This document shows positions 1 through 64,000 of a stretch of 64,000 nt of DNA, one piece after another (positions within the stretch are counted from its first letter, which is position 1; every line of letters starts with the position of its first letter). Below the pieces are notes generated by a model that was not told the origin of the DNA, did not search any database, and worked only from the letters and a program-made list of their open reading frames with translations. The position numbers and the translations under genes were made by a program. The DNA lies in contig JABWAT010000001.1 of assembly GCA_013360915.1 (NCBI GenBank), positions 656,981 through 720,980 of the forward strand. The letters run 5' to 3'. The stretch comes from Bacteroidota bacterium. GTDB taxonomy: Bacteria; Bacteroidota; JABWAT01.

Positions 1-135
1 TCAATCATAATTCAAAGACATTCATTTTCAACCATTTAAAGGAACTCTGACTGAGTCCTGGTTCTTTAAAAAAACCGGATGGTGCTATTGTCACCAAATA
101 AGAGCAAAGTGTCAATCTGGCCGATGTTAAAATTG

Positions 136-1065
136 CTAATCCAACTCGGGATGCGTCTCATGAAATCCGGCCGTTCTGCGGGTTCCGTCGGCCAGCACCT
201 CGACCGGATCGACATGAACAAAGGCCTTGGCAATCTCAGGTATGGTTTGCAAAGCGGCCTCCACATCGTCCGAAATCTGGTGCGATTCCCGTGTGGTCAG
301 CCGGTAATCCACTTCGATATGAATTTCAACGTGTATTTTATTTCCCACATAGTGACTCCGGAGGGTATTCAAAGCGAGCACACCCCGGACCGACAGCGCT
401 TTCAATCGGATGGTCCTGATCAGGTCCTCATCGGCGGTTTTTCCCATGAGGTAGTCAATGTTTTCAACACCGATTTCATACCCTCCCTTGAAGATAAATC
501 CGGCTACAATCAGACTCGCAAAGGCATCAAACCAGATCAGACCTGTGCCAGCCAGAGCCACACCCACCAGAGCCACAATGGTTGCAGCCACATCATTTCT
601 TGAATCAATGGCCAACGCACGAATGGAAGGTGAATGAAGTTTCTTGGACAGTTTTCTGAAATACCAGCTCATCACCAGTTTCACAACCACCGTGATTCCC
701 AAGGCAATAAGGGCCACCCCGGCCAGAATCTCCCGGTCGCCCGAAAACATCTGAATCACAGCTTTCTGGGCCACCTCGAAAGCCAGGATCCCGGCAATTA
801 CTGCAATTATCAGAGCTGCAATGGGTTCGGCCCTGTGGTGCCCGAAGGGATGCTCTTTATCCGCAGATTGGCTCCCGATTTTTACCCCGACCGCAATCAC
901 CGCCGAGGCAATCACATCCATCATCGAATGAAGAGCATCAGAAATCACCGCAAGCGACCCTGAATAGATCCCCAGCGCCAATTTGAGAATCAATAAAAAC
1001 CCATTACCGATGAGGGCCACGGCACTGGCCCGTTTAACCGACCTGTTCACTACCTGATTGGTCAT
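136..1065 (-). CDS. Cation diffusion facilitator (CDF) family metal efflux transporter
   Basis: 309 residues with the CDF layout: about six membrane segments in residues 13-200 and a cytoplasmic C-terminal domain (about 210-295) that is the usual metal-sensing dimer domain. The paired metal-site motifs are visible: HSMMD (46-50) in TM2 and DSRND (153-157) in TM5, with HPFGH (72-76) between TM2 and TM3. In known CDFs, HxxxD/HxxxD is typical of zinc and DxxxD in TM5 is typical of manganese members. This protein mixes the two, so the metal is left open. The gene starts inside the 3' end of uvrC (32-nt overlap) with AGGAG 8 nt before the ATG, so translation is probably coupled. It is the last gene of a purE-purK-uvrC run. 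No clear terminator is visible in positions 1-135. Confidence 0.9.
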   Translation of the reverse strand: MTNQVVNRSVKRASAVALIGNGFLLILKLALGIYSGSLAVISDALHSMMDVIASAVIAVGVKIGSQSADKEHPFGHHRAEPIAALIIAVIAGILAFEVAQKAVIQMFSGDREILAGVALIALGITVVVKLVMSWYFRKLSKKLHSPSIRALAIDSRNDVAATIVALVGVALAGTGLIWFDAFASLIVAGFIFKGGYEIGVENIDYLMGKTADEDLIRTIRLKALSVRGVLALNTLRSHYVGNKIHVEIHIEVDYRLTTRESHQISDDVEAALQTIPEIAKAFVHVDPVEVLADGTRRTAGFHETHPELD

Positions 1066-2899
1066 CCGGTTTCTCCTGATGTTTTAAATGGTTGCGGATT
1101 ATTTCCGCCTTTTTCTTTCCGACCAGGCCCACGAGTGCCTCATCCGATGCTTCCCTGACTCCCTTCACCGATCCAAAGGTTGTCAGCAGGCTGGCAGTCA
1201 GCGTTTTGCCTATTCCCGGAATGGTGAGTAATTCTGAAGTGAGGGTACGTTTAGATCGTTTTTCCCGGTGATAGGTAATGGCAAACCGGTGAGCTTCATC
1301 CCGGACCTGCTGTAAAAGCCGAAGTCCCGAGGAGGTCTTTGGCAGCGAGTAGGGGTCTTTATCGCCCGGCAGGTATACTTCCTCCAGCTTTTTCGCCAAT
1401 CCGATCACCATCACCGATGCTGCAGTGGTTTGTTTTAAAACAGCCACGGCATGGGACAATTGACCTTTCCCTCCATCAATCACAATCAGGTCTGGCAGCG
1501 GGAGCTCAGTTGAAAGAGATCCGTTGTACCTTCTCGACATGATTTCGGCCATGGTGGCAAAATCATCGGCACCCACCACGGTTTTTACAGAAAATTTCCG
1601 GTAATCCGATTTTTTTGGTTTGCCATCCACGAAACAGACCATGGAGGAAACAGGATCTAAACCCTGAATATTGCTGTTATCAAAACATTCGATCCGGCGG
1701 GGAAGTCCCGGTAATCTCAGGTCACGCTGAAGGGCCCGGACCGATCCTGGTACAAATTCTTCAATTTTTTTCTGTTTCTGAAGCATCAGATCGCTGAGGA
1801 GGTGACCGGCATTTTTGCGGGCCATGTCGAGCAGTTTAAGTTTTTCGCCAATTCTCGGGATCACTACCGATACTTTCCTGTCAGAAAGCGTACGCAGGGC
1901 CGCAGCCAGTCCTGAATAATCGGTATCTGGAAGCGGGGCCACCACCACTTCCTGCGGGATAAAGGCCACGGTTTTATAGTGACGGAACAGGAACGCTTCG
2001 AACTGATCGGCCAGCAGTTCTTCATCCAGTCCATCCAGATAAAAATGCTGACTGCCAACCATTTTCCCATCGCGGATCTGTAAAAGAACCACTGCTGCAT
2101 CGGTACCCAGCACGTCCAGGCCCACCACATCACGATCACCCAGATCATCATTTACAATTTTCTGACGGGCCTCATAAACATCCAGAGCCCTCAGACGATC
2201 ACGTAACAGCGCAGCTCCCTCGAAATCGAGGGCCTCGGCCCGCTGGTTCATCGCTTCCTGAATTATGGTCCGAAGAACCCGGGTTTTCCCGTTGATCAAT
2301 TGAACCACCTGATCGATCATTTCCTGATAGTCAGCGCGGGTTTGAAAACCGACGCAGGGGCCCAGACATTTTTTTATATGATAATCGAGACACACTTTCC
2401 ATTTGCTGGCAGCAATGGTGTCATCGGTCAGAGCCAGATTGCACGACCGGACCATAAAAAGGTCCTTGATCATGCGCAGGGCCTGTTTCATCATTCCCGC
2501 GTTGGTGTATGGTCCGAAATACCGGCTGCCATCTTTCACAATCCGTCGGGTCGTGAAAACCCTTGGGAAGGGTTCATTGGTCACCACAATAAACGGGAAG
2601 GTCTTATCATCCTTCAGATTTATATTATACCGTGGTTTCAGCTCCTTGACCAGGTTGTTTTCGAGAATGAGAGCTTCCATCTCGGTATCGGTCTGAACAA
2701 AATCCACATCCTCGATGTGATTAATCAATGAGACGGTTTTGGCATCGCGGGGGCGACCAGACTGAAAATAACTCCTGACGCGGTTTCGCAGGTTTTTTGC
2801 TTTCCCGACGTAGATGATTTTTCCGGTATGATCTTTATACTGATAAACGCCAGGGGTGGTGGGAATGTTTTCGAGCTTTTCGGCCAGAGATGGCTTCAT
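1034..2899 (-). CDS. uvrC: Excinuclease ABC subunit C (UvrC)
   Basis: 621 residues, normal for UvrC, the dual-incision nuclease of nucleotide excision repair that acts after UvrA/UvrB damage recognition. An N-terminal GIY-YIG nuclease (GVY 17-19, YVG 30-32, Arg40) makes the 3' cut. A UVR helical hairpin for UvrB contact lies near residues 205-240. A C-terminal RNase H-like nuclease begins at FDNSNIQG and makes the 5' cut, followed by a helix-hairpin-helix (IPGIGK) near the end. A cysteine cluster (CLDYHIKKCLGPC) sits between the first nuclease and the UVR motif. The start overlaps the purK stop by 4 nt (ATGA), so it belongs to the purE-purK-uvrC-CDF transcript. Confidence 0.97.
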   Translation of the reverse strand: MKPSLAEKLENIPTTPGVYQYKDHTGKIIYVGKAKNLRNRVRSYFQSGRPRDAKTVSLINHIEDVDFVQTDTEMEALILENNLVKELKPRYNINLKDDKTFPFIVVTNEPFPRVFTTRRIVKDGSRYFGPYTNAGMMKQALRMIKDLFMVRSCNLALTDDTIAASKWKVCLDYHIKKCLGPCVGFQTRADYQEMIDQVVQLINGKTRVLRTIIQEAMNQRAEALDFEGAALLRDRLRALDVYEARQKIVNDDLGDRDVVGLDVLGTDAAVVLLQIRDGKMVGSQHFYLDGLDEELLADQFEAFLFRHYKTVAFIPQEVVVAPLPDTDYSGLAAALRTLSDRKVSVVIPRIGEKLKLLDMARKNAGHLLSDLMLQKQKKIEEFVPGSVRALQRDLRLPGLPRRIECFDNSNIQGLDPVSSMVCFVDGKPKKSDYRKFSVKTVVGADDFATMAEIMSRRYNGSLSTELPLPDLIVIDGGKGQLSHAVAVLKQTTAASVMVIGLAKKLEEVYLPGDKDPYSLPKTSSGLRLLQQVRDEAHRFAITYHREKRSKRTLTSELLTIPGIGKTLTASLLTTFGSVKGVREASDEALVGLVGKKKAEIIRNHLKHQEKPDDQSGSEQVG

Positions 2900-4035
2900 T
2901 TTCCATCCAGTGGGGGAATTTTCAGAACTTCCCTTACTTTGCTGATCAGGGAGCTGTCCACCGGATTTCCTGTAATGGTGACATGTCCCATCTTCCGGCC
3001 CGGTTTCGGATCGGATTTCCCGTACAGGTGCAGATGAACATCGGGTAAGGACAGCAACGAAGACCAGACTGGTTCTCCACCTGTCCAGCTATCACCCAGT
3101 ATATTGATCATCACCCCCTGAAGACTGGAACTCGTGCTTCCCAGAGGCAGGTCACAAACCGCCCGGATGTGCTGTTCAAACTGACTTACCGGACCTGTGT
3201 TAAAGGTAACATGACCCGAATTGTGGGGACGGGGAGCAATTTCATTAATCAGCAGATTCCCTGCCCGGTCCACAAAAAGTTCAATGGTGAGAAGACCGAT
3301 CAGTCCCATGTGCTCGGCCACTTCAGAAGCAATGCGGACCGCCTCTTTCTGGATGGCAGACCCGATTCGGGCCGGAAAAAAGGTGGTATCAAGAATGTGG
3401 TGACGGTGAATGTTTTCGAAAACCGGAAAAACAGCCACCTGTCCGTAGGCATTGCGTGCTACGATGACCGAAATCTCGGCTTCAAAATCGACCCACTGTT
3501 CCAGAATCGCCGATTTGACCGACAAATTCTCCCAGGCGGCAGTGGCATCGGCAGCCGAGTGCAGTTTTGCCTGACCTTTGCCATCGTAACCCAGAGTCAG
3601 GGTTTTGAGAACAGCGCGGGTCTTCCATTTTTCCATCTGTGCGGCAATGTCACCTGCCGACCGGACAGCCGCATAAGGTGTGGTGGGAAATCCTTTTCCT
3701 GAAAACCAGTTTTTCTCGGTCAACCGGTTTTGTGAAATTTGCAACACTTCCGGATCGGGATGAATCGGGGTAAGCGTCTGTATCGCAGTCAGGACATCTG
3801 CGGGGATGTTTTCGAATTCGAAGGTGATCACATGACATCCCTGTGCAAACGAACTGATCAGATCAATGTCTTCATAGGCACCATTGACTTCAAGATCACA
3901 AACCTGCCCGGCTGGTGAGTGGATTCCCGGTCCGTATACATAAACGGTGTAGCCGAGTTTCTTCGCCTCGATGGCGCTCATCCGACCCAACTGACCATTT
4001 CCGATAATTCCGATTATCTGACCGGGACGAATCAT
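2896..4035 (-). CDS. purK: 5-(carboxyamino)imidazole ribonucleotide synthase (PurK)
   Basis: 379 residues of the ATP-grasp superfamily. It makes N5-carboxyaminoimidazole ribonucleotide from AIR, ATP and bicarbonate in purine synthesis. It opens with the characteristic [15 protein letters not shown] (residues 5-19), and the ATP-grasp core includes [10 protein letters not shown] and the metal-binding stretch [13 protein letters not shown]. It is cytoplasmic and partners with PurE, encoded immediately upstream; the two genes overlap by 4 nt. Its stop overlaps the uvrC start by 4 nt. Nothing unusual was seen. Confidence 0.97.
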
Positions 4036-4532
4036 TCCAGTGTCTGTGCCTGAACGTTCAAAGTTTGTTCCTCGCGGAAGTCATGCAGACGTTTTCTCAG
4101 GGATGGATCGGCATTGGCCAATATGGATACAGCCAGCAAGGCTGCGTTTTTGGCACCACTTTCCCCGATGGCCAACGTTCCGACCGGAATGCCGGCCGGC
4201 ATCTGGACAATGGAAAGCAAAGAATCCAGACCATTCAATGCCCGGCTCTGAACAGGAACTCCCAAAACAGGTAAAACCGTCATCGAGGCGACCATTCCGG
4301 GTAAGTGAGCAGCACCACCGGCTCCCGCAATAATCACCTGCAAACCCCGGCTTTCGGCTGTACGGGCGTAATCAGTCATCTGCAGGGGGGTACGGTGTGC
4401 GGAGACGATTTTCTTTTCGTATGGAACTTGAAACTGATCAAGAAGAGCTGCCGCATGTTTCATGGTTTCCCAATCGGAGTGGCTGCCCATGATCAGGCCT
4501 ACCTTCGGGTCGGTTTGTGTGGAGGTTCCCAT
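4032..4532 (-). CDS. purE: N5-carboxyaminoimidazole ribonucleotide mutase, class I PurE
   Basis: 166 residues, the size of class I PurE, which converts N5-CAIR to CAIR as the partner of PurK. The substrate loop GSHSDWETM lies near residues 16-24 and the catalytic-histidine segment SAHRTP near 45-50. [11 protein letters not shown] is the conserved glycine-rich stretch. It is the first gene of the purE-purK-uvrC-CDF run and begins 61 nt after the stop of the upstream transglutaminase gene. The Shine-Dalgarno signal before this ATG is weak. An 11-nt palindrome (4549-4559) lies just upstream but is too short to call an operator. Confidence 0.96.
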
Positions 4533-4593
4533 AAAATTCCGGTTTCTGTTTACAGTAAAGTTACCTTAAAAATCACGAAGATGGGTGCAGCCC

Positions 4594-7500
4594 TTATTTC
4601 AGCAGCAGCTGCGTGGCATCGGCCTTTTCAATCTCCTTGAAAAACGTACGGACGGTTTTGTATTCGGTGGTTGGAATCCGTGTTTTAGTCAGTTTCAGAA
4701 CCCGGCTTACCACCAGTTTACCCTTTTCCATTTTAAAAGTCAGATTGTAAGAACCCACCGGAGAGGTGAGTGAGACATTTTTCGGAATTTCGACCGGCTT
4801 CATTTTTCCCGGAAAACTGATAAAGAGGGTTTCGACAGATTCATCCGTTTCCGTGTCATAAATCAGGTCTGTTTTCCGGCTGTCTGCACCAAAGATGTGG
4901 CTGTCATCGAAGGGGCTTGACCAGGGAAACCGGAACACCTGAAATCCAGCCAGTGTGGTCACCCAGTCTTCCACCGAAAATTCATATGTGGTTTTTACCA
5001 GTGAATCCAGTTTGGTAAGATCGCTGAATATCAGGGTATCAATGGTCAGGTTTTTAAATTCAGTGTTGTTTTTTACAAACTGGTCTTTCCGCTCCTGATA
5101 GCTGAGCTGCCGCCAGCCATTTCGTAACCGGGCAGTCAGGACCCCGGTTCTGGCCGATTCCTCCCTGATTTTCAGCTTACCATCTGCCAGTACCTGAACA
5201 TCCAGATTCCGACGGATGTTATTGGGATCAAACCAGGACGGATTCAGATAACCCGGCTCGGTAACACCCGGTTTAATCAGAAGGAAAAAGGCTCCCCGAT
5301 CGAGATAAGGGACCGTGCCCATGGAGTAGTTGGCACCGGTCATATCCACGTAACGCATTCCATCTGGTAACTCAACAGCCACGATGGCATGGTTGAAATC
5401 GATGGAAGGAAGTGCATTCTCGTTTAATCCTTCATCCCAGGTATTGACCAGAACATACCAGGCCTGCACACCTGTTTCCCTCAGCAGGGCAATGGCGAGC
5501 GTGGCCATGTCCTTGCAGTCACCGATCCGGGTGGCACAAACCTCGCGGGCGGTCTGGGGAATGTGTCCTGATTGCCGGAAGGACTCACTGGAATATTTGA
5601 TATTCTCGGTAACCCAATAATGAATAGCTTTCAGTTTCTGCTCGGGTGATTTGGGGTAACCATCCGGAAAAATCTCTGCCAGTGTTTCCTTCAGTTCAGG
5701 TGTCAGCCGGGTCTTATTGGCTGTTAGGTCCAGATACCAGTTAACAATAAAACTCCAATTGGGAAGACTGCTGATTTCCACCCGTTTCACGATGTCGGCC
5801 AATGGCGGTGAGTTGGGCTCCATGGCAATGCCGGGTTCATTCCTGACCACCCATTCAGTAATAACCCCGCCTTTCACCGAACGGTTGGTGGGTTCCGGGG
5901 CTCCTTTGAATGAACGGTAGTTAAACTTGAAATCATCCGGGGTCTTCAGGGAATAACGAAGATTCAAAACCGGGTAATAATAATTCAGATTCACCGATTC
6001 CCAGAAATGCTCGGAAAGTTTGCCGCGGTAAAAGTATTGAATCTTCCATCGCATGTGGATGATGTCCCCTGGCTGCAGGGATTTGAACACCAACTGATTG
6101 CGGTCGTTATCGGCCTGAATTTCATCTCCGTTGGGCTTGATTACCACTTTCTTCTCAATGGTCAGTTCCTCCCCTGCCGGATTGAAATCAATAAAGTAAT
6201 CTTTAAAGCGTTCGACCCCTCGGTCATTATACACCTTGATCACCACATCCACCAGAGATTCAGAGGCTCCATTGGGGTAGACCACCCGGCGGGTGTCATC
6301 AACCAGAAACAGAGCCCCTTCCGAATAGTCCGGGTGAAAATCGGGTGCATTCCGGATGATACTATCTATGTTCCATGTGCTGAAATTGGTAAAGGCTGAC
6401 GATTTTCCTTCCAGTTCAAGCAGTTTTTCCCGGAACGAGTAAGCAACCGGATTGTAAAGAATGGCTTCTGAAAAATATTTCTTTGCTTCGGCTGTTTTAT
6501 CCTGAACCCGCATGATTTCACCGAGCGAGCCGAGATAATCATCATTCTGCGGTGCAATGCTGAGTGCCTTTCTGAGCTTTTCTTCCGATTTGGCATACTC
6601 CTGAACATAGAAATACAGGGATCCCCAGGTGAACCAGTTTGATGGCGAGGCCGGATCAAATTCGACCAGATCCTTCATATCATCTTCAAACTGATCCAAC
6701 CGGCCCAGACGAAAGTTCAGGGCAGCTTTGGTCATCAGGGCTCCGCTATTTTGTTTGAGCCCCAGGTATTTTTCCAGTTTTGTCAGTGAAGCCATCACCC
6801 CCTGACTGGTCTCAAGCTGGGTTGAAATCCAGTTATCATAAAAGCCCCATTCGTAAGGGAACTTATTCAGGGCTTCCAGTGAAGTCGAAATCAGTTCCTC
6901 CTTCATATTCCGGTCTTTGTAGTAATCGATGAGCAAACTGTAATATGTTTCTGAATCGGGAAGCAGTTTCTTCAGGTCATTCAGATGTTCACGTGCTGCA
7001 TCCCAGTTCTGGTTCCGGTTTGCACGGTAATACCGGTAAATAATCAGATCAGGAAATTTCGACCCCATTTTTTCCAGCCGGGTGTAAATGGTGTTGTATT
7101 CATCATATTTTTTAGCCCTGATCAACGCTTCAGTAAGCCGGTCATAGAACAGAATGGATTCGGGGAATTCCTTCAATCCCTTTTCCAGAACGACTTCGGC
7201 TTCAGGCGCTTTGTCATTCCTGAGCAACACCTCGGCCAGGAACAGATAATTGTCGGCTTGGGACGGATTTTCTTTAAGTTTTCTGGTGAACCAGGACTCA
7301 GTGAATGACGGGACCATTTCAACAGAAACCGGGCCGGGAGAATACGATTTTTTTAAAATATTAACGTTTACATTCTTAAGCGGAAACCCCGACAAATCGG
7401 TAATACGGAACATGAAATTGTTCCGGGTGATTTCAGAAGCACCGACTTTGACGAGCAGCCGGTTCCAGCCACTCTTAAGTCCGACTCTGGCAATGTAAGT

Positions 7501-8313
7501 ATCCTGATCATTATTGAACTCATCAGATACAGACATGATAGCCTGATCATTCAGAAAAACTTTTAAAGAGCCACTGGTTCCCACACGGAACAGAACGGTC
7601 TGATCGGTTTCAGAGAAAACGAAGGTATTGGCGTAATAAATGGCCCGGGCCTGACCGTAGTATAACGTAAAATCCACCCACCGATCCCGCCGCAATACCG
7701 GAATTTTCATCCATTTAACAGGGATGCCGGCCAACCCGGAAAAGGTTTCTGCCGGATCAAAATTCACCTCGGGACCGTAAACCTTTTCGTGACCCGATCC
7801 CGAAATATTATCGAAAGGACCGGTAATCATCCAGTCATCGACAGTGCCAACTTTTTTAAATTGCTCCTCTGCCAGACCGATCTCCCCTCTTTCAAGGTAC
7901 CACTCCCCAAGGTTTGAATAGGCAAAGGAACGGTACAACCCGATGGAATCGGGTTTTTCAATCATGTTCTTCAGCACCTGGGGAAACGCAGGATGCCGGC
8001 GTCCGCGAAGGGTCGTGAATGTTTCATTGATCCAGGAAGCATACACATATGGATTGGCGTCGGGAACGGTTTTGCTGAAATCCAGGAAGGATTGAAACGC
8101 TTTGTCGTGCTGTTTCATCAGGTTTTGGAGAAAGTACTGACCCAGCATGGCCCGGCTGTAATCGGGATCATCTGACTTAACCGATCTGAACACCACAGCA
8201 GCAGAATCAAAACGGTTATTAAGCAGATGGTTCCAGCCGATATCGGCCGGACCTGCAAAGGAGTCAAAGGCGATAAAGACAACACTGCATAAAACGACCA
8301 GGGATCGGATCAT
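4594..8313 (-). CDS. Exported TPR / DUF3857 / transglutaminase-like protein
   Basis: 1239 residues. The ATG at 8313 is chosen over one 36 nt upstream because it has AGGAAG at good spacing and gives a clean signal peptide (MIRSLVVLCSVVFIAFDSFAG). After the signal come short helical repeats, a jelly-roll-like stretch (about 220-320), a long TPR-like region (about 350-660), a DUF3857 domain (about 690-850) and a transglutaminase-like domain. The Cys-His-Asp triad is complete: Cys933 in GDCKDMA, His975 in FNHAI, Asp990 in YVDMTG. A DUF3858-like C-terminal region follows. DUF3857-transglutaminase proteins are common and uncharacterised in Bacteroidota; this one is about twice their usual length because of the N-terminal repeats. 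The intact triad implies a thiol hydrolase or transferase in the periplasm or on the surface. The substrate is unknown. Confidence 0.85.
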   Translation of the reverse strand: MIRSLVVLCSVVFIAFDSFAGPADIGWNHLLNNRFDSAAVVFRSVKSDDPDYSRAMLGQYFLQNLMKQHDKAFQSFLDFSKTVPDANPYVYASWINETFTTLRGRRHPAFPQVLKNMIEKPDSIGLYRSFAYSNLGEWYLERGEIGLAEEQFKKVGTVDDWMITGPFDNISGSGHEKVYGPEVNFDPAETFSGLAGIPVKWMKIPVLRRDRWVDFTLYYGQARAIYYANTFVFSETDQTVLFRVGTSGSLKVFLNDQAIMSVSDEFNNDQDTYIARVGLKSGWNRLLVKVGASEITRNNFMFRITDLSGFPLKNVNVNILKKSYSPGPVSVEMVPSFTESWFTRKLKENPSQADNYLFLAEVLLRNDKAPEAEVVLEKGLKEFPESILFYDRLTEALIRAKKYDEYNTIYTRLEKMGSKFPDLIIYRYYRANRNQNWDAAREHLNDLKKLLPDSETYYSLLIDYYKDRNMKEELISTSLEALNKFPYEWGFYDNWISTQLETSQGVMASLTKLEKYLGLKQNSGALMTKAALNFRLGRLDQFEDDMKDLVEFDPASPSNWFTWGSLYFYVQEYAKSEEKLRKALSIAPQNDDYLGSLGEIMRVQDKTAEAKKYFSEAILYNPVAYSFREKLLELEGKSSAFTNFSTWNIDSIIRNAPDFHPDYSEGALFLVDDTRRVVYPNGASESLVDVVIKVYNDRGVERFKDYFIDFNPAGEELTIEKKVVIKPNGDEIQADNDRNQLVFKSLQPGDIIHMRWKIQYFYRGKLSEHFWESVNLNYYYPVLNLRYSLKTPDDFKFNYRSFKGAPEPTNRSVKGGVITEWVVRNEPGIAMEPNSPPLADIVKRVEISSLPNWSFIVNWYLDLTANKTRLTPELKETLAEIFPDGYPKSPEQKLKAIHYWVTENIKYSSESFRQSGHIPQTAREVCATRIGDCKDMATLAIALLRETGVQAWYVLVNTWDEGLNENALPSIDFNHAIVAVELPDGMRYVDMTGANYSMGTVPYLDRGAFFLLIKPGVTEPGYLNPSWFDPNNIRRNLDVQVLADGKLKIREESARTGVLTARLRNGWRQLSYQERKDQFVKNNTEFKNLTIDTLIFSDLTKLDSLVKTTYEFSVEDWVTTLAGFQVFRFPWSSPFDDSHIFGADSRKTDLIYDTETDESVETLFISFPGKMKPVEIPKNVSLTSPVGSYNLTFKMEKGKLVVSRVLKLTKTRIPTTEYKTVRTFFKEIEKADATQLLLK

Positions 8314-8398
8314 GGTACTTCCTGACAGATTGATTTCGGTAAGCCACAAAAATAAGACCGGATCGGGCTTTTTTAAGAAGCCGTCTCATGAAATAAGA

Positions 8399-8426
8399 AA
8401 GCCGGGCCCATTGCTGAACCCGGCTT
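8399..8426 (-). terminator. Rho-independent terminator after the NHL-repeat gene
   Basis: An 8-bp GC-rich inverted repeat (AAGCCGGG at 8399-8406 and CCCGGCTT at 8419-8426) lies 25 nt beyond the stop of the NHL gene. On the minus strand it is followed by a T-rich tail (TTTCTTATTT). It separates that gene from the transglutaminase gene downstream. Confidence 0.75.
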
Positions 8427-8451
8427 ACTGTGTCATTGAAAGGTTGCAGTA

Positions 8452-11064
8452 TCAGCGAATCAATACCGCCCGTATGGTTTCTGATTGATTACCGGAAAGG
8501 AGTCTGATGAGATAAACACCAGAGGATAATCCGGTTGCATTGAAGAATAGCTGGCTTTCCCCGGCAGGGAACCGTTGGTTATCTGCAAGTACAGCCACCC
8601 GTTTTCCTGTCAGATCGAATACATCAAGCCTGATTTCACCGGGCCGATCCAATGAAAAGCGAATTCTGCTGGTGGGATTAAAAGGATTCGGATAGGCAGA
8701 AAGCAACCGGAAGGAGGCTGGTTCAGTTACGTCCTGAACAGAGGTCAATACCGAGGACCCGGTTAGTCGCAGAACCCGGTTCTGTGAAAGAATGGAAACA
8801 AACAACTCTCCGGTCTGACTGTTAACCGCCAGACCGGTGGCCGGGAAATTGACTGCCTGACCAACTTCTTCAAAAATTTGACCGAAAGCTGCCTGGCCCA
8901 GAACACGATCAGCAGATGCACCTGATGGTTTCTCCCCGGCATCATACCATACCATAACGCGGCGGTTACCAGTATCACCGATATACAGATTGCCGTTGTC
9001 ATCAACTGCTATACCAACGGGGGTCAGAACATTGTTTGCATTGCCGCTGGTAACGGTGGTAGTAAAAGAATTCTGCCCGAGTACGCCATCAGCATCGGAA
9101 CCGTCGGCCTTTGCCGATGCATTGGTAAACCAAAGAATCCGGTTATTCAGGCCATCTGACACCCACAAGGTACCAACCGAATCCACGGCAATCCCATTGG
9201 GAGAAGAAAGGGTATTTGCGTTCGCAGATCCGCCCCGGTTTCGGGATCCCGAGGTAAAATCGGCCTGCCCCAACACACCATCTGCAGGTGCACCGCTTTC
9301 CTTCAGATGTGCCTGATTCCATCGAAGAATCCGGCTGACCGTCGTGCTGGTCCCATCGGCAAGAAAAACGGTCCCGTATTTATCAACTGCAACAGCGATG
9401 GCTGTTGTGGAAATGGTTGAAGCGGATAGGGTTCCTGCCGAGTTTCCGGCCAAATTCACCGTGGTGAAATCCGGCTGACCGAGAACACCATCTGCAGGTG
9501 AACCACTGGGTTTTTCCCAGGCCTGATCAAAACGAAGCAGCCGCGCATTGCCACGGTCGATCACCCAAAGCCGTCCTGAGAGCGGGTCCACCGCAATTCC
9601 GTATGGAAAGGAAAGGGTATTTGCTGCAGGATCACCACCACGGTTAGCCAGATCAACAGAGAAGGAAGCCTGACCAAAAACCGCTTCAGCCTCTGCCCCG
9701 GTCATCAGACTGTTCATATCAAAACGCAGGACACGATTGTTTCCTGAATCGGATATATAGACTTTTTTCCTGAGAGTATCGATGGCTACACCACCGGGTG
9801 ACCGCAGTGAGGAAGGACCCTGAATTGCCGGAAGACTTTCCATATCAGGGGCACCGAGTACTCCATCTGCTCCAGCCCCATTTACCTTTGAAGCAGCCTG
9901 ATTGAACCACAATAACCGTCGGTTTCCGAAATCCAGCACAAACAGCCTGCCACCGGCTGCAGCAAGGTAACCCGAACCTCGTAAAGAAGAGGCAGAAAGA
10001 CCGGGCTTTGAAGAGGTAAAATCGGGTTGACCCAAAACACCATCTGCGTCGGCTCCATTTGCTTTTCCTGCTGCCAGATCAAACCGAAGAATCCGGTTAT
10101 TGTTCTCCCCAACCCACAGGGTCTGATTCTCTGCCGTCAAGCCAAACACAAAATCAAAACCAGATGCTGAAACAGATCCACCCCGGTTTTTCTGATTGGC
10201 TTCAAAATTTGATTGCCCGAGAATACCGTCTGCCGGCGCACCATTGCTTTTTCCGGCTGCGTTATCAAACCGCAGAATCCGGTAGTTATTCATATCGGCA
10301 ACGAACAGATTTCCACTGCTGTCCAATGCCGCATACCAGGGTGAATTGAACCGGGAAGCAGACAATGCTGAAGATCCGATGGTAAACCCAGTCTGACCAA
10401 GAACCGCAACGGCAGTATCTCCTGTGGTCAGAGAAGAAGATCCATCAAACCGGAGCACCCGGTTATTGCCCTGATCGACCACCCACAGACGGTCCTTTTC
10501 AACCTGAAGTCCCCGCGGTTGGGCCAGTGTCCAGGCTTGTGGTCCGGTACCACGATTCCGGCTGTTGCTGAACAGATCAGGCTGCCCAAGAACTCCATCT
10601 GCAGGTCCGGCCGTTTCTCTGGTGACCGCCTGATCCCAAAACAGAACCCGATGGTTAAATGTATCGGAAACGAACAATCGACCGGTGCTGTCAATGGCAA
10701 CCCCACTTGCAGATGGTGCAAGCGTGGCATTCAACGGTCCGCCGATGTTGGTTCCTGAAACCGGATCAATCGGTTCTCCGAAAAAGAGCTCTGGTTGGGT
10801 TCCCGACACATAATTTTCAACCGACGGCCATCTTGCAACCCGCTGATACAATCCATCCAGAATGAAAATTTTCCCGGTTTTCTTATCGATCGCTACCCCA
10901 CGTGGCTCTCCAATCCGATCGGGCACCGGGGCCATGGCTGGCCGGGTTGATGAATAAGTCATCTGACCCAATACGGCATCTGCCGCCTGACCATTCACCC
11001 ACTGTGCGTAGACAGAAAACGAATTGAAAATGACCAGAAATGATACCGAAAGCACTTTCAGCAT
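8452..11064 (-). CDS. Secreted NHL-repeat protein with T9SS-type C-terminal sorting domain
   Basis: 870 residues. A signal peptide (about 1-21, ending VYAQW) is followed by about twelve tandem units of 55-70 residues that open with VLGQ..F or close variants. Each contains a GIAVD...L.V.D..NNRVLRF core, the pattern of NHL beta-propeller blades. The last 80 residues start at YPNPFNP (791) and end in the VYLIRL...AVLIR strand typical of type A sorting domains of the type IX secretion system. The protein is therefore predicted to cross the outer membrane and be displayed or released. Repeats of this kind bind proteins, glycans or RNA in other families; the ligand here is unknown. The ATG at 11064 has GGAG 7-8 nt upstream, and a terminator follows the gene. 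Confidence 0.88.
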   Translation of the reverse strand: MLKVLSVSFLVIFNSFSVYAQWVNGQAADAVLGQMTYSSTRPAMAPVPDRIGEPRGVAIDKKTGKIFILDGLYQRVARWPSVENYVSGTQPELFFGEPIDPVSGTNIGGPLNATLAPSASGVAIDSTGRLFVSDTFNHRVLFWDQAVTRETAGPADGVLGQPDLFSNSRNRGTGPQAWTLAQPRGLQVEKDRLWVVDQGNNRVLRFDGSSSLTTGDTAVAVLGQTGFTIGSSALSASRFNSPWYAALDSSGNLFVADMNNYRILRFDNAAGKSNGAPADGILGQSNFEANQKNRGGSVSASGFDFVFGLTAENQTLWVGENNNRILRFDLAAGKANGADADGVLGQPDFTSSKPGLSASSLRGSGYLAAAGGRLFVLDFGNRRLLWFNQAASKVNGAGADGVLGAPDMESLPAIQGPSSLRSPGGVAIDTLRKKVYISDSGNNRVLRFDMNSLMTGAEAEAVFGQASFSVDLANRGGDPAANTLSFPYGIAVDPLSGRLWVIDRGNARLLRFDQAWEKPSGSPADGVLGQPDFTTVNLAGNSAGTLSASTISTTAIAVAVDKYGTVFLADGTSTTVSRILRWNQAHLKESGAPADGVLGQADFTSGSRNRGGSANANTLSSPNGIAVDSVGTLWVSDGLNNRILWFTNASAKADGSDADGVLGQNSFTTTVTSGNANNVLTPVGIAVDDNGNLYIGDTGNRRVMVWYDAGEKPSGASADRVLGQAAFGQIFEEVGQAVNFPATGLAVNSQTGELFVSILSQNRVLRLTGSSVLTSVQDVTEPASFRLLSAYPNPFNPTSRIRFSLDRPGEIRLDVFDLTGKRVAVLADNQRFPAGESQLFFNATGLSSGVYLIRLLSGNQSETIRAVLIR
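8755..10974 (-). repeat. About twelve tandem NHL-like coding repeats
   Basis: The coding repeats open with VLGQ, VLGA, VFGQ, ILGQ or FFGE at fairly even spacing (about 170-220 nt). Similarity is visible in DNA too: the plus strand repeatedly shows segments such as ACACCATCTGC followed by a GGTGCACC-like stretch. Twelve units would suit one or two six-bladed propellers. The boundaries given are approximate. Confidence 0.75.
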
Positions 11065-11104
11065 TTACAAGCTCCTGTTTTATGACAATGAGCCAACAAC
11101 AATT

Positions 11105-12967
11105 CTAGGAAATAAGTGCCATCAGTTTGTTCATCCGCTTCACGAAGGTGGCCATCTGAGGTCCGGTGAGTGATCCCTGCCCCAATGCAGCCACATCGAA
11201 AACGTGGGCAGCCAGTTCTTTAACCAGATCGGGGCGGGTCGGCTCCAGAATCAGAATTTTCCTGATGATATCATTTCCTGCATTGATCACCAGCGTGCTG
11301 TCATCGAACAAATCATCGGTCGACTCTTTTCCCTGTGCAATGGTCATGGTACGCATCATATCCTTGAAACGGCGGCTTTCTTCGGTCACAATGATTTTTG
11401 CTGCCAGCTCGGTAGAACTGAGGTTTTCCACACTGATCTTCATTTTCTCGCTCCGGATGACCGTTTTGAAGACATCGGTCAGCACTTTGGCATGATCAGG
11501 ATTCACCTCGATGGTCACGGCTTTCGGATTGATAAGCTTATCCACCACATTGGCATCGACCCGGACAAAACGGATGTCATTCCGTTTGCGCTCCAGAGTA
11601 GAAATGAAATGGTTATCGATCAGGTGATCCAGAACCACGGCTGTCAGCCCCTTTTCCTTCACCAGATCCAGATAGGTGGCCTGCTGGTTTTTATCAGACG
11701 AATACAACACCACGGTTTTATCGCCCTCACCCTTATTGGTTTCCTTATAGGCTTCCACATAATCGGGCAGTGTCATGAAACGATCTTCGTTGGCCAATGG
11801 TAACAAGGCAATGTCTTTTACACGGTCACAAAACGCATCATCGGTAATCATCCCATATTTCACGAACGGTGCAATATCGGACCAGTATTTTTCGAAAGAA
11901 GCGCGGTCAGACGTACAGATCTCATTCAGCTTATCTGCAATTTTTTTGGTGATGTGACCGGCAATCTTTTTCACGTTCCGGTCATTCTGCAAAAAGCTTC
12001 TGGATACATTCAGCGGAATATCCGGCGAATCGATCACGCCTCTGAGCAGGGTCAGGAACTCGGGCAGGATTTCGGAAACATTGTTTGAAACATACACCTG
12101 CTGACAGTATAGCTGAATCTGTCCCTTGGTGATATCCATTTCATGCTGAATTTTCGGAAAATAGAGAATCCCTGTCAGGCGGAAAGGATAATCCACATTC
12201 AGATGAATCCAGAACAGCGGGTCCGGTTGAAACGGATGCAGTTTCTGATAAAATTCGCGGTAGTCAGACTCTTTCACCTCTGACGGTGCTTTTACCCAGG
12301 CCGGAGTGGTCTCGTTGATCACTTCCCCTTCAAACTCCACTTCAACCGGCAGAAAACGGCAATACTTGTTCAGAATTTCCTTGACCCGGCTGGCTTCAAG
12401 AAAATCCTCATTGTCTTTGTCCACATGAAGGATGATATCGGTCCCTCGCTCGGTTTTATCAGAAGCGTCGATGGTAAAAGTGGTGCTTCCATCCGACGTC
12501 CAATGGGCGGCAGGTGCATCGGTGTAAGATCGGGTGTGGATTTCGACCGATTCAGAAACCATGAAGGACGAATAGAATCCAAGACCGAAATGACCGATGA
12601 TACCACTGTTTGCATCGTCCTTTTTGTACGTTTTTACAAATTCTTCGGCTCCGGAAAAGGCAATCTGATTGATGTATTTTTTTATTTCATCGGCTGTCAT
12701 GCCGATACCATCATCCGACACCCTGATTTCCTTTTTGTCCTTATCAACACTGACACGGACTCTGGCCTTTGTCACATCACCCGTATACTCGCCGATGGAG
12801 GAAAGGTGGCGGAGTTTGGAAATGGCATCAACTCCGTTCGAAACCAGTTCGCGCAGGAATATCTCATGATCTGCATAAAGCCATTTCTTAATAATGGGTA
12901 AAATGTTTTCGGTATGAATGGAAATCTGACCTGTTTCAGTGGTGGTCTGTGTGGTTTTCTTTTTCAT
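11105..12967 (-). CDS. htpG: Molecular chaperone HtpG (bacterial Hsp90)
   Basis: 620 residues, matching bacterial HtpG. The GHKL ATPase domain has FLRELVSNGVDAISKL (helix with the catalytic Glu and Asn), DDGIGMT and GHFGLGFYSSFMV, the lid region. The middle domain includes LYFPK and the conserved LNVSRSFLQ segment, and a C-terminal dimerisation region follows. It is an ATP-dependent cytoplasmic chaperone. One small departure is SNGVDA where most family members read SNASDA. AGGAT lies 9 nt upstream of the ATG. No CIRCE-like inverted repeat was seen in the 110-nt upstream gap, so heat-shock control by HrcA is not evident. Confidence 0.97.
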   Translation of the reverse strand: MKKKTTQTTTETGQISIHTENILPIIKKWLYADHEIFLRELVSNGVDAISKLRHLSSIGEYTGDVTKARVRVSVDKDKKEIRVSDDGIGMTADEIKKYINQIAFSGAEEFVKTYKKDDANSGIIGHFGLGFYSSFMVSESVEIHTRSYTDAPAAHWTSDGSTTFTIDASDKTERGTDIILHVDKDNEDFLEASRVKEILNKYCRFLPVEVEFEGEVINETTPAWVKAPSEVKESDYREFYQKLHPFQPDPLFWIHLNVDYPFRLTGILYFPKIQHEMDITKGQIQLYCQQVYVSNNVSEILPEFLTLLRGVIDSPDIPLNVSRSFLQNDRNVKKIAGHITKKIADKLNEICTSDRASFEKYWSDIAPFVKYGMITDDAFCDRVKDIALLPLANEDRFMTLPDYVEAYKETNKGEGDKTVVLYSSDKNQQATYLDLVKEKGLTAVVLDHLIDNHFISTLERKRNDIRFVRVDANVVDKLINPKAVTIEVNPDHAKVLTDVFKTVIRSEKMKISVENLSSTELAAKIIVTEESRRFKDMMRTMTIAQGKESTDDLFDDSTLVINAGNDIIRKILILEPTRPDLVKELAAHVFDVAALGQGSLTGPQMATFVKRMNKLMALIS

Positions 12968-13077
12968 AATCTTTAAATCCTGTTCCTGACTGATATTGTA
13001 TGATATACTGACAAAATTTCCCGTCTGACCCCGGTCATGACGGCCGGTGCCCCTGACAGAAAAAATTGTACCAACTT

Positions 13078-13614
13078 TTAAAGCGGGAGTGCGGAGAAAC
13101 GGAAAGTCTGGCCGTCAACTGGTTGCCCGATGGACAGCTGATAGGATTTTCCGGTGCGTGCAAGAATGGTCAGACTCACATCCGGGGCCAGGGCCTGAGA
13201 GATCGGATTCCATTTCTCCCCCGACCGGAACGCTTCAGAAAACATGATTTCCGGAGATCCCCCCGGGTTTATAACCGGTTGGATCAGCCGCAATCCGGTA
13301 TGAACCGTCTTGTCGGCCGGAAAGTCCACCACCACCACCGGGAGGGCTTGTTGCATGGGTTCAAACACCAGATAAAACACACCGGGGGTGGTGATTCCCA
13401 GACCGGAAAACCGGACTGGTTTTTCTGATGAGGAACCTGGTATCGGCTGATCCTGAGTGACCGGGTCTGCCAGATTAAAAATCAGCGGACCCGGAATAAC
13501 CGCAAAATCGGCCTGAAGCCAGTTCGGATTCAGTGCACCCCGGACCGGCTCAAGACTCAGGTTCAGTTCACGACCAAGGTCGAACCCTTCAAAATAGCTG
13601 ATGACATAACTCAT
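13078..13614 (-). CDS. Unknown 178-residue protein coupled to rfbC
   Basis: Not recognised. Its ATG shares one base with the rfbC stop (TGATG), so the two are translationally coupled. The sequence has no signal peptide, membrane segment or cysteine cluster. It is rich in proline, glycine and hydrophobic beta-type segments (for example GVFYLVFEP and LPVVVVDFP), suggesting an all-beta cytoplasmic protein. It could be a sugar-binding or modification partner of the epimerase, but only the gene arrangement suggests that. The gap downstream (to 13014) has no clear terminator. Confidence 0.7.
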   Translation of the reverse strand: MSYVISYFEGFDLGRELNLSLEPVRGALNPNWLQADFAVIPGPLIFNLADPVTQDQPIPGSSSEKPVRFSGLGITTPGVFYLVFEPMQQALPVVVVDFPADKTVHTGLRLIQPVINPGGSPEIMFSEAFRSGEKWNPISQALAPDVSLTILARTGKSYQLSIGQPVDGQTFRFSALPL

Positions 13615-14174
13615 CAGCCTTGCCAGACATAGTTAATATCGGCCGATTTAAGGAAGGAACCGGCCAGATCCTTTTTCGAAATCAATGCAGGGTCAGGCGG
13701 AGCGGGCCATTGAATAGCCAGATCGGGATCATCCCATCTCAGAGATCTTTCCACCAGCGGGGCATAGTAGCCGCTGCATTTATAGGAAAACTCGGCCAGA
13801 TCAGACAGAACCAGAAATCCGTGTGCAAAACCAGGAGGAACCCATAAAATGTGTTTGTTTCTCTCAGAAAGGGTAAATCCTTCATATCGGCCAAAAGTCG
13901 GGGAACCTTTTCTGATGTCCACCACCACATCCCAGACTTCACCAACCGGTACCCGAACCAGCTTTCCCTGAGCATGCGGGTCCATTTGATAATGCAGGCC
14001 CCGGAAGGTTCCTTTTACCGACCTGGAAACATTGTCCTGTACAAAACGGACATCAATTCCGTTCTCGGCAAACCGGCTTTCATGATAACTTTCCATGAAA
14101 AAACCCCGTTCATCGCCGAATACCGCTGGTTCAATCAGGACAACCCCGGGTAATGTCGTTTTATGAAATTTCAT
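13614..14174 (-). CDS. rfbC: dTDP-4-dehydrorhamnose 3,5-epimerase (RmlC/RfbC)
   Basis: 186 residues, the usual RmlC length, a cupin-fold enzyme. It epimerises dTDP-4-keto-6-deoxyglucose at C3 and C5 on the way to dTDP-L-rhamnose. Conserved pieces: PAVFGDERGFFMESYH near the start, RGLHYQ with the catalytic His, GEVWDVVVDIRKGSPTFG, and PPGFAHGF, followed by SYKCSGYY with the conserved Tyr. AAGGA precedes the ATG. rfbA, rfbB and rfbD are not in this window, so it stands apart from the usual dTDP-rhamnose cluster. The gene runs divergently from queC. Confidence 0.95.
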   Translation of the reverse strand: MKFHKTTLPGVVLIEPAVFGDERGFFMESYHESRFAENGIDVRFVQDNVSRSVKGTFRGLHYQMDPHAQGKLVRVPVGEVWDVVVDIRKGSPTFGRYEGFTLSERNKHILWVPPGFAHGFLVLSDLAEFSYKCSGYYAPLVERSLRWDDPDLAIQWPAPPDPALISKKDLAGSFLKSADINYVWQG

Positions 14175-14279
14175 ATAAATCCTTTTTTATTTAAAAATCC
14201 GGTACGTCCTGCCAGAATTCAATTGGAATGATCCTGAATGAGCCGGTACCTTTGTGTTTTTTTGGAAGGATCTCTGTCT

Positions 14280-14981
14280 ATGCCGGGCCCGAAAGGCATT
14301 ATTCTGCTCTCTGGCGGAATGGATTCCTGCGTATCACTTGCGGAGGCCATTCATCAGGGATTTGAACCCTGGTTGCTTCATGTTAACTACGGCCAGCGAA
14401 CCGAAAACCGTGAACTGACCAGTTTCAGAGCCATTGCATCGCACTACCAGATCCCTGTAAGCCGGCAACTGATTTCAGACATCAGCCACCTGCTTAAAAT
14501 TGGTGGTTCCTCCCTGACCGACTCTCATGTACCTGTCAGCGAAGCCGACCTGAATTACCAGGGGATTCCGACCTCTTACGTCCCGTTCCGGAACGCAAAT
14601 ATCCTTGCCATCGCCGTTTCCTGGGCAGAAGTGATCGGTGCGAGTGCCATTTTCATTGGTGCCGTTGAAGAAGATTCCTCGGGCTATCCCGATTGCCGTG
14701 CCTCCTTTTTTAAAGCCTATGAAACCATGATCGATGAAGGAACCCGGCCGGAAACTACCATCCGGATTCAAACCCCGGTCATCAGGCTGACCAAGTCAGA
14801 GATTGTCAGAAAAGGAATGGAACTAAAAGCCCCCCTTCATCTGACCTGGTCCTGTTATCAGTCCGAAGAAGCGGCTTGCGGTCATTGTGATTCCTGTGCC
14901 CTCAGGCTCAGAGGGTTTCAGATTGCCGGTCTGGAAGATCCCATTCCCTACCGGGACCGTCCGGTTTATTTCCGTGCCTGA
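14280..14981 (+). CDS. queC: 7-cyano-7-deazaguanine synthase (QueC)
   Basis: 233 residues from the ATG at 14280, which follows GGAAGGA by 9 nt and places the PP-loop where the family has it. An ATG 42 nt upstream is in frame but adds residues not usual for QueC. The N-terminal ATP-pyrophosphatase loop is LLSGGMDS (9-16). Near the C-terminus are four zinc-ligand cysteines in SCYQ...ACGHCDSC. The enzyme converts 7-carboxy-7-deazaguanine to preQ0 in queuosine synthesis. The other que genes are not in this window. A strong terminator lies about 80 nt downstream. Confidence 0.95.
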
Positions 14982-15059
14982 AACTTTCTGCAAAAGGCAT
15001 CCGTACAACCCTTTGTCTGTTTTTCATGAGCAGATACCTCCTCTAAGAGCAAACCTCAG

Positions 15060-15093
15060 CCGGCCGGACTCCAACTTCCGGCCGGTTTTTTTT
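15060..15093 (+). terminator. Strong Rho-independent terminator after queC
   Basis: A perfect 9-bp stem (CCGGCCGGA at 15060-15068, TCCGGCCGG at 15077-15085) with an 8-nt loop is followed directly by eight T residues (15086-15093). It isolates queC from the barrel-protein gene at 15188. Confidence 0.93.
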
Positions 15094-15187
15094 AAAGAGG
15101 GGCCGTTCTGCTCTGAAAAATTGTACAATCTGAGTATTTTACTGCCGGGATCACCATCATTTCACAAATGAAAGGGTAACCGTAATT

Positions 15188-15817
15188 ATGTCCTCAATCC
15201 GTCTTGGACTTCTGGCCTGCCTGTTCATCCTGCCACTGTCCGGAAAAGCACAGGATATGTTCACCGACCTGAGTGGCTATGTTCAGGCATCGGGGGGCAT
15301 TTTCAACAGCAATGCTCAATGGTATTCTAAAACCTACGATGACAGAATCCTGTTTGATCCATCGGTAACCATCGGAACCGGTACCACCGATTGGACCGTT
15401 TTTTTACGCTACCGGCAGGTTGGAGCCAAGGGAAGGACGGATGGTACTTATTATTCCTACCCGAAGGGTCCGGCCAGTTTGGTTCGTGAAGAACTGTATC
15501 TCGGTATCCAGACCGGAAGTATTCTCGATGGGCCCTTTTTCATAGAAATGGCCTACATTCAATTGTACAGTCAGAACAGGATTACAGAAGACATCAGCAA
15601 ACAGGTTTTTACTGAACGTGTCAACGGAAAAGGAATTTCCACAGGCTTCGGTCTGATGTTTCCCTTTGAAAACAAAAGGTTCATCCTGATCTCACAGCTG
15701 TCTTATAATTTTATTCTTACTTCAAATGCCATGAACCCCGAGATCGGTAATCCGGACTTTAACGCGTTTCACCTTGATTTTGGTCTGAAATACGAATTCC
15801 CGATCGGCGGATTCTAG
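15188..15817 (+). CDS. Small exported beta-barrel-like protein, function unknown
   Basis: 209 residues with a signal peptide (about 1-21, ending GKAQD). The mature part alternates short beta-type stretches rich in Tyr, Phe and Gly (DWTVFLRYRQVG, LYLGIQTG, FHLDFGLKYEF) and ends close to a Phe, as do many outer-membrane barrels. About eight strands would fit. It runs convergently to a lipoprotein gene, the two stops being 10 nt apart. No specific family was recognised. AAGGG upstream of the ATG is rather far (about 12 nt), so expression may be modest. Confidence 0.72.
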   Translation: MSSIRLGLLACLFILPLSGKAQDMFTDLSGYVQASGGIFNSNAQWYSKTYDDRILFDPSVTIGTGTTDWTVFLRYRQVGAKGRTDGTYYSYPKGPASLVREELYLGIQTGSILDGPFFIEMAYIQLYSQNRITEDISKQVFTERVNGKGISTGFGLMFPFENKRFILISQLSYNFILTSNAMNPEIGNPDFNAFHLDFGLKYEFPIGGF

Positions 15818-15827
15818 TTCAACCCGG

Positions 15828-16370
15828 TCACGGCAGGATAAAAACCTCACCGTAGGATATGATCGACGTGCACAGATCGGTGGCCAGGGGACTATCCACG
15901 ACATAGATACGGTGCAGACCGGAAATTTCCGAGAGGGTTCCATTATCAGAAAGTCGGGTTAAATCAACCGGGAGCAGCCAGATTCCCACATCCGGTATCG
16001 ATTTGGGTCGTCCTAATGTGGGGATCAGACTGACCCACTGCCCATCGCGTTTTCTGGCAATCACATCAATATTGCTCAGTTGCCCGCCTAGTACATCATA
16101 CAGGGTGATTCTGAGGGTCGAGTTAGAGGACCGGACCGGATTTGGGAAAATGGGATCAACCCGTACATAAAGACCGTAAGTCGGACTTTCACGCCAGTCA
16201 TCGGAATCTTCATCGGTGACCTGGCCTTGTGTGTTGGTTTTTGTATACCCCTTTATTTCGGAATCGGCAAAATCACAACTATCCACCGGTTTGAAGGAAT
16301 CACAACCGGCGGAAAGAAGTGAAAGAAGCAGGCAGACTTTAATACCCGTTTTTGACCATGTCCCGGGCAA
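15828..16370 (-). CDS. Lipoprotein with a PNP-type beta-sandwich stretch
   Basis: A lipobox (LLSLLSAGC) is clear; the mature protein would start at that Cys. Downstream comes an acidic linker (TDEDSDDW), then VDPIFPNPVRSSNSTLRITLYDVLGGQL. This strongly resembles the beginning of T9SS-type sorting domains, yet lies mid-protein rather than at the end. The start is unresolved. The reading frame is open back to an ATG at 16442, which would overlap the acyl-CoA dehydrogenase by 104 nt. A TTG at 16370 gives a more normal signal peptide and a 32-nt overlap and is used here. It would be exported and anchored to a membrane. It may be the last gene of the thiolase operon, although its function looks unrelated. 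Confidence 0.68.
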   Translation of the reverse strand: MPGTWSKTGIKVCLLLSLLSAGCDSFKPVDSCDFADSEIKGYTKTNTQGQVTDEDSDDWRESPTYGLYVRVDPIFPNPVRSSNSTLRITLYDVLGGQLSNIDVIARKRDGQWVSLIPTLGRPKSIPDVGIWLLPVDLTRLSDNGTLSEISGLHRIYVVDSPLATDLCTSIISYGEVFILP

Positions 16371-17487
16371 TGACAATGTGTTGGACTTCAGAGGTTCCCT
16401 CGTATATCTCGGTAATTTTTGCATCACGCAACAATCGTTCAACGTGATATTCTTTTACGTATCCGTAACCGCCATGAATCTGAATGGCTTCCAAAGCACA
16501 TTTTACCGCAGTCCGGCTGGCAAACAGTTTACACATGGCCGACTCCCGCGAATATTTCTGATGTGCATCCTTCATGGAAGCAGCCTTCAGAATCAGCAGT
16601 TCTGCAGCATCGGTTTCCATGGCCATTTCAGCAAGTTTCCATTGAATGGCCTGAAATCCGGCAATTTCCTGTCCGAATTGTTTTCTTTCCTTCGAGTAGG
16701 CAAGTGAACGTTCAACAGCTGCTTTTGCAATGCCGAGGGCCTGAGAGGCAATTCCAATCCGGCCCCCATCCAGCGATTGCATCGCAATCCGGAAACCTTC
16801 GCCTTCGTGTCCAAGCAGATTTTCTGCAGGGACCACCACATCGGTAAAACCGAGTGAGCAGGTATCAGATCCGCGGATACCCAGTTTCTTTTCCTTTTTC
16901 AGCACCGAAAATCCCGGCATCCCCTTTTCGACAATGAAACAGGAAATGCCATGGGACTTGTTCACCTTATCGGTTGCCGCGAAAACCAGGTAGATATCGG
17001 CATTCTGACCATTGGTGATCCAGTTCTTGGCACCGTTAATCACCCATTCCTTCCCTTGTCTTACGGCCACGGTTGCCTGATTGGACGCATCAGACCCTGC
17101 ATTGGGTTCCGACAGGCAGAAAGCACCCAATTTTTTCCCGCTGGCGAGTGGTTTCAGAAATTTTTCTTTCTGTGCAGGTGTCCCATATTCATTCAGCCCC
17201 CAGCAGACCAGTGAATTGTTCACAGACATAACCACGGCGGCCGAGGCATCCACTTTACTGATTTCGGTCATGGCCAGCACGTAGGAGATGGCATCAAGCC
17301 CTGCCCCGCCCCACTCTTCGGGGACCATCATGCCCATAAAGCCGAGTTCGCCCATTTTTTTCACGGCTTCATGCGGAAATTCTTCCAGTTCATCACGTTC
17401 AATCACACCAGGCAACAATTCATCCTGGGCAAACTGCCGGGCCATATCCCGGATCATCTGTTGTTCTTCGGTCAGAGTAAAGTTCAT
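16339..17487 (-). CDS. Acyl-CoA dehydrogenase, short-chain type
   Basis: 382 residues, the standard length. It is a flavoenzyme of fatty-acid beta-oxidation that introduces the 2,3 double bond and passes electrons to ETF. Visible signatures: CLSEPNAGSDASN (substrate and FAD contact), WITNGQNADIYLVFA, GGRIGIASQALGIAKAA, and IHGGYGY...YEGTSE, where Glu363 is the catalytic base in the short- and medium-chain position. The sequence looks like butyryl-CoA or other short-chain dehydrogenases rather than glutaryl-CoA dehydrogenase. It starts 3 nt after the hydroxyacyl-CoA dehydrogenase stop, in one operon with it and the thiolase. No ETF genes are in the window. Confidence 0.93.
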   Translation of the reverse strand: MNFTLTEEQQMIRDMARQFAQDELLPGVIERDELEEFPHEAVKKMGELGFMGMMVPEEWGGAGLDAISYVLAMTEISKVDASAAVVMSVNNSLVCWGLNEYGTPAQKEKFLKPLASGKKLGAFCLSEPNAGSDASNQATVAVRQGKEWVINGAKNWITNGQNADIYLVFAATDKVNKSHGISCFIVEKGMPGFSVLKKEKKLGIRGSDTCSLGFTDVVVPAENLLGHEGEGFRIAMQSLDGGRIGIASQALGIAKAAVERSLAYSKERKQFGQEIAGFQAIQWKLAEMAMETDAAELLILKAASMKDAHQKYSRESAMCKLFASRTAVKCALEAIQIHGGYGYVKEYHVERLLRDAKITEIYEGTSEVQHIVIARDMVKNGY

Positions 17488-17490
17488 GGT

Positions 17491-18357
17491 TTATCCGTTC
17501 TTTTGGTCATAAGAATAAAAACCCGAGCCCGTTTTTTTTCCAAGATGGCCTGCAGCCACCATTTTCTTCAGCAATGGACAAGGGCGGTATTTGCTGTCAG
17601 AAAATCCATCATGCAGCACGTTCATAATTGCGAGACAAACATCCAGTCCGATAAAATCGGCCAGCTGAAGCGGACCCATCGGATGGGCCATGCCCAGCTT
17701 CATGATCTGGTCAACCGCTTCGGGAGTGGCAACTCCTTCATAAACGGTGTAAATGGCCTCATTGATCATTGGCATCAGAATGCGGTTTGAGATAAAACCG
17801 GGGTAATCGTTCACTTCAACAGGAATCTTCTGCAGATCCTCTGTGTATTTTTTGACAGCGAGATAAGTCTGATCACTGGTGGAGTATCCGCGGATAATTT
17901 CGACCAGTTTCATAACCGGAACCGGATTCATAAAATGCATGCCGATCACCTGACCAGGTCGTCTGGTCGCTGCTGCAATGCGTGTGATGCTGATGGATGA
18001 TGTATTGGTTGCCAGGATCGCTGCCTGATCGCTGACCTCATCCAATGATCTGAAAAGAGCGGTTTTTACATCAGGGTTTTCGGTTGCGGCTTCCACAATC
18101 AGGGATTTTCCCGGTGCGGCCGATTTAAGGTCTGTGCTGGTAGAAAGTCTTCCGATGGTTGCAACCTTGTCTTCTTCAGTCAGCAGGCCTTTGGCCACCT
18201 GTCTCGATAAATTCGTCTCAATGGTTGCCAATGCCTTTTTAAGAAAATCCGGCTGAAGGTCAACCAGGGTGGTGGAATACCCGGCCTGTGCAAAGACATG
18301 AGCAATTCCATTGCCCATGGTTCCGGCGCCAATTACAAGAATGGAGTCTTTTTTCAT
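17491..18357 (-). CDS. 3-hydroxybutyryl-CoA dehydrogenase
   Basis: 288 residues from the ATG at 18357, which follows AAGGAA and places the Rossmann motif at the N-terminus (VIGAGTMGNGIA, about residues 8-19). A longer in-frame start would run into the thiolase gene. The catalytic region is visible as GMHFMNPVPVMKLVEI, and the C-terminal domain contains PGFISNRILMPMINEA. It interconverts 3-hydroxybutyryl-CoA and acetoacetyl-CoA with NAD(P). The length and single-domain form match the Hbd type used in butyrate or polyhydroxybutyrate metabolism and beta-oxidation. It lies 13 nt behind the thiolase. Confidence 0.95.
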   Translation of the reverse strand: MKKDSILVIGAGTMGNGIAHVFAQAGYSTTLVDLQPDFLKKALATIETNLSRQVAKGLLTEEDKVATIGRLSTSTDLKSAAPGKSLIVEAATENPDVKTALFRSLDEVSDQAAILATNTSSISITRIAAATRRPGQVIGMHFMNPVPVMKLVEIIRGYSTSDQTYLAVKKYTEDLQKIPVEVNDYPGFISNRILMPMINEAIYTVYEGVATPEAVDQIMKLGMAHPMGPLQLADFIGLDVCLAIMNVLHDGFSDSKYRPCPLLKKMVAAGHLGKKTGSGFYSYDQKNG

Positions 18358-18370
18358 GCTGGCAGGTTCC

Positions 18371-19549
18371 TTAATCAAGCCGTTCAATAACCAATCCTGC
18401 AGCCTCACCTCCGCCAATGCAGATGGCTGCCAACCCGGTCTTCAGGTTTCGCTGTCTGAGGGCATGGACCAGCGTAACCAAAATACGGGCGCCCGATGCG
18501 CCGATCGGATGTCCAAGGGCCACCGACCCACCATTCACATTCAATTTTTCCAGTGGAATTCCCAATTCGTTTTTGGAAGCCAGAGCCACCACTGCAAATG
18601 CTTCATTGATTTCGAACAGATCGATTTCAGAAAGGCCGAGACCAGCCTTTTTTAATACCTTCGGAATCACATCAACAGGGGCGGTGGTAAACCAATCGGG
18701 GGTTTTGGCAGCCGATGCCTGAGCCAGAATCCGTGCCATCGGTTTCAGCCCTGCCTGCCTGGCCTTGTCTTCATCCATCAGAACAAGAGCCGCTGCTCCA
18801 TCGTTAATAGAGGATGCGTTGGCAGCTGTTACAGTTCCGTCTTTTTTAAAAACCGGTTTCAATCCCGGGATTTTTTCGAATTTGACTCTTCCGGGCTCTT
18901 CATCTGTGGTAAAAGTGGTGGTCCCCTTTTTATCGGTCACTGTCACCGGGACAATTTCATCGGAAAACCGCCCCTGACTGATCGACTCAAGGGCCAGTTG
19001 ATAAGAACGAATGGTGAACTCATCCTGAGCAGACCGGTCGATCCGACAGGTATCGGCACATAATTCGGCCAGATTTCCCATGTGTTCACCCGAATAGGGA
19101 TTGATAAGACCATCATGTAAAAGGGTGTCAATTAATTGACCGTTTCCCATCCGGTAGCCGGCACGGGCTTTGTCGAGCACGTACACGGCATTGGTCATGC
19201 TTTCCATTCCTCCGGCAACCACTACCGACGCATCTCCGGTCCGGATGGCCTGCGTCCCCAGCATGACCGCCTTTAATCCCGAGCCACAAACCTTATTTAT
19301 GGTCATGCATTCAACAGCCACCGGTAAGCCGGCTTTCAGGGCCGCCTGACGGGCAGGGGCCTGCCCCGTTCCCCCGGTCAGAACGTTTCCCATGATTAAT
19401 TCATGAATGGTGGCCGGATCGATTCCTGCAGATTCAACAGCCCCCTTTATGGCCGCTGCGCCCAATTCAATGGCTGAAAGATCTGAGTACATTCCCTGAA
19501 ATGCGCCAATAGCCGTCCGCCTGGCCGCTACGATCACGACTGAGTTCAT
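18371..19549 (-). CDS. Acetyl-CoA C-acetyltransferase (thiolase)
   Basis: 392 residues, the degradative/biosynthetic thiolase II length. The catalytic set is complete: Cys88 in NKVCGSG, His347 in GHPIGASGAR, Cys377 in CIGGGEAAG. It condenses two acetyl-CoA to acetoacetyl-CoA or does the reverse. It is the first gene of the thiolase-Hbd-acyl-CoA dehydrogenase set, with GGAAG before its ATG. An enoyl-CoA hydratase, needed to complete the pathway, is not in the window. No convincing promoter was found in the 80-nt upstream gap. Confidence 0.95.
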   Translation of the reverse strand: MNSVVIVAARRTAIGAFQGMYSDLSAIELGAAAIKGAVESAGIDPATIHELIMGNVLTGGTGQAPARQAALKAGLPVAVECMTINKVCGSGLKAVMLGTQAIRTGDASVVVAGGMESMTNAVYVLDKARAGYRMGNGQLIDTLLHDGLINPYSGEHMGNLAELCADTCRIDRSAQDEFTIRSYQLALESISQGRFSDEIVPVTVTDKKGTTTFTTDEEPGRVKFEKIPGLKPVFKKDGTVTAANASSINDGAAALVLMDEDKARQAGLKPMARILAQASAAKTPDWFTTAPVDVIPKVLKKAGLGLSEIDLFEINEAFAVVALASKNELGIPLEKLNVNGGSVALGHPIGASGARILVTLVHALRQRNLKTGLAAICIGGGEAAGLVIERLD

Positions 19550-19629
19550 GGTTTACTTCCGACAAAATGTTATGGTCTGTTTGTTGCGATTCAGAACGGA
19601 AAAGTCGTTAACGGGTCAAAGAAAAACAA

Positions 19630-20622
19630 CTATCTGCGTTTTCTGGCCGTTTTTGACGAAGAATCAGTGGCCGGGGACTGCAGCTCATACTTTTCATAAG
19701 CATCGATGATTTCTCTGACCAACCGGTGCCTGACCACATCGGCCTTATCGAGATAAATAAACCCGACTCCCTCAATTCCTTTCAGAATAGATTGGATCCT
19801 TACCAATCCGCTCATTTCAGGATTCACCAGGTCGATCTGGGAGATATCCCCGGTGATAATCGCCTTGGAATTCATTCCAAGACGGGTGAGGAACATTTTT
19901 AACTGAGTCGGTGTGGTATTTTGTGCTTCATCCAGAATAATAAAAGCATTGTTCAGGGTCCGGCCCCGCATAAAGGCCAGTGGGGCAATTTCGATAACCC
20001 CTTTGTCGATGTGTTCCTTCACCTTTTCAGCAGAGAGCATATCGTTCAGAGCATCATAAAGGGGTTTCAGGTAGGGATCCACTTTTTCACGCATATCCCC
20101 TGGTAAAAAGCCAAGTGATTCACCGGCTTCCACAGCAGGACGAGCAAGGACAATCCGGCTGACATCCCGGTTTTTGAGAGCAGCCACGGCCATGGCGACT
20201 GCCAGAAACGATTTGCCGGTTCCGGCAGGACCGATGCAGAAAACAATGTCATTCTTCTGAACGAGCTTCACATATCGCTTCTGTCCCTCGGTTTTTGCCC
20301 GGACCGGTTCATTCCGGGTAAACAGCAATACATTGTCGATGTCGTCACGGGACACCGATTTCCCCACCGAAACCAGATCAAGGACGGTGGAAAGATCTTT
20401 TTCAGTCACTTCACCGTGTTTTCCTGCAATAAACGTCAGCTCATTGAAAATCTTTTCGAGCAGCCTGATATCATCCAGTTCACCACGGATGTTGATCTGA
20501 CTTCCCCGGGCGCTGATTTCTGCATTTTCAAAAGCCCCGGCAATCCGTTTGAGATGCCGGTCATTGCTGCCAAGTATCTGGGAGGCGGCAGCATGGTCAA
20601 GGCTGATTTTATGGGTAAGCAC
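19630..20622 (-). CDS. PhoH-like ATPase (YbeZ type)
   Basis: 330 residues if translation begins at the GTG at 20622, chosen because AAGGA sits 6 nt upstream. A TTG at 20643 is also in frame but lies inside the T-tract of a terminator. An N-terminal KH-like RNA-binding region (about 1-90) precedes the P-loop domain with Walker A GPAGTGKSFLA and Walker B FIILDEAQNTTPTQ. PhoH/YbeZ proteins are cytoplasmic ATPases linked to rRNA maturation together with YbeY, which is not in this window. A strong terminator stands between this gene and the LysM gene upstream, so it depends on readthrough or on a promoter I could not find. Confidence 0.92.
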   Translation of the reverse strand: MLTHKISLDHAAASQILGSNDRHLKRIAGAFENAEISARGSQINIRGELDDIRLLEKIFNELTFIAGKHGEVTEKDLSTVLDLVSVGKSVSRDDIDNVLLFTRNEPVRAKTEGQKRYVKLVQKNDIVFCIGPAGTGKSFLAVAMAVAALKNRDVSRIVLARPAVEAGESLGFLPGDMREKVDPYLKPLYDALNDMLSAEKVKEHIDKGVIEIAPLAFMRGRTLNNAFIILDEAQNTTPTQLKMFLTRLGMNSKAIITGDISQIDLVNPEMSGLVRIQSILKGIEGVGFIYLDKADVVRHRLVREIIDAYEKYELQSPATDSSSKTARKRR

Positions 20623-20641
20623 TTTGAGTCCTTGATAAAAC

Positions 20642-20677
20642 AAAAAAGCCCATCCACCGTTGGGTGAATGGGCTTTT
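20642..20677 (-). terminator. Strong terminator between the LysM gene and phoH
   Basis: A 15-bp stem with one G-T wobble (arms 20642-20658 and 20663-20677), a 4-nt loop and T-runs on both sides, so it could act in both directions. It ends about 20 nt before the phoH start, which leaves little room for a separate phoH promoter. Confidence 0.92.
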
Positions 20678-20713
20678 GATCGTTTACAGATCAGTCAACA
20701 AATTCAGATCCGG

Positions 20714-21397
20714 TTACTTGGCATCTTTAGGGATGGTGAGAACCTGGCCAGGATAGATCAGGTTCGGATCGCGGATTTTGTCCTTGTTTGCATTGTAAAT
20801 GGTCGGCCATTTGAACGGATTGTCGTAAATGGATTTCTTCTTTGCAATGTTCCACAAGCAGTCACGATCCTTTGCCCATGTACCAACGGTGTAGGTTTGG
20901 GTGGTCGGCTGAACCTTACGGAGTTTGTCGATCTGAGCAACCATTCCTTCAATGCGGCGGGCATTTTCAGGAAGCAGACTCAGTTTGTTCATCCGCAGTT
21001 TGTTCAGATCGGCTTCGATCACATCCAGTTCTGCACGACGGGCAAACAATTCGTCGTTCGACAGAGCAGCCAGTGCCTTGATCCGGTTGTCAATGGCATC
21101 CAGTTCACGGGAATAAGCATCACGGCTTTCTTTGGTGGCTTCAACCAATTTGAGGATCTCATCTTCGGTGGAGGCAATCTTCGACCGGACATCGGCCAGT
21201 TTGGCTTCCAGTTTTCCGGTTTCTTCCTTACAGGCTGCTTCGCGTTGTTTCAGTACAGCCAGTGTTGAATCGGCTGCACGAACCTGTTTTTCATAATCTT
21301 CATATTTAACCTTGCGCTCTTCCTGAGCAAAGGCAGCGGATGAGAAGGCAACCGCAGCAACCAGAATCATTCCGGTCATGAGACTTAATTTTTTCAT
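20714..21397 (-). CDS. Exported coiled-coil protein with C-terminal LysM-like domain
   Basis: 227 residues from the ATG at 21397 (GGAG 7 nt upstream), giving a signal peptide ending FSSAAFAQE. A long charged coiled coil (about 25-155) is followed by a peptidoglycan-binding LysM-like domain: YTVGTWAKDRDCLWNIAKK, then PNLIYPGQVLTIP at the C-terminus. It is probably periplasmic and peptidoglycan-associated. It lies 39 nt downstream of a small coiled-coil lipoprotein, and the pair has one promoter and one terminator. A structural envelope role is likely but unproven. The insertion inside LysM (DNPFKWPTIYNANKDKI) is the variant seen in SPOR/LysM envelope proteins of this superphylum. Confidence 0.85.
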   Translation of the reverse strand: MKKLSLMTGMILVAAVAFSSAAFAQEERKVKYEDYEKQVRAADSTLAVLKQREAACKEETGKLEAKLADVRSKIASTEDEILKLVEATKESRDAYSRELDAIDNRIKALAALSNDELFARRAELDVIEADLNKLRMNKLSLLPENARRIEGMVAQIDKLRKVQPTTQTYTVGTWAKDRDCLWNIAKKKSIYDNPFKWPTIYNANKDKIRDPNLIYPGQVLTIPKDAK

Positions 21398-21436
21398 TGT
21401 AAACTCCATCAATTCTTGCTTACGCGCTGAGGTTAA

Positions 21437-21760
21437 TTATTTCTTGCCTTTTTTCTTGGGCGTCTCTACTGGTTTCGGGGCAAAAGCAGCAGGGTTAAAG
21501 GTAGCAAGTCCTCTTTCGACGAATGCCTTGTCATCCTGTGCCCGGCGAAGCTGAGCCTCGGCATCGGCAATCTGTGAATTCAGTGCAGAGTTGGCATTGT
21601 TACAAGCGGCAACCTGATCACGGAGTTTCTTGATTTCTGCATTCTTTGCATCCAGTGCAGCCAGTTCTTCGGGAGTTGCGTATTTGGTGCAACCAGCGAA
21701 GAGCACTGAGGACATCAAAACTGCTGTTCCCAGTAACAGATAGGTGCGGTTCTTTTTCAT
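21437..21760 (-). CDS. Small coiled-coil lipoprotein
   Basis: 107 residues from the ATG at 21760 with AGGAG 8 nt upstream. The lipobox is SVLFAGC, and the mature protein begins at Cys23 or nearby. A coiled coil (about 30-80; ALDAKNAEIKKLRDQVAAC, with a repeated A/N/Q-rich heptad pattern) is followed by a short Pro/Lys-rich tail ending in KKKGKK. The size and layout recall Lpp-like lipoproteins, but the C-terminal Lys of Lpp is not a proof of peptidoglycan attachment here. A strong promoter (TTGACA, 17 nt, TATTTT) precedes it, so it is probably abundant. The LysM gene follows on the same transcript. Confidence 0.83.
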   Translation of the reverse strand: MKKNRTYLLLGTAVLMSSVLFAGCTKYATPEELAALDAKNAEIKKLRDQVAACNNANSALNSQIADAEAQLRRAQDDKAFVERGLATFNPAAFAPKPVETPKKKGKK

Positions 21761-21802
21761 TGAGGATCTCCTGGTGGACAATTTTATGGAAAATTTCAGA
21801 CA

Positions 21803-21831
21803 AAAATAGGTTCAGTCCTTTGTTATGTCAA
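21803..21831 (-). promoter_or_regulatory. Sigma70-like promoter of the lipoprotein-LysM operon
   Basis: Reading the minus strand: TTGACA (plus 21826-21831), a 17-nt spacer, then TATTTT (plus 21803-21808). Transcription would start near 21796, leaving a leader of about 36 nt with an AGGAG site. The -35 box is a perfect match to the sigma70 consensus. Confidence 0.65.
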
Positions 21832-21844
21832 TCAAAAACGGGTT

Positions 21845-22558
21845 TTAATCGACAAAACCGAGACTGGCCATGGAGGTAAAGGTGTTTCCCGCCATGATAA
21901 CATGGTCAACAACCCGTATTCCCACGATGTTCCCTGCCTGAACCATTTTTTTGGTCAGATTGATGTCTTCCTGGCTTGGCGAGGGATTTCCGCTCGGATG
22001 GTTGTGAATCAGAATCACGGAATTGCCCGACCGTTCGATGGCCGTCCGAAATACTTCGCGCGGATGGGCCAATGATTGATTCAGCGTTCCTCGGGTGATT
22101 TTTTTATGTGCCAGAACCTGATTGGCCGTATCGAGAACCACCACCGCAAAAACTTCCTGCTGCAGATCCACGTATTGGTAACCGTAATTTTTAAAAATAT
22201 CCTCGGGGCCCCTGATCACGACTTTTTCCGGGCCGGCTGCCGCCTGTACCCGTCGTCCCAATTCTATGGCAGCCAAAAGTCCGGCCGCCCGTGCAGTCCC
22301 GACTCCATTGGCTGTGCTGAGACTGCTGATGGTGCTTCTTTTCAGGCCGGCTATTCCCCCGGCTTCCTGAAGAATCATTTTGGCCACCTCTGTAGCCGAC
22401 AATTCCCTGCTGCCCGAACCGAGCAGGATGGCAATTAACTCGGAATCGGTCAGGGAGCCGGGGCCCTGATCGACCAGTTTCTCACGGGGCCGGTCCTGTT
22501 CCGGCCACTCCTTAATGGAACGGTAGGCCTTTGGGCTCATAAGGCACCCAGGAACCAT
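21845..22558 (-). CDS. radC: RadC-family MPN/JAMM domain protein
   Basis: 237 residues. An N-terminal helix-hairpin-helix-like region (LTDSELIAILLGSGS) precedes the JAB/MPN domain with the metal-binding set HNHPSGNPSPSQED near residues 180-193. The family is named for DNA repair but its biochemical role is not established. The ATG at 22558 is preferred because GAGG lies 7 nt before it. An internal ATG at 22540 has a poorer site. The start overlaps the end of the upstream periplasmic-binding gene by 47 nt, implying coupled translation. Confidence 0.93.
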   Translation of the reverse strand: MVPGCLMSPKAYRSIKEWPEQDRPREKLVDQGPGSLTDSELIAILLGSGSRELSATEVAKMILQEAGGIAGLKRSTISSLSTANGVGTARAAGLLAAIELGRRVQAAAGPEKVVIRGPEDIFKNYGYQYVDLQQEVFAVVVLDTANQVLAHKKITRGTLNQSLAHPREVFRTAIERSGNSVILIHNHPSGNPSPSQEDINLTKKMVQAGNIVGIRVVDHVIMAGNTFTSMASLGFVD

Positions 22559-24200
22559 TCTGACGCCTCAGGATGGGAATGGCCTGATTGGAAACCTGTC
22601 CGTTAAACCAGATTGGTCCTGTGAAACCATTGAAAACAGGCAGTGAACGCAATGCCGCATCGGGTTCAGTGTGTCCGGGAATGCCCTGACGGATTAACCA
22701 GGCCGTGAAATCGGCACCATCGGCACCCCTGAAGGCCAGGACTCCCGGCTCCCCGCCATAGACCGAGCGGTAATCGGCTTTAAAGCGTGCATAATCGGCA
22801 ACGGTGGTGTCTATGGCCCAGTCGTTGACCATAACCGTCATGGCAGTCTGAACGCGGAATTTTTTGTAAATGACTTCTGTGTTCCAGGCTGAGTTCACAA
22901 TGTAGTTTCCTAAAATCCGCATGTAGCTGATATGGGAAACCATGAGCTCAGCCTGTTCCGGATCGCTGGCAGGGGCATAAATAAAATCAAGGGTATCGGG
23001 ATCATCTTCCCTTCCGAACGGAATATACCGTCTGATGTCGGGACTATCGGCCGGAAACAACGCCGTGGTAACTTTCGCACTATCCACTTCAGCCACGAGA
23101 CTGGCAAACGAAGCCGCCATTACTTCTGCATCGGATGCTTCTTCCGCAACCAGAAGCAGTCTGGCCGATCGGGTTTTATTCAGCCGGATGGCCTCTTCTA
23201 TCAGTGGCTTCACCTGTTCGGCTGCAATCCGGCCACGTGTTTTCAGGGTCGTATTCATGGTAAAGAGATAAGAAGACCCGGCAAACAAATCATCGCGTGT
23301 GGCTGTAGGTGTGATCACGGGGATCCGGTGTTGTATGGCCAGATCACGGACAGCCAGACATTCATCACTGAACAGAGGGCCGACTATCAGGTTCACCCGG
23401 TGAATACTGATCAGTTCGGCAGCCAGTTTGGCGGCGAGTTCAGGGTCGGAGCGGGTGTCTTTGAATATGACTGTTACTGATGGTCCCCACTCACGAATGG
23501 TCTCTTCAAGTCTGAGCAGAAATCCACGCAATACTTCCCGACCTGGTTCTTCGGTTCCATCAAGTGAATCGGCGTTTTCAAAAAACGGAAGCAACACACC
23601 GATCCTGACCTTTTTCATGGGAATAGAAGCGGTGTTGGTGGCAGGTAAGGAGGCAGGATCGAGTCCGTTTCTGATCATCCAGCCATCGACTGCCGGCAAT
23701 TGCTGTGAACTGGCAGCCAATGCGCGCAGCCAGGGAAGCCACGGATCGGCTGGGAAAGGGGTGTTTTCTGAAAGCAGGGTTACTGATTCATCCACGGTTA
23801 ATTCGGTGAACAGCAACATTCTGATGTGGTCGCCGGTCTGGCTGTCCGGAGTCAGCCGGTAGCTTTTCATCCAGAACCGGAAAGCATCGGCAGATTGCAT
23901 CAACTGGTAGGCAGCCACTCCTGCTTCATACCACCATTCTGTTTCATAGCGGGTCTGACTGAAGCGGAAAGTGCCCGACCGGACCATTTGGTAAGCATCG
24001 GTAAAGCGGCCTGTCCTGTTCAGCGATTTAAGTCCCATTAACCGGGCAAGTCCGGTGGTATCGGTACTCTGAAAAGCTTCCCTGGCCACCCAGTCATAGT
24101 TGCCCTGCTTCCAGTATTCGAGTAAACGGGTGGCAGAAACCTGAGCCGACAGCGTCAGCGACCAGGTGGGTATCAGCAGAAACAGGCAGAAGAATCTCAT
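22512..24200 (-). CDS. Exported helical-repeat plus periplasmic-binding-fold protein (LpoA-like layout)
   Basis: 562 residues from the ATG at 24200, two nt after the guaA stop; the signal peptide ends TLSAQ. Residues about 20-185 are short helical repeats of TPR type. Residues about 200-555 form a LIV-type periplasmic-binding fold (VRIGVLLPFFENAD, LIVGPLFSDECLAVRD, IPVITPTATRDDLF). This order, helical repeats then a substrate-binding fold, is that of LpoA, the outer-membrane activator of PBP1a in Gammaproteobacteria. Unlike LpoA it has a plain signal peptide without a lipobox Cys. It may regulate peptidoglycan synthesis or bind a small ligand; no transporter genes lie nearby. It sits between guaA and radC. 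Confidence 0.8.
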   Translation of the reverse strand: MRFFCLFLLIPTWSLTLSAQVSATRLLEYWKQGNYDWVAREAFQSTDTTGLARLMGLKSLNRTGRFTDAYQMVRSGTFRFSQTRYETEWWYEAGVAAYQLMQSADAFRFWMKSYRLTPDSQTGDHIRMLLFTELTVDESVTLLSENTPFPADPWLPWLRALAASSQQLPAVDGWMIRNGLDPASLPATNTASIPMKKVRIGVLLPFFENADSLDGTEEPGREVLRGFLLRLEETIREWGPSVTVIFKDTRSDPELAAKLAAELISIHRVNLIVGPLFSDECLAVRDLAIQHRIPVITPTATRDDLFAGSSYLFTMNTTLKTRGRIAAEQVKPLIEEAIRLNKTRSARLLLVAEEASDAEVMAASFASLVAEVDSAKVTTALFPADSPDIRRYIPFGREDDPDTLDFIYAPASDPEQAELMVSHISYMRILGNYIVNSAWNTEVIYKKFRVQTAMTVMVNDWAIDTTVADYARFKADYRSVYGGEPGVLAFRGADGADFTAWLIRQGIPGHTEPDAALRSLPVFNGFTGPIWFNGQVSNQAIPILRRQNGSWVPYEPKGLPFH

Positions 24201-24202
24201 GG

Positions 24203-25747
24203 TTATTCCCATTCGATGGTAGCAGGCGGCTTGGAACTGATGTCATAGGCCACCCGGTTAACTCCACGGACTTCATTAATGATCCGGTTGGAAACTTTCG
24301 CAAGAAACTGATAATCCAGATGGGCCCAATCGGCGGTCATTCCGTCCACCGAGGTCACGGCACGTAAAACCACCGCATTCTCATAGGTCCGTTCATCACC
24401 CATCACCCCAACCGATTGAATCGGCAACAGGACTGCAAACGCCTGCCAGGTTTCATGATACAGGCCCGATGACTTCAGTTCTGAAATAAAAATATGATCG
24501 ACTTCCTGCAGCACCCTGATTTTTTCGCGGGTGACATCACTGATAATCCGGATGGCCAATCCCGGCCCGGGAAACGGATGCCGGTTGACAATTGCCTCGG
24601 GCACTCCCAATTCCTTGCCGATTGCCCTGACCTCGTCTTTAAACAATTCCCTGAAGGGTTCCAGGAGTTTCAGATTCATTTTTTCGGGCAATCCCCCCAC
24701 ATTGTGATGGGATTTGATGGTGACCGAAGGGCCTTTAAACGAAACAGATTCGATCACATCGGGGTATAGAGTTCCCTGCCCGAGCCATCTGGCATTTTTG
24801 ACTGCCCGTGACTCTTTTTCAAATACATCGACAAACAAACGGCCAATGGTTTTTCGTTTTTTCTCGGGATCGGTCACCCCGGCCAGTTCACCCAGAAACA
24901 AATCACTGGCTTCGACCACTTTCAGTTTGATATGGTACCGGTCGCGGATCAGGGATTCCACTTCCTGTGCTTCGTTTTTTCTGAGCAGACCATGGTCGAC
25001 GAAAATGCAGTTCAGCTGGTCGCCGATGGCTTCGTGAATAAGCACGGCAGCCACCGTTGAATCGACCCCTCCAGACAATCCCAGAATAACCTGGTCGGTC
25101 CCGACCTGTTCTTTGATTTCTCTGATTTTTTCCTTGATAAAGGAAGCGGGAGTCCAATCTGAAGAGCAGCCGGCAATCCGGTGGACAAAATTCGAGAGCA
25201 ATTCACGACCAAAGTCGGTATGAACCACTTCTGGGTGAAATTGGACGCCATAGTACTTTTTCGCCGCATTTTCAACAATCACAAACGGGGCGTTATCCGA
25301 TTCGGCCACCGGAAGAAAACCCTCCGGAGCCTTGGTCAGATGATCACCGTGACTCATCCAGACCTTAAAGGAAGCAGGGATTCCGGTAACCAGACTGCAG
25401 TCAGGATGTGTGATCCGGACTTCAGCCCGGCCAAATTCACGTCTTGCCGCCGGATCGACTTTTCCACCATACAGATGCGCAAGCACCTGCATGCCGTAAC
25501 AGATTCCGAGGACCGGTACCCCGGTTGAAAAAACAATTTCATCAGGTAGCGGGGCATCGGCGCCGTACACACTGAACGGGCTGCCACTGAGAATGATTCC
25601 TTTCGGATTCAGTTTTCCGATGGCCTCAGTTGCTTTGTTGTAAGGATGGATTTCGCAATAGACACCGGCTTCGCGAACACGGCGGGCAATCAGTTGGGTG
25701 TACTGACTTCCGAAATCAAGAATCAGGATGGTTTGAGAATGCTGCAT
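24203..25747 (-). CDS. guaA: GMP synthase (glutamine-hydrolysing)
   Basis: 514 residues, the full two-domain enzyme. The N-terminal class I amidotransferase has Cys83 in GICYGMQ and the His-Glu pair in QFHPEVVHT. The ATP-pyrophosphatase domain has the P-loop [12 protein letters not shown], and the C-terminal dimerisation domain closes with KPPATIEWE. It converts XMP to GMP. A 142-nt gap separates it from gcvH upstream. The Shine-Dalgarno match before the ATG is weak. The two-nt gap to the next gene implies co-transcription with the LpoA-like gene and radC. Confidence 0.98.
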
Positions 25748-25869
25748 CTGCGGGATGATTGGTAAAAATGCAAAAATAGGAATTCCGGCAGGAAGACCGG
25801 AAACCAGTTCTGAAACTGCTCCCGGGAATCAGGGAGTCTGGTGAAATGCACCGGGTGATCTGGTTCTGA

Positions 25870-25895
25870 GCCTGACCTGATGATCAGGTTCAGGC
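25870..25895 (-). repeat. Inverted repeat across the gcvH stop codon
   Basis: A near-perfect 12-bp inverted repeat (GCCTG.ACCTGAT paired with ATCAGGTCAGGC, one bulged base) overlaps the gcvH stop. No T-tract follows, so it is not a classical intrinsic terminator. It may protect the transcript end or help transcription stop before guaA. Confidence 0.5.
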
Positions 25896-26270
25896 ACCAA
25901 TCAGCGCTTTGTATTGATCGGCCGTCAGCAGGCCAGCCAGTTCGGACGGGTTGCCGGTTTTCACCGTCACCATCCAACCTTTTCCATAAGGATCGGTGTT
26001 GACAACAGAGGCATCATTATTCAGGGCCTCATTGACGGACAGGATTGTTCCACTGACCGGAATAAACAGATCGGAGACCGTCTTTACTGCTTCAACGGTT
26101 CCAAAAACGGCGTGTTGCTTAAAGGTCGATCCGACTGCCTTCAGATCGACATATATAATATCACCCAATTCCTTCTGAGCAAAGTCGGTAATCCCAACAG
26201 TGGCGGTGTCGCCATCCAGTCTGATCCACTCGTGGTCTTTGGTGTACTTTAAGTCGGCAGGAATGTTCAT
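25890..26270 (-). CDS. gcvH: Glycine cleavage system H protein
   Basis: 126 residues from the ATG at 26270 (GGAG 7 nt upstream); a longer start would run into accC. It is the lipoyl carrier of the glycine cleavage system. It has [10 protein letters not shown] (8-17) and [18 protein letters not shown]. The lipoylation site is Lys63 in [13 protein letters not shown], and the C-terminal GWMVTVK is typical. It starts 13 nt after accC and appears to share the accB-accC transcript. gcvT and gcvP are absent from the window. H proteins also serve in lipoate relay, which could explain a location away from the other gcv genes. Confidence 0.96.
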
Positions 26271-26283
26271 TGCATGGCTCCGG

Positions 26284-27621
26284 TTAACTGGCTTCGTAGC
26301 GTTCAATAAACTTGGTATCGAAATGTCCGCTACGGAACAATTTCGATTTCATAACCTTTTTATGGAAGGGGATGGTGGTTTTCACGCCTTCAATCACGAA
26401 TTCATCGAGTGCCCGGTACATTCTTTCGATGGCCTCTTCTCTTGTATCAGCATGAACGATAAGTTTACCGATCATGGAATCGTAATTGGGTGGGATCATG
26501 TATCCGTTGTAGGCATGACTATCCACACGGACACCAGGGCCGCCCGGGGCATGGAAACTGGTGATCATTCCGGCAGAGGGACGGAAATCGTGATCAGGAT
26601 CCTCTGCATTGATCCGGCATTCAATGGCATGACCATGAAGATTGACCGATTTGATTTTGAGTTTTTCTCCGGCTGCCACCAGTATCTGCTGGCGGATCAG
26701 ATCCAGACCGGTCACTTCTTCGGTCACCGGATGCTCGACCTGAATACGTGTATTCATTTCCATGAAATAGAAGTTCCCGAATTTATCGAGCAGAAACTCA
26801 ATGGTACCGGCTCCTTCGTAATTCACGGCTTTGGCACCCTTGATGGCTGCATCGCCCATTTTCTTTCTGATTTCAGGGGTTACGGCCGGCGAGGGAGATT
26901 CCTCGATCAGTTTCTGATTCCGCCGCTGAACCGAACAATCCCGTTCACCTAGATGGATGACGGTTCCGTGCTGATCGCCAAGCACCTGTATTTCAACGTG
27001 GCGGGGTTCAACAATGAACTTTTCAACATAAACCGCTCCGTTTCCGAACGCCGATTCGGCTTCGGTCCGGGCCATATTGAACAATTTTTCAAACTCTTCA
27101 CCTGAATTGCAGATCCGCATACCACGGCCACCGCCTCCGGCTGTAGCCTTGATAATGACCGGATATCCCATCTGATCGGCAATGGCCCGCCCTTTCTCGG
27201 CGGTGGGGACCAAACCATCAGACCCGGGAACCACCGGAACGCCTGCCTTTTTCATGGTATCCTTGGCAAATGCCTTGTCTCCCATGGATTTGATCATATC
27301 AGGTGACGGCCCGATAAACTTGATTCCATGAGAGGAACAGATTTCACTGAAATCGGCATTTTCAGACAAAAACCCATAGCCGGGATGGATAGCATCCGCA
27401 CCGGTGATTTCGGCAGCCGAAATGATTCTTGGAATATTCAGGTAGGATTCTTTGCCGGGGGGAGGGCCGATACAAACGGCTTCATCTGCAAAACGGACAT
27501 GGAGTGAATCACGATCGGCGGTGGAGTACACGGCAACGGTACGGATTCCCAATTCCCGGCAGGCACGAATGACCCGGAGTGCGATCTCGCCCCGGTTCGC
27601 TATCAGAATTTTGTTAAACAC
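26284..27621 (-). CDS. accC: Acetyl-CoA carboxylase, biotin carboxylase subunit
   Basis: 445 residues, the length of AccC. The biotin-carboxylation domain has the N-terminal [18 protein letters not shown], the glycine-rich ATP loop [12 protein letters not shown], the [15 protein letters not shown] segment, [15 protein letters not shown], and the C-terminal [10 protein letters not shown]-like piece (here [10 protein letters not shown]). It carboxylates the biotin of AccB, the first step of fatty-acid synthesis. Translation starts at a GTG with AAAGG upstream, 13 nt after accB. Confidence 0.97.
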
Positions 27622-27634
27622 CCGGTAACCTTTC

Positions 27635-28129
27635 TTACTTGTTGGGCTCTACAAGGAAAAGGACCTGACCGAATTCGACAGGTTTACCGTTTTCCACCAT
27701 CACCTTCACAATTTTTCCAGATACATCCGATTCAATCTCATTCATGAGTTTCATGGCTTCGATGATACAGATTACGTCCCCGGCACTGACCGAGTCACCT
27801 GGTTTCACATAGACATCAGCATCGGGAGCGGGTGATGTGTAGAAGGTCCCAACGATGGGTGATTTAATTTCATGATATTTCTCCGAGGCAGCAGGAGCTT
27901 CACTTGCAGCAGGAGCAGCGGCGGCCGTTACGGCGGGTGATACGGGGGCCGGAGCAACCGGCGGAGCCTGCATCTGATAAGAAACGGGCTGGGCAGGAGA
28001 AGGTTGCATGGTCACAAATCCACGACCCTTCCGGACAACAATTTTAAAGTCATCTTTCTCGAGCCGGACTTCATCGACATTGCTTTCATCAACCATTTTA
28101 ATGAGTTGACGGATATCTTTTAAATCCAT
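27635..28129 (-). CDS. accB: Acetyl-CoA carboxylase, biotin carboxyl carrier protein
   Basis: 164 residues from the ATG at 28129; upstream in-frame starts would precede the likely transcription start. The N-terminal domain (1-40) is followed by an Ala/Pro-rich flexible linker (about 41-80) and the biotinyl domain. The biotinylation motif is EAMKLMNE with Lys127, and [16 protein letters not shown] is the usual lead-in. It carries CO2 from AccC to the carboxyltransferase, whose subunits are not in the window. It has its own promoter candidate and leads the accB-accC-gcvH set. Confidence 0.97.
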
Positions 28130-28187
28130 GTGCCAGTCTTTCCGGTTAGTTAAACAACAGCGGTTTTCTGCCATAAGGCAAGGCCCG

Positions 28188-28216
28188 AAGATAGACGGGG
28201 CCCCCCTGAAAGTCAA
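28188..28216 (-). promoter_or_regulatory. Sigma70-like promoter of accB-accC-gcvH
   Basis: On the minus strand TTGACT (plus 28211-28216), a 17-nt spacer and TATCTT (plus 28188-28193). This would start transcription near 28181 and give a leader of about 52 nt. The boxes match the consensus at 5 of 6 and 4 of 6 positions. Confidence 0.5.
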
Positions 28217-28249
28217 CGCAATCCGGCCCCCGGCAACCCGACCGGTTTA

Positions 28250-28278
28250 TTGATTTTGGACTCACAGAAAGGTAAATT
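28250..28278 (+). promoter_or_regulatory. Candidate promoter of the lysine aminotransferase gene
   Basis: TTGATT (28250-28255), a 17-nt spacer and TAAATT (28273-28278) stand 90 nt before the start codon. Each box matches the sigma70 consensus at 4 of 6 positions, so the call is tentative. Confidence 0.35.
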
Positions 28279-28367
28279 TATCCGACCAGTAACCCGACAT
28301 GGTTTCCCCGGCCATTGTGATTACGGACCAAAGCCGGCCTCGCCGCCTCTAAGGAGATTATTAAACC

Positions 28368-29708
28368 ATGACCATGACCCATTCTGCACTTCAGATCACA
28401 CCGGAAACCGTTCACTCCACCCTGCGTAAACACATGCTGGTTGATGGATTCGATCTGGTTCTGGACCTCGAAAAAAGCGAGGGATCCTATCTGGCTGACA
28501 AGCGTACCGGCCGCCGGTTCGTCGATTTCTTCACTTTTTTCGCCTCGACTCCCATTGGTTTCAACCACCCAAGGATTGCCCGGGATCATGACTTCCTGGC
28601 CCGTCTGACACGTGCTTCGCTGATGAAGCCTTCCAACTCGGATATCTACACAGAGGAAATGGCCGCCTTCGTGGCCACCTATTCCAGAGTCGGAATTCCC
28701 GGACATCTGCCCTATCTCTTCCTGATTGATGGCGGAACCCTGGCGGTTGAAAATGCCCTGAAGGTTGCCTTCGACTGGAAAGTCAGGCTCAACTTTGAAA
28801 AAGGTTATCAATCGGAAAAAGGGCACCAGATTATTCACTTTAGGCAGGCGTTCCATGGCCGGTCGGGGTATTGCATATCCCTGACCAACACAGTTCCCGA
28901 TAAAACGGCCTACTTCCCCAAATTTGACTGGCCCCGTATAGTAAATCCGGGCCTGCATTTCCCGCTGACCGATGAATCGGTGGCCGCAACACAGCAATTG
29001 GAAGAACAGGCGATTCTTGAAATCAAACAGGCCATTGCCGCCAACAAGGATGATATCGCCGCCATAATCATCGAGCCAATTCAGGCTGAAGGAGGCGATG
29101 TTCATTTCAGAAAAAGCTTCCTCCAGAGTCTTCGCCAGATTGCTGATGAAAGTGATGTGCTGCTGATTTTTGATGAAGTTCAGACCGGATTTGGCCTGAC
29201 CGGAAAATTCTGGGCACATGAGCACTTTGTTGAACCGGACATCCTGGCCTTCGGAAAAAAATCGCAAATCTGCGGTGTGCTTGCAGGCAAGCGGATTGAT
29301 ACCGTTCCTGCGAACGTTTTCCACACTCCTTCCCGGATTAACTCAACCTGGGGCGGAAACCTGACCGATATGGTCCGGTCGACCCGCTATCTGGAAATCA
29401 TTGAGGAAGAAGACCTGGTCGGTCATGCCAACAGTGCCGGTGCTTATCTGCTTCACCATATCCAGAGTCTGGCTCTTGAATTCGAAGGGATGGTAACCAA
29501 TCCGCGCGGACTTGGTCTGATGTGCGCGTTTGATCTGCCATCGGCCGACCTGAGGAAGCAATTTATCAGCCGGTGTTATGACAATGGATTGATGATTCTG
29601 GTTTGCGGACCACGTTCCATCCGGTTCCGTCCGGCACTGAACATTCCGCTCACCGTCATTGATGAAGGCATTGCCATCATCCGACAGGTCCTTTCTACCC
29701 TTCGCTGA
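28368..29708 (+). CDS. lat: L-lysine 6-transaminase (Lat)
   Basis: 446 residues, a class III PLP aminotransferase that moves the epsilon-amino group of lysine to 2-oxoglutarate, giving allysine and glutamate. The diagnostic segment around the PLP lysine, AFGKKSQICGVLAGKR (Lys297 or Lys298), and the downstream SRINSTWGGNLTDMVR match Lat enzymes closely. The cofactor Asp is in IFDEVQTGFG and the PLP-phosphate region in GGTLAVENALK. AAGGAG lies 11 nt upstream of the ATG; a second ATG two codons in is also possible. Its place may be lysine breakdown. It runs divergently from accB and is followed 8 nt later by an Hpt-domain gene. Confidence 0.94.
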   Translation: MTMTHSALQITPETVHSTLRKHMLVDGFDLVLDLEKSEGSYLADKRTGRRFVDFFTFFASTPIGFNHPRIARDHDFLARLTRASLMKPSNSDIYTEEMAAFVATYSRVGIPGHLPYLFLIDGGTLAVENALKVAFDWKVRLNFEKGYQSEKGHQIIHFRQAFHGRSGYCISLTNTVPDKTAYFPKFDWPRIVNPGLHFPLTDESVAATQQLEEQAILEIKQAIAANKDDIAAIIIEPIQAEGGDVHFRKSFLQSLRQIADESDVLLIFDEVQTGFGLTGKFWAHEHFVEPDILAFGKKSQICGVLAGKRIDTVPANVFHTPSRINSTWGGNLTDMVRSTRYLEIIEEEDLVGHANSAGAYLLHHIQSLALEFEGMVTNPRGLGLMCAFDLPSADLRKQFISRCYDNGLMILVCGPRSIRFRPALNIPLTVIDEGIAIIRQVLSTLR

Positions 29709-29716
29709 GGAATGAC

Positions 29717-30058
29717 ATGGGACTGATCAATCTCTCATACCTGAACGATCTGGCAGACAATGATCAGGATTTTATTCACGAAATTCTTACCATTTTCAAA
29801 ACGCATACCCCTGCTGAACTGGAGAAACTGGAAGCAGCCAGACAAACGGCTGACCTGCAGACCATCAAAGCCATTGCACATAAGCTGAAAAGTTCGGCTG
29901 CCAATCTCGGTATGAGTGAAACTCAGGCTCTGTTTATCCGGATCGAAACGGCCGTCAAAAGTCAGAAGCCTTATCCTCAAATCTCTGACATGATTTCTCT
30001 GGTCATTGATCAGTGCAGGCAAGCCATCAGAGAAGTAGAAGAAAAACTGAACGCCTGA
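29717..30058 (+). CDS. Stand-alone histidine phosphotransfer (Hpt) domain protein
   Basis: 113 residues, almost entirely one four-helix Hpt domain. The phosphorylated residue is His55 in AHKLKSSAANLG, with the usual Lys two residues on and the small-residue run after it. Such proteins pass phosphate between receiver domains in phosphorelays. No kinase or response regulator lies in the window. GAGG sits 6 nt before the ATG, and the gene is likely co-transcribed with lat. It runs convergently to yqgE with 7 nt between stops. Confidence 0.92.
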   Translation: MGLINLSYLNDLADNDQDFIHEILTIFKTHTPAELEKLEAARQTADLQTIKAIAHKLKSSAANLGMSETQALFIRIETAVKSQKPYPQISDMISLVIDQCRQAIREVEEKLNA

Positions 30059-30065
30059 AGTCAGG

Positions 30066-30638
30066 TCAGTTCATTTTCGGATTTTCGGGGAAATTGGACA
30101 GGATCGAGTAATCGCCTCCCATGTCGCGGAGAATCTGCCGCCAGAGATGATCAGGGTCTTCAGTGAATGAATATCCGGGGCGGTTGTCGGCAACCAGCCA
30201 CCCTCCCTGGTTCATTTCATCCTGTAACTGGCCTTCAGCCCAACCGGAGTACCCGATAAAAAACCGGCAATCAGCGCCATCTGCCACACCCAGTGTGAGC
30301 ATCTGTCTGATTTCTTCAAAATCACCTCCCCACCAAACCCCCGGCGTAACTTCAACAGATCCGGCAATGGCCTCACCCAGTTTATGAAGGATATGAAGGG
30401 TATCCGGCTGCACGGGTCCCCCCAGAAACAGGGGAATTTCGGGAAGACTCTGGCCGGGCATTACTTCATCAAGGGTAATGGGAATTGGTTTGTTGATAAT
30501 CAGACCAAAAGAACCATCCGGACTGTGTTCGCAGAGCAGGACCACCGTTCTTCTGAAATTCGGATCCTGAAGCATCGGTTCAGACAGCAGTAACTTTCCC
30601 TTTGCCGGAGTTCTCGGCTGCACAGATGGCAATTTCAT
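30066..30638 (-). CDS. YqgE/AlgH family protein (DUF179)
   Basis: 190 residues, the usual length of this widespread family of unknown biochemical function. Recognisable pieces: GKLLLSEPMLQDPNFRRTVVLL, then HSPDGSFGLIINKP near residues 38-51, PLFLGGPV, and RFFIGYSGWAEGQL. It is cytoplasmic. The ATG shares a base with the stop of the AAA+ ATPase gene (TGATG), so it is coupled to it as the last gene of the EVE-to-yqgE set. Confidence 0.93.
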   Translation of the reverse strand: MKLPSVQPRTPAKGKLLLSEPMLQDPNFRRTVVLLCEHSPDGSFGLIINKPIPITLDEVMPGQSLPEIPLFLGGPVQPDTLHILHKLGEAIAGSVEVTPGVWWGGDFEEIRQMLTLGVADGADCRFFIGYSGWAEGQLQDEMNQGGWLVADNRPGYSFTEDPDHLWRQILRDMGGDYSILSNFPENPKMN

Positions 30639-31942
30639 CAGCGGTTAAATCCGAACTTACGTGTGAGACCTCCCTGGGCAAATTTGTCCCGGACGAGAGT
30701 GACCCGGCTTTTTAACTCCCGGATCGAATCCAGAATTGCCTCACCAGGTTTCATGGATGGGTTTCCTGCCATGAGAAACCGGGCTTCCTTCCATGCCTCA
30801 CGCATCCAGGCGAAGGAAAATCCATCGGTTTCCTCAATGATTCGTTTCCAGTCATCATCCTTCAGCCGGACTCCGTCGGTCAGATGCCTCAGGTATTGTT
30901 TCCGGACGGCTTCAGCCGGGTAGTCAAACCGCCAGACACGGCCAAAGAGATCGGGTCTGAACTCCACCGCCGATTTCAGAATTTCAGGGTAGGAAGAGGT
31001 GGCAATCACCATGGCCACGTGTCCTGAATCCTTACTGACCCCTTCTTCAATCAGGTAACGCCAGATCTGCAATCCCGACATGGTCTCAGCCAGGGTATCC
31101 AATTCTTCGAACACATAAATCCGTTTGGGAAACCGTTTGCTGCGTTCAATAAAATCCAGTGCTGAGAATGCATTGGATTCATCGGATGGCCTGAACATGA
31201 AAAACTTGAATTCGGGATACTCGGTCATCAGAATGTTGATCAGAAAGGACTTTCCGCAACCACTGGGTCCCACTACTGTCACCGATGGAAGGGCATCCTC
31301 GTACAAGGGCACCAGGCCGGCTTCGGGTCTCAGACGGGAATCAAAAAAGGCTTTAAATTCCCGTGCCCGGTCTTCAGCACTGAAAAAATCGTTCCAGTGA
31401 ACAGCTTTTGTATTGAACGAACTGAGGATATCAATCTGGTAAGGACCTGCCGAAGCCACCTTCGAGGAAAACCATTGTGAAAAGGCCTGAAGGAGATCAT
31501 GACGCAGGGAGGGATGTTTCACCGGCGTGAACAGGAACTGATTCAGGAAACCCTGATTCATCCCATGGTAAAAAAACAGATTGGAGATAACAAACGGCCT
31601 GGAATCCCATGTTCCGAGATAAATACCTTCATGGGTTTCGGCGTAGTCTCCCGACTGGGTCACGGTACCGCTTTTGGGTCTGAACCCGTTGATCTTCAGA
31701 AATTCCCCGAACGGAAACTGAAGAAACACCCGTTTGACCTGGAACTCCTGTGCAAAACCGGGAGGCGCAATTGGTTTTACATCCAGATGCATTTCTTCTG
31801 CAAACTCCAGAAACGCCTCCATGGGAAGGTCATTCATTATAACAGCTTCGGCCGGGTATAATTCTGGAATATCTTTCAGATATTTTCCCTGTATGAACCT
31901 TGCCACTGAGAGTGTTGATTCGATCGAGTCTGAACTTTCCAT
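30638..31942 (-). CDS. Unusual AAA+ ATPase with a novel N-terminal domain
   Basis: 434 residues. The first 200 or so form a domain I do not recognise, containing aromatic-rich NLFFYHGMNQGFLNQF and no membrane segment. Then a single AAA+ module follows: Walker A GPSGCGKS (225-232), Walker B VFEELD (277-282), sensor 1 region ATSS (314-317), and an arginine-finger region FRPDLFGRVWRF (328-339). Two positions depart from the classical CDC48-like pattern: the first Walker B acid is Glu instead of Asp, and the sensor 1 Asn is Ser. The C-terminal helical lid is present. It may act as a protein remodeller with a slow or altered ATP cycle. AAGGAG lies very close to the ATG, and the Rieske gene ends 8 nt upstream. 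Confidence 0.82.
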   Translation of the reverse strand: MESSDSIESTLSVARFIQGKYLKDIPELYPAEAVIMNDLPMEAFLEFAEEMHLDVKPIAPPGFAQEFQVKRVFLQFPFGEFLKINGFRPKSGTVTQSGDYAETHEGIYLGTWDSRPFVISNLFFYHGMNQGFLNQFLFTPVKHPSLRHDLLQAFSQWFSSKVASAGPYQIDILSSFNTKAVHWNDFFSAEDRAREFKAFFDSRLRPEAGLVPLYEDALPSVTVVGPSGCGKSFLINILMTEYPEFKFFMFRPSDESNAFSALDFIERSKRFPKRIYVFEELDTLAETMSGLQIWRYLIEEGVSKDSGHVAMVIATSSYPEILKSAVEFRPDLFGRVWRFDYPAEAVRKQYLRHLTDGVRLKDDDWKRIIEETDGFSFAWMREAWKEARFLMAGNPSMKPGEAILDSIRELKSRVTLVRDKFAQGGLTRKFGFNR

Positions 31943-31950
31943 GTTCTCCT

Positions 31951-32301
31951 TCAGCGGATAAATGATGCGTGATAGGCCGATTGACCCGACTGATCCTCAT
32001 GATAGTCGATGAGGATAAAATCATTTTCAACCCGGACCGGGTAGAGGGTCAGGTTGCCGAACCCCTTCATGGGCACACCGGTTTTTAAATCGAAAACCCA
32101 GCCATGAAATCCACAGGTGAGCGTACCGTTGATACAGGGGGCCCCCTCGAAGGAAGCCATCTGATGGGGACACTCATCCCGGATCACCACAAAGTCAGAT
32201 TCCAGGCGATAAACAGCAAAATGGGTGCCTTCCGCCGACACGCATCGGGGTTTTGATTCCGGAACCTCACTCACCGGACATAAACGAATGGTCTTTGTCA
32301 T
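31951..32301 (-). CDS. Rieske [2Fe-2S] ferredoxin
   Basis: 116 residues, a single Rieske domain. Cluster ligands are Cys44 and His46 (CPH) and Cys63 and His66 (CGFH). The lack of a signal peptide and the NirD/BphF-like form (GTLTCGFHGWVFDLKTG) indicate a soluble cytoplasmic electron carrier rather than the bc1 subunit. No oxygenase or reductase gene is next to it. It lies in the EVE-glycosidase-Rieske-AAA-YqgE set, 33 nt after the glycosidase gene. Confidence 0.95.
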   Translation of the reverse strand: MTKTIRLCPVSEVPESKPRCVSAEGTHFAVYRLESDFVVIRDECPHQMASFEGAPCINGTLTCGFHGWVFDLKTGVPMKGFGNLTLYPVRVENDFILIDYHEDQSGQSAYHASFIR

Positions 32302-32334
32302 GCAAAATGTTTTTCAGGTTTTTATTGAATGCGT

Positions 32335-34998
32335 TCAGGGTCCGACTTTGACCCATTCCCACTGATCGAGCAGAAAATCGTTCACCTGACCGTTCATGTT
32401 CCGGTTCCAGGCATCCTCCGTCAGGGTAAAAGTGTTTGGACCGGCTTTCAGATCAAGTACCAGTCCGGATGATTCACCCCAATTGGTCCAATCCCCATCT
32501 CCTCTTTGTGGGAAAACCATGACCCCGACCGGTGTTCCGTTTACCCGCAAGGTCCTGATTCCGCACTTATTGTTGGTATTGATTGGTCCGTTTCCATTGG
32601 CATACCGGGCCCTGAGTTCCCACCGCCCGGCTTCGGGGAAATTTACAGACCAGGAAGCAGACGGATTTTTACCGGTCCGATAGAAGAGGTAACCGGTTCC
32701 CGAAAAACCACCGATGATGGTCTCTCCCCGGGTTTTCCCTTCTGCTTCAATGGCAATCCGGGTAGGACTGACCACCACCGGCCGGCTAAGCAGGGAGGGT
32801 CCTTCGGGTGACCAGGCTCTGACCTGATATTCAGAATATCCTGATCCGGTAAACCGGAATGCTGTTTCACGGGTCTTTTCAACCGCAACCCCGTTTCTGA
32901 AAATTTCATAGTCCACTGCCCCATCAACGGGCTGCCAGGTCATACCAGTTGTTCCTTCATCAGCGGTGACAACCGGCTGAGCCGGGATCCTCGCTTCTGC
33001 GAGCAACCGCAGGGATTCCTTTTCCTTCCATTCATTGTTCATGTTAATCACAATGGTCTGAGGTCCGGTGGCATCTGCAGGAATGAGGACCTTTTCTACC
33101 GGTTCTCCGTTGACAGTGGCCGAGGCCATTCTGGTACCGAAACCAATAACGGTCAGACTGATATCCGCATCACGGTACCTGAATCCGGTTAACGATTGCC
33201 GGTCTGTATAACCAGGCGGAACCATGGGTCTGATAGCTAATCCTTTCACTGTCGGTTTCATACCGAGCAGAACCCGGTGAACCATGGCCAGCTGGCCGGC
33301 CACACTCCACAGTTGGCGGTCTGAATTGATTTCTGTTCCCATAAAATCGCCGGTGGAAATCACCAGATTTTCTTTGTTGGTCAGGAACAGTGCCCCTGCT
33401 CTGATCATGGAAGCCAACCCATGCTCAACACCCGGTAAAAACCGGGTCTGTCGGGCAGCAAGTGTGTAATAAGCCTGAACAAACGGCCACATGGATTGGT
33501 TGTGATACGGGCTGACATCAGACAGCTGCGGATGAAAAGTGGGAGTTCCGAACGCATAGGAGGGAATCCGGCGGATGGATTGGAATGAACGGGATGAATC
33601 GGTCAGACCAAACAGGACCAGCAGCGAGTTTCCAAGCGTTTCCGATCCGGGAGCAGCTGTTTTATGCACACGGCCATAGACGTACTGACTGAAATATCCT
33701 GAATCGGGCAACCAGAATTGATCATTCAGCGATTTTTTCGCCCTCATGGCCGCCTGAGACCATTTGGGTTCCGGTTTTCCCAACTCCTCAGACATGGCCG
33801 AAAGAATGCTGAGCGTGTGAGCATAAACCGATACGGTTCCAAGCGCGTAGCTGTCATAAATATCTTTAGAATCCATCCACCTGGGATAGGATTGTTCTCG
33901 CCAGTCCAGAAAACTGGATTCACCACGAATCAGACCGGTCGCGGGGTCCACTGCGGTTTTCCAATCAGTTTCCACCGATTGGCTGATGAGCTGATAGGCC
34001 TTCCCGAGCCAGTCGCGATCACCTGTTGAGAGGTAGATTTCCCAGGCCGCCAGGGACCAGACCAGCCGGTCCGTGGAAACCGGCCAGGATCCACCGGTAC
34101 CGGTATCCTGAATGATTCTTCCATCGGCGGTTTTTGCAAGCAGGCTGGTTTTCGAGGATTCCGACTTAATACCGGCCAGGGCCAGATGAATGGAGTAACT
34201 GATATCGCGGGTCCAGACACCCATCCATTCCTTGCCGGCCATAAAGGCACCATCTTCCCTGATGTTCAGCAACATTTCTTCAAGTGACATGCGGTACAGA
34301 GCATTCAGAAGCGGACTATCCGATTGGTAGCGGGGCAAGCCGGAAAGGTCCCGGGTCTGAGACCACTTTCCATCGGTATTTGCACTGACCGGGGTGGCCT
34401 TATGCGGGATGTTAAGTGTGACGGTAAAAACCGAATCTCCATCAGGATCGCTCAGCCTGAAGTCTGGCTGACTGGTCAGGCGGCCGAAATCCCATGTAAG
34501 GGGGGCGACATTACCAGCAATATAGACACCCTGAAAACCGGACGAATCGATGCGCGTTTTATTGAATGTTTCAAAAAATCCTTTGCTTTTAAAGGATGAC
34601 AGGACAGGCCGCATATCAACCCGAAAGGTTACCCGGACATCCCGGTCCAGAAAAACCGGATCTCCCTGTAAGGCCGGATCTGCCTGACCGAAAGTAAACA
34701 CGGGGGTCGTGACCGAGTCGGCTCCCACCGGAATCATCCACTGATGGTTTTGCGCAAAATCGCGCTCATTGTCAATTCCGTTGATGGCCAGTTTGAAGAA
34801 AACGGTATTTTTCACCGGAATAGTAAACCCACTGGCATAGGTAGATTCAAGGCTGGAATCGCTGGTGGCTTTTGCTATAAACCCGCCCTGCCCGACGCGG
34901 TCACGCCAGACCTGAAAAGTACCGTTGTCATAAATGGCTTTTTCACCGCAGGAAGCGAAAAATGTGAACAGGAACAGATAGCTGAATACCTTTTTCAT
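32335..34998 (-). CDS. Multidomain glycosidase-like lipoprotein
   Basis: 887 residues. The lipobox FFASC puts the lipid on Cys17. Residues about 25-215 are beta-rich with a starch-binding-like stretch (DPDGDSVFTVTLNIP). Residues about 225-600 resemble an (alpha/alpha)6 glycoside hydrolase of the GH63/GH78/GDE-like group, with GVWTRDISYSIHLAL and ENLVISTGDFMGTEINSDRQLWSVAG. A fibronectin-III-like segment (about 660-740) and a CBM6/35-like jelly roll (about 750-887) follow. It is probably anchored in the outer membrane and attacks an alpha-linked polysaccharide. The substrate and exact GH family cannot be assigned by eye. It overlaps the EVE gene stop by 4 nt. Confidence 0.82.
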   Translation of the reverse strand: MKKVFSYLFLFTFFASCGEKAIYDNGTFQVWRDRVGQGGFIAKATSDSSLESTYASGFTIPVKNTVFFKLAINGIDNERDFAQNHQWMIPVGADSVTTPVFTFGQADPALQGDPVFLDRDVRVTFRVDMRPVLSSFKSKGFFETFNKTRIDSSGFQGVYIAGNVAPLTWDFGRLTSQPDFRLSDPDGDSVFTVTLNIPHKATPVSANTDGKWSQTRDLSGLPRYQSDSPLLNALYRMSLEEMLLNIREDGAFMAGKEWMGVWTRDISYSIHLALAGIKSESSKTSLLAKTADGRIIQDTGTGGSWPVSTDRLVWSLAAWEIYLSTGDRDWLGKAYQLISQSVETDWKTAVDPATGLIRGESSFLDWREQSYPRWMDSKDIYDSYALGTVSVYAHTLSILSAMSEELGKPEPKWSQAAMRAKKSLNDQFWLPDSGYFSQYVYGRVHKTAAPGSETLGNSLLVLFGLTDSSRSFQSIRRIPSYAFGTPTFHPQLSDVSPYHNQSMWPFVQAYYTLAARQTRFLPGVEHGLASMIRAGALFLTNKENLVISTGDFMGTEINSDRQLWSVAGQLAMVHRVLLGMKPTVKGLAIRPMVPPGYTDRQSLTGFRYRDADISLTVIGFGTRMASATVNGEPVEKVLIPADATGPQTIVINMNNEWKEKESLRLLAEARIPAQPVVTADEGTTGMTWQPVDGAVDYEIFRNGVAVEKTRETAFRFTGSGYSEYQVRAWSPEGPSLLSRPVVVSPTRIAIEAEGKTRGETIIGGFSGTGYLFYRTGKNPSASWSVNFPEAGRWELRARYANGNGPINTNNKCGIRTLRVNGTPVGVMVFPQRGDGDWTNWGESSGLVLDLKAGPNTFTLTEDAWNRNMNGQVNDFLLDQWEWVKVGP

Positions 34999-35405
34999 GG
35001 ATGCCCTCCCAATGAGCAGATCAGATTAAATTCTTCGGGTGAAACCGGCATGACCGACAGCCTTCCCTGTCTGATCAGACCCAATTGACTCAATTCCGGT
35101 GTTTGTTTCATCAGCGTCAGCGCCAATGGTTTTTTCAGAGCCTGCCATGGTTTCAGACAAACCGCCAGCCAGGCCGGATTATCGGAACCAGGGTCGGGAA
35201 ACGATTCTTTGCTGACAACCGCAATTCCGACCACTTCCATTCCGTTGTTACTGTGATAAAACAAAACCTGGTCACCCTTTCTCATATCCCGCAGGTTGTT
35301 GCGTGCCTGATAGTTCCTTACCCCATCCCATACGGTCTCTCCTTCCCTGACCAACCGATCCCACGAATAGACATCGGGTTCTGACTTCACGAGCCAATAT
35401 CGCAT
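34995..35405 (-). CDS. EVE domain protein
   Basis: 136 residues from the ATG at 35405, where GGAGG lies 4 nt upstream; longer in-frame starts lack conservation. The whole protein is one EVE domain (PUA-like fold): MRYWLVKSEPDVYSW at the start, WDGVRNYQARNNLRDMRKGDQVLFYHS, then VVGIAVVSKESFPDP. EVE proteins bind modified bases in nucleic acid; the bacterial members of this short type are uncharacterised. It leads the set ending in yqgE, with a 4-nt overlap to the glycosidase. A link to restriction or defence is not supported by its neighbours. Confidence 0.93.
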   Translation of the reverse strand: MRYWLVKSEPDVYSWDRLVREGETVWDGVRNYQARNNLRDMRKGDQVLFYHSNNGMEVVGIAVVSKESFPDPGSDNPAWLAVCLKPWQALKKPLALTLMKQTPELSQLGLIRQGRLSVMPVSPEEFNLICSLGGHP

Positions 35406-35533
35406 GATACCTCCGACAGGTAAAAATAGTGTGTCCCGGTAAAAAGGCGAAGGACCACCTGATAATTCCGATTCCGGGAGGTGCACCTGATACAGTGAAC
35501 CACAAATTCGGGTGCCGGTTGTATCTTTACCAA

Positions 35534-36121
35534 ATGATCTGGATTGCCTTACTGCCCGTTTATCTGATTGCGTATCGTTTGCTGCGGTATCTGACCACAC
35601 CCCTGTTCAGACGCCTGGGATTTTACAGGTATTATTCACCCATGTTGTTTACCGTCCGGTTCAATCAGCGGCTTTACGAAATCCATCTTGGTACTCCATG
35701 GGATTTCTTTCTGAAGCGCAACCGGGCCAAACCCAGCCGGATCCTCGGTTTCCTGGCGGCGGGCCTCCATCAGCTTTGCCTGGCCATTGAACGCGGAGAA
35801 CTGAAGGCTGACTGCGAATTCAGAGGAATGGTCCACTACCTGAACCGGGAATCCATGTCCCGATTCGGATTCCATCTCAGGCGTCCAAACAGATTGGAAT
35901 ATGTCCTGTTCTCGCTGGGCTACCTGGAACTGTGCCTGCTCACGACCATCGCCCACCGGAAACTCACGCTGATCCGGCTTTCGGACCTTTGGGTGATCAA
36001 CTTCTCAGCTGCTGAACTGATGGTTCACAAAGACCACTATGAACAGTTAAGCCGCAAACTCGTTCCTGACTTCTATTCAGACTCCGGGACCCCTCTGCCC
36101 CACCTTCAGAAATCGGCCTGA
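35534..36121 (+). CDS. Unknown protein with an N-terminal membrane segment
   Basis: 195 residues from the ATG at 35534. An N-terminal hydrophobic segment (IWIALLPVYLIAYRLL, residues 2-17) is followed by a basic, aromatic-rich body (FRRLGFYRYYS, LGTPWDFFLKR) and a second hydrophobic stretch near 140 (YVLFSLGYLELCLLTT). No Shine-Dalgarno site is visible. A TATCTT box ends only 6 nt before the ATG, which would fit a leaderless message, although the -35 region is poor. No family was recognised. It stands between the divergent EVE gene and ppdK. Confidence 0.7.
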   Translation: MIWIALLPVYLIAYRLLRYLTTPLFRRLGFYRYYSPMLFTVRFNQRLYEIHLGTPWDFFLKRNRAKPSRILGFLAAGLHQLCLAIERGELKADCEFRGMVHYLNRESMSRFGFHLRRPNRLEYVLFSLGYLELCLLTTIAHRKLTLIRLSDLWVINFSAAELMVHKDHYEQLSRKLVPDFYSDSGTPLPHLQKSA

Positions 36122-36315
36122 GGAAGGATGATTTCATTTCTCATGATTTCACGCAAGTAAATTAGAGACATTATTGACCTTTTTTCATATAAGATAAATT
36201 CCATTAACCTTTAATTAGACTTCCCGGAAGCGTTTTCATTTGTTCTGTGATTTGCCAAAATTGCGGATATAAAGAGAAAATAGTTTGTTTATTAAGTCAA
36301 AAACGGAGAACGACA

Positions 36316-39033
36316 ATGTCTGCTGAAAACCGGAAATACGTCTACTACTTTGGTCATGGAACATCCGATGGCCGTGCCGATATGAAAAACCTTCTGGGAG
36401 GTAAAGGGGCAAACCTTTGCGAAATGACCAACATGGGACTTCCGGTTCCCGCCGGTCTGGTAATCACCACCGAAGTGTGTGTTGAATACTATCAGAACAA
36501 CTGGAATTATCCTCACGGACTTGAGAAACAAGTTGAAGAGGCCTTGTCAAAAATTGAATCGGACATGGGCAAAAAGTTCGGCGACACCAAAAATCCCCTG
36601 CTGGTATCAGTCCGGTCGGGTGCACGTGTGTCGATGCCGGGAATGATGGATACCATTCTGAATCTTGGATTGAATGATGAAACGGTTAAAGGGCTGATTG
36701 CCTCGACCGGCAATGAGCGTTTCGCCTATGACTCGTACCGGCGGTTTATCATGATGTACTCCGATGTGGTTCTCGGGGTCGGCAAGAAAGGTGAATCGAA
36801 CTATTTTGACGAAGTGATCGAAAAGCGCAAACATGCCAAGGGGATTACTGATGACACCCATCTGGATGCAAAGGACCTGAAGGATTTTGTAAAGGAATTC
36901 AAAGCGCTGGTTAAAAAACTTTCCGGAAAACCCTTCCCCGAAGATCCGAAAGAGCAATTATGGGGTGCCATTGCAGCCGTTTTCCGGTCATGGATGAATC
37001 CGAGAGCCATTGAATACCGCAAAATTTACCAGATTCCTGAAAGCTGGGGAACCGCCGTCAATGTCATGGCCATGGTCTATGGCAACATGGGTGATGACTC
37101 GGGAACGGGAGTCGCATTTACCAGAAATCCGGCCACCGGCGAAAATAAAATTTATGGTGAGTATCTCATCAATGCACAGGGCGAAGATGTGGTTGCCGGG
37201 ATCCGCACACCCAAACCTATCGCAGAACTGGATGCAGAAGCACCTGCCATTTACAAACAACTGCTCGATACGGCCCATACCCTCGAAAAGCATTACCGTG
37301 ACATGCAGGATCTCGAATTCACGGTTGAACGCGGACGGCTGTTCATGCTTCAATGCCGGAATGGAAAACGGACAGGTATGTCTGCACTGCGGATTGCGGT
37401 TGACCTTGTTGAGGAAGGGTTAATTACCAAATCGGAAGCCTTGGGACGGATTGAACCCAATCAGTTAAACCAGTTGCTGCGCCCCACCTTTGATGCTGAT
37501 GAGAAAAAGGCAGCCATTAAAGCTGGAAAATTACTGGGTAAGGGACTTCCTGCCGGCCCCGGAGCAGCATCGGGCCGCGTGGTTTTCCGGTCAGAAGACG
37601 TGGAAGACATGCTCAAGAAATACAATGAACCCGTTCTGCTGGTTCGTGTTGAAACCTCACCAGAAGACATCAGAGGAATGCGACTTTCTGAAGGTATTCT
37701 GACTGCACGTGGCGGGATGACCTCACATGCGGCTCTGGTAGCCCGTCAGATGGGTAAAGTCTGTATCGTGGGATGCGAGTCGATTTCCATCGATTATCAT
37801 GATTTTACCATGACCATCAACGGTCAGACCTATGATCAGGGCACGTGGATTTCCATCGATGGAAATACCGGGGAAGTTATTTCGGGCCACCTGAAAACCA
37901 AACCTTCCGACGTGGTTCGCAAGTACGTTCTGAACGAAAACGTTACCGGTTCAGCCGACCTTCATTACTATGAAAAAATCATGGAATGGGCCGACGAGGT
38001 ACGTTCTATGAAAATTTACGGAAATGCCGACCAGCCCGATCAGTGTGAAACCGCCATGGCCTTTGGTGCTCAGGGTATCGGTCTCTGCCGTACTGAACAC
38101 ATGTTCTTCGGTGAAGACCGGATTATGCTGGTTCGGGAAATGCTGTTGTCGGATACCGAGAAAGAGCGCCGGAAATATCTGGCCGGTCTGCTGAAACTTC
38201 AGCGGCAGGATTTTGAGGGAATTTTTGAAGTGATGAAGGGATACCCGGTAATTATCCGGACACTCGACCCGCCTCTTCATGAATTTCTGCCAAAGGACAA
38301 GGACACCCTCCGCGATGTAGCCATGGCCATGAAGGTTCAACCAGCCAGACTGCGTCGCAAGGTTGAGGAACTGCACGAGGAAAACCCCATGCTGGGAACC
38401 CGTGGTTGCCGGCTGGGAATCATCTTCCCTGAAATTATTGAAATGCAGGCACAGGCCATTCTTGAGGCTGCCATCAATGTGAAAGGAAAAGGCATTCCGG
38501 TCGATGTGGAAATCATGATTCCGCTGGTTAATACCCTGACCGAAATCAATCATCAGAAGGCGGTCGTTGATCGTGTGGCCCGGAAAGTCTTTGCGGACCG
38601 TCAAATCGAGATTCCGTATAAAGTCGGAACCATGATTGAAATTCCGCGTGCGGCTCTTACTGCCGATGAAATTGCAAAAACAGCCGAGTTTTTCTCCTTC
38701 GGTACCAATGACCTTACCCAGACCACCATGGGGATTTCACGGGATGACGCAGGAAAATTCCTTCCGTTCTACATCGAAAACAACATCTTCCCCGTCGATC
38801 CGTTTGTCACCATCGATCAGGCCGGGGTTGGTAAACTTATGCAATTTGCGGTACAGGGCGGCCGGATGACCCGGCCAGATATCGAAATCGGTATCTGCGG
38901 TGAGCATGGCGGAGAACCACAGAGTATCATGTTTGGTGCTTCCATCGGACTGAACTATGTGAGCTGTTCACCCTTCCGGATTCCGATTGCACGTCTGGCT
39001 GCAGCACAGGCTGCCCTTCAGGCGAAAAAGTAA
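36316..39033 (+). CDS. ppdK: Pyruvate, phosphate dikinase
   Basis: 905 residues from the ATG at 36316 (GGAG 8-9 nt upstream). It interconverts pyruvate, ATP and phosphate with phosphoenolpyruvate, AMP and pyrophosphate. The N-terminal nucleotide domain begins with LLGGKGANLCEM. The swivelling phosphohistidine domain has His471 in GGMTSHAALVARQ. The C-terminal TIM barrel has FSFGTNDLTQTTMG and the catalytic Cys861 in GICGEHGGEP. All key residues are intact. The 194-nt AT-rich upstream region gave no convincing promoter. A strong terminator follows, so it is probably monocistronic. Confidence 0.98.
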   Translation: MSAENRKYVYYFGHGTSDGRADMKNLLGGKGANLCEMTNMGLPVPAGLVITTEVCVEYYQNNWNYPHGLEKQVEEALSKIESDMGKKFGDTKNPLLVSVRSGARVSMPGMMDTILNLGLNDETVKGLIASTGNERFAYDSYRRFIMMYSDVVLGVGKKGESNYFDEVIEKRKHAKGITDDTHLDAKDLKDFVKEFKALVKKLSGKPFPEDPKEQLWGAIAAVFRSWMNPRAIEYRKIYQIPESWGTAVNVMAMVYGNMGDDSGTGVAFTRNPATGENKIYGEYLINAQGEDVVAGIRTPKPIAELDAEAPAIYKQLLDTAHTLEKHYRDMQDLEFTVERGRLFMLQCRNGKRTGMSALRIAVDLVEEGLITKSEALGRIEPNQLNQLLRPTFDADEKKAAIKAGKLLGKGLPAGPGAASGRVVFRSEDVEDMLKKYNEPVLLVRVETSPEDIRGMRLSEGILTARGGMTSHAALVARQMGKVCIVGCESISIDYHDFTMTINGQTYDQGTWISIDGNTGEVISGHLKTKPSDVVRKYVLNENVTGSADLHYYEKIMEWADEVRSMKIYGNADQPDQCETAMAFGAQGIGLCRTEHMFFGEDRIMLVREMLLSDTEKERRKYLAGLLKLQRQDFEGIFEVMKGYPVIIRTLDPPLHEFLPKDKDTLRDVAMAMKVQPARLRRKVEELHEENPMLGTRGCRLGIIFPEIIEMQAQAILEAAINVKGKGIPVDVEIMIPLVNTLTEINHQKAVVDRVARKVFADRQIEIPYKVGTMIEIPRAALTADEIAKTAEFFSFGTNDLTQTTMGISRDDAGKFLPFYIENNIFPVDPFVTIDQAGVGKLMQFAVQGGRMTRPDIEIGICGEHGGEPQSIMFGASIGLNYVSCSPFRIPIARLAAAQAALQAKK

Positions 39034-39049
39034 GCAGTTCTTCAACCGA

Positions 39050-39087
39050 CCCGGCAGCCCGATCCCGGACTGCCGGGTTTTCTTTTT
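39050..39087 (+). terminator. Rho-independent terminator after ppdK
   Basis: An 8-bp GC stem (CCCGGCAG at 39050-39057, CTGCCGGG at 39070-39077) is followed by TTTTCTTTTT. It starts 17 nt past the ppdK stop. Confidence 0.93.
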
Positions 39088-39165
39088 CCCCCCGTTTGGC
39101 AATTCAATCTGTGTTACAGAAATTTGCCGTTTTTGCAATTTCCCGACAAGGTTTAGGTTGTTTTT

Positions 39166-40689
39166 ATGCTCAGAACTCTGTTAATCATTCCCTTTACTCT
39201 GATAGTTTCCATCGGCTCATACACCGCCGGAAGAACCCAGGAGCCGGCCACAGAAGCGGAACAATGGAGGAAGGCAGCCAACCTTTCATATTACCCCGAC
39301 CTTGCCTCTGTCATCACTGCCGTCAGAAATGAAACCGGCAAGGAAAAGGATCCCTTCTCCATCAACCGGAAACTTTTCAGATTCCTGCATAAAAATTACT
39401 TTACCCGGTATGATGAAAATGCCAAGCTGGGTGCCCTTTTCAGCCACAAGACCTACAATTGTGTGACGGCTGTGTACCTGTATGCCACGGTGCTTGACTC
39501 ACTGAAACTTCCCTACCGTTTGTGGATGACTCCCATTCACATTTATCTGACCTTTCCTCACCGGGACCGTGAAGTAACTGTTGAATTAACCAATCCTGAA
39601 GACGGATTTGATCTGCGATTAAATGAATCGAATGTGGTCGATATCCTCGAGAAGTCAAAGATGATCACTGCCTCGGAACGGGAATCGAAAGGAGACCGTG
39701 AAATCATCAGAGAATTTCTGGAACAATCCAAAGAAATCAGCATGGCCGATGTTCCCTCCATTCTGCTGTACAATCAATTTGTCGAATTTGCAGAAGTTGA
39801 AGATTCTGAACGGGCTTTTTATGCCCTTTCATCCTCTTACAAACAATCACGTGTAATCAAGGACATACAAAAAACGCTGGTTGCGGTCTCAGAAAACTAT
39901 GGATATGAACTCGTAAGGACCGGAAACACGGATAAGCTGGATTTGTTTTTAACGGAAGTGGAAGGGATTAAAAACTTTCCCATCAAGGGTTATGATGAAA
40001 TTCTGCAGATATTCTCTGCCTACAGTGACAAAAAGATCAGAAGCAACCAGTTGACATCCACTGAGAAATGGGTTCAACGGCTCAGGGAATGGTTTCCGAA
40101 GGAACCACTCTATACCAATCAACTTGACGATATCGAGTTTGAAATTGCCATTGCCCGATACAACCTGCAGTTATCGGCCAGGCGTTACAGTGCCCTGTTT
40201 AAGCTCAGCCTCGAGACCTATTCCCGCTTTCCCCAGAAACCCCAATCGAAAATCATGCTGGACAATTCGTCCATGCTTTTCCTTAACAACCTTGCCATTG
40301 ACGGCAACATGGATGAGGCCATTGAATTTGCAGATTCGCTTTACAGACACAATGCGGACCATCCGCAGTTCAGAGAATCCTATCTGTACGTTCTGGCCAA
40401 AAAATATGATTGGGTTCATCGAAAAAATCCCGTAAAACTTCAGGAACTGGAAAAATTGGCTTCCAAAGCCTCCGCTGTTGATCCCAATCATCCAATGGTT
40501 AAACAAATGATAGCCAACAATTACTTTCTGGCTGCCCAACCACTCATGAAAAAGGAAAAGTATAAAGAAGCCAAAGTTAAGATTCTTGCAGGTCTGGATG
40601 CTGATCCCGGGCATATCGGGTTGCTGGATGCCCTGCGAATGGTGAATGAAGTTCTCGAACTAAAAAACCGGGCTGCCAAACGAAAATAA
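39166..40689 (+). CDS. Exported transglutaminase-like / TPR protein
   Basis: 507 residues with a likely signal peptide (1-24). A transglutaminase-like region (SirB1-type core) covers about 60-150: Cys99 in KTYNCVTAV and His125 in PIHIYLTF, with VELTNPEDGFDL as the probable third-residue segment. From about 200 to the end are helical TPR-like repeats. The pair of Cys and His suggests a papain-like fold that may be active. Bacterial proteins of this type are poorly characterised. The gene is followed 31 nt later by a metallopeptidase-like lipoprotein on the same strand, which may act with it. Confidence 0.78.
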   Translation: MLRTLLIIPFTLIVSIGSYTAGRTQEPATEAEQWRKAANLSYYPDLASVITAVRNETGKEKDPFSINRKLFRFLHKNYFTRYDENAKLGALFSHKTYNCVTAVYLYATVLDSLKLPYRLWMTPIHIYLTFPHRDREVTVELTNPEDGFDLRLNESNVVDILEKSKMITASERESKGDREIIREFLEQSKEISMADVPSILLYNQFVEFAEVEDSERAFYALSSSYKQSRVIKDIQKTLVAVSENYGYELVRTGNTDKLDLFLTEVEGIKNFPIKGYDEILQIFSAYSDKKIRSNQLTSTEKWVQRLREWFPKEPLYTNQLDDIEFEIAIARYNLQLSARRYSALFKLSLETYSRFPQKPQSKIMLDNSSMLFLNNLAIDGNMDEAIEFADSLYRHNADHPQFRESYLYVLAKKYDWVHRKNPVKLQELEKLASKASAVDPNHPMVKQMIANNYFLAAQPLMKKEKYKEAKVKILAGLDADPGHIGLLDALRMVNEVLELKNRAAKRK

Positions 40690-40720
40690 ATCCATTCTGT
40701 CACACGATACTACAGGTCAA

Positions 40721-42325
40721 ATGATTATGAAATACAAGTCAGGTATTTTATGGGTGAGTCTGATCCTCCTGTTGGTATTGGGAAGCAGTTGTGGTACTTC
40801 CCGCAAGGTCCCCACATGGATACCCATCCGCGATGTACCAATGAAAAACTTTGGCTACAACCAAAAGCGTGAAGTGGGTGTCTACGTTGAATCGGGTAAG
40901 GACTCGGTTCTGGACATGGTTCTTACCAATGTTATTGAACTGGAACTGATGGCCAGTGGTTACAAACCGGTTAATTTATTCAAGCTGATTCATCCCTCTG
41001 TCAAATCTTCAAGGGAAAAGGCCCGTTTATCGGTTGATTCGGTCAGAACCATTGCAAAAACAAACAACCTCGGGTGGTTTGTTCACGCCGAATCGGAATG
41101 GAGCATTCTATCAAGAAAGTTGTTCGATGGTGTAACCCGGCGTTTCTCTTATACCTACTATAGCAATGTTGCTGAATTGCATTCCCGATTAATTGGCTAC
41201 AGCACCCTAACAGCAGATACGCTTTTTGCCTTTGATCAGACCACGGCCGGCAACATTTATCAAGGTGGAGATACCAATTGGAAACTTAAACAGGATCCTA
41301 CCTATGCAGTTGCAGCCCTTCAGGTTGGAAAAGCGCTTGGTAATCTGCCTATGGCAAATGAAGTTGCAGATTCACCCGGAACCCGGTATCTGCCGGTGCG
41401 GCTGGTTGCCGATGTTTCCTACCGCAACCGGTTTCCTGACTGGAGAAGCCGGCTTCAATTAAGGTTGATTCTTGCCAATGACATTTTAGAGCCCCAATTC
41501 GGTATCAAATTAAAACCAGTGGAAATTTTGGAATGGAAGCATATTGCAAGTGATAGCTTTGAACTTTCCTATCACCAACTGATCAAAGATTTTAAATCGG
41601 ATAAATCAATTTACACGCTTGGTTTTATCCATACACTGAACATGGAACGCAGCTGGGAGAAAATGAGTGAACTTGGAATGGGGAGTATCGGTGGGCAACA
41701 CAGTGTCATCCGTGCACAGCCAAGCATGCCCTCCATTGGCCGATGGAATCCGGTTGAAGAAGCACTTACGATTGTACATGAGTTGGGACACAACTGGGGT
41801 GGTGTACACACCTTCCGGGTTGAATCAATTCAGTATCCAAGCGGTGAATTTCTCTCCTATCAGTTCGATCCGATAAATAGGGAAATTATTCGTTCCTTTT
41901 CTGACAGCGCAGCCAGTTTGAATGCCAGATCACGAATCAGAAAACTGGCTGAGTTATATAGTGCTGAAAAGAAAAAAGCGGGAAAATCCTTTTACTTTTT
42001 CGGTATGACACTCGGGGCTTCAGTATATACCTATACAGGAACGGGAGAAATTGACAGTCTGATGCTGAAAGATCCCTTTGATATCCGGGATTTCTTCAGG
42101 GAGATGGTTCCCGATACAGCGCTGCAGGCATCGGCCATGGCAGCCTATCTGAACGAAAAGAAAAATTATACATTCGCTGAATCGGTATTGGATGAAGCCA
42201 TCAAACAATACCCTGACGATGCCGAATTGTATTTACTTTTATCGTTCACCTACCTTGATCTTGATCGTGAAAAGGAAGCCTGGGAAGCCTACCATAAATG
42301 GGAAAAGCTGACAGATAATGAGTAA
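40721..42325 (+). CDS. Lipoprotein with a metzincin-type zinc peptidase motif and C-terminal TPR
   Basis: 534 residues. The lipobox VLGSSC puts the lipid on Cys24. A long N-terminal region (about 30-300) is unrecognised. The zinc motif is HELGHNWGGVH (His353, Glu354, His357, His363), exactly HExxHxxGxxH of metzincins and closest in spelling to the reprolysin/M12B form. A Met-turn is not obvious downstream; FLSYQFDP stands where one would expect it. Two TPR-like helices close the protein (about 470-530). It is predicted to be an anchored extracytoplasmic protease. It runs convergently to the FIST gene with 11 nt between stops. Base composition looks slightly more A/T-rich than its neighbours, but this was not computed. 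Confidence 0.8.
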   Translation: MIMKYKSGILWVSLILLLVLGSSCGTSRKVPTWIPIRDVPMKNFGYNQKREVGVYVESGKDSVLDMVLTNVIELELMASGYKPVNLFKLIHPSVKSSREKARLSVDSVRTIAKTNNLGWFVHAESEWSILSRKLFDGVTRRFSYTYYSNVAELHSRLIGYSTLTADTLFAFDQTTAGNIYQGGDTNWKLKQDPTYAVAALQVGKALGNLPMANEVADSPGTRYLPVRLVADVSYRNRFPDWRSRLQLRLILANDILEPQFGIKLKPVEILEWKHIASDSFELSYHQLIKDFKSDKSIYTLGFIHTLNMERSWEKMSELGMGSIGGQHSVIRAQPSMPSIGRWNPVEEALTIVHELGHNWGGVHTFRVESIQYPSGEFLSYQFDPINREIIRSFSDSAASLNARSRIRKLAELYSAEKKKAGKSFYFFGMTLGASVYTYTGTGEIDSLMLKDPFDIRDFFREMVPDTALQASAMAAYLNEKKNYTFAESVLDEAIKQYPDDAELYLLLSFTYLDLDREKEAWEAYHKWEKLTDNE

Positions 42326-42336
42326 TTGCTTTTCGC

Positions 42337-43446
42337 TCAGAACCTGCCAACCACAACCGTTTTGTTGTAAATTTCCAGAAATGAATCGCCCGAGTTGGCC
42401 ACTTCACCCAACGTGAGGGCGCCCATGAGCTGACCCGAGGGTCCGATTCGTGACAATTCCTGATCAAAGTCCGACTGAAGGTACAGCACCCGGCTGATGC
42501 AATCGATGCATAAAACCGGCCTGGAGTTCTGGCTGGCAGAGGATAGAATTCCGGCTTTCTGGCTGGCTGCTGAGGCCCCGGCAAGCAAGGTTTGCTTGTT
42601 TCCATGCAGAATCTGAATGTATTCTCCTTCGAGAATATCATCGAGAATCGAAATCGATGAACCATCGGTTGCAAAGGGATCTCTCACAATCATTTCACTG
42701 TCCAGTTTGGCAATTCCTAGCGGATAGGACTTTGCGATGTTGAAAAAATCCTCTGGTGTGATTTCCTGTCCGGAATGCGTTCTGATCACCGACTGATACT
42801 CCTCGAAAGCCGGCTTCCGGTTAATCTGGTGGACCACATTCCCGCTGGCCTTGGTCACTTTCATCGGGTCAGAAACCGGTTCCCATCCGTGAGCCACTCC
42901 GATGCTCAATCGTTGGTCTGCCAGACCGATGACCGCTGCATCACTCATCATTCCGGCCGGACTGATGATGCACTGAATAGAAGTAAACGACAGAGAACCG
43001 GCGCCCCCTCCGAAATAGGTGCATCCATTCCCGAAATAGTTATAAAGCGACTCGATCAGATCGGTTTTCTGCTTCCCCATGCTGTCATAAAAAATAAACA
43101 CAGACTTTTGGGTGATGATGGTATCGGCAAAGACACCATCGAGTTGACCGAGAAGATCTCCCATGGACGTATTCATGGGTAAAACAGTCACCTGAACCGG
43201 AAAAGGCAGCCCGAGCAGCAGAACCCCGGTTTCTTTCCGGTGCCCATCCGAAATAATTTCAGGAAACACCCCGCCGAGCAGAGGTTTACCCGCCTTTTTG
43301 AAAATGGCATTCAGTTCGCGATCGGAAGGCCGGTCCTTTTCTGCCATCAGAATCAGAACCGATTGCACTTCAGGATCAGCCTCCCAACGAGCCAATTGTC
43401 CGGCAAGGCCTTCTGTCAGGTTTTTCTCAAAAAACTGGCTTTTCAT
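42337..43446 (-). CDS. FIST domain sensory protein
   Basis: 369 residues from the ATG at 43446, with GGAGG 5 nt upstream. The protein consists of FIST_N (about 20-215, including VFIFYDSMGKQK and the glycine-rich FGGGAGSLSF) and FIST_C (about 220-365, including PLGIAK and LLAGASAASQKAG). FIST domains are proposed small-ligand sensors, usually of amino acids. No GGDEF, kinase or methyl-accepting domain is fused or encoded next door, so its partner is unknown. It is the last gene after pepQ (27-nt gap). Confidence 0.9.
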   Translation of the reverse strand: MKSQFFEKNLTEGLAGQLARWEADPEVQSVLILMAEKDRPSDRELNAIFKKAGKPLLGGVFPEIISDGHRKETGVLLLGLPFPVQVTVLPMNTSMGDLLGQLDGVFADTIITQKSVFIFYDSMGKQKTDLIESLYNYFGNGCTYFGGGAGSLSFTSIQCIISPAGMMSDAAVIGLADQRLSIGVAHGWEPVSDPMKVTKASGNVVHQINRKPAFEEYQSVIRTHSGQEITPEDFFNIAKSYPLGIAKLDSEMIVRDPFATDGSSISILDDILEGEYIQILHGNKQTLLAGASAASQKAGILSSASQNSRPVLCIDCISRVLYLQSDFDQELSRIGPSGQLMGALTLGEVANSGDSFLEIYNKTVVVGRF

Positions 43447-43473
43447 TTGGGCCTCCATCGAAGAAAAAAGTGA

Positions 43474-44796
43474 TCAGGTCCAGTGTTCACGCGTCAGGTT
43501 TACAGGTCCGGAAGCTGTCATCAGCACATTGTCTTCTATCCGGATTCCTCCATATTTTCTGAAGGAATTTACCCGGTCCCAGCGAATAAAACGGCCTTCC
43601 GGTTTCGATTTAAGATCGCTCAGCAGCGGATCAATAAAATACAGACCAGGTTCAATGGTAAAAACAAACCCGGCTTCAATGGGTCGTGTTAACCGCAGAA
43701 AAGGGTGACCTTCCGGTCGCGGGTACAAATCTCCGGTCTGATTAATGGCATGACCGGCAATGTCATGGACCTGCAAACCAAGCAAGTGACCGATTCCATG
43801 CGGGAAAAAGGTGCTGGTTACTCCGGTTTCGACCAGAGTGTCTGCCGATTCATCAGAGAACCTGAATTGGTTCAGCAACCGGCCAACTGCTGCATGTGCC
43901 CTGAACTGGGAATCGGAGTAGGATTCTCCCACTTTCAGTTGGGCGATCAGCGCCAGTTGTTCTTTATCCATGGCCGCAACCAGGTCTGCAAACTCATCCT
44001 TCCGGTAACTGTAAGTCCGGGTAATATCCGCAGCATATCCGAAAAACGAGGCGCCCGCATCCAGCAGGAAGGAATGACGGTCCGATTCGGGTTTTGGCTT
44101 CTTGTCTGTCAGCGGGTAATGCAGGGTGGCTGCATGCTCATTGATGGCCACAATATTCCCGTAAGGCAGATCCATTTCCATTTGCTGAGAAGCTTTCAGA
44201 TAGGCCAGGTGACAGTCAAACTCCGATCCGCCTCTGAAAAATTCATCCCGGGCCGCCTGGTGACCGGCAATGGCCGACCGGGTGGCTTCCTTCATGCAGG
44301 CCACTTCAAATCCGGTCTTGACCGCACGCGGGTAATGCAGGCGGTTCAGCAGATGCGCTGGGTTTAACTGTTTGATTCCCATTTCCTTGAACCGGACTCC
44401 GGCCGGTCCCACATAGACGGCGGAGGACCGGTTTTCAGGCAGGTGCTTTCTGATGGCTTCGGGACCACTGATCACTTCGATTTCAAACGAATCGGACCAG
44501 AATCCAACCGGCTCCTCGGGAACCGGATACCAGAAGTCGGTCACCTGACAGTACAGTAAAAGTGCCTTTTTCCCCGGCCGGATGATGAGATAACTGTCGG
44601 GAAGCTGATGCAATGGAACCCAATAATTGAAATGAGGATTTACCCGGAATGGTTGGTGAAGATCATCCAGAAACCGTACATCGGTCGTCCCGCTGTCGAT
44701 GAGCATCCAGTCATAGCCCAGACTGGTCATGGCAGATTCATACAGGGTTTTTACGCGCTGGTGATGGTCCTGATAGAGTGATTTCCAGTTGGTCAT
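43474..44796 (-). CDS. pepQ: Xaa-Pro dipeptidase (PepQ-like, M24B)
   Basis: 440 residues, the length of prolidase PepQ, which splits dipeptides with C-terminal proline. The creatinase-like N-terminal domain (FRVNPHFNYWVPL) precedes the pita-bread domain. The five metal ligands are all recognisable: Asp in LLDAGA, Asp in DITRTY, His in HGIGHLLG, Glu in FTIEPGLYF and Glu in RIEDNVL. It is a cytoplasmic enzyme using two Mn or Co ions. AAGGA lies 8 nt before the ATG. Confidence 0.94.
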   Translation of the reverse strand: MTNWKSLYQDHHQRVKTLYESAMTSLGYDWMLIDSGTTDVRFLDDLHQPFRVNPHFNYWVPLHQLPDSYLIIRPGKKALLLYCQVTDFWYPVPEEPVGFWSDSFEIEVISGPEAIRKHLPENRSSAVYVGPAGVRFKEMGIKQLNPAHLLNRLHYPRAVKTGFEVACMKEATRSAIAGHQAARDEFFRGGSEFDCHLAYLKASQQMEMDLPYGNIVAINEHAATLHYPLTDKKPKPESDRHSFLLDAGASFFGYAADITRTYSYRKDEFADLVAAMDKEQLALIAQLKVGESYSDSQFRAHAAVGRLLNQFRFSDESADTLVETGVTSTFFPHGIGHLLGLQVHDIAGHAINQTGDLYPRPEGHPFLRLTRPIEAGFVFTIEPGLYFIDPLLSDLKSKPEGRFIRWDRVNSFRKYGGIRIEDNVLMTASGPVNLTREHWT

Positions 44797-44823
44797 GGTC
44801 GGGTCCTTTTCAGTCCTTTGGCT

Positions 44824-45318
44824 TCAGATTCTATATTTTAACAATGAAAGTACGTGGGTCCGGTCATGTCTGGCCATCATGGTGACCATCCGGTACAAAT
44901 CGACCGGACCTTCATCGGGGTGCCGGCTTTTCCAATCCCAGGCTTCATCTTCCGTTTGCCCCAGTTCATTGATGGTCTGATTGCGGGCCTTTTCCAGTTG
45001 CCGCGTCAGTTGTCTGATATTGCCGGTAAAGGCGGTCACCGAAGCCGGATTCACCTGATCCGATCCGGATGGAACTAGGGTTTTCAATTTTTTTATAATC
45101 GCTCCGAACCGATGTTCCCGGCACCAGTTTTCCCAGAAAATCAGATGGGAAAGGGTTTGAATTCCATTCCATTTTCCATCGGGCACCTGCAGGGATTCCA
45201 GCCAGGAGGCATTCGATACAAACCAATCACCCATCTGCCTGGAGTGTGATAAAAAGGCACCGACCACTTCAATGGGTTCACCGGAAAGTAGCGATTGCTC
45301 GTCAACTTCAGGAAACAT
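44824..45318 (-). CDS. DinB-like four-helix protein
   Basis: 164 residues from the ATG at 45318 (GGAAGGAG upstream). A DinB/YfiT-type four-helix bundle is indicated by the three-histidine metal site: His in LSHLIFWENW and the pair in ARHDRTHVLSLL near the C-terminus. Members are metal-dependent thiol-transferases or enzymes of unknown function; this is not the polymerase also called DinB. The start overlaps the preceding gene by 11 nt. It lies between an unknown membrane protein and pepQ. Confidence 0.87.
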   Translation of the reverse strand: MFPEVDEQSLLSGEPIEVVGAFLSHSRQMGDWFVSNASWLESLQVPDGKWNGIQTLSHLIFWENWCREHRFGAIIKKLKTLVPSGSDQVNPASVTAFTGNIRQLTRQLEKARNQTINELGQTEDEAWDWKSRHPDEGPVDLYRMVTMMARHDRTHVLSLLKYRI

Positions 45319-46096
45319 GATCCATGGCTCCTTCCGGCGATGAAAACAAATAGAACCGACCAACTGCCACATTCTTTTTCTGAGGGAACCGGTCACACAG
45401 CCGGTAATCCCAGACCGCAGTCAGGGTTTTACCGGGCGAGACTTCAATCTCAGCCAGCCAGTACGGTTCACCTGTCAGCGAATTCACCCGTCGCTCGCAG
45501 GAGGCAATCAATCCGGAAACCACCACATCGGCCGACCAATCACTGGTCTCTCCGTTTTCCCAAGACAATCCGGATACCGATAGCAATTGCATTTTAAATG
45601 GGCTTCCGATGGTGAATTCATATTGGTCAGGAGAGTCGTACAAGGTCAATTCCTTTCCGAAGGCCGCCAGACACCACCGGGTAGTTTCGGTCTGAACCGG
45701 GGGAATCCGCTCGGCCACCAGGTGACCTGCCGGTTCTGAAGTCAGCATATCATGCCATTCATCAGGCCCGGGCGTATGCGAGGCCACCACCTCTGCCTTG
45801 ACTGACCCGGACCTGAAAAACGGGGCCATGGTGATCAGGGAATCTCCATCCAGTCTGATCCACAATTCGGGTCCGCTGCCTTCTCGGATAACCCGGCAGT
45901 CACCCAGTCTGGTTCCTTCCATGCGCACCTTTTCTTCCCAACGTTTCCAGACGGTTTCATCAAAAAAACCGGGGAACCCGATGCTTGAAAAATGGGAAAT
46001 TTCCTGCTTTTCATAATGGGAGATGGTCCGTTTCCGGTAAAGAATGTAGGAAACAAGGCCCCCTGCAAGCAACACAAGGATAATAAATAGAGTCAA
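45308..46096 (-). CDS. Unknown membrane-anchored protein
   Basis: 262 residues if it starts at a TTG (46096); an in-frame GTG seven codons later is an alternative, and neither has a good Shine-Dalgarno site. A single N-terminal membrane segment (FIILVLLAGGLVSYILY) is followed by basic residues, which places the remaining 235 residues in the cytoplasm. That part alternates short beta-type segments. No family was recognised. It is translationally coupled to the DinB-like gene. Confidence 0.65.
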   Translation of the reverse strand: MTLFIILVLLAGGLVSYILYRKRTISHYEKQEISHFSSIGFPGFFDETVWKRWEEKVRMEGTRLGDCRVIREGSGPELWIRLDGDSLITMAPFFRSGSVKAEVVASHTPGPDEWHDMLTSEPAGHLVAERIPPVQTETTRWCLAAFGKELTLYDSPDQYEFTIGSPFKMQLLSVSGLSWENGETSDWSADVVVSGLIASCERRVNSLTGEPYWLAEIEVSPGKTLTAVWDYRLCDRFPQKKNVAVGRFYLFSSPEGAMDHVS

Positions 46097-46141
46097 ACCC
46101 GATCCGATCTGTTGGCTGTTAAAAATTCACCGGATAAAATA

Positions 46142-46177
46142 GGAAAATCCGGCATCAGATGCTGAACCAAATGCCGG
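46142..46177 (-). terminator. Candidate terminator after the flippase gene
   Basis: On the minus strand a 7-bp stem (CCGGCAT...ATGCCGG; plus 46149-46155 and 46171-46177) with a 15-nt loop is followed by ATTTTCCTATTTTAT. The long loop lowers confidence. Confidence 0.45.
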
Positions 46178-46217
46178 GATTGATCGGCTGAACGGTGGTT
46201 CCCGGTTTACCGGCGCG

Positions 46218-47675
46218 TCATGGATCGGCTGGCGGATTCTGGAAAACCGCCGATCGGGTGGTTTTCATGGCACTCCAGTCTTCATCCGTCACCAGTGATA
46301 ATAACCGGGCTGCCAGCAGAGCCAGCACGGGAAGAAGAATCAGGTTCAGCATCCAGGGAAAATCAGACAATACATAACCGCAACCCATCACAAACAGAAT
46401 GAGCAGTAACCAGGAAGGGACCCAATCCGTTTTCCAGGCCGACTTCATTTGTTTATTGACCAGCAGCAGCAATACAATCATCAGACCCGATTCGGAAAGC
46501 AAGGTTGAAAAGGCGGCACCGGTCACTCCATAAACCGGAATGAGAAGATAATTTCCGGTTACGTTGATGATCACAGAGCAGGCCGTTGCAAACAAACTGG
46601 CCAGTGTGGTTCCCTCTATCAGCAACCGGTGAAGCAGCACCAGATTAACGGCCATGGGAATCAGACCCCATAACAGAACCTGTGCCATCGGACCAGATTG
46701 CCGGAAATCCTCACCAAACAGACCGGAAAATGTTGAGTCTGCCATAAAAAACAGGATGGAGGGAATCAGGGAGGCAAACACCACCAGCAACCGTAACGAC
46801 CGGTTTAACCAATCACCAAACCGTTCATCCTGACCTGCATACCAACGATTCAGAGAAGGAACGAGCGTACTGAAGGCCAGAACCGACATGGTATGACTGA
46901 AATCGTGAATACGGGCCACGGCCTGATACTGTCCAATCAGGTCGGCACTGATACCAGCCGCCTTCATCATGACCATGTCGATGCGCAGATAGATCAGGGT
47001 CAGAAAAGCCGACAACCCCAGTGGAAGCGCCATTCGGACCATGACCGCAAACTGAAAATCAGGCAGACCTTCCAACAGATGGCGGTATTTCCTGATTTTT
47101 ACAAAAAACCAGCCTATACCAACCAAAAGGAGAATGGTCTGTACCAGCACACCGGCCCAGACTGCCTGTGCGAGAGAACCGGTAATGAGAAGGATGGAAA
47201 TTCCGGCAGCCGCTGTTCCGGTCCGTTGGGCGATTTTCAGAACCGATTCTTCGAGTTGCCAGTCGAAGGACTGAAACAGATGAAACAAGCCATCTGCCAG
47301 ACTGCCGATGGCAAGAAAACCGATAATGGCCGGTATCAGGATTTCTTCGGCAGGTGTCCAGGTCCAGAGCCGGGTTGCCAGATAACCCATGATCACAAAC
47401 AGAGCAGTCAGACCAATCCGCAGGGGGACCACCACACGCAGTACCGCCGAAAGATTGGCAGGATTCCGGCTGATTTCTCTGAGTGAAGTTAGGTTCAGTC
47501 CCAAATCACTGATTACCATAAAAATGGCCAGAAAACTGAAAACCGCTGCATAGTAACCGATTTCCTGCGGACCCAATACACGGGCCATCACCAGGAAAAA
47601 TCCGAACATGCTCAACCGGGCAATTCCTTCAGCAACCACGCGGGCACCGGCACGAAAAGCCAGAGAAGTCACCAT
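46218..47675 (-). CDS. Polysaccharide flippase (Wzx/MATE-like, MOP superfamily)
   Basis: 485 residues from the ATG at 47675, whose A is also the last base of the upstream stop (TGATG). There are about 12-14 hydrophobic segments over the whole length. The N-terminal RAGARVVAEGIARLSMFGFFLVMARVLGPQEIGYYA is characteristic of Wzx-type exporters, which move lipid-linked sugars across the inner membrane. Glycosyltransferases are not in this window. It ends a five-gene set with a polysaccharide-deacetylase-like gene immediately before it. Confidence 0.9.
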   Translation of the reverse strand: MVTSLAFRAGARVVAEGIARLSMFGFFLVMARVLGPQEIGYYAAVFSFLAIFMVISDLGLNLTSLREISRNPANLSAVLRVVVPLRIGLTALFVIMGYLATRLWTWTPAEEILIPAIIGFLAIGSLADGLFHLFQSFDWQLEESVLKIAQRTGTAAAGISILLITGSLAQAVWAGVLVQTILLLVGIGWFFVKIRKYRHLLEGLPDFQFAVMVRMALPLGLSAFLTLIYLRIDMVMMKAAGISADLIGQYQAVARIHDFSHTMSVLAFSTLVPSLNRWYAGQDERFGDWLNRSLRLLVVFASLIPSILFFMADSTFSGLFGEDFRQSGPMAQVLLWGLIPMAVNLVLLHRLLIEGTTLASLFATACSVIINVTGNYLLIPVYGVTGAAFSTLLSESGLMIVLLLLVNKQMKSAWKTDWVPSWLLLILFVMGCGYVLSDFPWMLNLILLPVLALLAARLLSLVTDEDWSAMKTTRSAVFQNPPADP

Positions 47676-49087
47676 CAGTCCGGATCCCCGCCCATCCAGG
47701 CATGTCCCGAATGGCAGATTTGCAATACCTTCAGATAGGTTTCTGACCATCCGCTGTCAAATTGCGGGTGAAAGCCATTGTGAAATAGCACGGAAACATC
47801 TCCCTGCCACTGACGAACGGTTTTCAGAAGGGCCTCCAGGCGGACCCTCGCACCATCGGGAGTCATGGAACGATAATCACTGGCCGTGGCATCCATAAAA
47901 ATCAACGGGATATACCAGACGGAAGTGACACTCCAGGTATCGAACCGGAAACCCGGAAAGGGATGCACGGTTGCCCGCCGGAATCCCTCGTGATCATGAA
48001 ATCCAAGTGTAAAATCACGCACTATTCCGGCCGATTCATGTACCGCTGGTGTCCGGTCCGGATCAAACATGAGAAAATGCTGCCGGACATAAAGTTTTGA
48101 GCCGGGAATCGCCTCCTTAAGCACATTCCAGTCTCGGTAGAACTGTTCATCATCACTGGCCGACTTCAGTGTGGGATGCAATCCGATATCCACCTTCCCC
48201 TCAGCGGATAGTTGTTCCAGCCGGTGAACGGCCGGATGACGGAAACTGATTTTACTGTCCCGGCGGGTTCCCTTCCCTGCCCGAAGAAACACCACCGGGC
48301 GAGCATTCACCCGCTCTGCCTGTGCCAGTAACCAGACGAGCGATTCCGGGTAGGGATCCGGTTGGGTGCGCCACTGCCTGATTTCGGAAAGAAGGTCCTG
48401 GGTTGCGTCTGCGGAAGGTGATGTCAGCATTCGCAGGCCTTTCCTGATAAAAAAACCCGCGGTCCACCGTTTCAGGTGGTCAATATCATGGGTCAGTCTT
48501 ATCCGCCAGGAATGACGGTTATGAAAACGGAAGGAATCTGGTACCGACAAGGCATGCAACCCCTGCAGCAGGGCCGAAACGGTTTCTTCTGCTAATGGGC
48601 GTTCTGTCAGGTTCAGGCGTTCAATCAGACTTCCCCTGTGAGTAACCCTGCCCAGTGAATCTTTTGGTGAAAATCGCTCATCCCACCCCGACAAAAGCAA
48701 AAACAGCTGAGAGATGAGATCGGCTTCGTAGGTGATGACTTCATTATCAAAACGGATCAGTTGTGCAGACTGGCGGTTAACGGGAAAAAGAGCCGGAAAT
48801 TCCTCTTCCCTGAGCCGGTAATTCTGAACCAATGTTGCGGGAAAAGCTCTCCCGGAAAAAAACAGGTTGGCTGCATCGGGACTGTAGGGTAAAAAAATCC
48901 TTCTGGGCAATTTCTGATAGGACGATTCCCTTTCCGGGTGGTCCCAGATCAGCACCGGGTCCTCACCAGCTGTCAGAACCGGCTGGATGTCGAACTTTTC
49001 GTGCGACAGAAGACTGTTCACATACCGGAGCACCAACTCCAGCATTGCAAGTGGTTTCCCATTCAGAGGGGTAAAAACGGCAATCAT
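47675..49087 (-). CDS. Polysaccharide-deacetylase-like protein (NodB-type C-terminus)
   Basis: 470 residues. An N-terminal half (about 1-180), probably of the DUF7033 type found in such proteins of Bacteroidota, precedes a NodB-like barrel. The barrel starts at RLTHDIDHLKRW (first metal-binding Asp pair) and contains VDIGLHPT (metal-binding His) and DFTLGFHDHEGFR. Such enzymes remove acetyl groups from surface sugars or act as related hydrolases. No signal peptide is visible, so it could work on lipid-linked sugar in the cytoplasm. It overlaps the HAD gene by 4 nt and the flippase by 1 nt. Confidence 0.85.
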   Translation of the reverse strand: MIAVFTPLNGKPLAMLELVLRYVNSLLSHEKFDIQPVLTAGEDPVLIWDHPERESSYQKLPRRIFLPYSPDAANLFFSGRAFPATLVQNYRLREEEFPALFPVNRQSAQLIRFDNEVITYEADLISQLFLLLSGWDERFSPKDSLGRVTHRGSLIERLNLTERPLAEETVSALLQGLHALSVPDSFRFHNRHSWRIRLTHDIDHLKRWTAGFFIRKGLRMLTSPSADATQDLLSEIRQWRTQPDPYPESLVWLLAQAERVNARPVVFLRAGKGTRRDSKISFRHPAVHRLEQLSAEGKVDIGLHPTLKSASDDEQFYRDWNVLKEAIPGSKLYVRQHFLMFDPDRTPAVHESAGIVRDFTLGFHDHEGFRRATVHPFPGFRFDTWSVTSVWYIPLIFMDATASDYRSMTPDGARVRLEALLKTVRQWQGDVSVLFHNGFHPQFDSGWSETYLKVLQICHSGHAWMGGDPD

Positions 49088-49782
49088 ACCAACCTGGCCA
49101 GAACATCCGGCAAACCGTCGAGTGCGCCGATGGAGGCAATGGCTTTTTCGGGTTTGATCCCTGCACCGGAATAATCAAAGAAAACCGGCAACCACCCCGC
49201 CTCGGAGGCCCCGTTTACATCCGATTCCACTGAATCCCCGACATAGATAATCCGTTCAGGAGGAAACCCGCAGGCCTGTTCGGCAATCCGGAACAACCGG
49301 CGATCGGGTTTATGAAAACCGGCTTCCTCACTATAAATGACCGGGTCGAACCGGTCCTCCCACCCGAGGGTCTTTAGTTTCTCGCGTTGAATATCGGCAA
49401 AACCGTTGCTCAACAGTCCAACCCGTCCGGTCACAGGTCTGAGTGAATCGAGTAACCGGGCAGCACCGGGGACTTCATGCCAGTTCTGCTGGTAACGCAG
49501 GTAGTAGTGCCGGGTAAAGTCCGATTCGAGATGGGACAGACCGAAACGGGCAAGGGTTTCAGAAAACCGCCGGTGACGGACCTCATCCTGTGTGATCCGG
49601 TAGGCGGCATAATCCTTCCAGAGCTGAGTATTAACCCGGTGATAGTCGGCCAGAATAAGGTCGAACTGCGCATCCGAACCCATCACTGTCATCAGGGTTT
49701 CGCGGAAAGCCTGGCGTTCCGCCCGGGAATGATCAATCAGTGTGTTATCCAGATCGAGGTAAAGGAAAAAGCGGTCTGTCAT
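49084..49782 (-). CDS. HAD-family phosphatase (YjjG-like 5'-nucleotidase)
   Basis: 232 residues. Motif I is LDLDNTLID with the nucleophile Asp10 and Asp12; motif II is GLLSNGF; motif III/IV is HKPDRRLF...YVGDSVESDVNGA. The helical cap and overall layout match YjjG, a non-canonical-nucleotide phosphatase, but sugar phosphatases share the pattern. Given the neighbouring flippase and deacetylase, a sugar-phosphate substrate is as possible. It overlaps the flanking genes by 4 nt on each side. Confidence 0.9.
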   Translation of the reverse strand: MTDRFFLYLDLDNTLIDHSRAERQAFRETLMTVMGSDAQFDLILADYHRVNTQLWKDYAAYRITQDEVRHRRFSETLARFGLSHLESDFTRHYYLRYQQNWHEVPGAARLLDSLRPVTGRVGLLSNGFADIQREKLKTLGWEDRFDPVIYSEEAGFHKPDRRLFRIAEQACGFPPERIIYVGDSVESDVNGASEAGWLPVFFDYSGAGIKPEKAIASIGALDGLPDVLARLV

Positions 49783-51260
49783 TTTCCATCCAGCCGTTTT
49801 CGTTCAGTATCAATTTCGCGGTGAAGCGAATTGACAAATAAATGATCTTCCATCTCATCAGCCTTTGCATACCAGGCCAGCGCTGAGGCTTTCCTTCCTG
49901 CATCTGCCTCCATTTTTCCCAGATGAAACAGGGACTGTGCCCTGATCCATTCATGGTCTGGCGGACAGAGTTTAATAGCCAACTGATACTCTCTGACAGC
50001 CTGGTCAGTTTGTTTCTGGTGATCGGCCAGTCGTCCCAATCTGAAGTGGGTTTCGGCAATCAGGCGGGTATCCTTTCCTGCCAGTTCCATGGCAAGCCGG
50101 TACTGTTCTGCTGCTTCCTTAAAAAATCCGGCATCGAAATAATTCCGCCCCAGCCAGGCCTTTTTTTCGGCATCCGACATGGGGGTTTGTGCCCAACGTT
50201 CAGACTCTGAAACCATGTACAGATCAAAATCATTGTTTTCATTCGGTTCAATTTTCCTGTACTGGGCCAACGCCTCTTTCCTGCGGCCAGTCAGTTCATA
50301 ACTGAGACCAAGCCTGAAATGGCCCAGACGGCGCAGCGAATTTCCTTTAAACTTTGCCAGAATATCCTCGAAAAGGGGAATGGCTTTGTCGAACCGGTTC
50401 ATAAAGTAGTAACCTTCCGCGATCCTGAACCGGATAACGTCGGAAAAAGCAGGCATGGTATCGCGGAACCGGGTGTATTCCTTCTCCATCAGCGCAACAG
50501 CGGCCGGAACCTGCTTATCGCGCTGCAGGGCCACCGCTTTCATGAGGACAAACACTCCATTTCCCGGGTATTGTGTCAGCAAGGTATCCAGATGGGCAAT
50601 GGATTTTTCAGGATTCCGGTTGGTAAACAGTTCAATCGCCGACAGAAAAAACCGGGATTCGGCAGAAGATACCGTGCCGAACCGGGCAGACCATTCCAGA
50701 TCCCGGATTCCTTCAGCCATGGAACCATTCAGACCAAAAATCGAGGCCAGCCAGGTCAGACGTGAGGGAATGGCTCCCGCCACATACTTCATGGTGCCGG
50801 TTCCTTTGCGGATATCGGGATTTTTCGGATCCAGTTCAGCAGCTTCCTTGTAATGATTCATTGCAGACCGCCCGCTCCAGGCTGCCGACACATACTCTTC
50901 GCTGCGCATTCTGACGATGGCCTTCCACATTTGAAGGTCGCCCAGCAGGTAAGCACGTTCTGCGGTTTCCGGTTGCGATTCAATCAGATCCATGGCCGAT
51001 TCCAAACGGGTATCAAAAACGGGAATCCGCTCATTTTGTTCGGTGATCAGGTATTGCCAGGCCGTGATCTGAACCTGATAAAAGGCATTCAGGTAGGGAA
51101 CCGGTGCCTTTTTGATTAGCTGTTCTGCTTCGGTAAACCTGAAATTCAGGATGGCCGACCGGATTCCGGTGTAGGGCTCACTGCCGGTTTCGGAAAATCC
51201 GGTGTTTCCATCAGCGTAACCTGCACCAAAAAATGTGAGAAACAGAAACAGATTAAGCAT
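49779..51260 (-). CDS. Exported TPR protein
   Basis: 493 residues from the ATG at 51260, which gives a signal peptide (MLNLFLFLTFFGAGYADG); an upstream in-frame start lies inside the symporter gene. The rest is helical, with TPR units clearest in the second half (for example FKEAAEQYRLAMELAGKD and QAVREYQLAIKLCPPD). It is predicted to be periplasmic, possibly a scaffold. It overlaps the symporter stop by 8 nt and the HAD gene by 4 nt. No ligand or partner can be named. Confidence 0.85.
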   Translation of the reverse strand: MLNLFLFLTFFGAGYADGNTGFSETGSEPYTGIRSAILNFRFTEAEQLIKKAPVPYLNAFYQVQITAWQYLITEQNERIPVFDTRLESAMDLIESQPETAERAYLLGDLQMWKAIVRMRSEEYVSAAWSGRSAMNHYKEAAELDPKNPDIRKGTGTMKYVAGAIPSRLTWLASIFGLNGSMAEGIRDLEWSARFGTVSSAESRFFLSAIELFTNRNPEKSIAHLDTLLTQYPGNGVFVLMKAVALQRDKQVPAAVALMEKEYTRFRDTMPAFSDVIRFRIAEGYYFMNRFDKAIPLFEDILAKFKGNSLRRLGHFRLGLSYELTGRRKEALAQYRKIEPNENNDFDLYMVSESERWAQTPMSDAEKKAWLGRNYFDAGFFKEAAEQYRLAMELAGKDTRLIAETHFRLGRLADHQKQTDQAVREYQLAIKLCPPDHEWIRAQSLFHLGKMEADAGRKASALAWYAKADEMEDHLFVNSLHREIDTERKRLDGK

Positions 51261-52545
51261 TCTTTGAAGAACCGTTTTCTGTTTGATCAAGAAGGTTTTC
51301 GGTCGAGGCCACCACCGAGGCAACCACGCCATCTCCTGTCACATTCACCGTGGTCCGCATCATATCAAGAATACGGTCAATTCCGAAAATCAGGGCAATT
51401 CCTTCTGGCGGAACGTGAACCGACTGCAGGACAATGATCAGCATGATCATACCAACCCCCGGGACTGCCGCTGTTCCGATCGAGGCAAGGGTTGCTGTCA
51501 GAATGATCACCATTTGCTCGCTGAGTCCCAGATCAATTCCATATACCTGAGCAATAAACAAGGCGGCCACTCCCTGATACAGGGCCGTTCCATCCATGTT
51601 TATGGTGGCACCAAGCGGAAGAACAAAACTGGTGACTTCCTTTTTAACTCCGAGTTCCTTTTCGCACACTTCCATGTTTACCGGAAGCGCTGCGGCTGAG
51701 CTGGAGGAACTGAATGCCACCAATTGAACTTTAACAAACTTCCTGATGAAGAAAAACAGGGGAATTTTGGAAAACAGCACCAGAATCGGAAGGTAAACCA
51801 GCAAAACATGCAGGCCCAGACCGGTTGTTACGGTCACGAAATAGACGCCCAATGGTTTAAGAATATCGAACCCAAAATCGGCAATGACAGCTGCGATTAG
51901 GGCGAAGACACCAATGGGAGCCACTTTCATAATCATATCGATGACTCTGATGAGAGCATGCGTCAGTCCGTCAAAGAATCGGATGACCGGTTCTGCCAGC
52001 CGATCATCGATCCGGTTAAGAGCCAGGCCGAGAATCAGGGCAAAAAAGACCACCTGAAGCATTTCGCCCCGCTCGGTAGCCAGCGAGTAAAACGGATTCA
52101 GCGGAACAATCTCAACCAGCATGTCGGTAAAATTCAGAGAGGTCCCTTTCATTTTTTCCGATACCACCGAAGAGTACTGACTGTTCAGCCGCTCTTTCAT
52201 TGATTCATCAAGACCCGATCCGGGCTGCAGAATATTTCCCACCATCAGTCCAATGGAAACCGCCAGGGCAGTGGTGGTGGTGTAGAGTAAAAACGTTTTG
52301 GTTCCGATCCGTCTCAGTTTACTCAGGTCCCTGAGGGAAGCAACCCCTACAATCAGCGATGCCAGCACCAGTGGAACGGCCACCATGGTGATCAGACGGA
52401 TAAAAATCGTTCCGATGGGCTTGATCCATGGAATAACCGACCCGGACCAGCCGGCCTCATTAATGATAAAACCAACCAGAATGCCGAAGCCCATTCCGAT
52501 AAAAATCTGCCAGTGCAGGGCAAGGGACCATGTTTGTTTTTTCAA
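51253..52545 (-). CDS. Dicarboxylate/amino acid:cation symporter (DAACS, GltP/DctA family)
   Basis: 430 residues with about eight membrane helices and two re-entrant loops. The family signatures are present: VAFSSSSSAAALPVNME (HP1 serine-rich loop) and INMDGTALYQGVAALFIAQ (TM7 NMDGT). It couples uptake of glutamate, aspartate or C4-dicarboxylates to sodium or protons. The start is a TTG with GGAG 8 nt upstream. It heads a run of five overlapping genes (symporter, TPR, HAD, deacetylase-like, flippase), and it is divergent from ispE. Confidence 0.93.
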   Translation of the reverse strand: MKKQTWSLALHWQIFIGMGFGILVGFIINEAGWSGSVIPWIKPIGTIFIRLITMVAVPLVLASLIVGVASLRDLSKLRRIGTKTFLLYTTTTALAVSIGLMVGNILQPGSGLDESMKERLNSQYSSVVSEKMKGTSLNFTDMLVEIVPLNPFYSLATERGEMLQVVFFALILGLALNRIDDRLAEPVIRFFDGLTHALIRVIDMIMKVAPIGVFALIAAVIADFGFDILKPLGVYFVTVTTGLGLHVLLVYLPILVLFSKIPLFFFIRKFVKVQLVAFSSSSSAAALPVNMEVCEKELGVKKEVTSFVLPLGATINMDGTALYQGVAALFIAQVYGIDLGLSEQMVIILTATLASIGTAAVPGVGMIMLIIVLQSVHVPPEGIALIFGIDRILDMMRTTVNVTGDGVVASVVASTENLLDQTENGSSKNA

Positions 52546-52690
52546 AGCAAAATCTCCGGAAATGGTTCGCGCAGGTTGCAGCGGCAGGGTGCCGGGCAGT
52601 TTAACTGGAAAAACTAAAAATAACCGATTCGGGCCACTTTACGCAACCATCTCATCCATCCTGGCCCGGGCACCTTTCTTTTGCCGGCGG

Positions 52691-52719
52691 ATGACAGTTT
52701 ATTGTCGGTGGCGTATACT
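52691..52719 (+). promoter_or_regulatory. Sigma70-like promoter directly upstream of ispE
   Basis: ATGACA (52691-52696), a 17-nt spacer and TATACT (52714-52719), each 5 of 6 matches to the consensus. The ispE ATG lies 7 nt after the -10 box, so the transcript would begin at or next to the start codon. Confidence 0.6.
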
Positions 52720-52726
52720 TGCAGAT

Positions 52727-53590
52727 ATGAACCACCCACAAACCCTTCGTGCCTGGGCCAAAATCAACCTGGGCCTGAGAATTCTTAATAAACGTCCGGA
52801 TGGCTATCATAATATCGAATCCATCTTCCACTATATTGATTGGTATGATAGCCTGCAATTCACCGCTGCCTCAGGTTTTTCTTTCAGTTGTTCAGACACC
52901 CGTCTGCCGGTTGATGATCAGAATCTGGTGGTCCGGGCGGTCAGACGGGTGGAATCCATTTTGGGATTCACCTTCCCTTTTCATATCCACCTGATCAAAT
53001 CCATTCCTTTTGGTGCCGGACTGGGCGGAGGTTCATCAGATGCAGCCACGGTTCTGCGTTTTGCGCAACGGCAGTGGCCCGGAAAGCTGAGTGATGATAC
53101 CCTTGGACACATTGCTGCCTTTCTGGGCTCTGATGTCAATTTTTTCCTCAGTCCGGTGACTCAGATCGCCTCAGACCGGGGCATTCATCTTAAACCGCTG
53201 AATTTTACCATTCCCGGTTGGATTTTAACCGCCTTTCCGCCCACCGAGGTCCCAACCGGATGGGCCTATCAGCAGGTCAGGCCGTTTGACCGGTATGAAC
53301 GTTCCCTGACTGACATCGCAAATGACCATCCACCGATCGATAACTATACCGGTTTGTTCGTGAATGATTTTGACGAACCGATTGCCAGACTGAAGCCGGA
53401 AATTGCTCAGCTCAAATCTAAATTACAGTCCACGGGCGCTCTATATGTGTCACTTTCTGGAAGCGGAAGTGCCTGTTTTGCCGTTTACAACGACAAAAGC
53501 CGGGCAGAGCTGGCGGCCGGTCTTCTGTCTGCAGAGGTCCCGGTCTCGCTGACTCCACCCGGCTTTTTACCGGATAGTCAATACTTCTGA
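52727..53590 (+). CDS. ispE: 4-diphosphocytidyl-2-C-methyl-D-erythritol kinase (IspE)
   Basis: 287 residues, the usual IspE length. It is a GHMP kinase of the MEP isoprenoid pathway. AWAKINLGLRI opens the protein; the ATP loop is IPFGAGLGGGSSDA and the C-terminal motif is SLSGSGSACFAVY. The open frame continues upstream to 52298, but that part is antisense to the symporter and unlike IspE, so the ATG at 52727 is used. There is no Shine-Dalgarno site. A good promoter ends 7 nt before it, which suggests a leaderless mRNA. Its stop is 2 nt from the convergent HU-SPOR gene. Confidence 0.96.
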   Translation: MNHPQTLRAWAKINLGLRILNKRPDGYHNIESIFHYIDWYDSLQFTAASGFSFSCSDTRLPVDDQNLVVRAVRRVESILGFTFPFHIHLIKSIPFGAGLGGGSSDAATVLRFAQRQWPGKLSDDTLGHIAAFLGSDVNFFLSPVTQIASDRGIHLKPLNFTIPGWILTAFPPTEVPTGWAYQQVRPFDRYERSLTDIANDHPPIDNYTGLFVNDFDEPIARLKPEIAQLKSKLQSTGALYVSLSGSGSACFAVYNDKSRAELAAGLLSAEVPVSLTPPGFLPDSQYF

Positions 53591-53592
53591 CT

Positions 53593-55152
53593 TTATTTCA
53601 GCCGATCCACCCATGCATCGGGAATGTCGGCTTTCAGTTCTTCAAGACCTGCCAGCGCCTTCGCCCTCGAGGTGAACTGACCTAACCGGACACGGAACAC
53701 CTGTTTTCCGTTCACGTCAGCCGCCTGAACAATGCCCTCATATCCTTTAGCCTTCCATTGACCCAGTAATTTATCGGCAGCTGCCTGGGTTGGGAACGAT
53801 CCGATGTTAATCGAAAAACCTCCCTTTGCCGGATCGATTGGTGATTGGAAACCCGCGTGTGTGGCTGTTGTTCCGGCAGGTTCTGCAGCGGGTTTTTTCG
53901 GAGCAGGTTTCTCAGCAGGGGCCTGAGCCGTCTTGGTGGCTGGTGCAGGTTCCTTTGGTTTTGTCTCCTTAACCGGCTGGCTTGAAGGCTTTTTCGTTTC
54001 CTGCGCAGGAGCCGGCTTGGTTGTTACGGGTTCTGCCGGTGTTTTTGCAGCTGGTTTTACAGGTTCAGTTTTTGTTGTCTGATCCTTGACATGCGCTGTA
54101 TTTACAGGAGCCGTTGCCAGGTCCTGAGAGGTAACAGGAGGGGTGACCTTGGCCGGTTGAGTGGCAGTAACCGAATCACTGGCTGATTTCAGATATTCTT
54201 CTTTCTTGGCGGTATCACCACTCATGAAATACCAGATGGCGGCCACCAATATGAGAATCCCAAGTGCGATGAGCCCCCAAAGCTTTTTATGATCCATTTC
54301 GCTTCCGAGCTCGGTCGGACTCAGAACATACTCGGTTGGATCAATTTTTTTGTTGCCTTCTGCAGTTGCTGCAGGAGGAGCCTGGAAGGCCTTTGGTGCC
54401 GCAGGCTCAGGTGTTGAAACCGGTTCCGAAGCCTGGAATCCCGGAGGACGAATCGGACCTCCGGTATCGGCTGCCGGTATGGAAGCCGGTGCAGGAACTT
54501 CCTGATGCACCAGAGACGGAGCCGGGGGCTCGGGCAAAGATGCAGGCTCTGGTTCCTGAGCCATGAACGGTTCAGGTGACAGAGAAGGCTCCGGTTCTGG
54601 AATAACAGCAGAGGGCAGCGGTTCAGCAAGGTCGCTTTCCTGAACGGCTGGTTCATCCCACGTAACCGGTTCCGGTTCTGAAAGTTCAGGTACCGATTCC
54701 TCTGCAAACCCGATGGTTTCGGGTTCTTCGGCAACAGGTAGCGGTACTGGCTCTGAAACAGGTTCAGCAACCGGTTCCGCCATGGGTTCCTCTGCAGGCA
54801 CTTCAGTAAACGGGCTCTCAGAATCATCAAAAGAGATTTCTTCGGAAACCTCAGCAGCACTTTCGGCTGAATCGGCTGTTACAGCATAGGTTTCCAGACT
54901 TTCATCGATGGGAACCGGCTGTATGGTTTCGTATTTATAGTTAACCAGGCGGGCAAAGTCTGAATTCACTTCAAAAGAGAGTTTGCCATATTCCGACTGT
55001 ACAAACGTTCCGAGTTCACCAAAATCAACCGGTGTTCCGGCCTGTACCTTTTCCAGGATCAGGGTGATCAGGGAATCAAGAACAACGGCGATGTCATTCG
55101 GATTTTTTTTGGTGTCAACCTGGAGTTGTTCAAAAAGTTTCTGGGCGTCCAT
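53593..55152 (-). CDS. HU-like / transmembrane / SPOR protein
   Basis: 519 residues in four parts. Residues 1-85 form an HU-like (HU-CCDC81 type) domain with VDFGELGTFVQSEYG. Residues about 90-270 are a Pro/Glu/Ser/Ala-rich linker. A single membrane helix (LWGLIALGILILVAAIW, about 290-308) is followed by a Lys/Pro/Ala-rich spacer. A SPOR domain closes the protein (about 444-519, FSINIGSF...FRVRLGQF). The topology would put the HU part in the cytoplasm and the SPOR part on peptidoglycan, with denuded glycans of the septum as the usual SPOR target. AAGGA precedes the ATG. A small HU gene lies 14 nt upstream. Confidence 0.88.
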   Translation of the reverse strand: MDAQKLFEQLQVDTKKNPNDIAVVLDSLITLILEKVQAGTPVDFGELGTFVQSEYGKLSFEVNSDFARLVNYKYETIQPVPIDESLETYAVTADSAESAAEVSEEISFDDSESPFTEVPAEEPMAEPVAEPVSEPVPLPVAEEPETIGFAEESVPELSEPEPVTWDEPAVQESDLAEPLPSAVIPEPEPSLSPEPFMAQEPEPASLPEPPAPSLVHQEVPAPASIPAADTGGPIRPPGFQASEPVSTPEPAAPKAFQAPPAATAEGNKKIDPTEYVLSPTELGSEMDHKKLWGLIALGILILVAAIWYFMSGDTAKKEEYLKSASDSVTATQPAKVTPPVTSQDLATAPVNTAHVKDQTTKTEPVKPAAKTPAEPVTTKPAPAQETKKPSSQPVKETKPKEPAPATKTAQAPAEKPAPKKPAAEPAGTTATHAGFQSPIDPAKGGFSINIGSFPTQAAADKLLGQWKAKGYEGIVQAADVNGKQVFRVRLGQFTSRAKALAGLEELKADIPDAWVDRLK

Positions 55153-55166
55153 CCGTGGTTATCCTT

Positions 55167-55418
55167 TCATCCTGCGGGAGTGAATTCAAGTGTATCCTTG
55201 GGTGGAAACATGACCAGCTTTCCGGTCTCGGGATCCAATTCCTTCAGACTGGCCAGGTGATGGACATGAAACGTACCCAAACCAGGCAGTTCGACAGGTT
55301 CACGATTGAGAATGGCCGTTTTTATTATCGCACTGAATGCGTTCAGGATGGGTTCAATTTCGGTATCGGACAGGTTGGTCCGTATCGAAATTTCCTGAAC
55401 CAGAGTTTTCTGAAACAT
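55167..55418 (-). CDS. Small HU/IHF-like DNA-binding protein
   Basis: 83 residues, close to HU length (about 90). It has the HU pattern: an N-terminal helical pair, then the core LPGLGTFHVHHLASLKELDPETGK, then a closing segment ending in LEFTPAG. The DNA-binding arm lies between LASL and the closing segment and is less basic than in standard HU (MFPPKDTLEF). It may pair with the HU-like head of the next gene rather than act as a general nucleoid protein. AAGGA stands 7 nt before the ATG. Confidence 0.83.
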   Translation of the reverse strand: MFQKTLVQEISIRTNLSDTEIEPILNAFSAIIKTAILNREPVELPGLGTFHVHHLASLKELDPETGKLVMFPPKDTLEFTPAG

Positions 55419-55428
55419 GGGTGGTTCC

Positions 55429-56946
55429 TTAAAATTGATACCGGAATCCGGCTGTAATCTGAAAAGGCTCCAAACTTAAACCGGGGACTGATTTTTCGTC
55501 TTCAGCTATTATAATCCTAAATTCTGCAAATAAATTCAATGGTTTCAGCCGTAAATCATTGGTTTTTAAGGAAATTTCGGTCAGGTCACCTGTTTTTTTC
55601 CGGTTTCGGGTATCCGTGGCCCGTGCAGTGTGATATCGGGCACTCAGACCGACTCGGGTTTCACCATCCGCTGAAAGCCAGGTGCCCGCCAGCAAGAGCT
55701 GTCTCATGCCTTCCCATGGTACCGACCGGACCGGACCAATGGGAGCCAGCAGGGTAAGGCCAGGAGTGATGCGGATCTGTCCGGAATACTGATACAACCA
55801 TTCCAACGTCCCCGAATAACTCTTCAAGGGAAGAACCTGAAGAGTCAGTTGATCCGACACAAATACCTGTGGTCTTTCAGATCCTGTACCAATCAGGCGC
55901 AACAGGGACCGGGGGCCCGTGATCCACTCTGCCGTGAATCGTATCTGATTTCTGATCAGGGATGAACCGGTTGAATCCGGACCGGGCAGATACCACCACC
56001 GGCTTTGATGGATCAGACGGGAGGGATCCGATACTGACTGTGACTGCCAGAACAGGGTGGTATGCCATTGCCGTCCATGCCAGCCAGCCTCGGCACGGCT
56101 GATCCAGCCAGCCTCACGGTCCTTATTCCAGACCACTCCGCCACTAAGCCCCAGATTCGTTTGTTCCCCTCTCCACTCCGGTCCGGTGAGAACGGAAAAA
56201 ACAGAACCTGTTTTACCTCGCGGATGGTCAACCACCAGGTCGGCCGTGGAATTCCACCAGCCAATAGACAGATCTTTTTTCCATTCAGCCAGACTTCTGA
56301 TCTGACCCGGAACCTGAAAGTTGCCTGTTGTGGATAACTGAGAAAGCCCCAACATGAGCTGAATCCGGTCCCCGGCGGAACGCGGATCTGAAAATACCGA
56401 AACCTGGGCCTCTGTCCATTCGGACTGGTTGGGTGACAATCCGGATTTCCCAGGCTTGATTTCACGGTTGGACCAGCCGGCGGTTCCTACCCAGAACCAA
56501 TCGGAAGACCGGCTCATCAGTCCGGTTTGCGAGTTCCCGACTACCAGCGACCCCTGCTGCCCGTGAAAGGTTGTTTCCTTTTCTGTTTCAACGCCCGCCC
56601 CGGCATGAATATCCAGATGAATATCTCCATAAGGCATGGAAATCCCCGCCAGTGTCCTCCATCCTCCCTGAAAGGACCCGGCCACCCCTGCATAAGCCTC
56701 ACCGGGTGGAGCAAAAGGAGCAAACAGGGCAGGAACCTGATCGGAAGGACCGTAGACTTCCATGGCCGGACTGAAAAAACCCTCCGGCTGAAAATTCATG
56801 GTAAATGCCTGGTGCTCGCGCAGTTTAAGCGTGGGACTGGGAATCTCGGGCGCCTTGAACAGCCGGACACTGTCAGCAGGTGACTGTGCCAGAATCGGTG
56901 TGGCTGCCACAAGCAGCAACAATACAACAAGCAGATTACCTGACAA
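55429..56946 (-). CDS. Outer-membrane beta-barrel protein, function unknown
   Basis: 505 residues with a signal peptide ending TPILAQ. The mature part is rich in Trp, Gly, Tyr and alternating hydrophobic residues (for example WFWVGTAGWSN and RLIHQSRWWYL) and ends in FRYQF, with the C-terminal Phe common to outer-membrane barrels. No plug, TonB box or family signature was seen. The start is a TTG; GGGAGG lies 9 nt upstream, within the end of the TPR gene, with an 11-nt overlap. It is followed 10 nt later by the HU gene. Confidence 0.75.
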   Translation of the reverse strand: MSGNLLVVLLLLVAATPILAQSPADSVRLFKAPEIPSPTLKLREHQAFTMNFQPEGFFSPAMEVYGPSDQVPALFAPFAPPGEAYAGVAGSFQGGWRTLAGISMPYGDIHLDIHAGAGVETEKETTFHGQQGSLVVGNSQTGLMSRSSDWFWVGTAGWSNREIKPGKSGLSPNQSEWTEAQVSVFSDPRSAGDRIQLMLGLSQLSTTGNFQVPGQIRSLAEWKKDLSIGWWNSTADLVVDHPRGKTGSVFSVLTGPEWRGEQTNLGLSGGVVWNKDREAGWISRAEAGWHGRQWHTTLFWQSQSVSDPSRLIHQSRWWYLPGPDSTGSSLIRNQIRFTAEWITGPRSLLRLIGTGSERPQVFVSDQLTLQVLPLKSYSGTLEWLYQYSGQIRITPGLTLLAPIGPVRSVPWEGMRQLLLAGTWLSADGETRVGLSARYHTARATDTRNRKKTGDLTEISLKTNDLRLKPLNLFAEFRIIIAEDEKSVPGLSLEPFQITAGFRYQF

Positions 56947-59701
56947 GTTTACGTGCCTCCCTGACGGCTTCTGAACCCGGATGATCCCGGCTGTATGATT
57001 GGATGTAACGGGTCGCCGCTCTCTTCTTTTTCTCCCTTACCATGGCTTTTACCGTTTCCAGAAAAACCAGATCCACCAGAGGCTGATCGCGTGGCCAGGC
57101 TTCCAGCAGACGCTTCCCTTCCGTTTCGACGCCGGCCAGTTTCAGGGTGGCAGCCCGGCGTTTGAACAATTCACTGTCCAGTTCTCTGGTAACCGATCCC
57201 GGAAGCTGATCCCTCACCTGATCATAGAAGTGTTCGAACGTGGCTGGTTCCTTCCGGTCGAAATAATGACGCGCCAGGTCGGCCAGCAGGTTTTCTTTCT
57301 GATTCGCAATGGCCGGCCAGGAAGCCGACTCGGTCTGCCAGAATTCCCAGAAGGACCAATCCCCTTTCAGTCTGGCTGCGGCAGCCAGACGCTGATAAAA
57401 ATCAAATCGTTCAGACTCATGCCTGAATGGTTCGGAAAGCAGCCATCTCAGACCGGTGGTATCCAATCCTGCCAGCGAGGCAGGATCGATCACCTGTCTG
57501 ATCTGAATCAGATCGGAGGGAAAGACCATACGGTTGTCGGCTGCGTAGGACCACACAGGCCAGTTGCCAATCATGAATAACCTGAAAACCACCGGAAAAC
57601 GCAGGTCAGATTGATCATTATTCAGTCCGAGTTGTTCCCATAATGTCACGTCAAATCCATACTGTGTACGCATCTGATCGAGCAGTATACGCCAGTTTTC
57701 CGCCTGGTCAGCACCAATCCAGACTTGATTATCACCCGCCGATCCGGGCGGGATTTCGTTAAAAAAGGTCATCCAGGCTGTCATCTGGGGACCAAACATC
57801 CGGAAGAGATAGCCGGCCTGAGGGGACCGGAGCACTGCACTGATTGAATCGGCAGGCCAATGGGATCGGGCTGTGGCCAGTGAATAGGCCACAGAAGGCC
57901 AGCTGGTCAGCCTGATCAGGCTGGTGGTAAACCGATTCACTGTCAATTCTCCCCTGAGCGCCGAAATCCGGGTTTCCATCGGGACCAGCCAGTTATCACC
58001 CCGCATACCGAAACGTGCCCGGTAATCCCTGATCTGCTCAGGAATAAAGGCCATCGACCGGCTTTGCCAGGAAGCCTGAATCTGCAGCAAGGCTACCAGG
58101 TCGGGGAAGTAATCTGGCGCGAAGCGTTCAAGAACCCGAAGGGAACCGAGTGCGAGGTCGGGCCGGTTTGCTTTCAGGGTAATCATGGCAGACCGGAACA
58201 GAATACGGTTTCTGACCGAATCGGATCGGGAATACCGCAGCTTTTTCTGCATCAATTCCAAGCCGTCGGTTTCCCTGCCCAGTTGAAACAGGTTTTCCAC
58301 GCGGATCAGATCAATATCATCATAATAATCGGGATACCGGTCCCTCAGACGCAGAATCCGCTGTTCAACAGTATCCGGATCGTTTGTTTCTATCCGGCAA
58401 AAAAGTGAGTAAAGAAAGGCATCCTTTTCGAGGTGGTGTCCTCTGAATCGCAGAACAAAGTCGGTGAACCAGGCATCAGCGGTATAAAAATCACGATGGG
58501 CCCAGGAAGCAAAAGCCGCATTGAACAATAATTCGGGCCACCCTTTCCGTTGCAGGGAAACCGACAGGTCGGCTGCCTGCTGATAGGCCACCGATGCTTT
58601 TTCATATTCGCCCGTTTCCATGTACACCTGACCAAGCAAGGCATAGAGTGAATCGACCGGCAGGTTCAGAGAAGGTTCCTGCGTTACCAGAGCCAGATCC
58701 TTGCCGAAGGCAGGCCAGTTTCCCTGTTTCATCGACGCCCATAAGCGGTTGCTCAGGTTGTATCTCGACACATCGGGCAGATACCGGATGAGCGGTAACC
58801 TGGCCGAACTGATCTGACCAATCTGACCTGCCGATTTCCAGACTTCAACTTCCAGAACACGGCGGTATGGGTACAACCACGATTTTGTTCCGATCTCGGA
58901 TGCTTTTCTCAATGCCTGTGGTTTCTGATTATCCATCCAAAGGCACCATGCAAGCCGGTAACGGATGTAGTCAATCTGCCAGTTCTGAGGATAGGCGTTT
59001 TCAAACTGACCAAAGGCAATAATTGCCTCTTTCCAGTTCTCCATTCGGGCATAGGATTCCGCAATCAGTAAGCGGGATTTTTCCAGGTATCCGGGTTCAC
59101 TGATCACCGGAAGAATCAGTTGCAGCAGATCCACGGTCTTTTCATACTGTCCGGTCTGGAAATAGCAATCGGCAGTGGCAGCAAGGGAATAGGTGTAATA
59201 CTCCGATTGCGGATACTTTTCTGAAAAGGCCGTAAAGTTTTTTCCAGCTTCTACCCAATTACCCAACCGGGTCAGTAGCCAGGCGTGAAGGAGTTCACCA
59301 TGTATTTGTTCCGGAAAAGCGGTGGCACTTTTCAGACTGATCGTCAGACATTCCAGTGCTTTAGCCGGATCGTCATAATCTGCATACAATCTGGCCAGCC
59401 AATAAAAACTTCTGGACCGGATGGGTTCATTTGCCAGGGTGGTCAGTTCGGTGAGTAACGGTTCTGCTTCCTTTAACCGGTTTTGCTGCAAACGCAGGCC
59501 GGCCAGTGTCCATAGCCATTCAGACCGGTCGGGATGAACCGGATAGGTTTGCAGTTGAATACGCAGTGCTTCTTCCGATTCCACCCACCTTCCGTTGGAT
59601 TGGAGCACCGGCAGGGGTACACCGGAAGGTTGAGAAAAAACCGGGGACCAGCACGCGATGATCAGGCCGATCATCTGCAGGAACCGGCCCGTTTTCACCA
59701 T
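56936..59701 (-). CDS. Long exported TPR protein
   Basis: 921 residues with a signal peptide (about 1-23, ending SPVFSQP). Almost the whole length is helical repeats of TPR type. The clearest are in residues 50-260 (LKEAEPLLTELTTLANEP, PAKALECLTISLK, YEKTVDLLQLILP) and near 350-450. The C-terminal third is less regular. It is probably periplasmic. The outer-membrane barrel gene overlaps its end by 11 nt and the isoprenoid-kinase-like gene overlaps its start by 7 nt, so these products are made together. No specific function can be given. Confidence 0.85.
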   Translation of the reverse strand: MVKTGRFLQMIGLIIACWSPVFSQPSGVPLPVLQSNGRWVESEEALRIQLQTYPVHPDRSEWLWTLAGLRLQQNRLKEAEPLLTELTTLANEPIRSRSFYWLARLYADYDDPAKALECLTISLKSATAFPEQIHGELLHAWLLTRLGNWVEAGKNFTAFSEKYPQSEYYTYSLAATADCYFQTGQYEKTVDLLQLILPVISEPGYLEKSRLLIAESYARMENWKEAIIAFGQFENAYPQNWQIDYIRYRLAWCLWMDNQKPQALRKASEIGTKSWLYPYRRVLEVEVWKSAGQIGQISSARLPLIRYLPDVSRYNLSNRLWASMKQGNWPAFGKDLALVTQEPSLNLPVDSLYALLGQVYMETGEYEKASVAYQQAADLSVSLQRKGWPELLFNAAFASWAHRDFYTADAWFTDFVLRFRGHHLEKDAFLYSLFCRIETNDPDTVEQRILRLRDRYPDYYDDIDLIRVENLFQLGRETDGLELMQKKLRYSRSDSVRNRILFRSAMITLKANRPDLALGSLRVLERFAPDYFPDLVALLQIQASWQSRSMAFIPEQIRDYRARFGMRGDNWLVPMETRISALRGELTVNRFTTSLIRLTSWPSVAYSLATARSHWPADSISAVLRSPQAGYLFRMFGPQMTAWMTFFNEIPPGSAGDNQVWIGADQAENWRILLDQMRTQYGFDVTLWEQLGLNNDQSDLRFPVVFRLFMIGNWPVWSYAADNRMVFPSDLIQIRQVIDPASLAGLDTTGLRWLLSEPFRHESERFDFYQRLAAAARLKGDWSFWEFWQTESASWPAIANQKENLLADLARHYFDRKEPATFEHFYDQVRDQLPGSVTRELDSELFKRRAATLKLAGVETEGKRLLEAWPRDQPLVDLVFLETVKAMVREKKKRAATRYIQSYSRDHPGSEAVREARKLVR

Positions 59702-61194
59702 GGTCGGATAAACAGGTTATAAGCCAGGATAGCCAGAACTGAAACAATGGACACGCTCAGAAGATTCACATGGTCGTTGTTCAGCCAATGAATCCCCCGG
59801 GTCACCCGTGATGGGGCATTGCAGTGTTGATCTGCTTCGGTTTCTGATCCGCAAATGGTGCAGGAAAAGACAGCCTGATACCGGGATCCCAGAATGCTGT
59901 CGACGAGTGTGCCTGAAAAACCAGTGATCAGAATCAGAAAAAACAGCATCACCGGTGTTTCAAAGTAAAAATCGGTTTGCCAGAAAATCAGTCCGGCAAT
60001 AACAGCCGATCCTGCTGCTCCTCCGGCAAGTCCGGCCAGGGTCACGCCGCCGCTCTGACCGGCGGGCACCGGCTGACGGGTCAGAATATCCAGAGGCCGG
60101 TTCCGGGAAAACCATCGGCCGGTTTCGGTGCTCCAGGTATCGGCCGTTGCTGCTGCAATGGCTGCCAGATACACCACATAAATCCAGGGCCACAGGTTAT
60201 AATTGGCAAGGAAAAACAGAAGAAGCGGTATACCGCCGTTGGCCCAGACCTGAAACTGATCACGGGCACCCGATTTGACCGAAGGATCATTCTGATCTTC
60301 CTGTCTGAACCGGTGCGAGGCCAGGCTGAGAAGACTTGATAAAAGGAAAAAGACCAGCATGGGCAATACCCATCCCCATCCGCCAATTCCAAGCAGGAAA
60401 AATCCCATCAGAATCATGGCCACTGCGCCATCGGCCGTCAGGAACCGGAGCAGAACGGACAGCACACCGGCCACCACCATCAGTCCGAGGACCATCCACA
60501 GCCAGATCACCAGTTGCGGTTCCTGCATCAGGGTATCCAGCAGAAACGCCGTTCCGAGCGGAACAAAAATATTATCCAGACCCTGAGACAGTATCATTTC
60601 TGCCAGAGAGGCAATAAAGGCGACGAGAAGCGCGATCGGAAACAAATCAAAATAGGTCAATCCGGGAAACAATCCGGCAAAGCCGCAAAGCAGTAAAGCC
60701 AGATATCCCATGACCATCATGGTGATCATGCCTTCCAGGGTCTTGTTCCGGTTCAGAGTAAACCAGGATCTGATTTTTCCCATGGACTGACCTACCAGGG
60801 TAGCCAGTGGATCCGAGGCAGTAAATGCAAGAATCGCTGCCTGAAACACAGCCGGATTGGAATTGAAGTAAAACCAGATCAGGAACCCCGAAATGACAGG
60901 CAGATAGACCGGACCAAGTCCGCGTCGTCCATCAAACCAATCAGATCGCCGGAACCATTTCAGTCCGGCCAGATTGATCAGAGCAATAACCAGACAAAGT
61001 ATCACCACCGGAATGCGGTGGGTAAAAAAGATGGGAACAAAAAAGACGAAGACACCGGCCAGGAAGTAGTTAAAAGCTCCGGCAAATACCGGATTGAACC
61101 GGAAGAACCGGTTTAGCAGTATTTCCAATCCGGTCAGAATCAGATAGACAGCCAGGGCTATACCAGCCCACAGCCAGTCAGAGGTCAGAATCAC
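59695..61194 (-). CDS. Fusion of VTE5-like polyprenol kinase and VTE6/DUF92-like domain
   Basis: 499 residues, a highly hydrophobic inner-membrane protein with about 12 membrane segments. Residues 1-230 match the dolichol/phytol kinase (SEC59/VTE5) family: DPLATLVGQSMGK (128-140), NKTLEG (150-155) and QGLDNIFVPLG (205-214). A charged linker (293-313) separates them from a DUF92/TMEM19 half: NGGIP (319-323), ATADTWSTETG (349-359), SGGVTLAG (381-388), GTLVDSILGS (428-437) and LNNDHVNLLS (471-480). A CxxC...HC set (445-458) may bind zinc. In plants VTE5 phosphorylates phytol and VTE6 the monophosphate. A single protein could thus make a polyprenyl diphosphate from the free alcohol. The start is a GTG with a poor ribosome site; the TPR gene overlaps its end by 7 nt. 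Confidence 0.85.
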   Translation of the reverse strand: MILTSDWLWAGIALAVYLILTGLEILLNRFFRFNPVFAGAFNYFLAGVFVFFVPIFFTHRIPVVILCLVIALINLAGLKWFRRSDWFDGRRGLGPVYLPVISGFLIWFYFNSNPAVFQAAILAFTASDPLATLVGQSMGKIRSWFTLNRNKTLEGMITMMVMGYLALLLCGFAGLFPGLTYFDLFPIALLVAFIASLAEMILSQGLDNIFVPLGTAFLLDTLMQEPQLVIWLWMVLGLMVVAGVLSVLLRFLTADGAVAMILMGFFLLGIGGWGWVLPMLVFFLLSSLLSLASHRFRQEDQNDPSVKSGARDQFQVWANGGIPLLLFFLANYNLWPWIYVVYLAAIAAATADTWSTETGRWFSRNRPLDILTRQPVPAGQSGGVTLAGLAGGAAGSAVIAGLIFWQTDFYFETPVMLFFLILITGFSGTLVDSILGSRYQAVFSCTICGSETEADQHCNAPSRVTRGIHWLNNDHVNLLSVSIVSVLAILAYNLFIRPW

Positions 61195-61201
61195 AGAGTT
61201 G

Positions 61202-62149
61202 TCAGAAAGAATAAGTGAGTGTCAGAGCCGGCACCCGGGTATCGGGTGTAACCGGAACCGACCTCAAAGATAGCCCATAAACACGGTTATGTAAACGGGA
61301 CTGAATGGCGGCGTTCACCGCAGATACCGCATGATTGGCCAGGGTAAGAATAATAAATCCGTTGGCAAGGTTGTGAAGGTCATTGGCTTTCCCGCGCAAA
61401 TCGGCATAGCGCTGGAAGGAAGGGGTGGTGCTTCCCAGGTTTCTGAACAGGCTGATATCCTGAGGTGCATTCCAGTTTCCCGGCGTCTGATTGCCAAAAT
61501 CCCACCAGCCGGGAGTAAACTGATCGTATTTTCCAATCAGTTCGTAATATTGTTGTGAACCATAGGACGGAAGGCTGTGAGAAAAACTGGCACCGGCACC
61601 GTGTTCAAATTTCATCTTTTCTTCAAGCCGGTTAAGCTCTCCCCACCATTCACGGTTTCCGGGCAACTGATTGTCATTGGGATTTAATCTGCTCTTTAAT
61701 GAAGCCGCCTGCGTGCGAGCCAGTTCATCCTGTGCAGAGGATACTTCGGCCACATAGATCAGATAGTCAGCATACTTTCTGGCACTCCAGCCTGTCGATG
61801 GATCATCGGCAATTTTCTGGTAGGCCTTTGTTTCAGAAACAGCTTCAGACTCATAGTACCAGGCTGCAACCACAAAAACCACCTCGGCAGCAAAAAATCC
61901 GATGGCCGACTTATACGCCTCGGCATACCATTCACCCGAACCGGGAACCACTGCAGACATCAGCGCAGCCTTCCAGGGTTTCTTTGTTTCATCATAAAGA
62001 AAATCGGGTACTTGTAACCGGGTCTCCAGGGCCGGTTCAGAGTCAAGCAAAAGGTCCCCGTTCAGAGCGACCTGATCCGACCGGAGAGGTTGCGCCGTCA
62101 GGCTGGAAACCAAACTCATTAAAAGCAGAAATAAAACTGGAAATTTCAT
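61202..62149 (-). CDS. DUF5683-like exported/membrane protein
   Basis: 315 residues with a signal peptide (ending SLTAQP). The DUF5683-type core is KPWKAALMSAVVPGSGEWYAEAYKSAIGFF, in which the PxxA..SAVxPGxGxxY pattern is followed by hydrophobic helices, then a long hydrophilic insertion (about 105-245), another hydrophobic helix (GFIILTLANHAVSAVNAA) and a beta-type C-terminus ending TLTYSF. Such proteins are common in Bacteroidota and uncharacterised. It overlaps the Omp85-like gene by 4 nt and lies 7 nt upstream of the isoprenoid-kinase-like fusion. Confidence 0.82.
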   Translation of the reverse strand: MKFPVLFLLLMSLVSSLTAQPLRSDQVALNGDLLLDSEPALETRLQVPDFLYDETKKPWKAALMSAVVPGSGEWYAEAYKSAIGFFAAEVVFVVAAWYYESEAVSETKAYQKIADDPSTGWSARKYADYLIYVAEVSSAQDELARTQAASLKSRLNPNDNQLPGNREWWGELNRLEEKMKFEHGAGASFSHSLPSYGSQQYYELIGKYDQFTPGWWDFGNQTPGNWNAPQDISLFRNLGSTTPSFQRYADLRGKANDLHNLANGFIILTLANHAVSAVNAAIQSRLHNRVYGLSLRSVPVTPDTRVPALTLTYSF

Positions 62150-64000
62150 CGTTTTTCGAGTCCAAGATCAAAATTGAATAGCATCCCAAAATAGTATAAC
62201 CACTCACGACCAAACCGGACGGAGTCCCGTCCATCAACGGTCCGGAAACCATCTTTTAACTGAATATTGATTGGTTGAAAGCCATAGGCCCCGCTCAGGA
62301 ATAACCGGATGGGCATCAGGTAAAATGCGGATGATTCCAGCCGGAGTTCCCAGCCGGCATCGGTCAGAATTCCGGCCCGGCCAGGGTAATCCCCGGTCCA
62401 GGCTTGCCCGGCATTGGAAAAAACACCTGCAAACAGACGGTCGAAATACCAGAATCCGACATATTTATCGATGGATGGAACCAACGGAAACCGCCAGGCC
62501 ACCTGCGCCTGATAAAACTGATAGCCACCGATCGAATAGAACGGATAGCCCCGCATGCCGGTCAGTCCGCCGCCGTAGTTATAGAAGAACCCTTCGTCAC
62601 CCCGGGCCCATGTGGCTGCTCCACGGATCCACAGATTCAGAGTCTGGGATTTAAAGGGAAGTTCCAGATACTCCTTGTAGCCGAAAGTAAGCCGTTTCAG
62701 CGGATACCGGTCATAAACCGGCAGCAACACCCCGCCTTCCACCCGGAAATCATCGAGCAGATCATTTTGCTCGATGGCCGCGGTGATGCTGAATTCCCTT
62801 CCAACCGGATTGATCTCCCGTTCTCTGGTTGGTTTAATAAAACTGGCCTGCCAATTCAGACTCACCGACTTACCCTTGAAATAATACTGAGAGGATCCCG
62901 GAATGCGGGCGCCAACCGGCTGCCAGAAAAAGCCATCGATTTTGCTGCTGTAATAAGACAACCCATATTTCAGGGTAACCGATTGAACCGGGGAAATTTG
63001 GAATTGCCCGTAGAAATCAATCAGGCTCAGGTTATAAATGGCATCGGTTATGGCACTATCCAATCCTTCCCGGATGGTAACGGCATCATCCGCCACCCGC
63101 GACAGATTGTATATATCGACACCCCACCGGATTGGAGTGAGGTTTTTCAGAAACGGATCCGATACCGACAGCCCTAAATATAAATCCCGGTCCAATTCAG
63201 TATAAGATGCCTTTCCGGTTCCGGGAGCAACCAATGCTGCGCCGGTCAGTTGGATCCAGTCCAGCCGGTCAGCCGAGAAAAAGTAGGTTCCGATCTTCGT
63301 ATCTCTGGAAAGGTTTTCTCCGATTCCCTTCAGGTCGGACCTGCTGAACAGATCGCTGTATTCTCCTGCTGGCTGTGCATAAGAGTCCAGCCTGAGTACC
63401 GGATAAAAGGCAAAAGGGGCCTTATCGATCGCAGGCCGGTAATCCTTCTGTGCGGAAACCGCAGGTTTTGATCCCTCAACCAGATTTATTTCTGCAGGAA
63501 AAACCGGTTTTACGGCTGATTCGGGATGGTTGCTGAACGGAAACTCCCGGTGAGGCACCGCTTTGGGGTACCCGGGTCTGAAACGATGCACTTTATATCC
63601 CGTGCCGGTAAACAGACTGGCAGCCCAGGTGGAATCGTTCAACGGAAGTCCCTGAAAAACACCTCCCATCACCTGAGTCCTCTGAACGCGGTTTCCGGTG
63701 CTGAGGGTGTGCTCGTATAAGTTAAATATTCCGGTCTGATCACTGGTCAGCAACAAACGGTCCTGATCCAGCCAGCGGGGTTCACGGTCATCACCGCCTG
63801 GCCGGTTTACAAACGTCATTGTCCGATTCACAGGATTCAATACATAGACTTCTCTGCCATGAAGCCTGGTGATATCACCAGTCAGCAATCCGTTTTGCTG
63901 GTTGTAATCAAGCGTGTGAAAATCATAATCATCGGCGTTTTCAATCAGGGTGATCAGCGAGTCATTGGAAAGGCACTCCCCGGTAAGTAGATCGGGCAAC
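62146..64000 (-). CDS. Beta-propeller / Omp85-like outer-membrane protein, 5' end outside window
   Basis: The last 618 or so residues of a longer protein; the frame is open to the window edge, so the true start lies beyond. The N-terminal part visible here (about 1-130) reads like TolB/WD40-type propeller blades (GREVYVLNPVNRTMTFVN, DREPRWLDQDRLLLTSDQTGIFNLYEH). The C-terminal part (about 230-617) is a beta-barrel with the Omp85/surface-antigen signature GGGLTGMRGYPFYSIGGYQF and a final strand ending FNFDLGLEKR. BamA-family proteins insert or secrete outer-membrane proteins; the propeller fusion is a recurrent Bacteroidota-type layout. It is the first visible gene of a seven-gene string. Confidence 0.8.
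   Translation of the reverse strand, partial: LPDLLTGECLSNDSLITLIENADDYDFHTLDYNQQNGLLTGDITRLHGREVYVLNPVNRTMTFVNRPGGDDREPRWLDQDRLLLTSDQTGIFNLYEHTLSTGNRVQRTQVMGGVFQGLPLNDSTWAASLFTGTGYKVHRFRPGYPKAVPHREFPFSNHPESAVKPVFPAEINLVEGSKPAVSAQKDYRPAIDKAPFAFYPVLRLDSYAQPAGEYSDLFSRSDLKGIGENLSRDTKIGTYFFSADRLDWIQLTGAALVAPGTGKASYTELDRDLYLGLSVSDPFLKNLTPIRWGVDIYNLSRVADDAVTIREGLDSAITDAIYNLSLIDFYGQFQISPVQSVTLKYGLSYYSSKIDGFFWQPVGARIPGSSQYYFKGKSVSLNWQASFIKPTREREINPVGREFSITAAIEQNDLLDDFRVEGGVLLPVYDRYPLKRLTFGYKEYLELPFKSQTLNLWIRGAATWARGDEGFFYNYGGGLTGMRGYPFYSIGGYQFYQAQVAWRFPLVPSIDKYVGFWYFDRLFAGVFSNAGQAWTGDYPGRAGILTDAGWELRLESSAFYLMPIRLFLSGAYGFQPINIQLKDGFRTVDGRDSVRFGREWLYYFGMLFNFDLGLEKR

Follow-up and report, generated by a model that had tools for sequence, protein, structure and literature searches.

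Bacteroidetes HU-SPOR proteins have been predicted, or read, as tethers between DNA and the cell wall. Bacterial HU-SPOR proteins resembling CCDC81 were reportedly described by Burroughs and colleagues in Cell Cycle in 2017; in the CCDC81-like layout two HU domains (Pfam models PF18174 and PF18175) are followed by a transmembrane (TM) helix and a SPOR domain. Eukaryotic CCDC81-type proteins are not known to have a membrane helix or a SPOR domain, and E. coli FtsN and DedD have a short cytoplasmic tail. Searches of the open PMC library listed no paper in which an HU-SPOR protein has a free HU as its partner. The locus reported here lies in a window, by which we mean the whole stretch of 64,000 nucleotides that was analysed. 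It encodes a free HU-fold protein (HU1) and a fusion whose head (HU2) is HU-like, and it agrees with the CCDC81-like proteins both in the order of its parts (HU1, HU2, TM, SPOR) and in a domain-by-domain profile match. It departs from them in that HU1 is encoded by a gene of its own, with helix 1 complete, and in that both halves score below the Pfam cut-offs. Since these cut-offs are not reached and the two HU domains lie on separate genes instead of in one chain, we filed the pair as a split variant and not as a strict Pfam member.

The initial annotation had noticed a small HU gene 14 nt upstream of a gene for an HU-TM-SPOR fusion, and the open reading frames, the Pfam matches and the hydropathy bear this out (Table 1). 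The 14 nt run from the stop codon of HU1 to the start codon of the fusion; both genes are on the minus strand, in different reading frames, and each ATG is preceded by a stretch resembling a ribosome-binding site. HU1 scores 61.5 bits against PF00216, over the curated cut-off of 22.4, and has a complete helix1-helix2 core, a full-length beta arm and no C-terminal helix. The fusion does carry a membrane helix, with a hydropathy peak of 2.39 (19-residue span, from residue 291), and then a C-terminal SPOR domain; its HU-like head is weakly matched, at 20.0 bits by HU-HIG (cut-off 26.2) and 15.7 bits by PF00216 (cut-off 22.4). Because the SPOR domain has to be periplasmic, we take the first linker to be cytoplasmic. 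Of 21 HU2 proteins, 18 have a SPOR domain according to Pfam (E<=1e-3), and hydropathy shows a strong membrane-type helix in 19. The membrane helix is absent from the HU2 frame of L081 (genome G178) and of L082 (genome G007), apparently through a frame break or a sequencing error, and both loci were retained in the pair count; in L082 the TM and SPOR part resumes in the next frame.

Table 1. Features of the locus, with positions in the window.
Feature	Position	Strand	Evidence
HU1, free HU-fold protein, 83 aa	55167..55418	-	ORF; PF00216, E 9.3e-17
HU2-TM-SPOR fusion, 519 aa	53593..55152	-	ORF; SPOR match, E 4.4e-14
HU2 head, residues 1-85, HU fold lacking the beta arm, net charge -7	54898..55152	-	weak HU-HIG/PF00216 match; profile relatives
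Pro/Glu-rich linker, residues 86-288, net charge -40, presumed cytoplasmic side	54289..54897	-	sequence, charge
Transmembrane helix, residues ~289-311	54220..54288	-	hydropathy
Pro/Lys/Ala-rich linker, residues 312-440, presumed periplasmic side	53833..54219	-	composition
SPOR domain, residues 442-515	53608..53829	-	PF05036
505-aa gene upstream, signal-peptide-like start, beta-rich, possible outer-membrane barrel	55429..56946	-	synteny, AF2 model
921-aa TPR-repeat gene upstream	56936..59701	-	Pfam TPR families; export suggested by its start
DUF5683-like protein	61208-62149		26.6 bits (cut-off 26.7)

Of 60 relatives, a search with the single sequence of the window's HU2 head found no more than 7, and for this reason we built a profile from seven heads and searched 198 genomes of the phylum with it. 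The profile matched 164 of them (E<=0.01), many of the matches being short frames, which probably are canonical HUs. The loci examined are all 80 among the matches listed which have a frame of at least 280 aa; the shorter frames in the list, of about 90-160 aa and probably those of canonical HUs, are not counted among them. HU1 is present in every one of these 80 loci from the matches listed: in 45 (the window included) it is a separate gene directly upstream of the HU2 gene, the split form, and in 35 it is the N-terminal domain of the HU2 chain, the fused form. It was recognised by reading the translations in 58 loci (40 split, 18 fused) and by profile in the other 22, of which 5 are split and 17 are fused (E at Z=1000 being 1.4e-15 for the weakest). 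In the 35 split pairs measured, the gap between the two genes runs from -20 to +24 nt. The initial annotation had made its proposal depend on the co-conservation of the two proteins, and co-conserved they are in this sample. Chance adjacency of HU1 and the fusion was also considered and is rejected by the 80-locus survey.

The split form occurs in 45 genomes of 11 families (f1, f3, f11, f12, f14, f16, f18, f27, f29, f33 and f37) and the fused form in eight (f2, f5, f8, f14, f21, f26, f35 and f38). As f16 supplies many of them, the 45 split cases are not independent events. Genus g18 of f14 holds both forms, split in G103 (L034) and G122 (L049) and fused in G111 (L085/L066), which means that a fusion or a fission happened within that genus. 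One can notice that HU1 of 9 of the 11 split families is a mini-HU of 60-76 aa without helix 1 (for example L041:1291-1485), these lengths resting on start codons that we picked; helix 1 is retained in the window's family and in G054.

From 39 split pairs we built an HU1 profile and an HU2 profile, which were run on 18 fused chains, one of which (L066) shares its family with two of the split training pairs. The HU1 profile gave the higher score to the first domain in 18 of 18 chains, narrowly so in L068 (1.0 bit) and in L055 (4.4 bits), and the HU2 profile gave it to the second domain in 18 of 18. Compared profile to profile, matching halves score 104 and 107, and when the halves are crossed the scores fall to 59.5 and 60. 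By sequence comparison, the window's genes thus correspond half for half to the single-chain head of their relatives, and, since these relatives fuse the two domains, HU1 and HU2 should contact each other (the gene-fusion argument). A mixed HU1-HU2 dimer is well supported: the pairing of the free HU with the anchored head, as first proposed, has in its favour the co-conservation in 80 of 80 loci among the matches listed, the 35 fusions and the tethered pseudo-dimer model described below. It could be objected that HU1 is an independent soluble nucleoid protein, or a homodimer, merely co-transcribed with a fusion whose HU2 pairs with itself. A homodimer is physically possible, given that HU1 of the window has a complete helix1-helix2 core and exceeds the PF00216 cut-off. 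We nevertheless hold this explanation to be very unlikely, as it has to face the 35 fused chains, the positional correspondence in all 18 chains tested and the mini-HUs of 9 of the 11 split families, which, deprived of helix 1, should not form a normal HU homodimer.

As for the Pfam models, the fused chains L065 and L068 match PF18174 (HU-CCDC81_bac_1) and then PF18175 (HU-CCDC81_bac_2), over cut-off, and in the Pfam scan neither model is hit by L066 or L043, which are fused chains as well. Hence the two models account for some of the fused forms, not for all. In the window HU1 reaches 16.9 bits against PF18174 (cut-off 26) and HU2 reaches 11.5 bits against PF18175 (cut-off 35), both below; the free HU1 of G029, G095 and G103 also match PF18174 below cut-off (E 4e-4 to 7.3e-4). 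At E<=1e-3, PF18175 matches 11 of 21 HU2 proteins, and HU2 of the window is not one of these. PF18174 is found in 40 of the 198 genomes, over cut-off in 33, and among 14 control genomes in Bacteroides ihuae only; with its matches other families, f13 for instance, gain candidates of the fused type, which mostly lie outside the 80 loci.

The initial annotation had suggested a structure prediction of the mixed dimer. We obtained an AlphaFold model for the pair of a relative, L093, whose HU1 and HU2 are each 51% identical to the window's; the two were joined by an artificial four-residue linker (reading through two stop codons) and the alignment had six rows. The mean pLDDT of 10-residue blocks is 83-95 in HU1, 61 at the junction and mostly 85-92 in HU2 (77 near its end); the pTM is 0.67, with a disordered tail of 41 residues. 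The five versions of the model have mean pLDDT of 76.6, 74.6, 73.6, 70.1 and 47.4, the last one being poor. In this model the HU2 head of L093 folds as an HU, and the relative's pair is predicted to form an IHF-like pseudo-dimer: VIA-align superposes 113 of its residues on the single-chain IHF 2iie_A, with 2.3 A and Z 9.6, within a range (model residues 2..160) which includes both halves. This tight fit comes from VIA-align only, the Foldseek fits to IHF being loose (rmsd of 12.3 A to 2iie_A, with E 4.3e-3, and of 9.6 A to 2iif_A, with E 9.9e-4). The predicted geometry supports the mixed dimer, for a tethered pair from a relative and with one poor version. Its weight is limited because the tether favours contact, and the tethered model is also compatible with homodimers of HU1 or of HU2.

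For the whole pair, still in the tethered model, the best match is 8snb_1K, from a doublet-microtubule entry (Z 12.5, 147 residues, 4.4 A), followed by 9io5_T, from a Mycoplasma gliding-motor entry (Z 12.0, 141 residues, 3.8 A), and by 8v3l_A, from another doublet-microtubule entry (Z 11.0, 131 residues, 3.1 A); 8g2z_0T, also a doublet microtubule, gives Z 9.6. Both 8snb_1K and 9io5_T rank ahead of IHF. These model-based matches suggest a possible likeness of the pair to eukaryotic CCDC81-type microtubule inner proteins. Two articles place CCDC81 homologues inside the Tetrahymena doublet (PMC11961760, PMC10105768), and we infer that the matched chains are those homologues, the structure table giving entry titles only. 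The chain 9io5_T belongs to the structure of the Mycoplasma mobile gliding G1-ATPase. Judging from the model, it may be an unrecognised two-HU scaffold; the main text of PMC11864180, which we took as the paper of this motor, in the part available contains none of the terms DNA-binding, IHF, integration host factor and histone.

We now come to the DNA. In its initial form the proposal had the pair physically join DNA, inner membrane and septal cell wall, and the dimer might indeed tie the nucleoid to the inner membrane and the septal wall, for instance in chromosome placement or segregation at division. The fold is that of HU, the arm of HU1 is full-length with a proline at the tip position, HU1 is basic in some relatives and a DNA-bending protein, single-chain IHF, is among the whole-pair matches. 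The charges of the window's pair are hard to reconcile with this. HU1 had been annotated as being of reduced basicity; less basic it is, but this understates the matter, HU1 being acidic (pI 5.2, net charge -4). HU2 has pI 4.3 (net -7), and the 203-residue linker of the fusion, presumably cytoplasmic, has a net charge of -40. By contrast, the two canonical HUs present in the genome for DNA work have pI 9.7 and 9.6, with a net charge of +5 each. In the alignment the R-R-R-R of the arm of L. lactis HU becomes H-L-L-L in HU1, and HU2 has a short hairpin in place of the arm, as seen in its sequence and also in the relative's model; this hairpin is longer and basic in G054 and short in the other split pairs examined. 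We consider a DNA tether unlikely, and the DNA part of the original proposal is its weak step, one which the sequence does not support. What stands is the anchoring to membrane and wall, which follows from the domain content (TM and SPOR); the septal place would follow from the SPOR domain.

Compared with canonical HU and IHF (PF00216), the pair shares the fold, the pseudo-dimer geometry given by VIA-align and, for HU1, a score over cut-off. It differs in being acidic, in the absence from HU1 of the arm arginines and of the C-terminal helix, and in HU2 being armless and membrane anchored. Hence neither the basic protein with arm arginines nor the two beta arms per dimer of canonical HU/IHF is found here, and DNA contact by the window's pair appears unlikely from its residues. 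Acidity is common in the relatives too: the median pI is 5.9 for HU1 and 4.4 for HU2 in 40 split pairs, and 6.8 for the first HU and 5.0 for the second in 18 fused chains, and the net charge of the linker is -10 or lower in 10 of the 13 split relatives in which the helix was found (the exceptions being +1, -1 and -5). Some lineages, however, have a neutral or basic HU1 (with a pI as high as 9.7 when split and 10.0 when fused), and a basic HU2 is found in G054, G089 and G179, a slightly basic one in G015; because of this, DNA contact may occur in some relatives. Locus L058 (G179, C59) has a fused HU1-HU2 with a basic HU2 in an open frame of 780 aa, and no membrane helix was found in the 616 residues examined. 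In many split lineages the HU2 hairpin is followed (at about residues 66-80) by a motif resembling N-x-[KR]-[YF]-x-G-[LM]-x-P, which could be a binding site or a stand-in for helix 1 of HU1.

The genes around the pair were considered as well. The 505-aa and 921-aa genes and HU1 are on the same strand, closely spaced or overlapping, and a DUF92 membrane protein and the DUF5683-like protein come before the TPR gene. The 505-aa protein matches no Pfam family; its AF2 model, of low confidence (pLDDT 41.5), consists mostly of beta strands, its gene stands where relatives have their c2/c160 genes, and in a relative a TonB-receptor model whose cut-off is 700 gives 20.7 bits, a very weak match. From the strands, the synteny and this match, a barrel is possible. 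The TPR protein is probably exported. On the other side, the neighbour downstream of the fusion is an ispE-like gene (GHMP kinase domains) placed tail to tail with it, the two ends being 2 nt apart (53590-53593); a gene of the same cluster converges on the end of the fusion in the relatives L073 and L074 also.

The synteny was established by a longest-ORF heuristic on 21 loci, the window included. In 12 of them the second gene upstream of HU1 is a TPR gene on the same strand (918-1319 aa), and the larger barrel-like cluster is directly upstream of HU1 in 12; at this position the genes of the window's family (three) and that of L090 fall into clusters of their own. In 11 of the 21 loci the SPOR gene is directly followed downstream by an ExbB-like gene; 8 loci have an ExbD-like cluster and 6 have a TonB-like one, the cluster representatives matching MotA_ExbB (6.5e-30), ExbD (7.9e-22) and TonB_C (2.3e-7) in Pfam. 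The fused-type locus L090 has the TPR gene upstream and the ExbB gene downstream of its fused gene, and an ExbD gene of a separate cluster, assigned by Pfam (5.2e-23). The neighbourhood in relatives therefore points to a role in the envelope. The likeness to Tol-Pal and TonB systems lies in these next genes of relatives, of MotA/ExbB, ExbD and, in 6 of 21 loci, TonB_C type. It is a likeness of gene order in relatives only: the window's genome has three MotA/ExbB matches, which are elsewhere on the contig and not beside the pair, and in the other two loci of the window's family no ExbB or ExbD gene stands beside the pair.

Our preferred explanation, which we regard as probable though far from assured, is that the pair is a split CCDC81-like HU-HU-TM-SPOR protein, serving as a cytoplasmic protein-docking platform on a septal-wall anchor. 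HU1 and the HU2 head would each contribute one half of an asymmetric heterodimer of the HU type, carried on the cytoplasmic side by a long acidic tether if the topology is as we suppose; one membrane helix would link this tether to the periplasmic SPOR domain, which should bind denuded peptidoglycan, presumably at the septum; and the heterodimer would dock a component of the divisome or of a Tol/TonB-like envelope system, if the ligand is a protein of this kind. As the halves are acidic, HU2 is armless and HU1 has lost the arm arginines, protein docking, and not DNA bending, is most likely.

A specific version of this docking explanation, not exclusive of it, is that the SPOR protein replaces FtsN, as an activator of the FtsN/DedD type, and that the HU pair docks on FtsA or on another cytoplasmic protein of the divisome. 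The fusion is, like FtsN and DedD, a single-pass membrane protein ending in SPOR, with the same order in its topology (cytoplasmic part, one helix, long periplasmic linker, SPOR), and the 3.65 Mb assembly of the window's genome has three SPOR matches, the fusion included. The NCBIfam ftsN model gives a weak match of 31.8 bits, which however is far below its cut-off (TIGR02223, 107.65) and spans residues 346-507 only, that is, linker and SPOR. The two-HU cytoplasmic head and the acidic cytoplasmic linker of 200 residues also set the window's pair apart from the E. coli proteins, and we find this version rather unlikely. A wider generalisation, which we put forward tentatively and which is on the whole doubtful, is that the HU fold has become in Bacteroidota an obligate acidic one-armed heterodimer, split or fused, the non-DNA cytoplasmic hub of a trans-envelope division machine with a SPOR anchor, barrel and TPR partners and a proton-driven ExbB/ExbD motor; in the cilia of eukaryotes, the CCDC81 scaffold would correspond to this bacterial hub.

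Finally we must note what the docking explanation would mean for the phylum. The free partner suggests that the true nature of the HU-SPOR head is that of a heterodimer. It provides a clean pair for co-expression, structure determination and two-hybrid assays, and its acidity makes the choice between DNA and protein as the ligand directly testable; split and fused forms within one genus are in addition a natural experiment on the pairing. If the heterodimer is a docking hub beside ExbB/ExbD-type motors, it may fill the role of FtsN or of Tol-Pal in the envelope division of this phylum.

Follow-up and report, generated by a model that had tools for sequence, protein, structure and literature searches.

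The gene at positions 59695–61194 of the window (the whole stretch of 64,000 nucleotides analysed here) encodes a 499 aa protein in which a first half resembling SEC59/VTE5-type prenol kinases is joined to a DUF92 half. With a probability of roughly one half we favour the reading of a prenol-salvage fusion in which the DUF92 half would be at work, the first half appears, judged by its residues, to be inactive or altered, and another enzyme would provide the monophosphate. In plants, VTE5- and VTE6-type enzymes add the first and the second phosphate, respectively, to recycled prenyl alcohols. By analogy with these plant enzymes, the fused family as a whole would combine a CTP-dependent prenol kinase module (SEC59/VTE5) with a prenyl-phosphate kinase module (DUF92/VTE6), and most members would carry a prenyl alcohol (farnesol, geranylgeraniol, phytol) via the monophosphate to the diphosphate. 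The first-pass annotation had proposed such a conversion of free prenol into the diphosphate on one polypeptide for the window protein itself. This proposal is only partly borne out: the halves are indeed of the right kinds, but here the first half is without its charged clamp, and the catalytic aspartate is missing in family-mates.

The open reading frame lies where it had been annotated, on the minus strand, as do all features given below. It begins with a GTG start, its stop codon is at 59695–59697, full-length homologs exist, and its end overlaps by 7 bases with the next gene downstream, which codes for a 921-aa TPR protein (56936–59701). The C-terminal, VTE6-type half (residues 229–499, 59698–60510; 8 predicted helices) matches Pfam DUF92 (PF01940) over residues 239–484 with an E-value of 4.7e-58, and the fused protein scores 196.9 bits against a gathering cut-off of 27.5. 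The motifs ADTWxTExG, the GGV loop, DSxxG and NND are all present, and the strings already read from the letters, ATADTW (349–354), GGVT (382–385), LVDSILG (430–436) and LNND (472–475), were recovered. We gathered 97 distinct fused proteins for conservation counts. The core motif ADTWSTETG with D352 (residues 351–359, 60118–60144) has its A, D, T, T, E and G invariant in 97/97, as are D432, S433, G436 and Q440 of the element D-S-x-x-G-x-x-x-Q (59875–59901). A glycine loop, G379 to G388 (GQSGGVTLAG, 60031–60060), stands ahead of helix 6, and N473 and N477 of NDHVN (residues 473–477, 59764–59778) are invariant too. Residues 445–458 (59821–59862) form a possible metal-binding loop, CxxC-x8-HC, and this pattern occurs in 66 of the 97. 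Compared with these 97 proteins, the DUF92 half of the window protein keeps every family-invariant residue, and with this complete set it is predicted to be the working part.

For the N-terminal half (residues 1–228, 60511–61194; also 8 predicted helices) neither Pfam nor NCBIfam returned a family match, and it was therefore examined with purpose-built profiles. Pfam CTP_transf_1 (CdsA, PF01148) did not match the window protein, and the first halves of its relatives stayed below the gathering cut-off. When the N-half family profile was aligned by hhalign to stand-alone SEC59/VTE5-like kinases, which were taken from the same genomes and are not named VTE5 or SEC59 sequences, the probability was 99.7% (E 2e-25, score 169). 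The match to CdsA was weaker (96.5%, E 8e-10, score 71), and reversed profiles and unrelated membrane families scored 12–29, with a maximum of about 29. Because the stand-alone kinases align far better than CdsA and the controls are low, the first half is, by profile comparison, of the SEC59/VTE5 kind, inside the wider CTP_transf_1 superfamily. This rules out CdsA as its identity; a better match to CdsA had been named beforehand as the outcome speaking against a polyprenol kinase. Thus, Pfam and the profile comparisons together bear out the proposed joining of a VTE5/SEC59-like to a DUF92/VTE6-like half.

The signatures of the first half are R-[KQR]-x-x-H, D-x-x-A-x-x-x-G, K-[ST]-x-x-G-S and E-x5-G-x-D-N-x3-P, each position being conserved in about 90–99% of the 97 fused proteins; the glutamate of K-[ST]-x-E-G occurs in only 46/97. 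With R-K-x-x-H, D-x-x-A-x-x-x-G, K-[ST]-x-E-G and E-x5-G-x-D-N-x3-P the fused family resembles VTE5 phytol kinase, FOLK farnesol kinase, PfPolK and SEC59/DOLK, and eight helices in this half are also seen in the PfPolK model. Unlike these, it is fused to DUF92, and the window protein in addition lacks the R-K-x-x-H clamp. Retained are the catalytic Asp motif DPLATLVG (residues 128–135, 60790–60813; annotated as DPLATLVGQ, 128–136), the nucleotide-binding motif NKTLEG noticed together with it (residues 150–155, 60730–60747) and E199 to P212 (E-x5-G-x-D-N-x3-P, 60559–60600), that is D128, K151, G155, E199 and D207-N208.

At the clamp (residues 39–43, 61066–61080) the window protein reads G-A-F-N-Y, i.e. 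G39-A40-x-x-Y43, so that R39, K40 and H43 are all missing. Among the 97 fused proteins R39 is conserved in 92, H43 in 90, D128 in 92 and K151 in 96, and the window protein is the sole case in which R39 and H43 are gone while Asp128 and Lys151 are kept (the protein L107 is incomplete at the clamp position in this comparison). The corresponding Arg29-Lys30-His33 of PfPolK, a Plasmodium prenol kinase with demonstrated activity on farnesol and geranylgeraniol, was assigned, from a docking model and not from mutagenesis, the role of a charged clamp which positions phosphates and substrate and touches the alcohol via water (PMC10849223). No RKxxH was found in the other reading frames at this place, therefore the loss is not due to a local frameshift or sequencing error. 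Since the Arg-Lys-His clamp is lost, the first half of the window protein is, by its sequence, probably inactive or of changed specificity. The retention of Asp128 and K-T-x-E-G means on the other hand that some activity may persist.

Further cases of altered first halves were found among the relatives. In the family-mates L004 and L005 both Asp128 and His43 are gone, whereas L003 has both; most or several of the first-half signatures have disappeared from the Melioribacteraceae proteins L025 and L103 and from the Ignavibacteriales protein L076. Other Ignavibacteria relatives hold DUF92 alone, and in two of these, L109 and L110, it lies in the same gene neighbourhood. Parsimony on a tree of the DUF92 half, a quick tree with some long branches, requires at least three changes between intact and degraded states. 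The ratio of N-half to C-half distances is 1.03–1.11 in the family of the window protein versus a mean of 1.25 for intact members, and is raised to 2.26 in L025. This ratio, which is not raised in the window's family, does not support an overall decay of the first half there, and that half thus remains constrained. We tentatively suggest, as a scenario with a slightly weaker claim than an even one, that in at least three lineages the first active site of a two-step enzyme was dismantled in place with the second left intact, that DUF92 would be indispensable and could be fed in trans, and that the window protein would represent a stage at which the clamp alone is gone. The protein L134 of the family-mate genome G003 was considered as a mirror-image paralog with a live first half and a dead DUF92, and was dropped: its first half is intact, and its C-terminal region has no detectable similarity to DUF92.

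A possible source for the monophosphate is at hand in the same genome. Besides CdsA, it encodes a single further protein of the first type, a kinase of 206 aa whose motifs are intact and whose gene adjoins ftsH (G000:C9, L113:1492-2109:-); this kinase could be such another enzyme and is a possible supplier. Similar stand-alone kinases exist in most relatives, those with an intact fusion included, and its presence is therefore no sign of a specific replacement for the altered half. A tblastn search with this kinase against plasmids gave no match.

Two other accounts of the first half have to be weighed against this reading. The window protein could be fully bifunctional, with a single polypeptide catalysing both steps from free prenol to diphosphate, if the clamp residues are replaceable. 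This would agree with the complete retention of D128, K151, G155, E199 and D207-N208, with a first half that is not evolving unusually fast and with the maintenance of the fusion in about 77 of the 121 genomes that have DUF92; we nevertheless regard it as rather unlikely, as the clamp is lost here, two of the three family-mates are also without the Asp, and the first half has degenerated in some Melioribacteraceae and is lacking altogether in the cases of stand-alone DUF92. Still less likely appears a pseudo-kinase, in which the first half would serve as a prenyl-binding or scaffold module, feeding the DUF92 half or regulating it. Changes of catalytic and clamp residues under a persisting fold and overall constraint are what such a module would be expected to show, and the full-length model is confident (pLDDT 86, pTM 0.85), but the occurrence of DUF92 as a separate gene elsewhere suggests that the first half is dispensable. 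For the window protein we keep to the reading of a working DUF92 half next to a first half which, with fold, Asp and K-T-x-E-G loop kept and the Arg-Lys-His clamp gone, would have lost the first-step activity or changed its specificity.

A different proposal concerns the pathway and places the enzyme in envelope lipid-carrier metabolism, i.e. in the recycling of polyprenol or undecaprenol, and not in that of quinone or pigment side chains. The gene context gives hints of an envelope role. In the window the fused gene is the first in a run with genes for the TPR protein, a 505-aa protein and an HU/SPOR protein; the same order, with a protein of about 500 aa at third place, is common to the window and Ignavibacteria, where ExbB is added, and in Chlorobi the genes immediately downstream are those for TolQ/ExbB, TolR/ExbD and TonB, with TolB- and OmpA-like genes near. 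In other lineages, however, the neighbours differ (enolase in KSB1, different genes in Marinimicrobia), hence the envelope link may be no more than inherited gene order, and the known substrates of VTE6 are C20 prenyl phosphates (PMC13415981). We consider this proposal the least probable of those discussed here.

The AlphaFold model of the full-length protein shows eight long helices in each half, with signature residues at equivalent positions: an Asp in the fifth helix (D128 and D352), a lysine or glycine-rich loop before the sixth (K151-G155 and G379-G383), an acidic residue of the seventh (E199 and D432) and an Asn-Asp pair opening the eighth (D207-N208 and N473-D474). On this model the two halves are likely to share one fold. 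Profiles of the N- and C-halves aligned in the same register as the model with scores of 27–40 in six disjoint splits, compared with 22–28 for reversed profiles and 8–23 for unrelated membrane families. This lead over the controls is modest, and one hhalign control, in which the DUF92 profile was compared with itself reversed, reached 36, as high as the N/C comparison itself. Sequence searches of the PDB gave no meaningful match for either half, and hence no solved structure related to DUF92. A Foldseek search of about 350,000 PDB chains with the DUF92 half alone placed CdsA at all of the top four ranks (TM about 0.34); the full model gave weak matches, some of them CdsA. Because both halves share the 8-helix layout and have signature residues at matching places, the fused protein probably arose by tandem duplication of a single CdsA-like 8-helix fold. 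CdsA (CDP-diacylglycerol synthase; PF01148; PDB 4Q2E, 4Q2G) is of the same superfamily as the first half and the best, if weak, PDB fold match of the DUF92 half, but it differs in substrate and chemistry, and the first half is nearer to the kinases.

Even sampling of the window's phylum gave 198 genomes, of which 121 contain DUF92. The DUF92 frame is long enough for a fusion in about 77 of these and a stand-alone gene in 44, the length of the open frame being a proxy for the fused state. The fusion is common in this phylum rather than exceptional. It is also present in named records of Chlorobium, Ignavibacteria, Marinimicrobia, KSB1 and Calditrichota, whose proteins agree with the window protein in architecture and length but, unlike it, nearly all have an intact first half. 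In 14 control genomes DUF92 was found in Synechococcus and three archaea. A contig search with the single window protein as query returned no relatives; an alignment query retrieved them. In a search for relatives of the first half, the DUF92-bearing genomes G046, G025 and G041 gave none, so DUF92 is not strictly dependent on that half. As to the suggestion that DUF92 acts downstream of the first kinase, the family-wide fusion fits kinases in series, but with DUF92 being separate in 44/121 genomes, sometimes without a detectable VTE5-like kinase, the halves are not obligately coupled.

The prenol and prenyl-phosphate kinases identified so far are few. Bacterial VTE5-VTE6 fusions were reportedly noted around the time of the work that discovered VTE6. 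None of the papers searched names such a bacterial fusion, and none reports an assay of the fused DUF92 branch. COG1836/DUF92 was tied to phytol-phosphate metabolism by bacterial comparative genomics in 2011 (PMC3223725), VTE6 is the plant phytyl-phosphate kinase and also accepts geranylgeranyl phosphate (PMC9782597; PMC13415981), and a 2022 review lists prenol and prenyl-phosphate kinases for plants and cyanobacteria only (PMC9782597). The fusion fits this phytol-phosphate pathway, and to the VTE6/COG1836/DUF92 phytyl-phosphate kinase family the window protein shows clear homology with every invariant residue kept, differing by its extra N-terminal kinase-type half. What this analysis adds is a probable duplication within the protein and a repeated loss, in place, of active-site residues of the first half. 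A widespread bacterial fusion with naturally intact or altered first halves offers matched proteins for assigning the steps to the halves. From the corresponding layouts of the two halves, a fold and candidate active-site residues can be proposed for DUF92.

The genome encodes five UbiA-family prenyltransferases, among them MqnP-like (menaquinone), heme O synthase-like and geranylgeranylglycerol-phosphate-transferase-like proteins. None of the five reaches the cut-off for chlorophyll synthase, in agreement with the earlier remark that photosynthesis genes are not visible. Enzymes of this family would consume prenyl diphosphates.

A stand-alone SEC59/VTE5-like kinase is encoded elsewhere in the window's genome, where it directly adjoins ftsH (locus L113:1492-2109), and stand-alone kinases resembling this one are present in most relatives of that genome. 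The family-mate genome G003 holds a second protein (locus L134:784-2166), in which an intact first half is followed by a membrane region without detectable similarity to DUF92. In the genomes G046, G025 and G041 DUF92 is present and no kinase of the first, SEC59/VTE5-like type was detectable.

Inside the DUF92 half of the fused protein lies a CxxC-x8-HC stretch (window 59821-59862), which is possibly a metal-binding loop. The CxxC..HC pattern is shared by 66 of the 97 distinct fused proteins collected and is absent from those of the Chlorobi.

The fused gene is followed by genes for a 921-aa TPR protein, a 505-aa protein and an HU-like plus SPOR protein (window 53593-59701). The same order, TPR, a protein of about 500 aa and HU-SPOR, then ExbB, is found after the fused gene in Ignavibacteria. 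Homology between the respective neighbours is weak (2e-11 for TPR, 5e-8 for HU/SPOR); the 505-aa protein has no detectable homology to its Ignavibacteria counterpart and no match in Pfam.

The window's genome also encodes a geranylgeranylglycerol-phosphate geranylgeranyltransferase-like UbiA protein (locus L177:1501-2166), which may bear on the question of archaeal-type lipids in bacteria.
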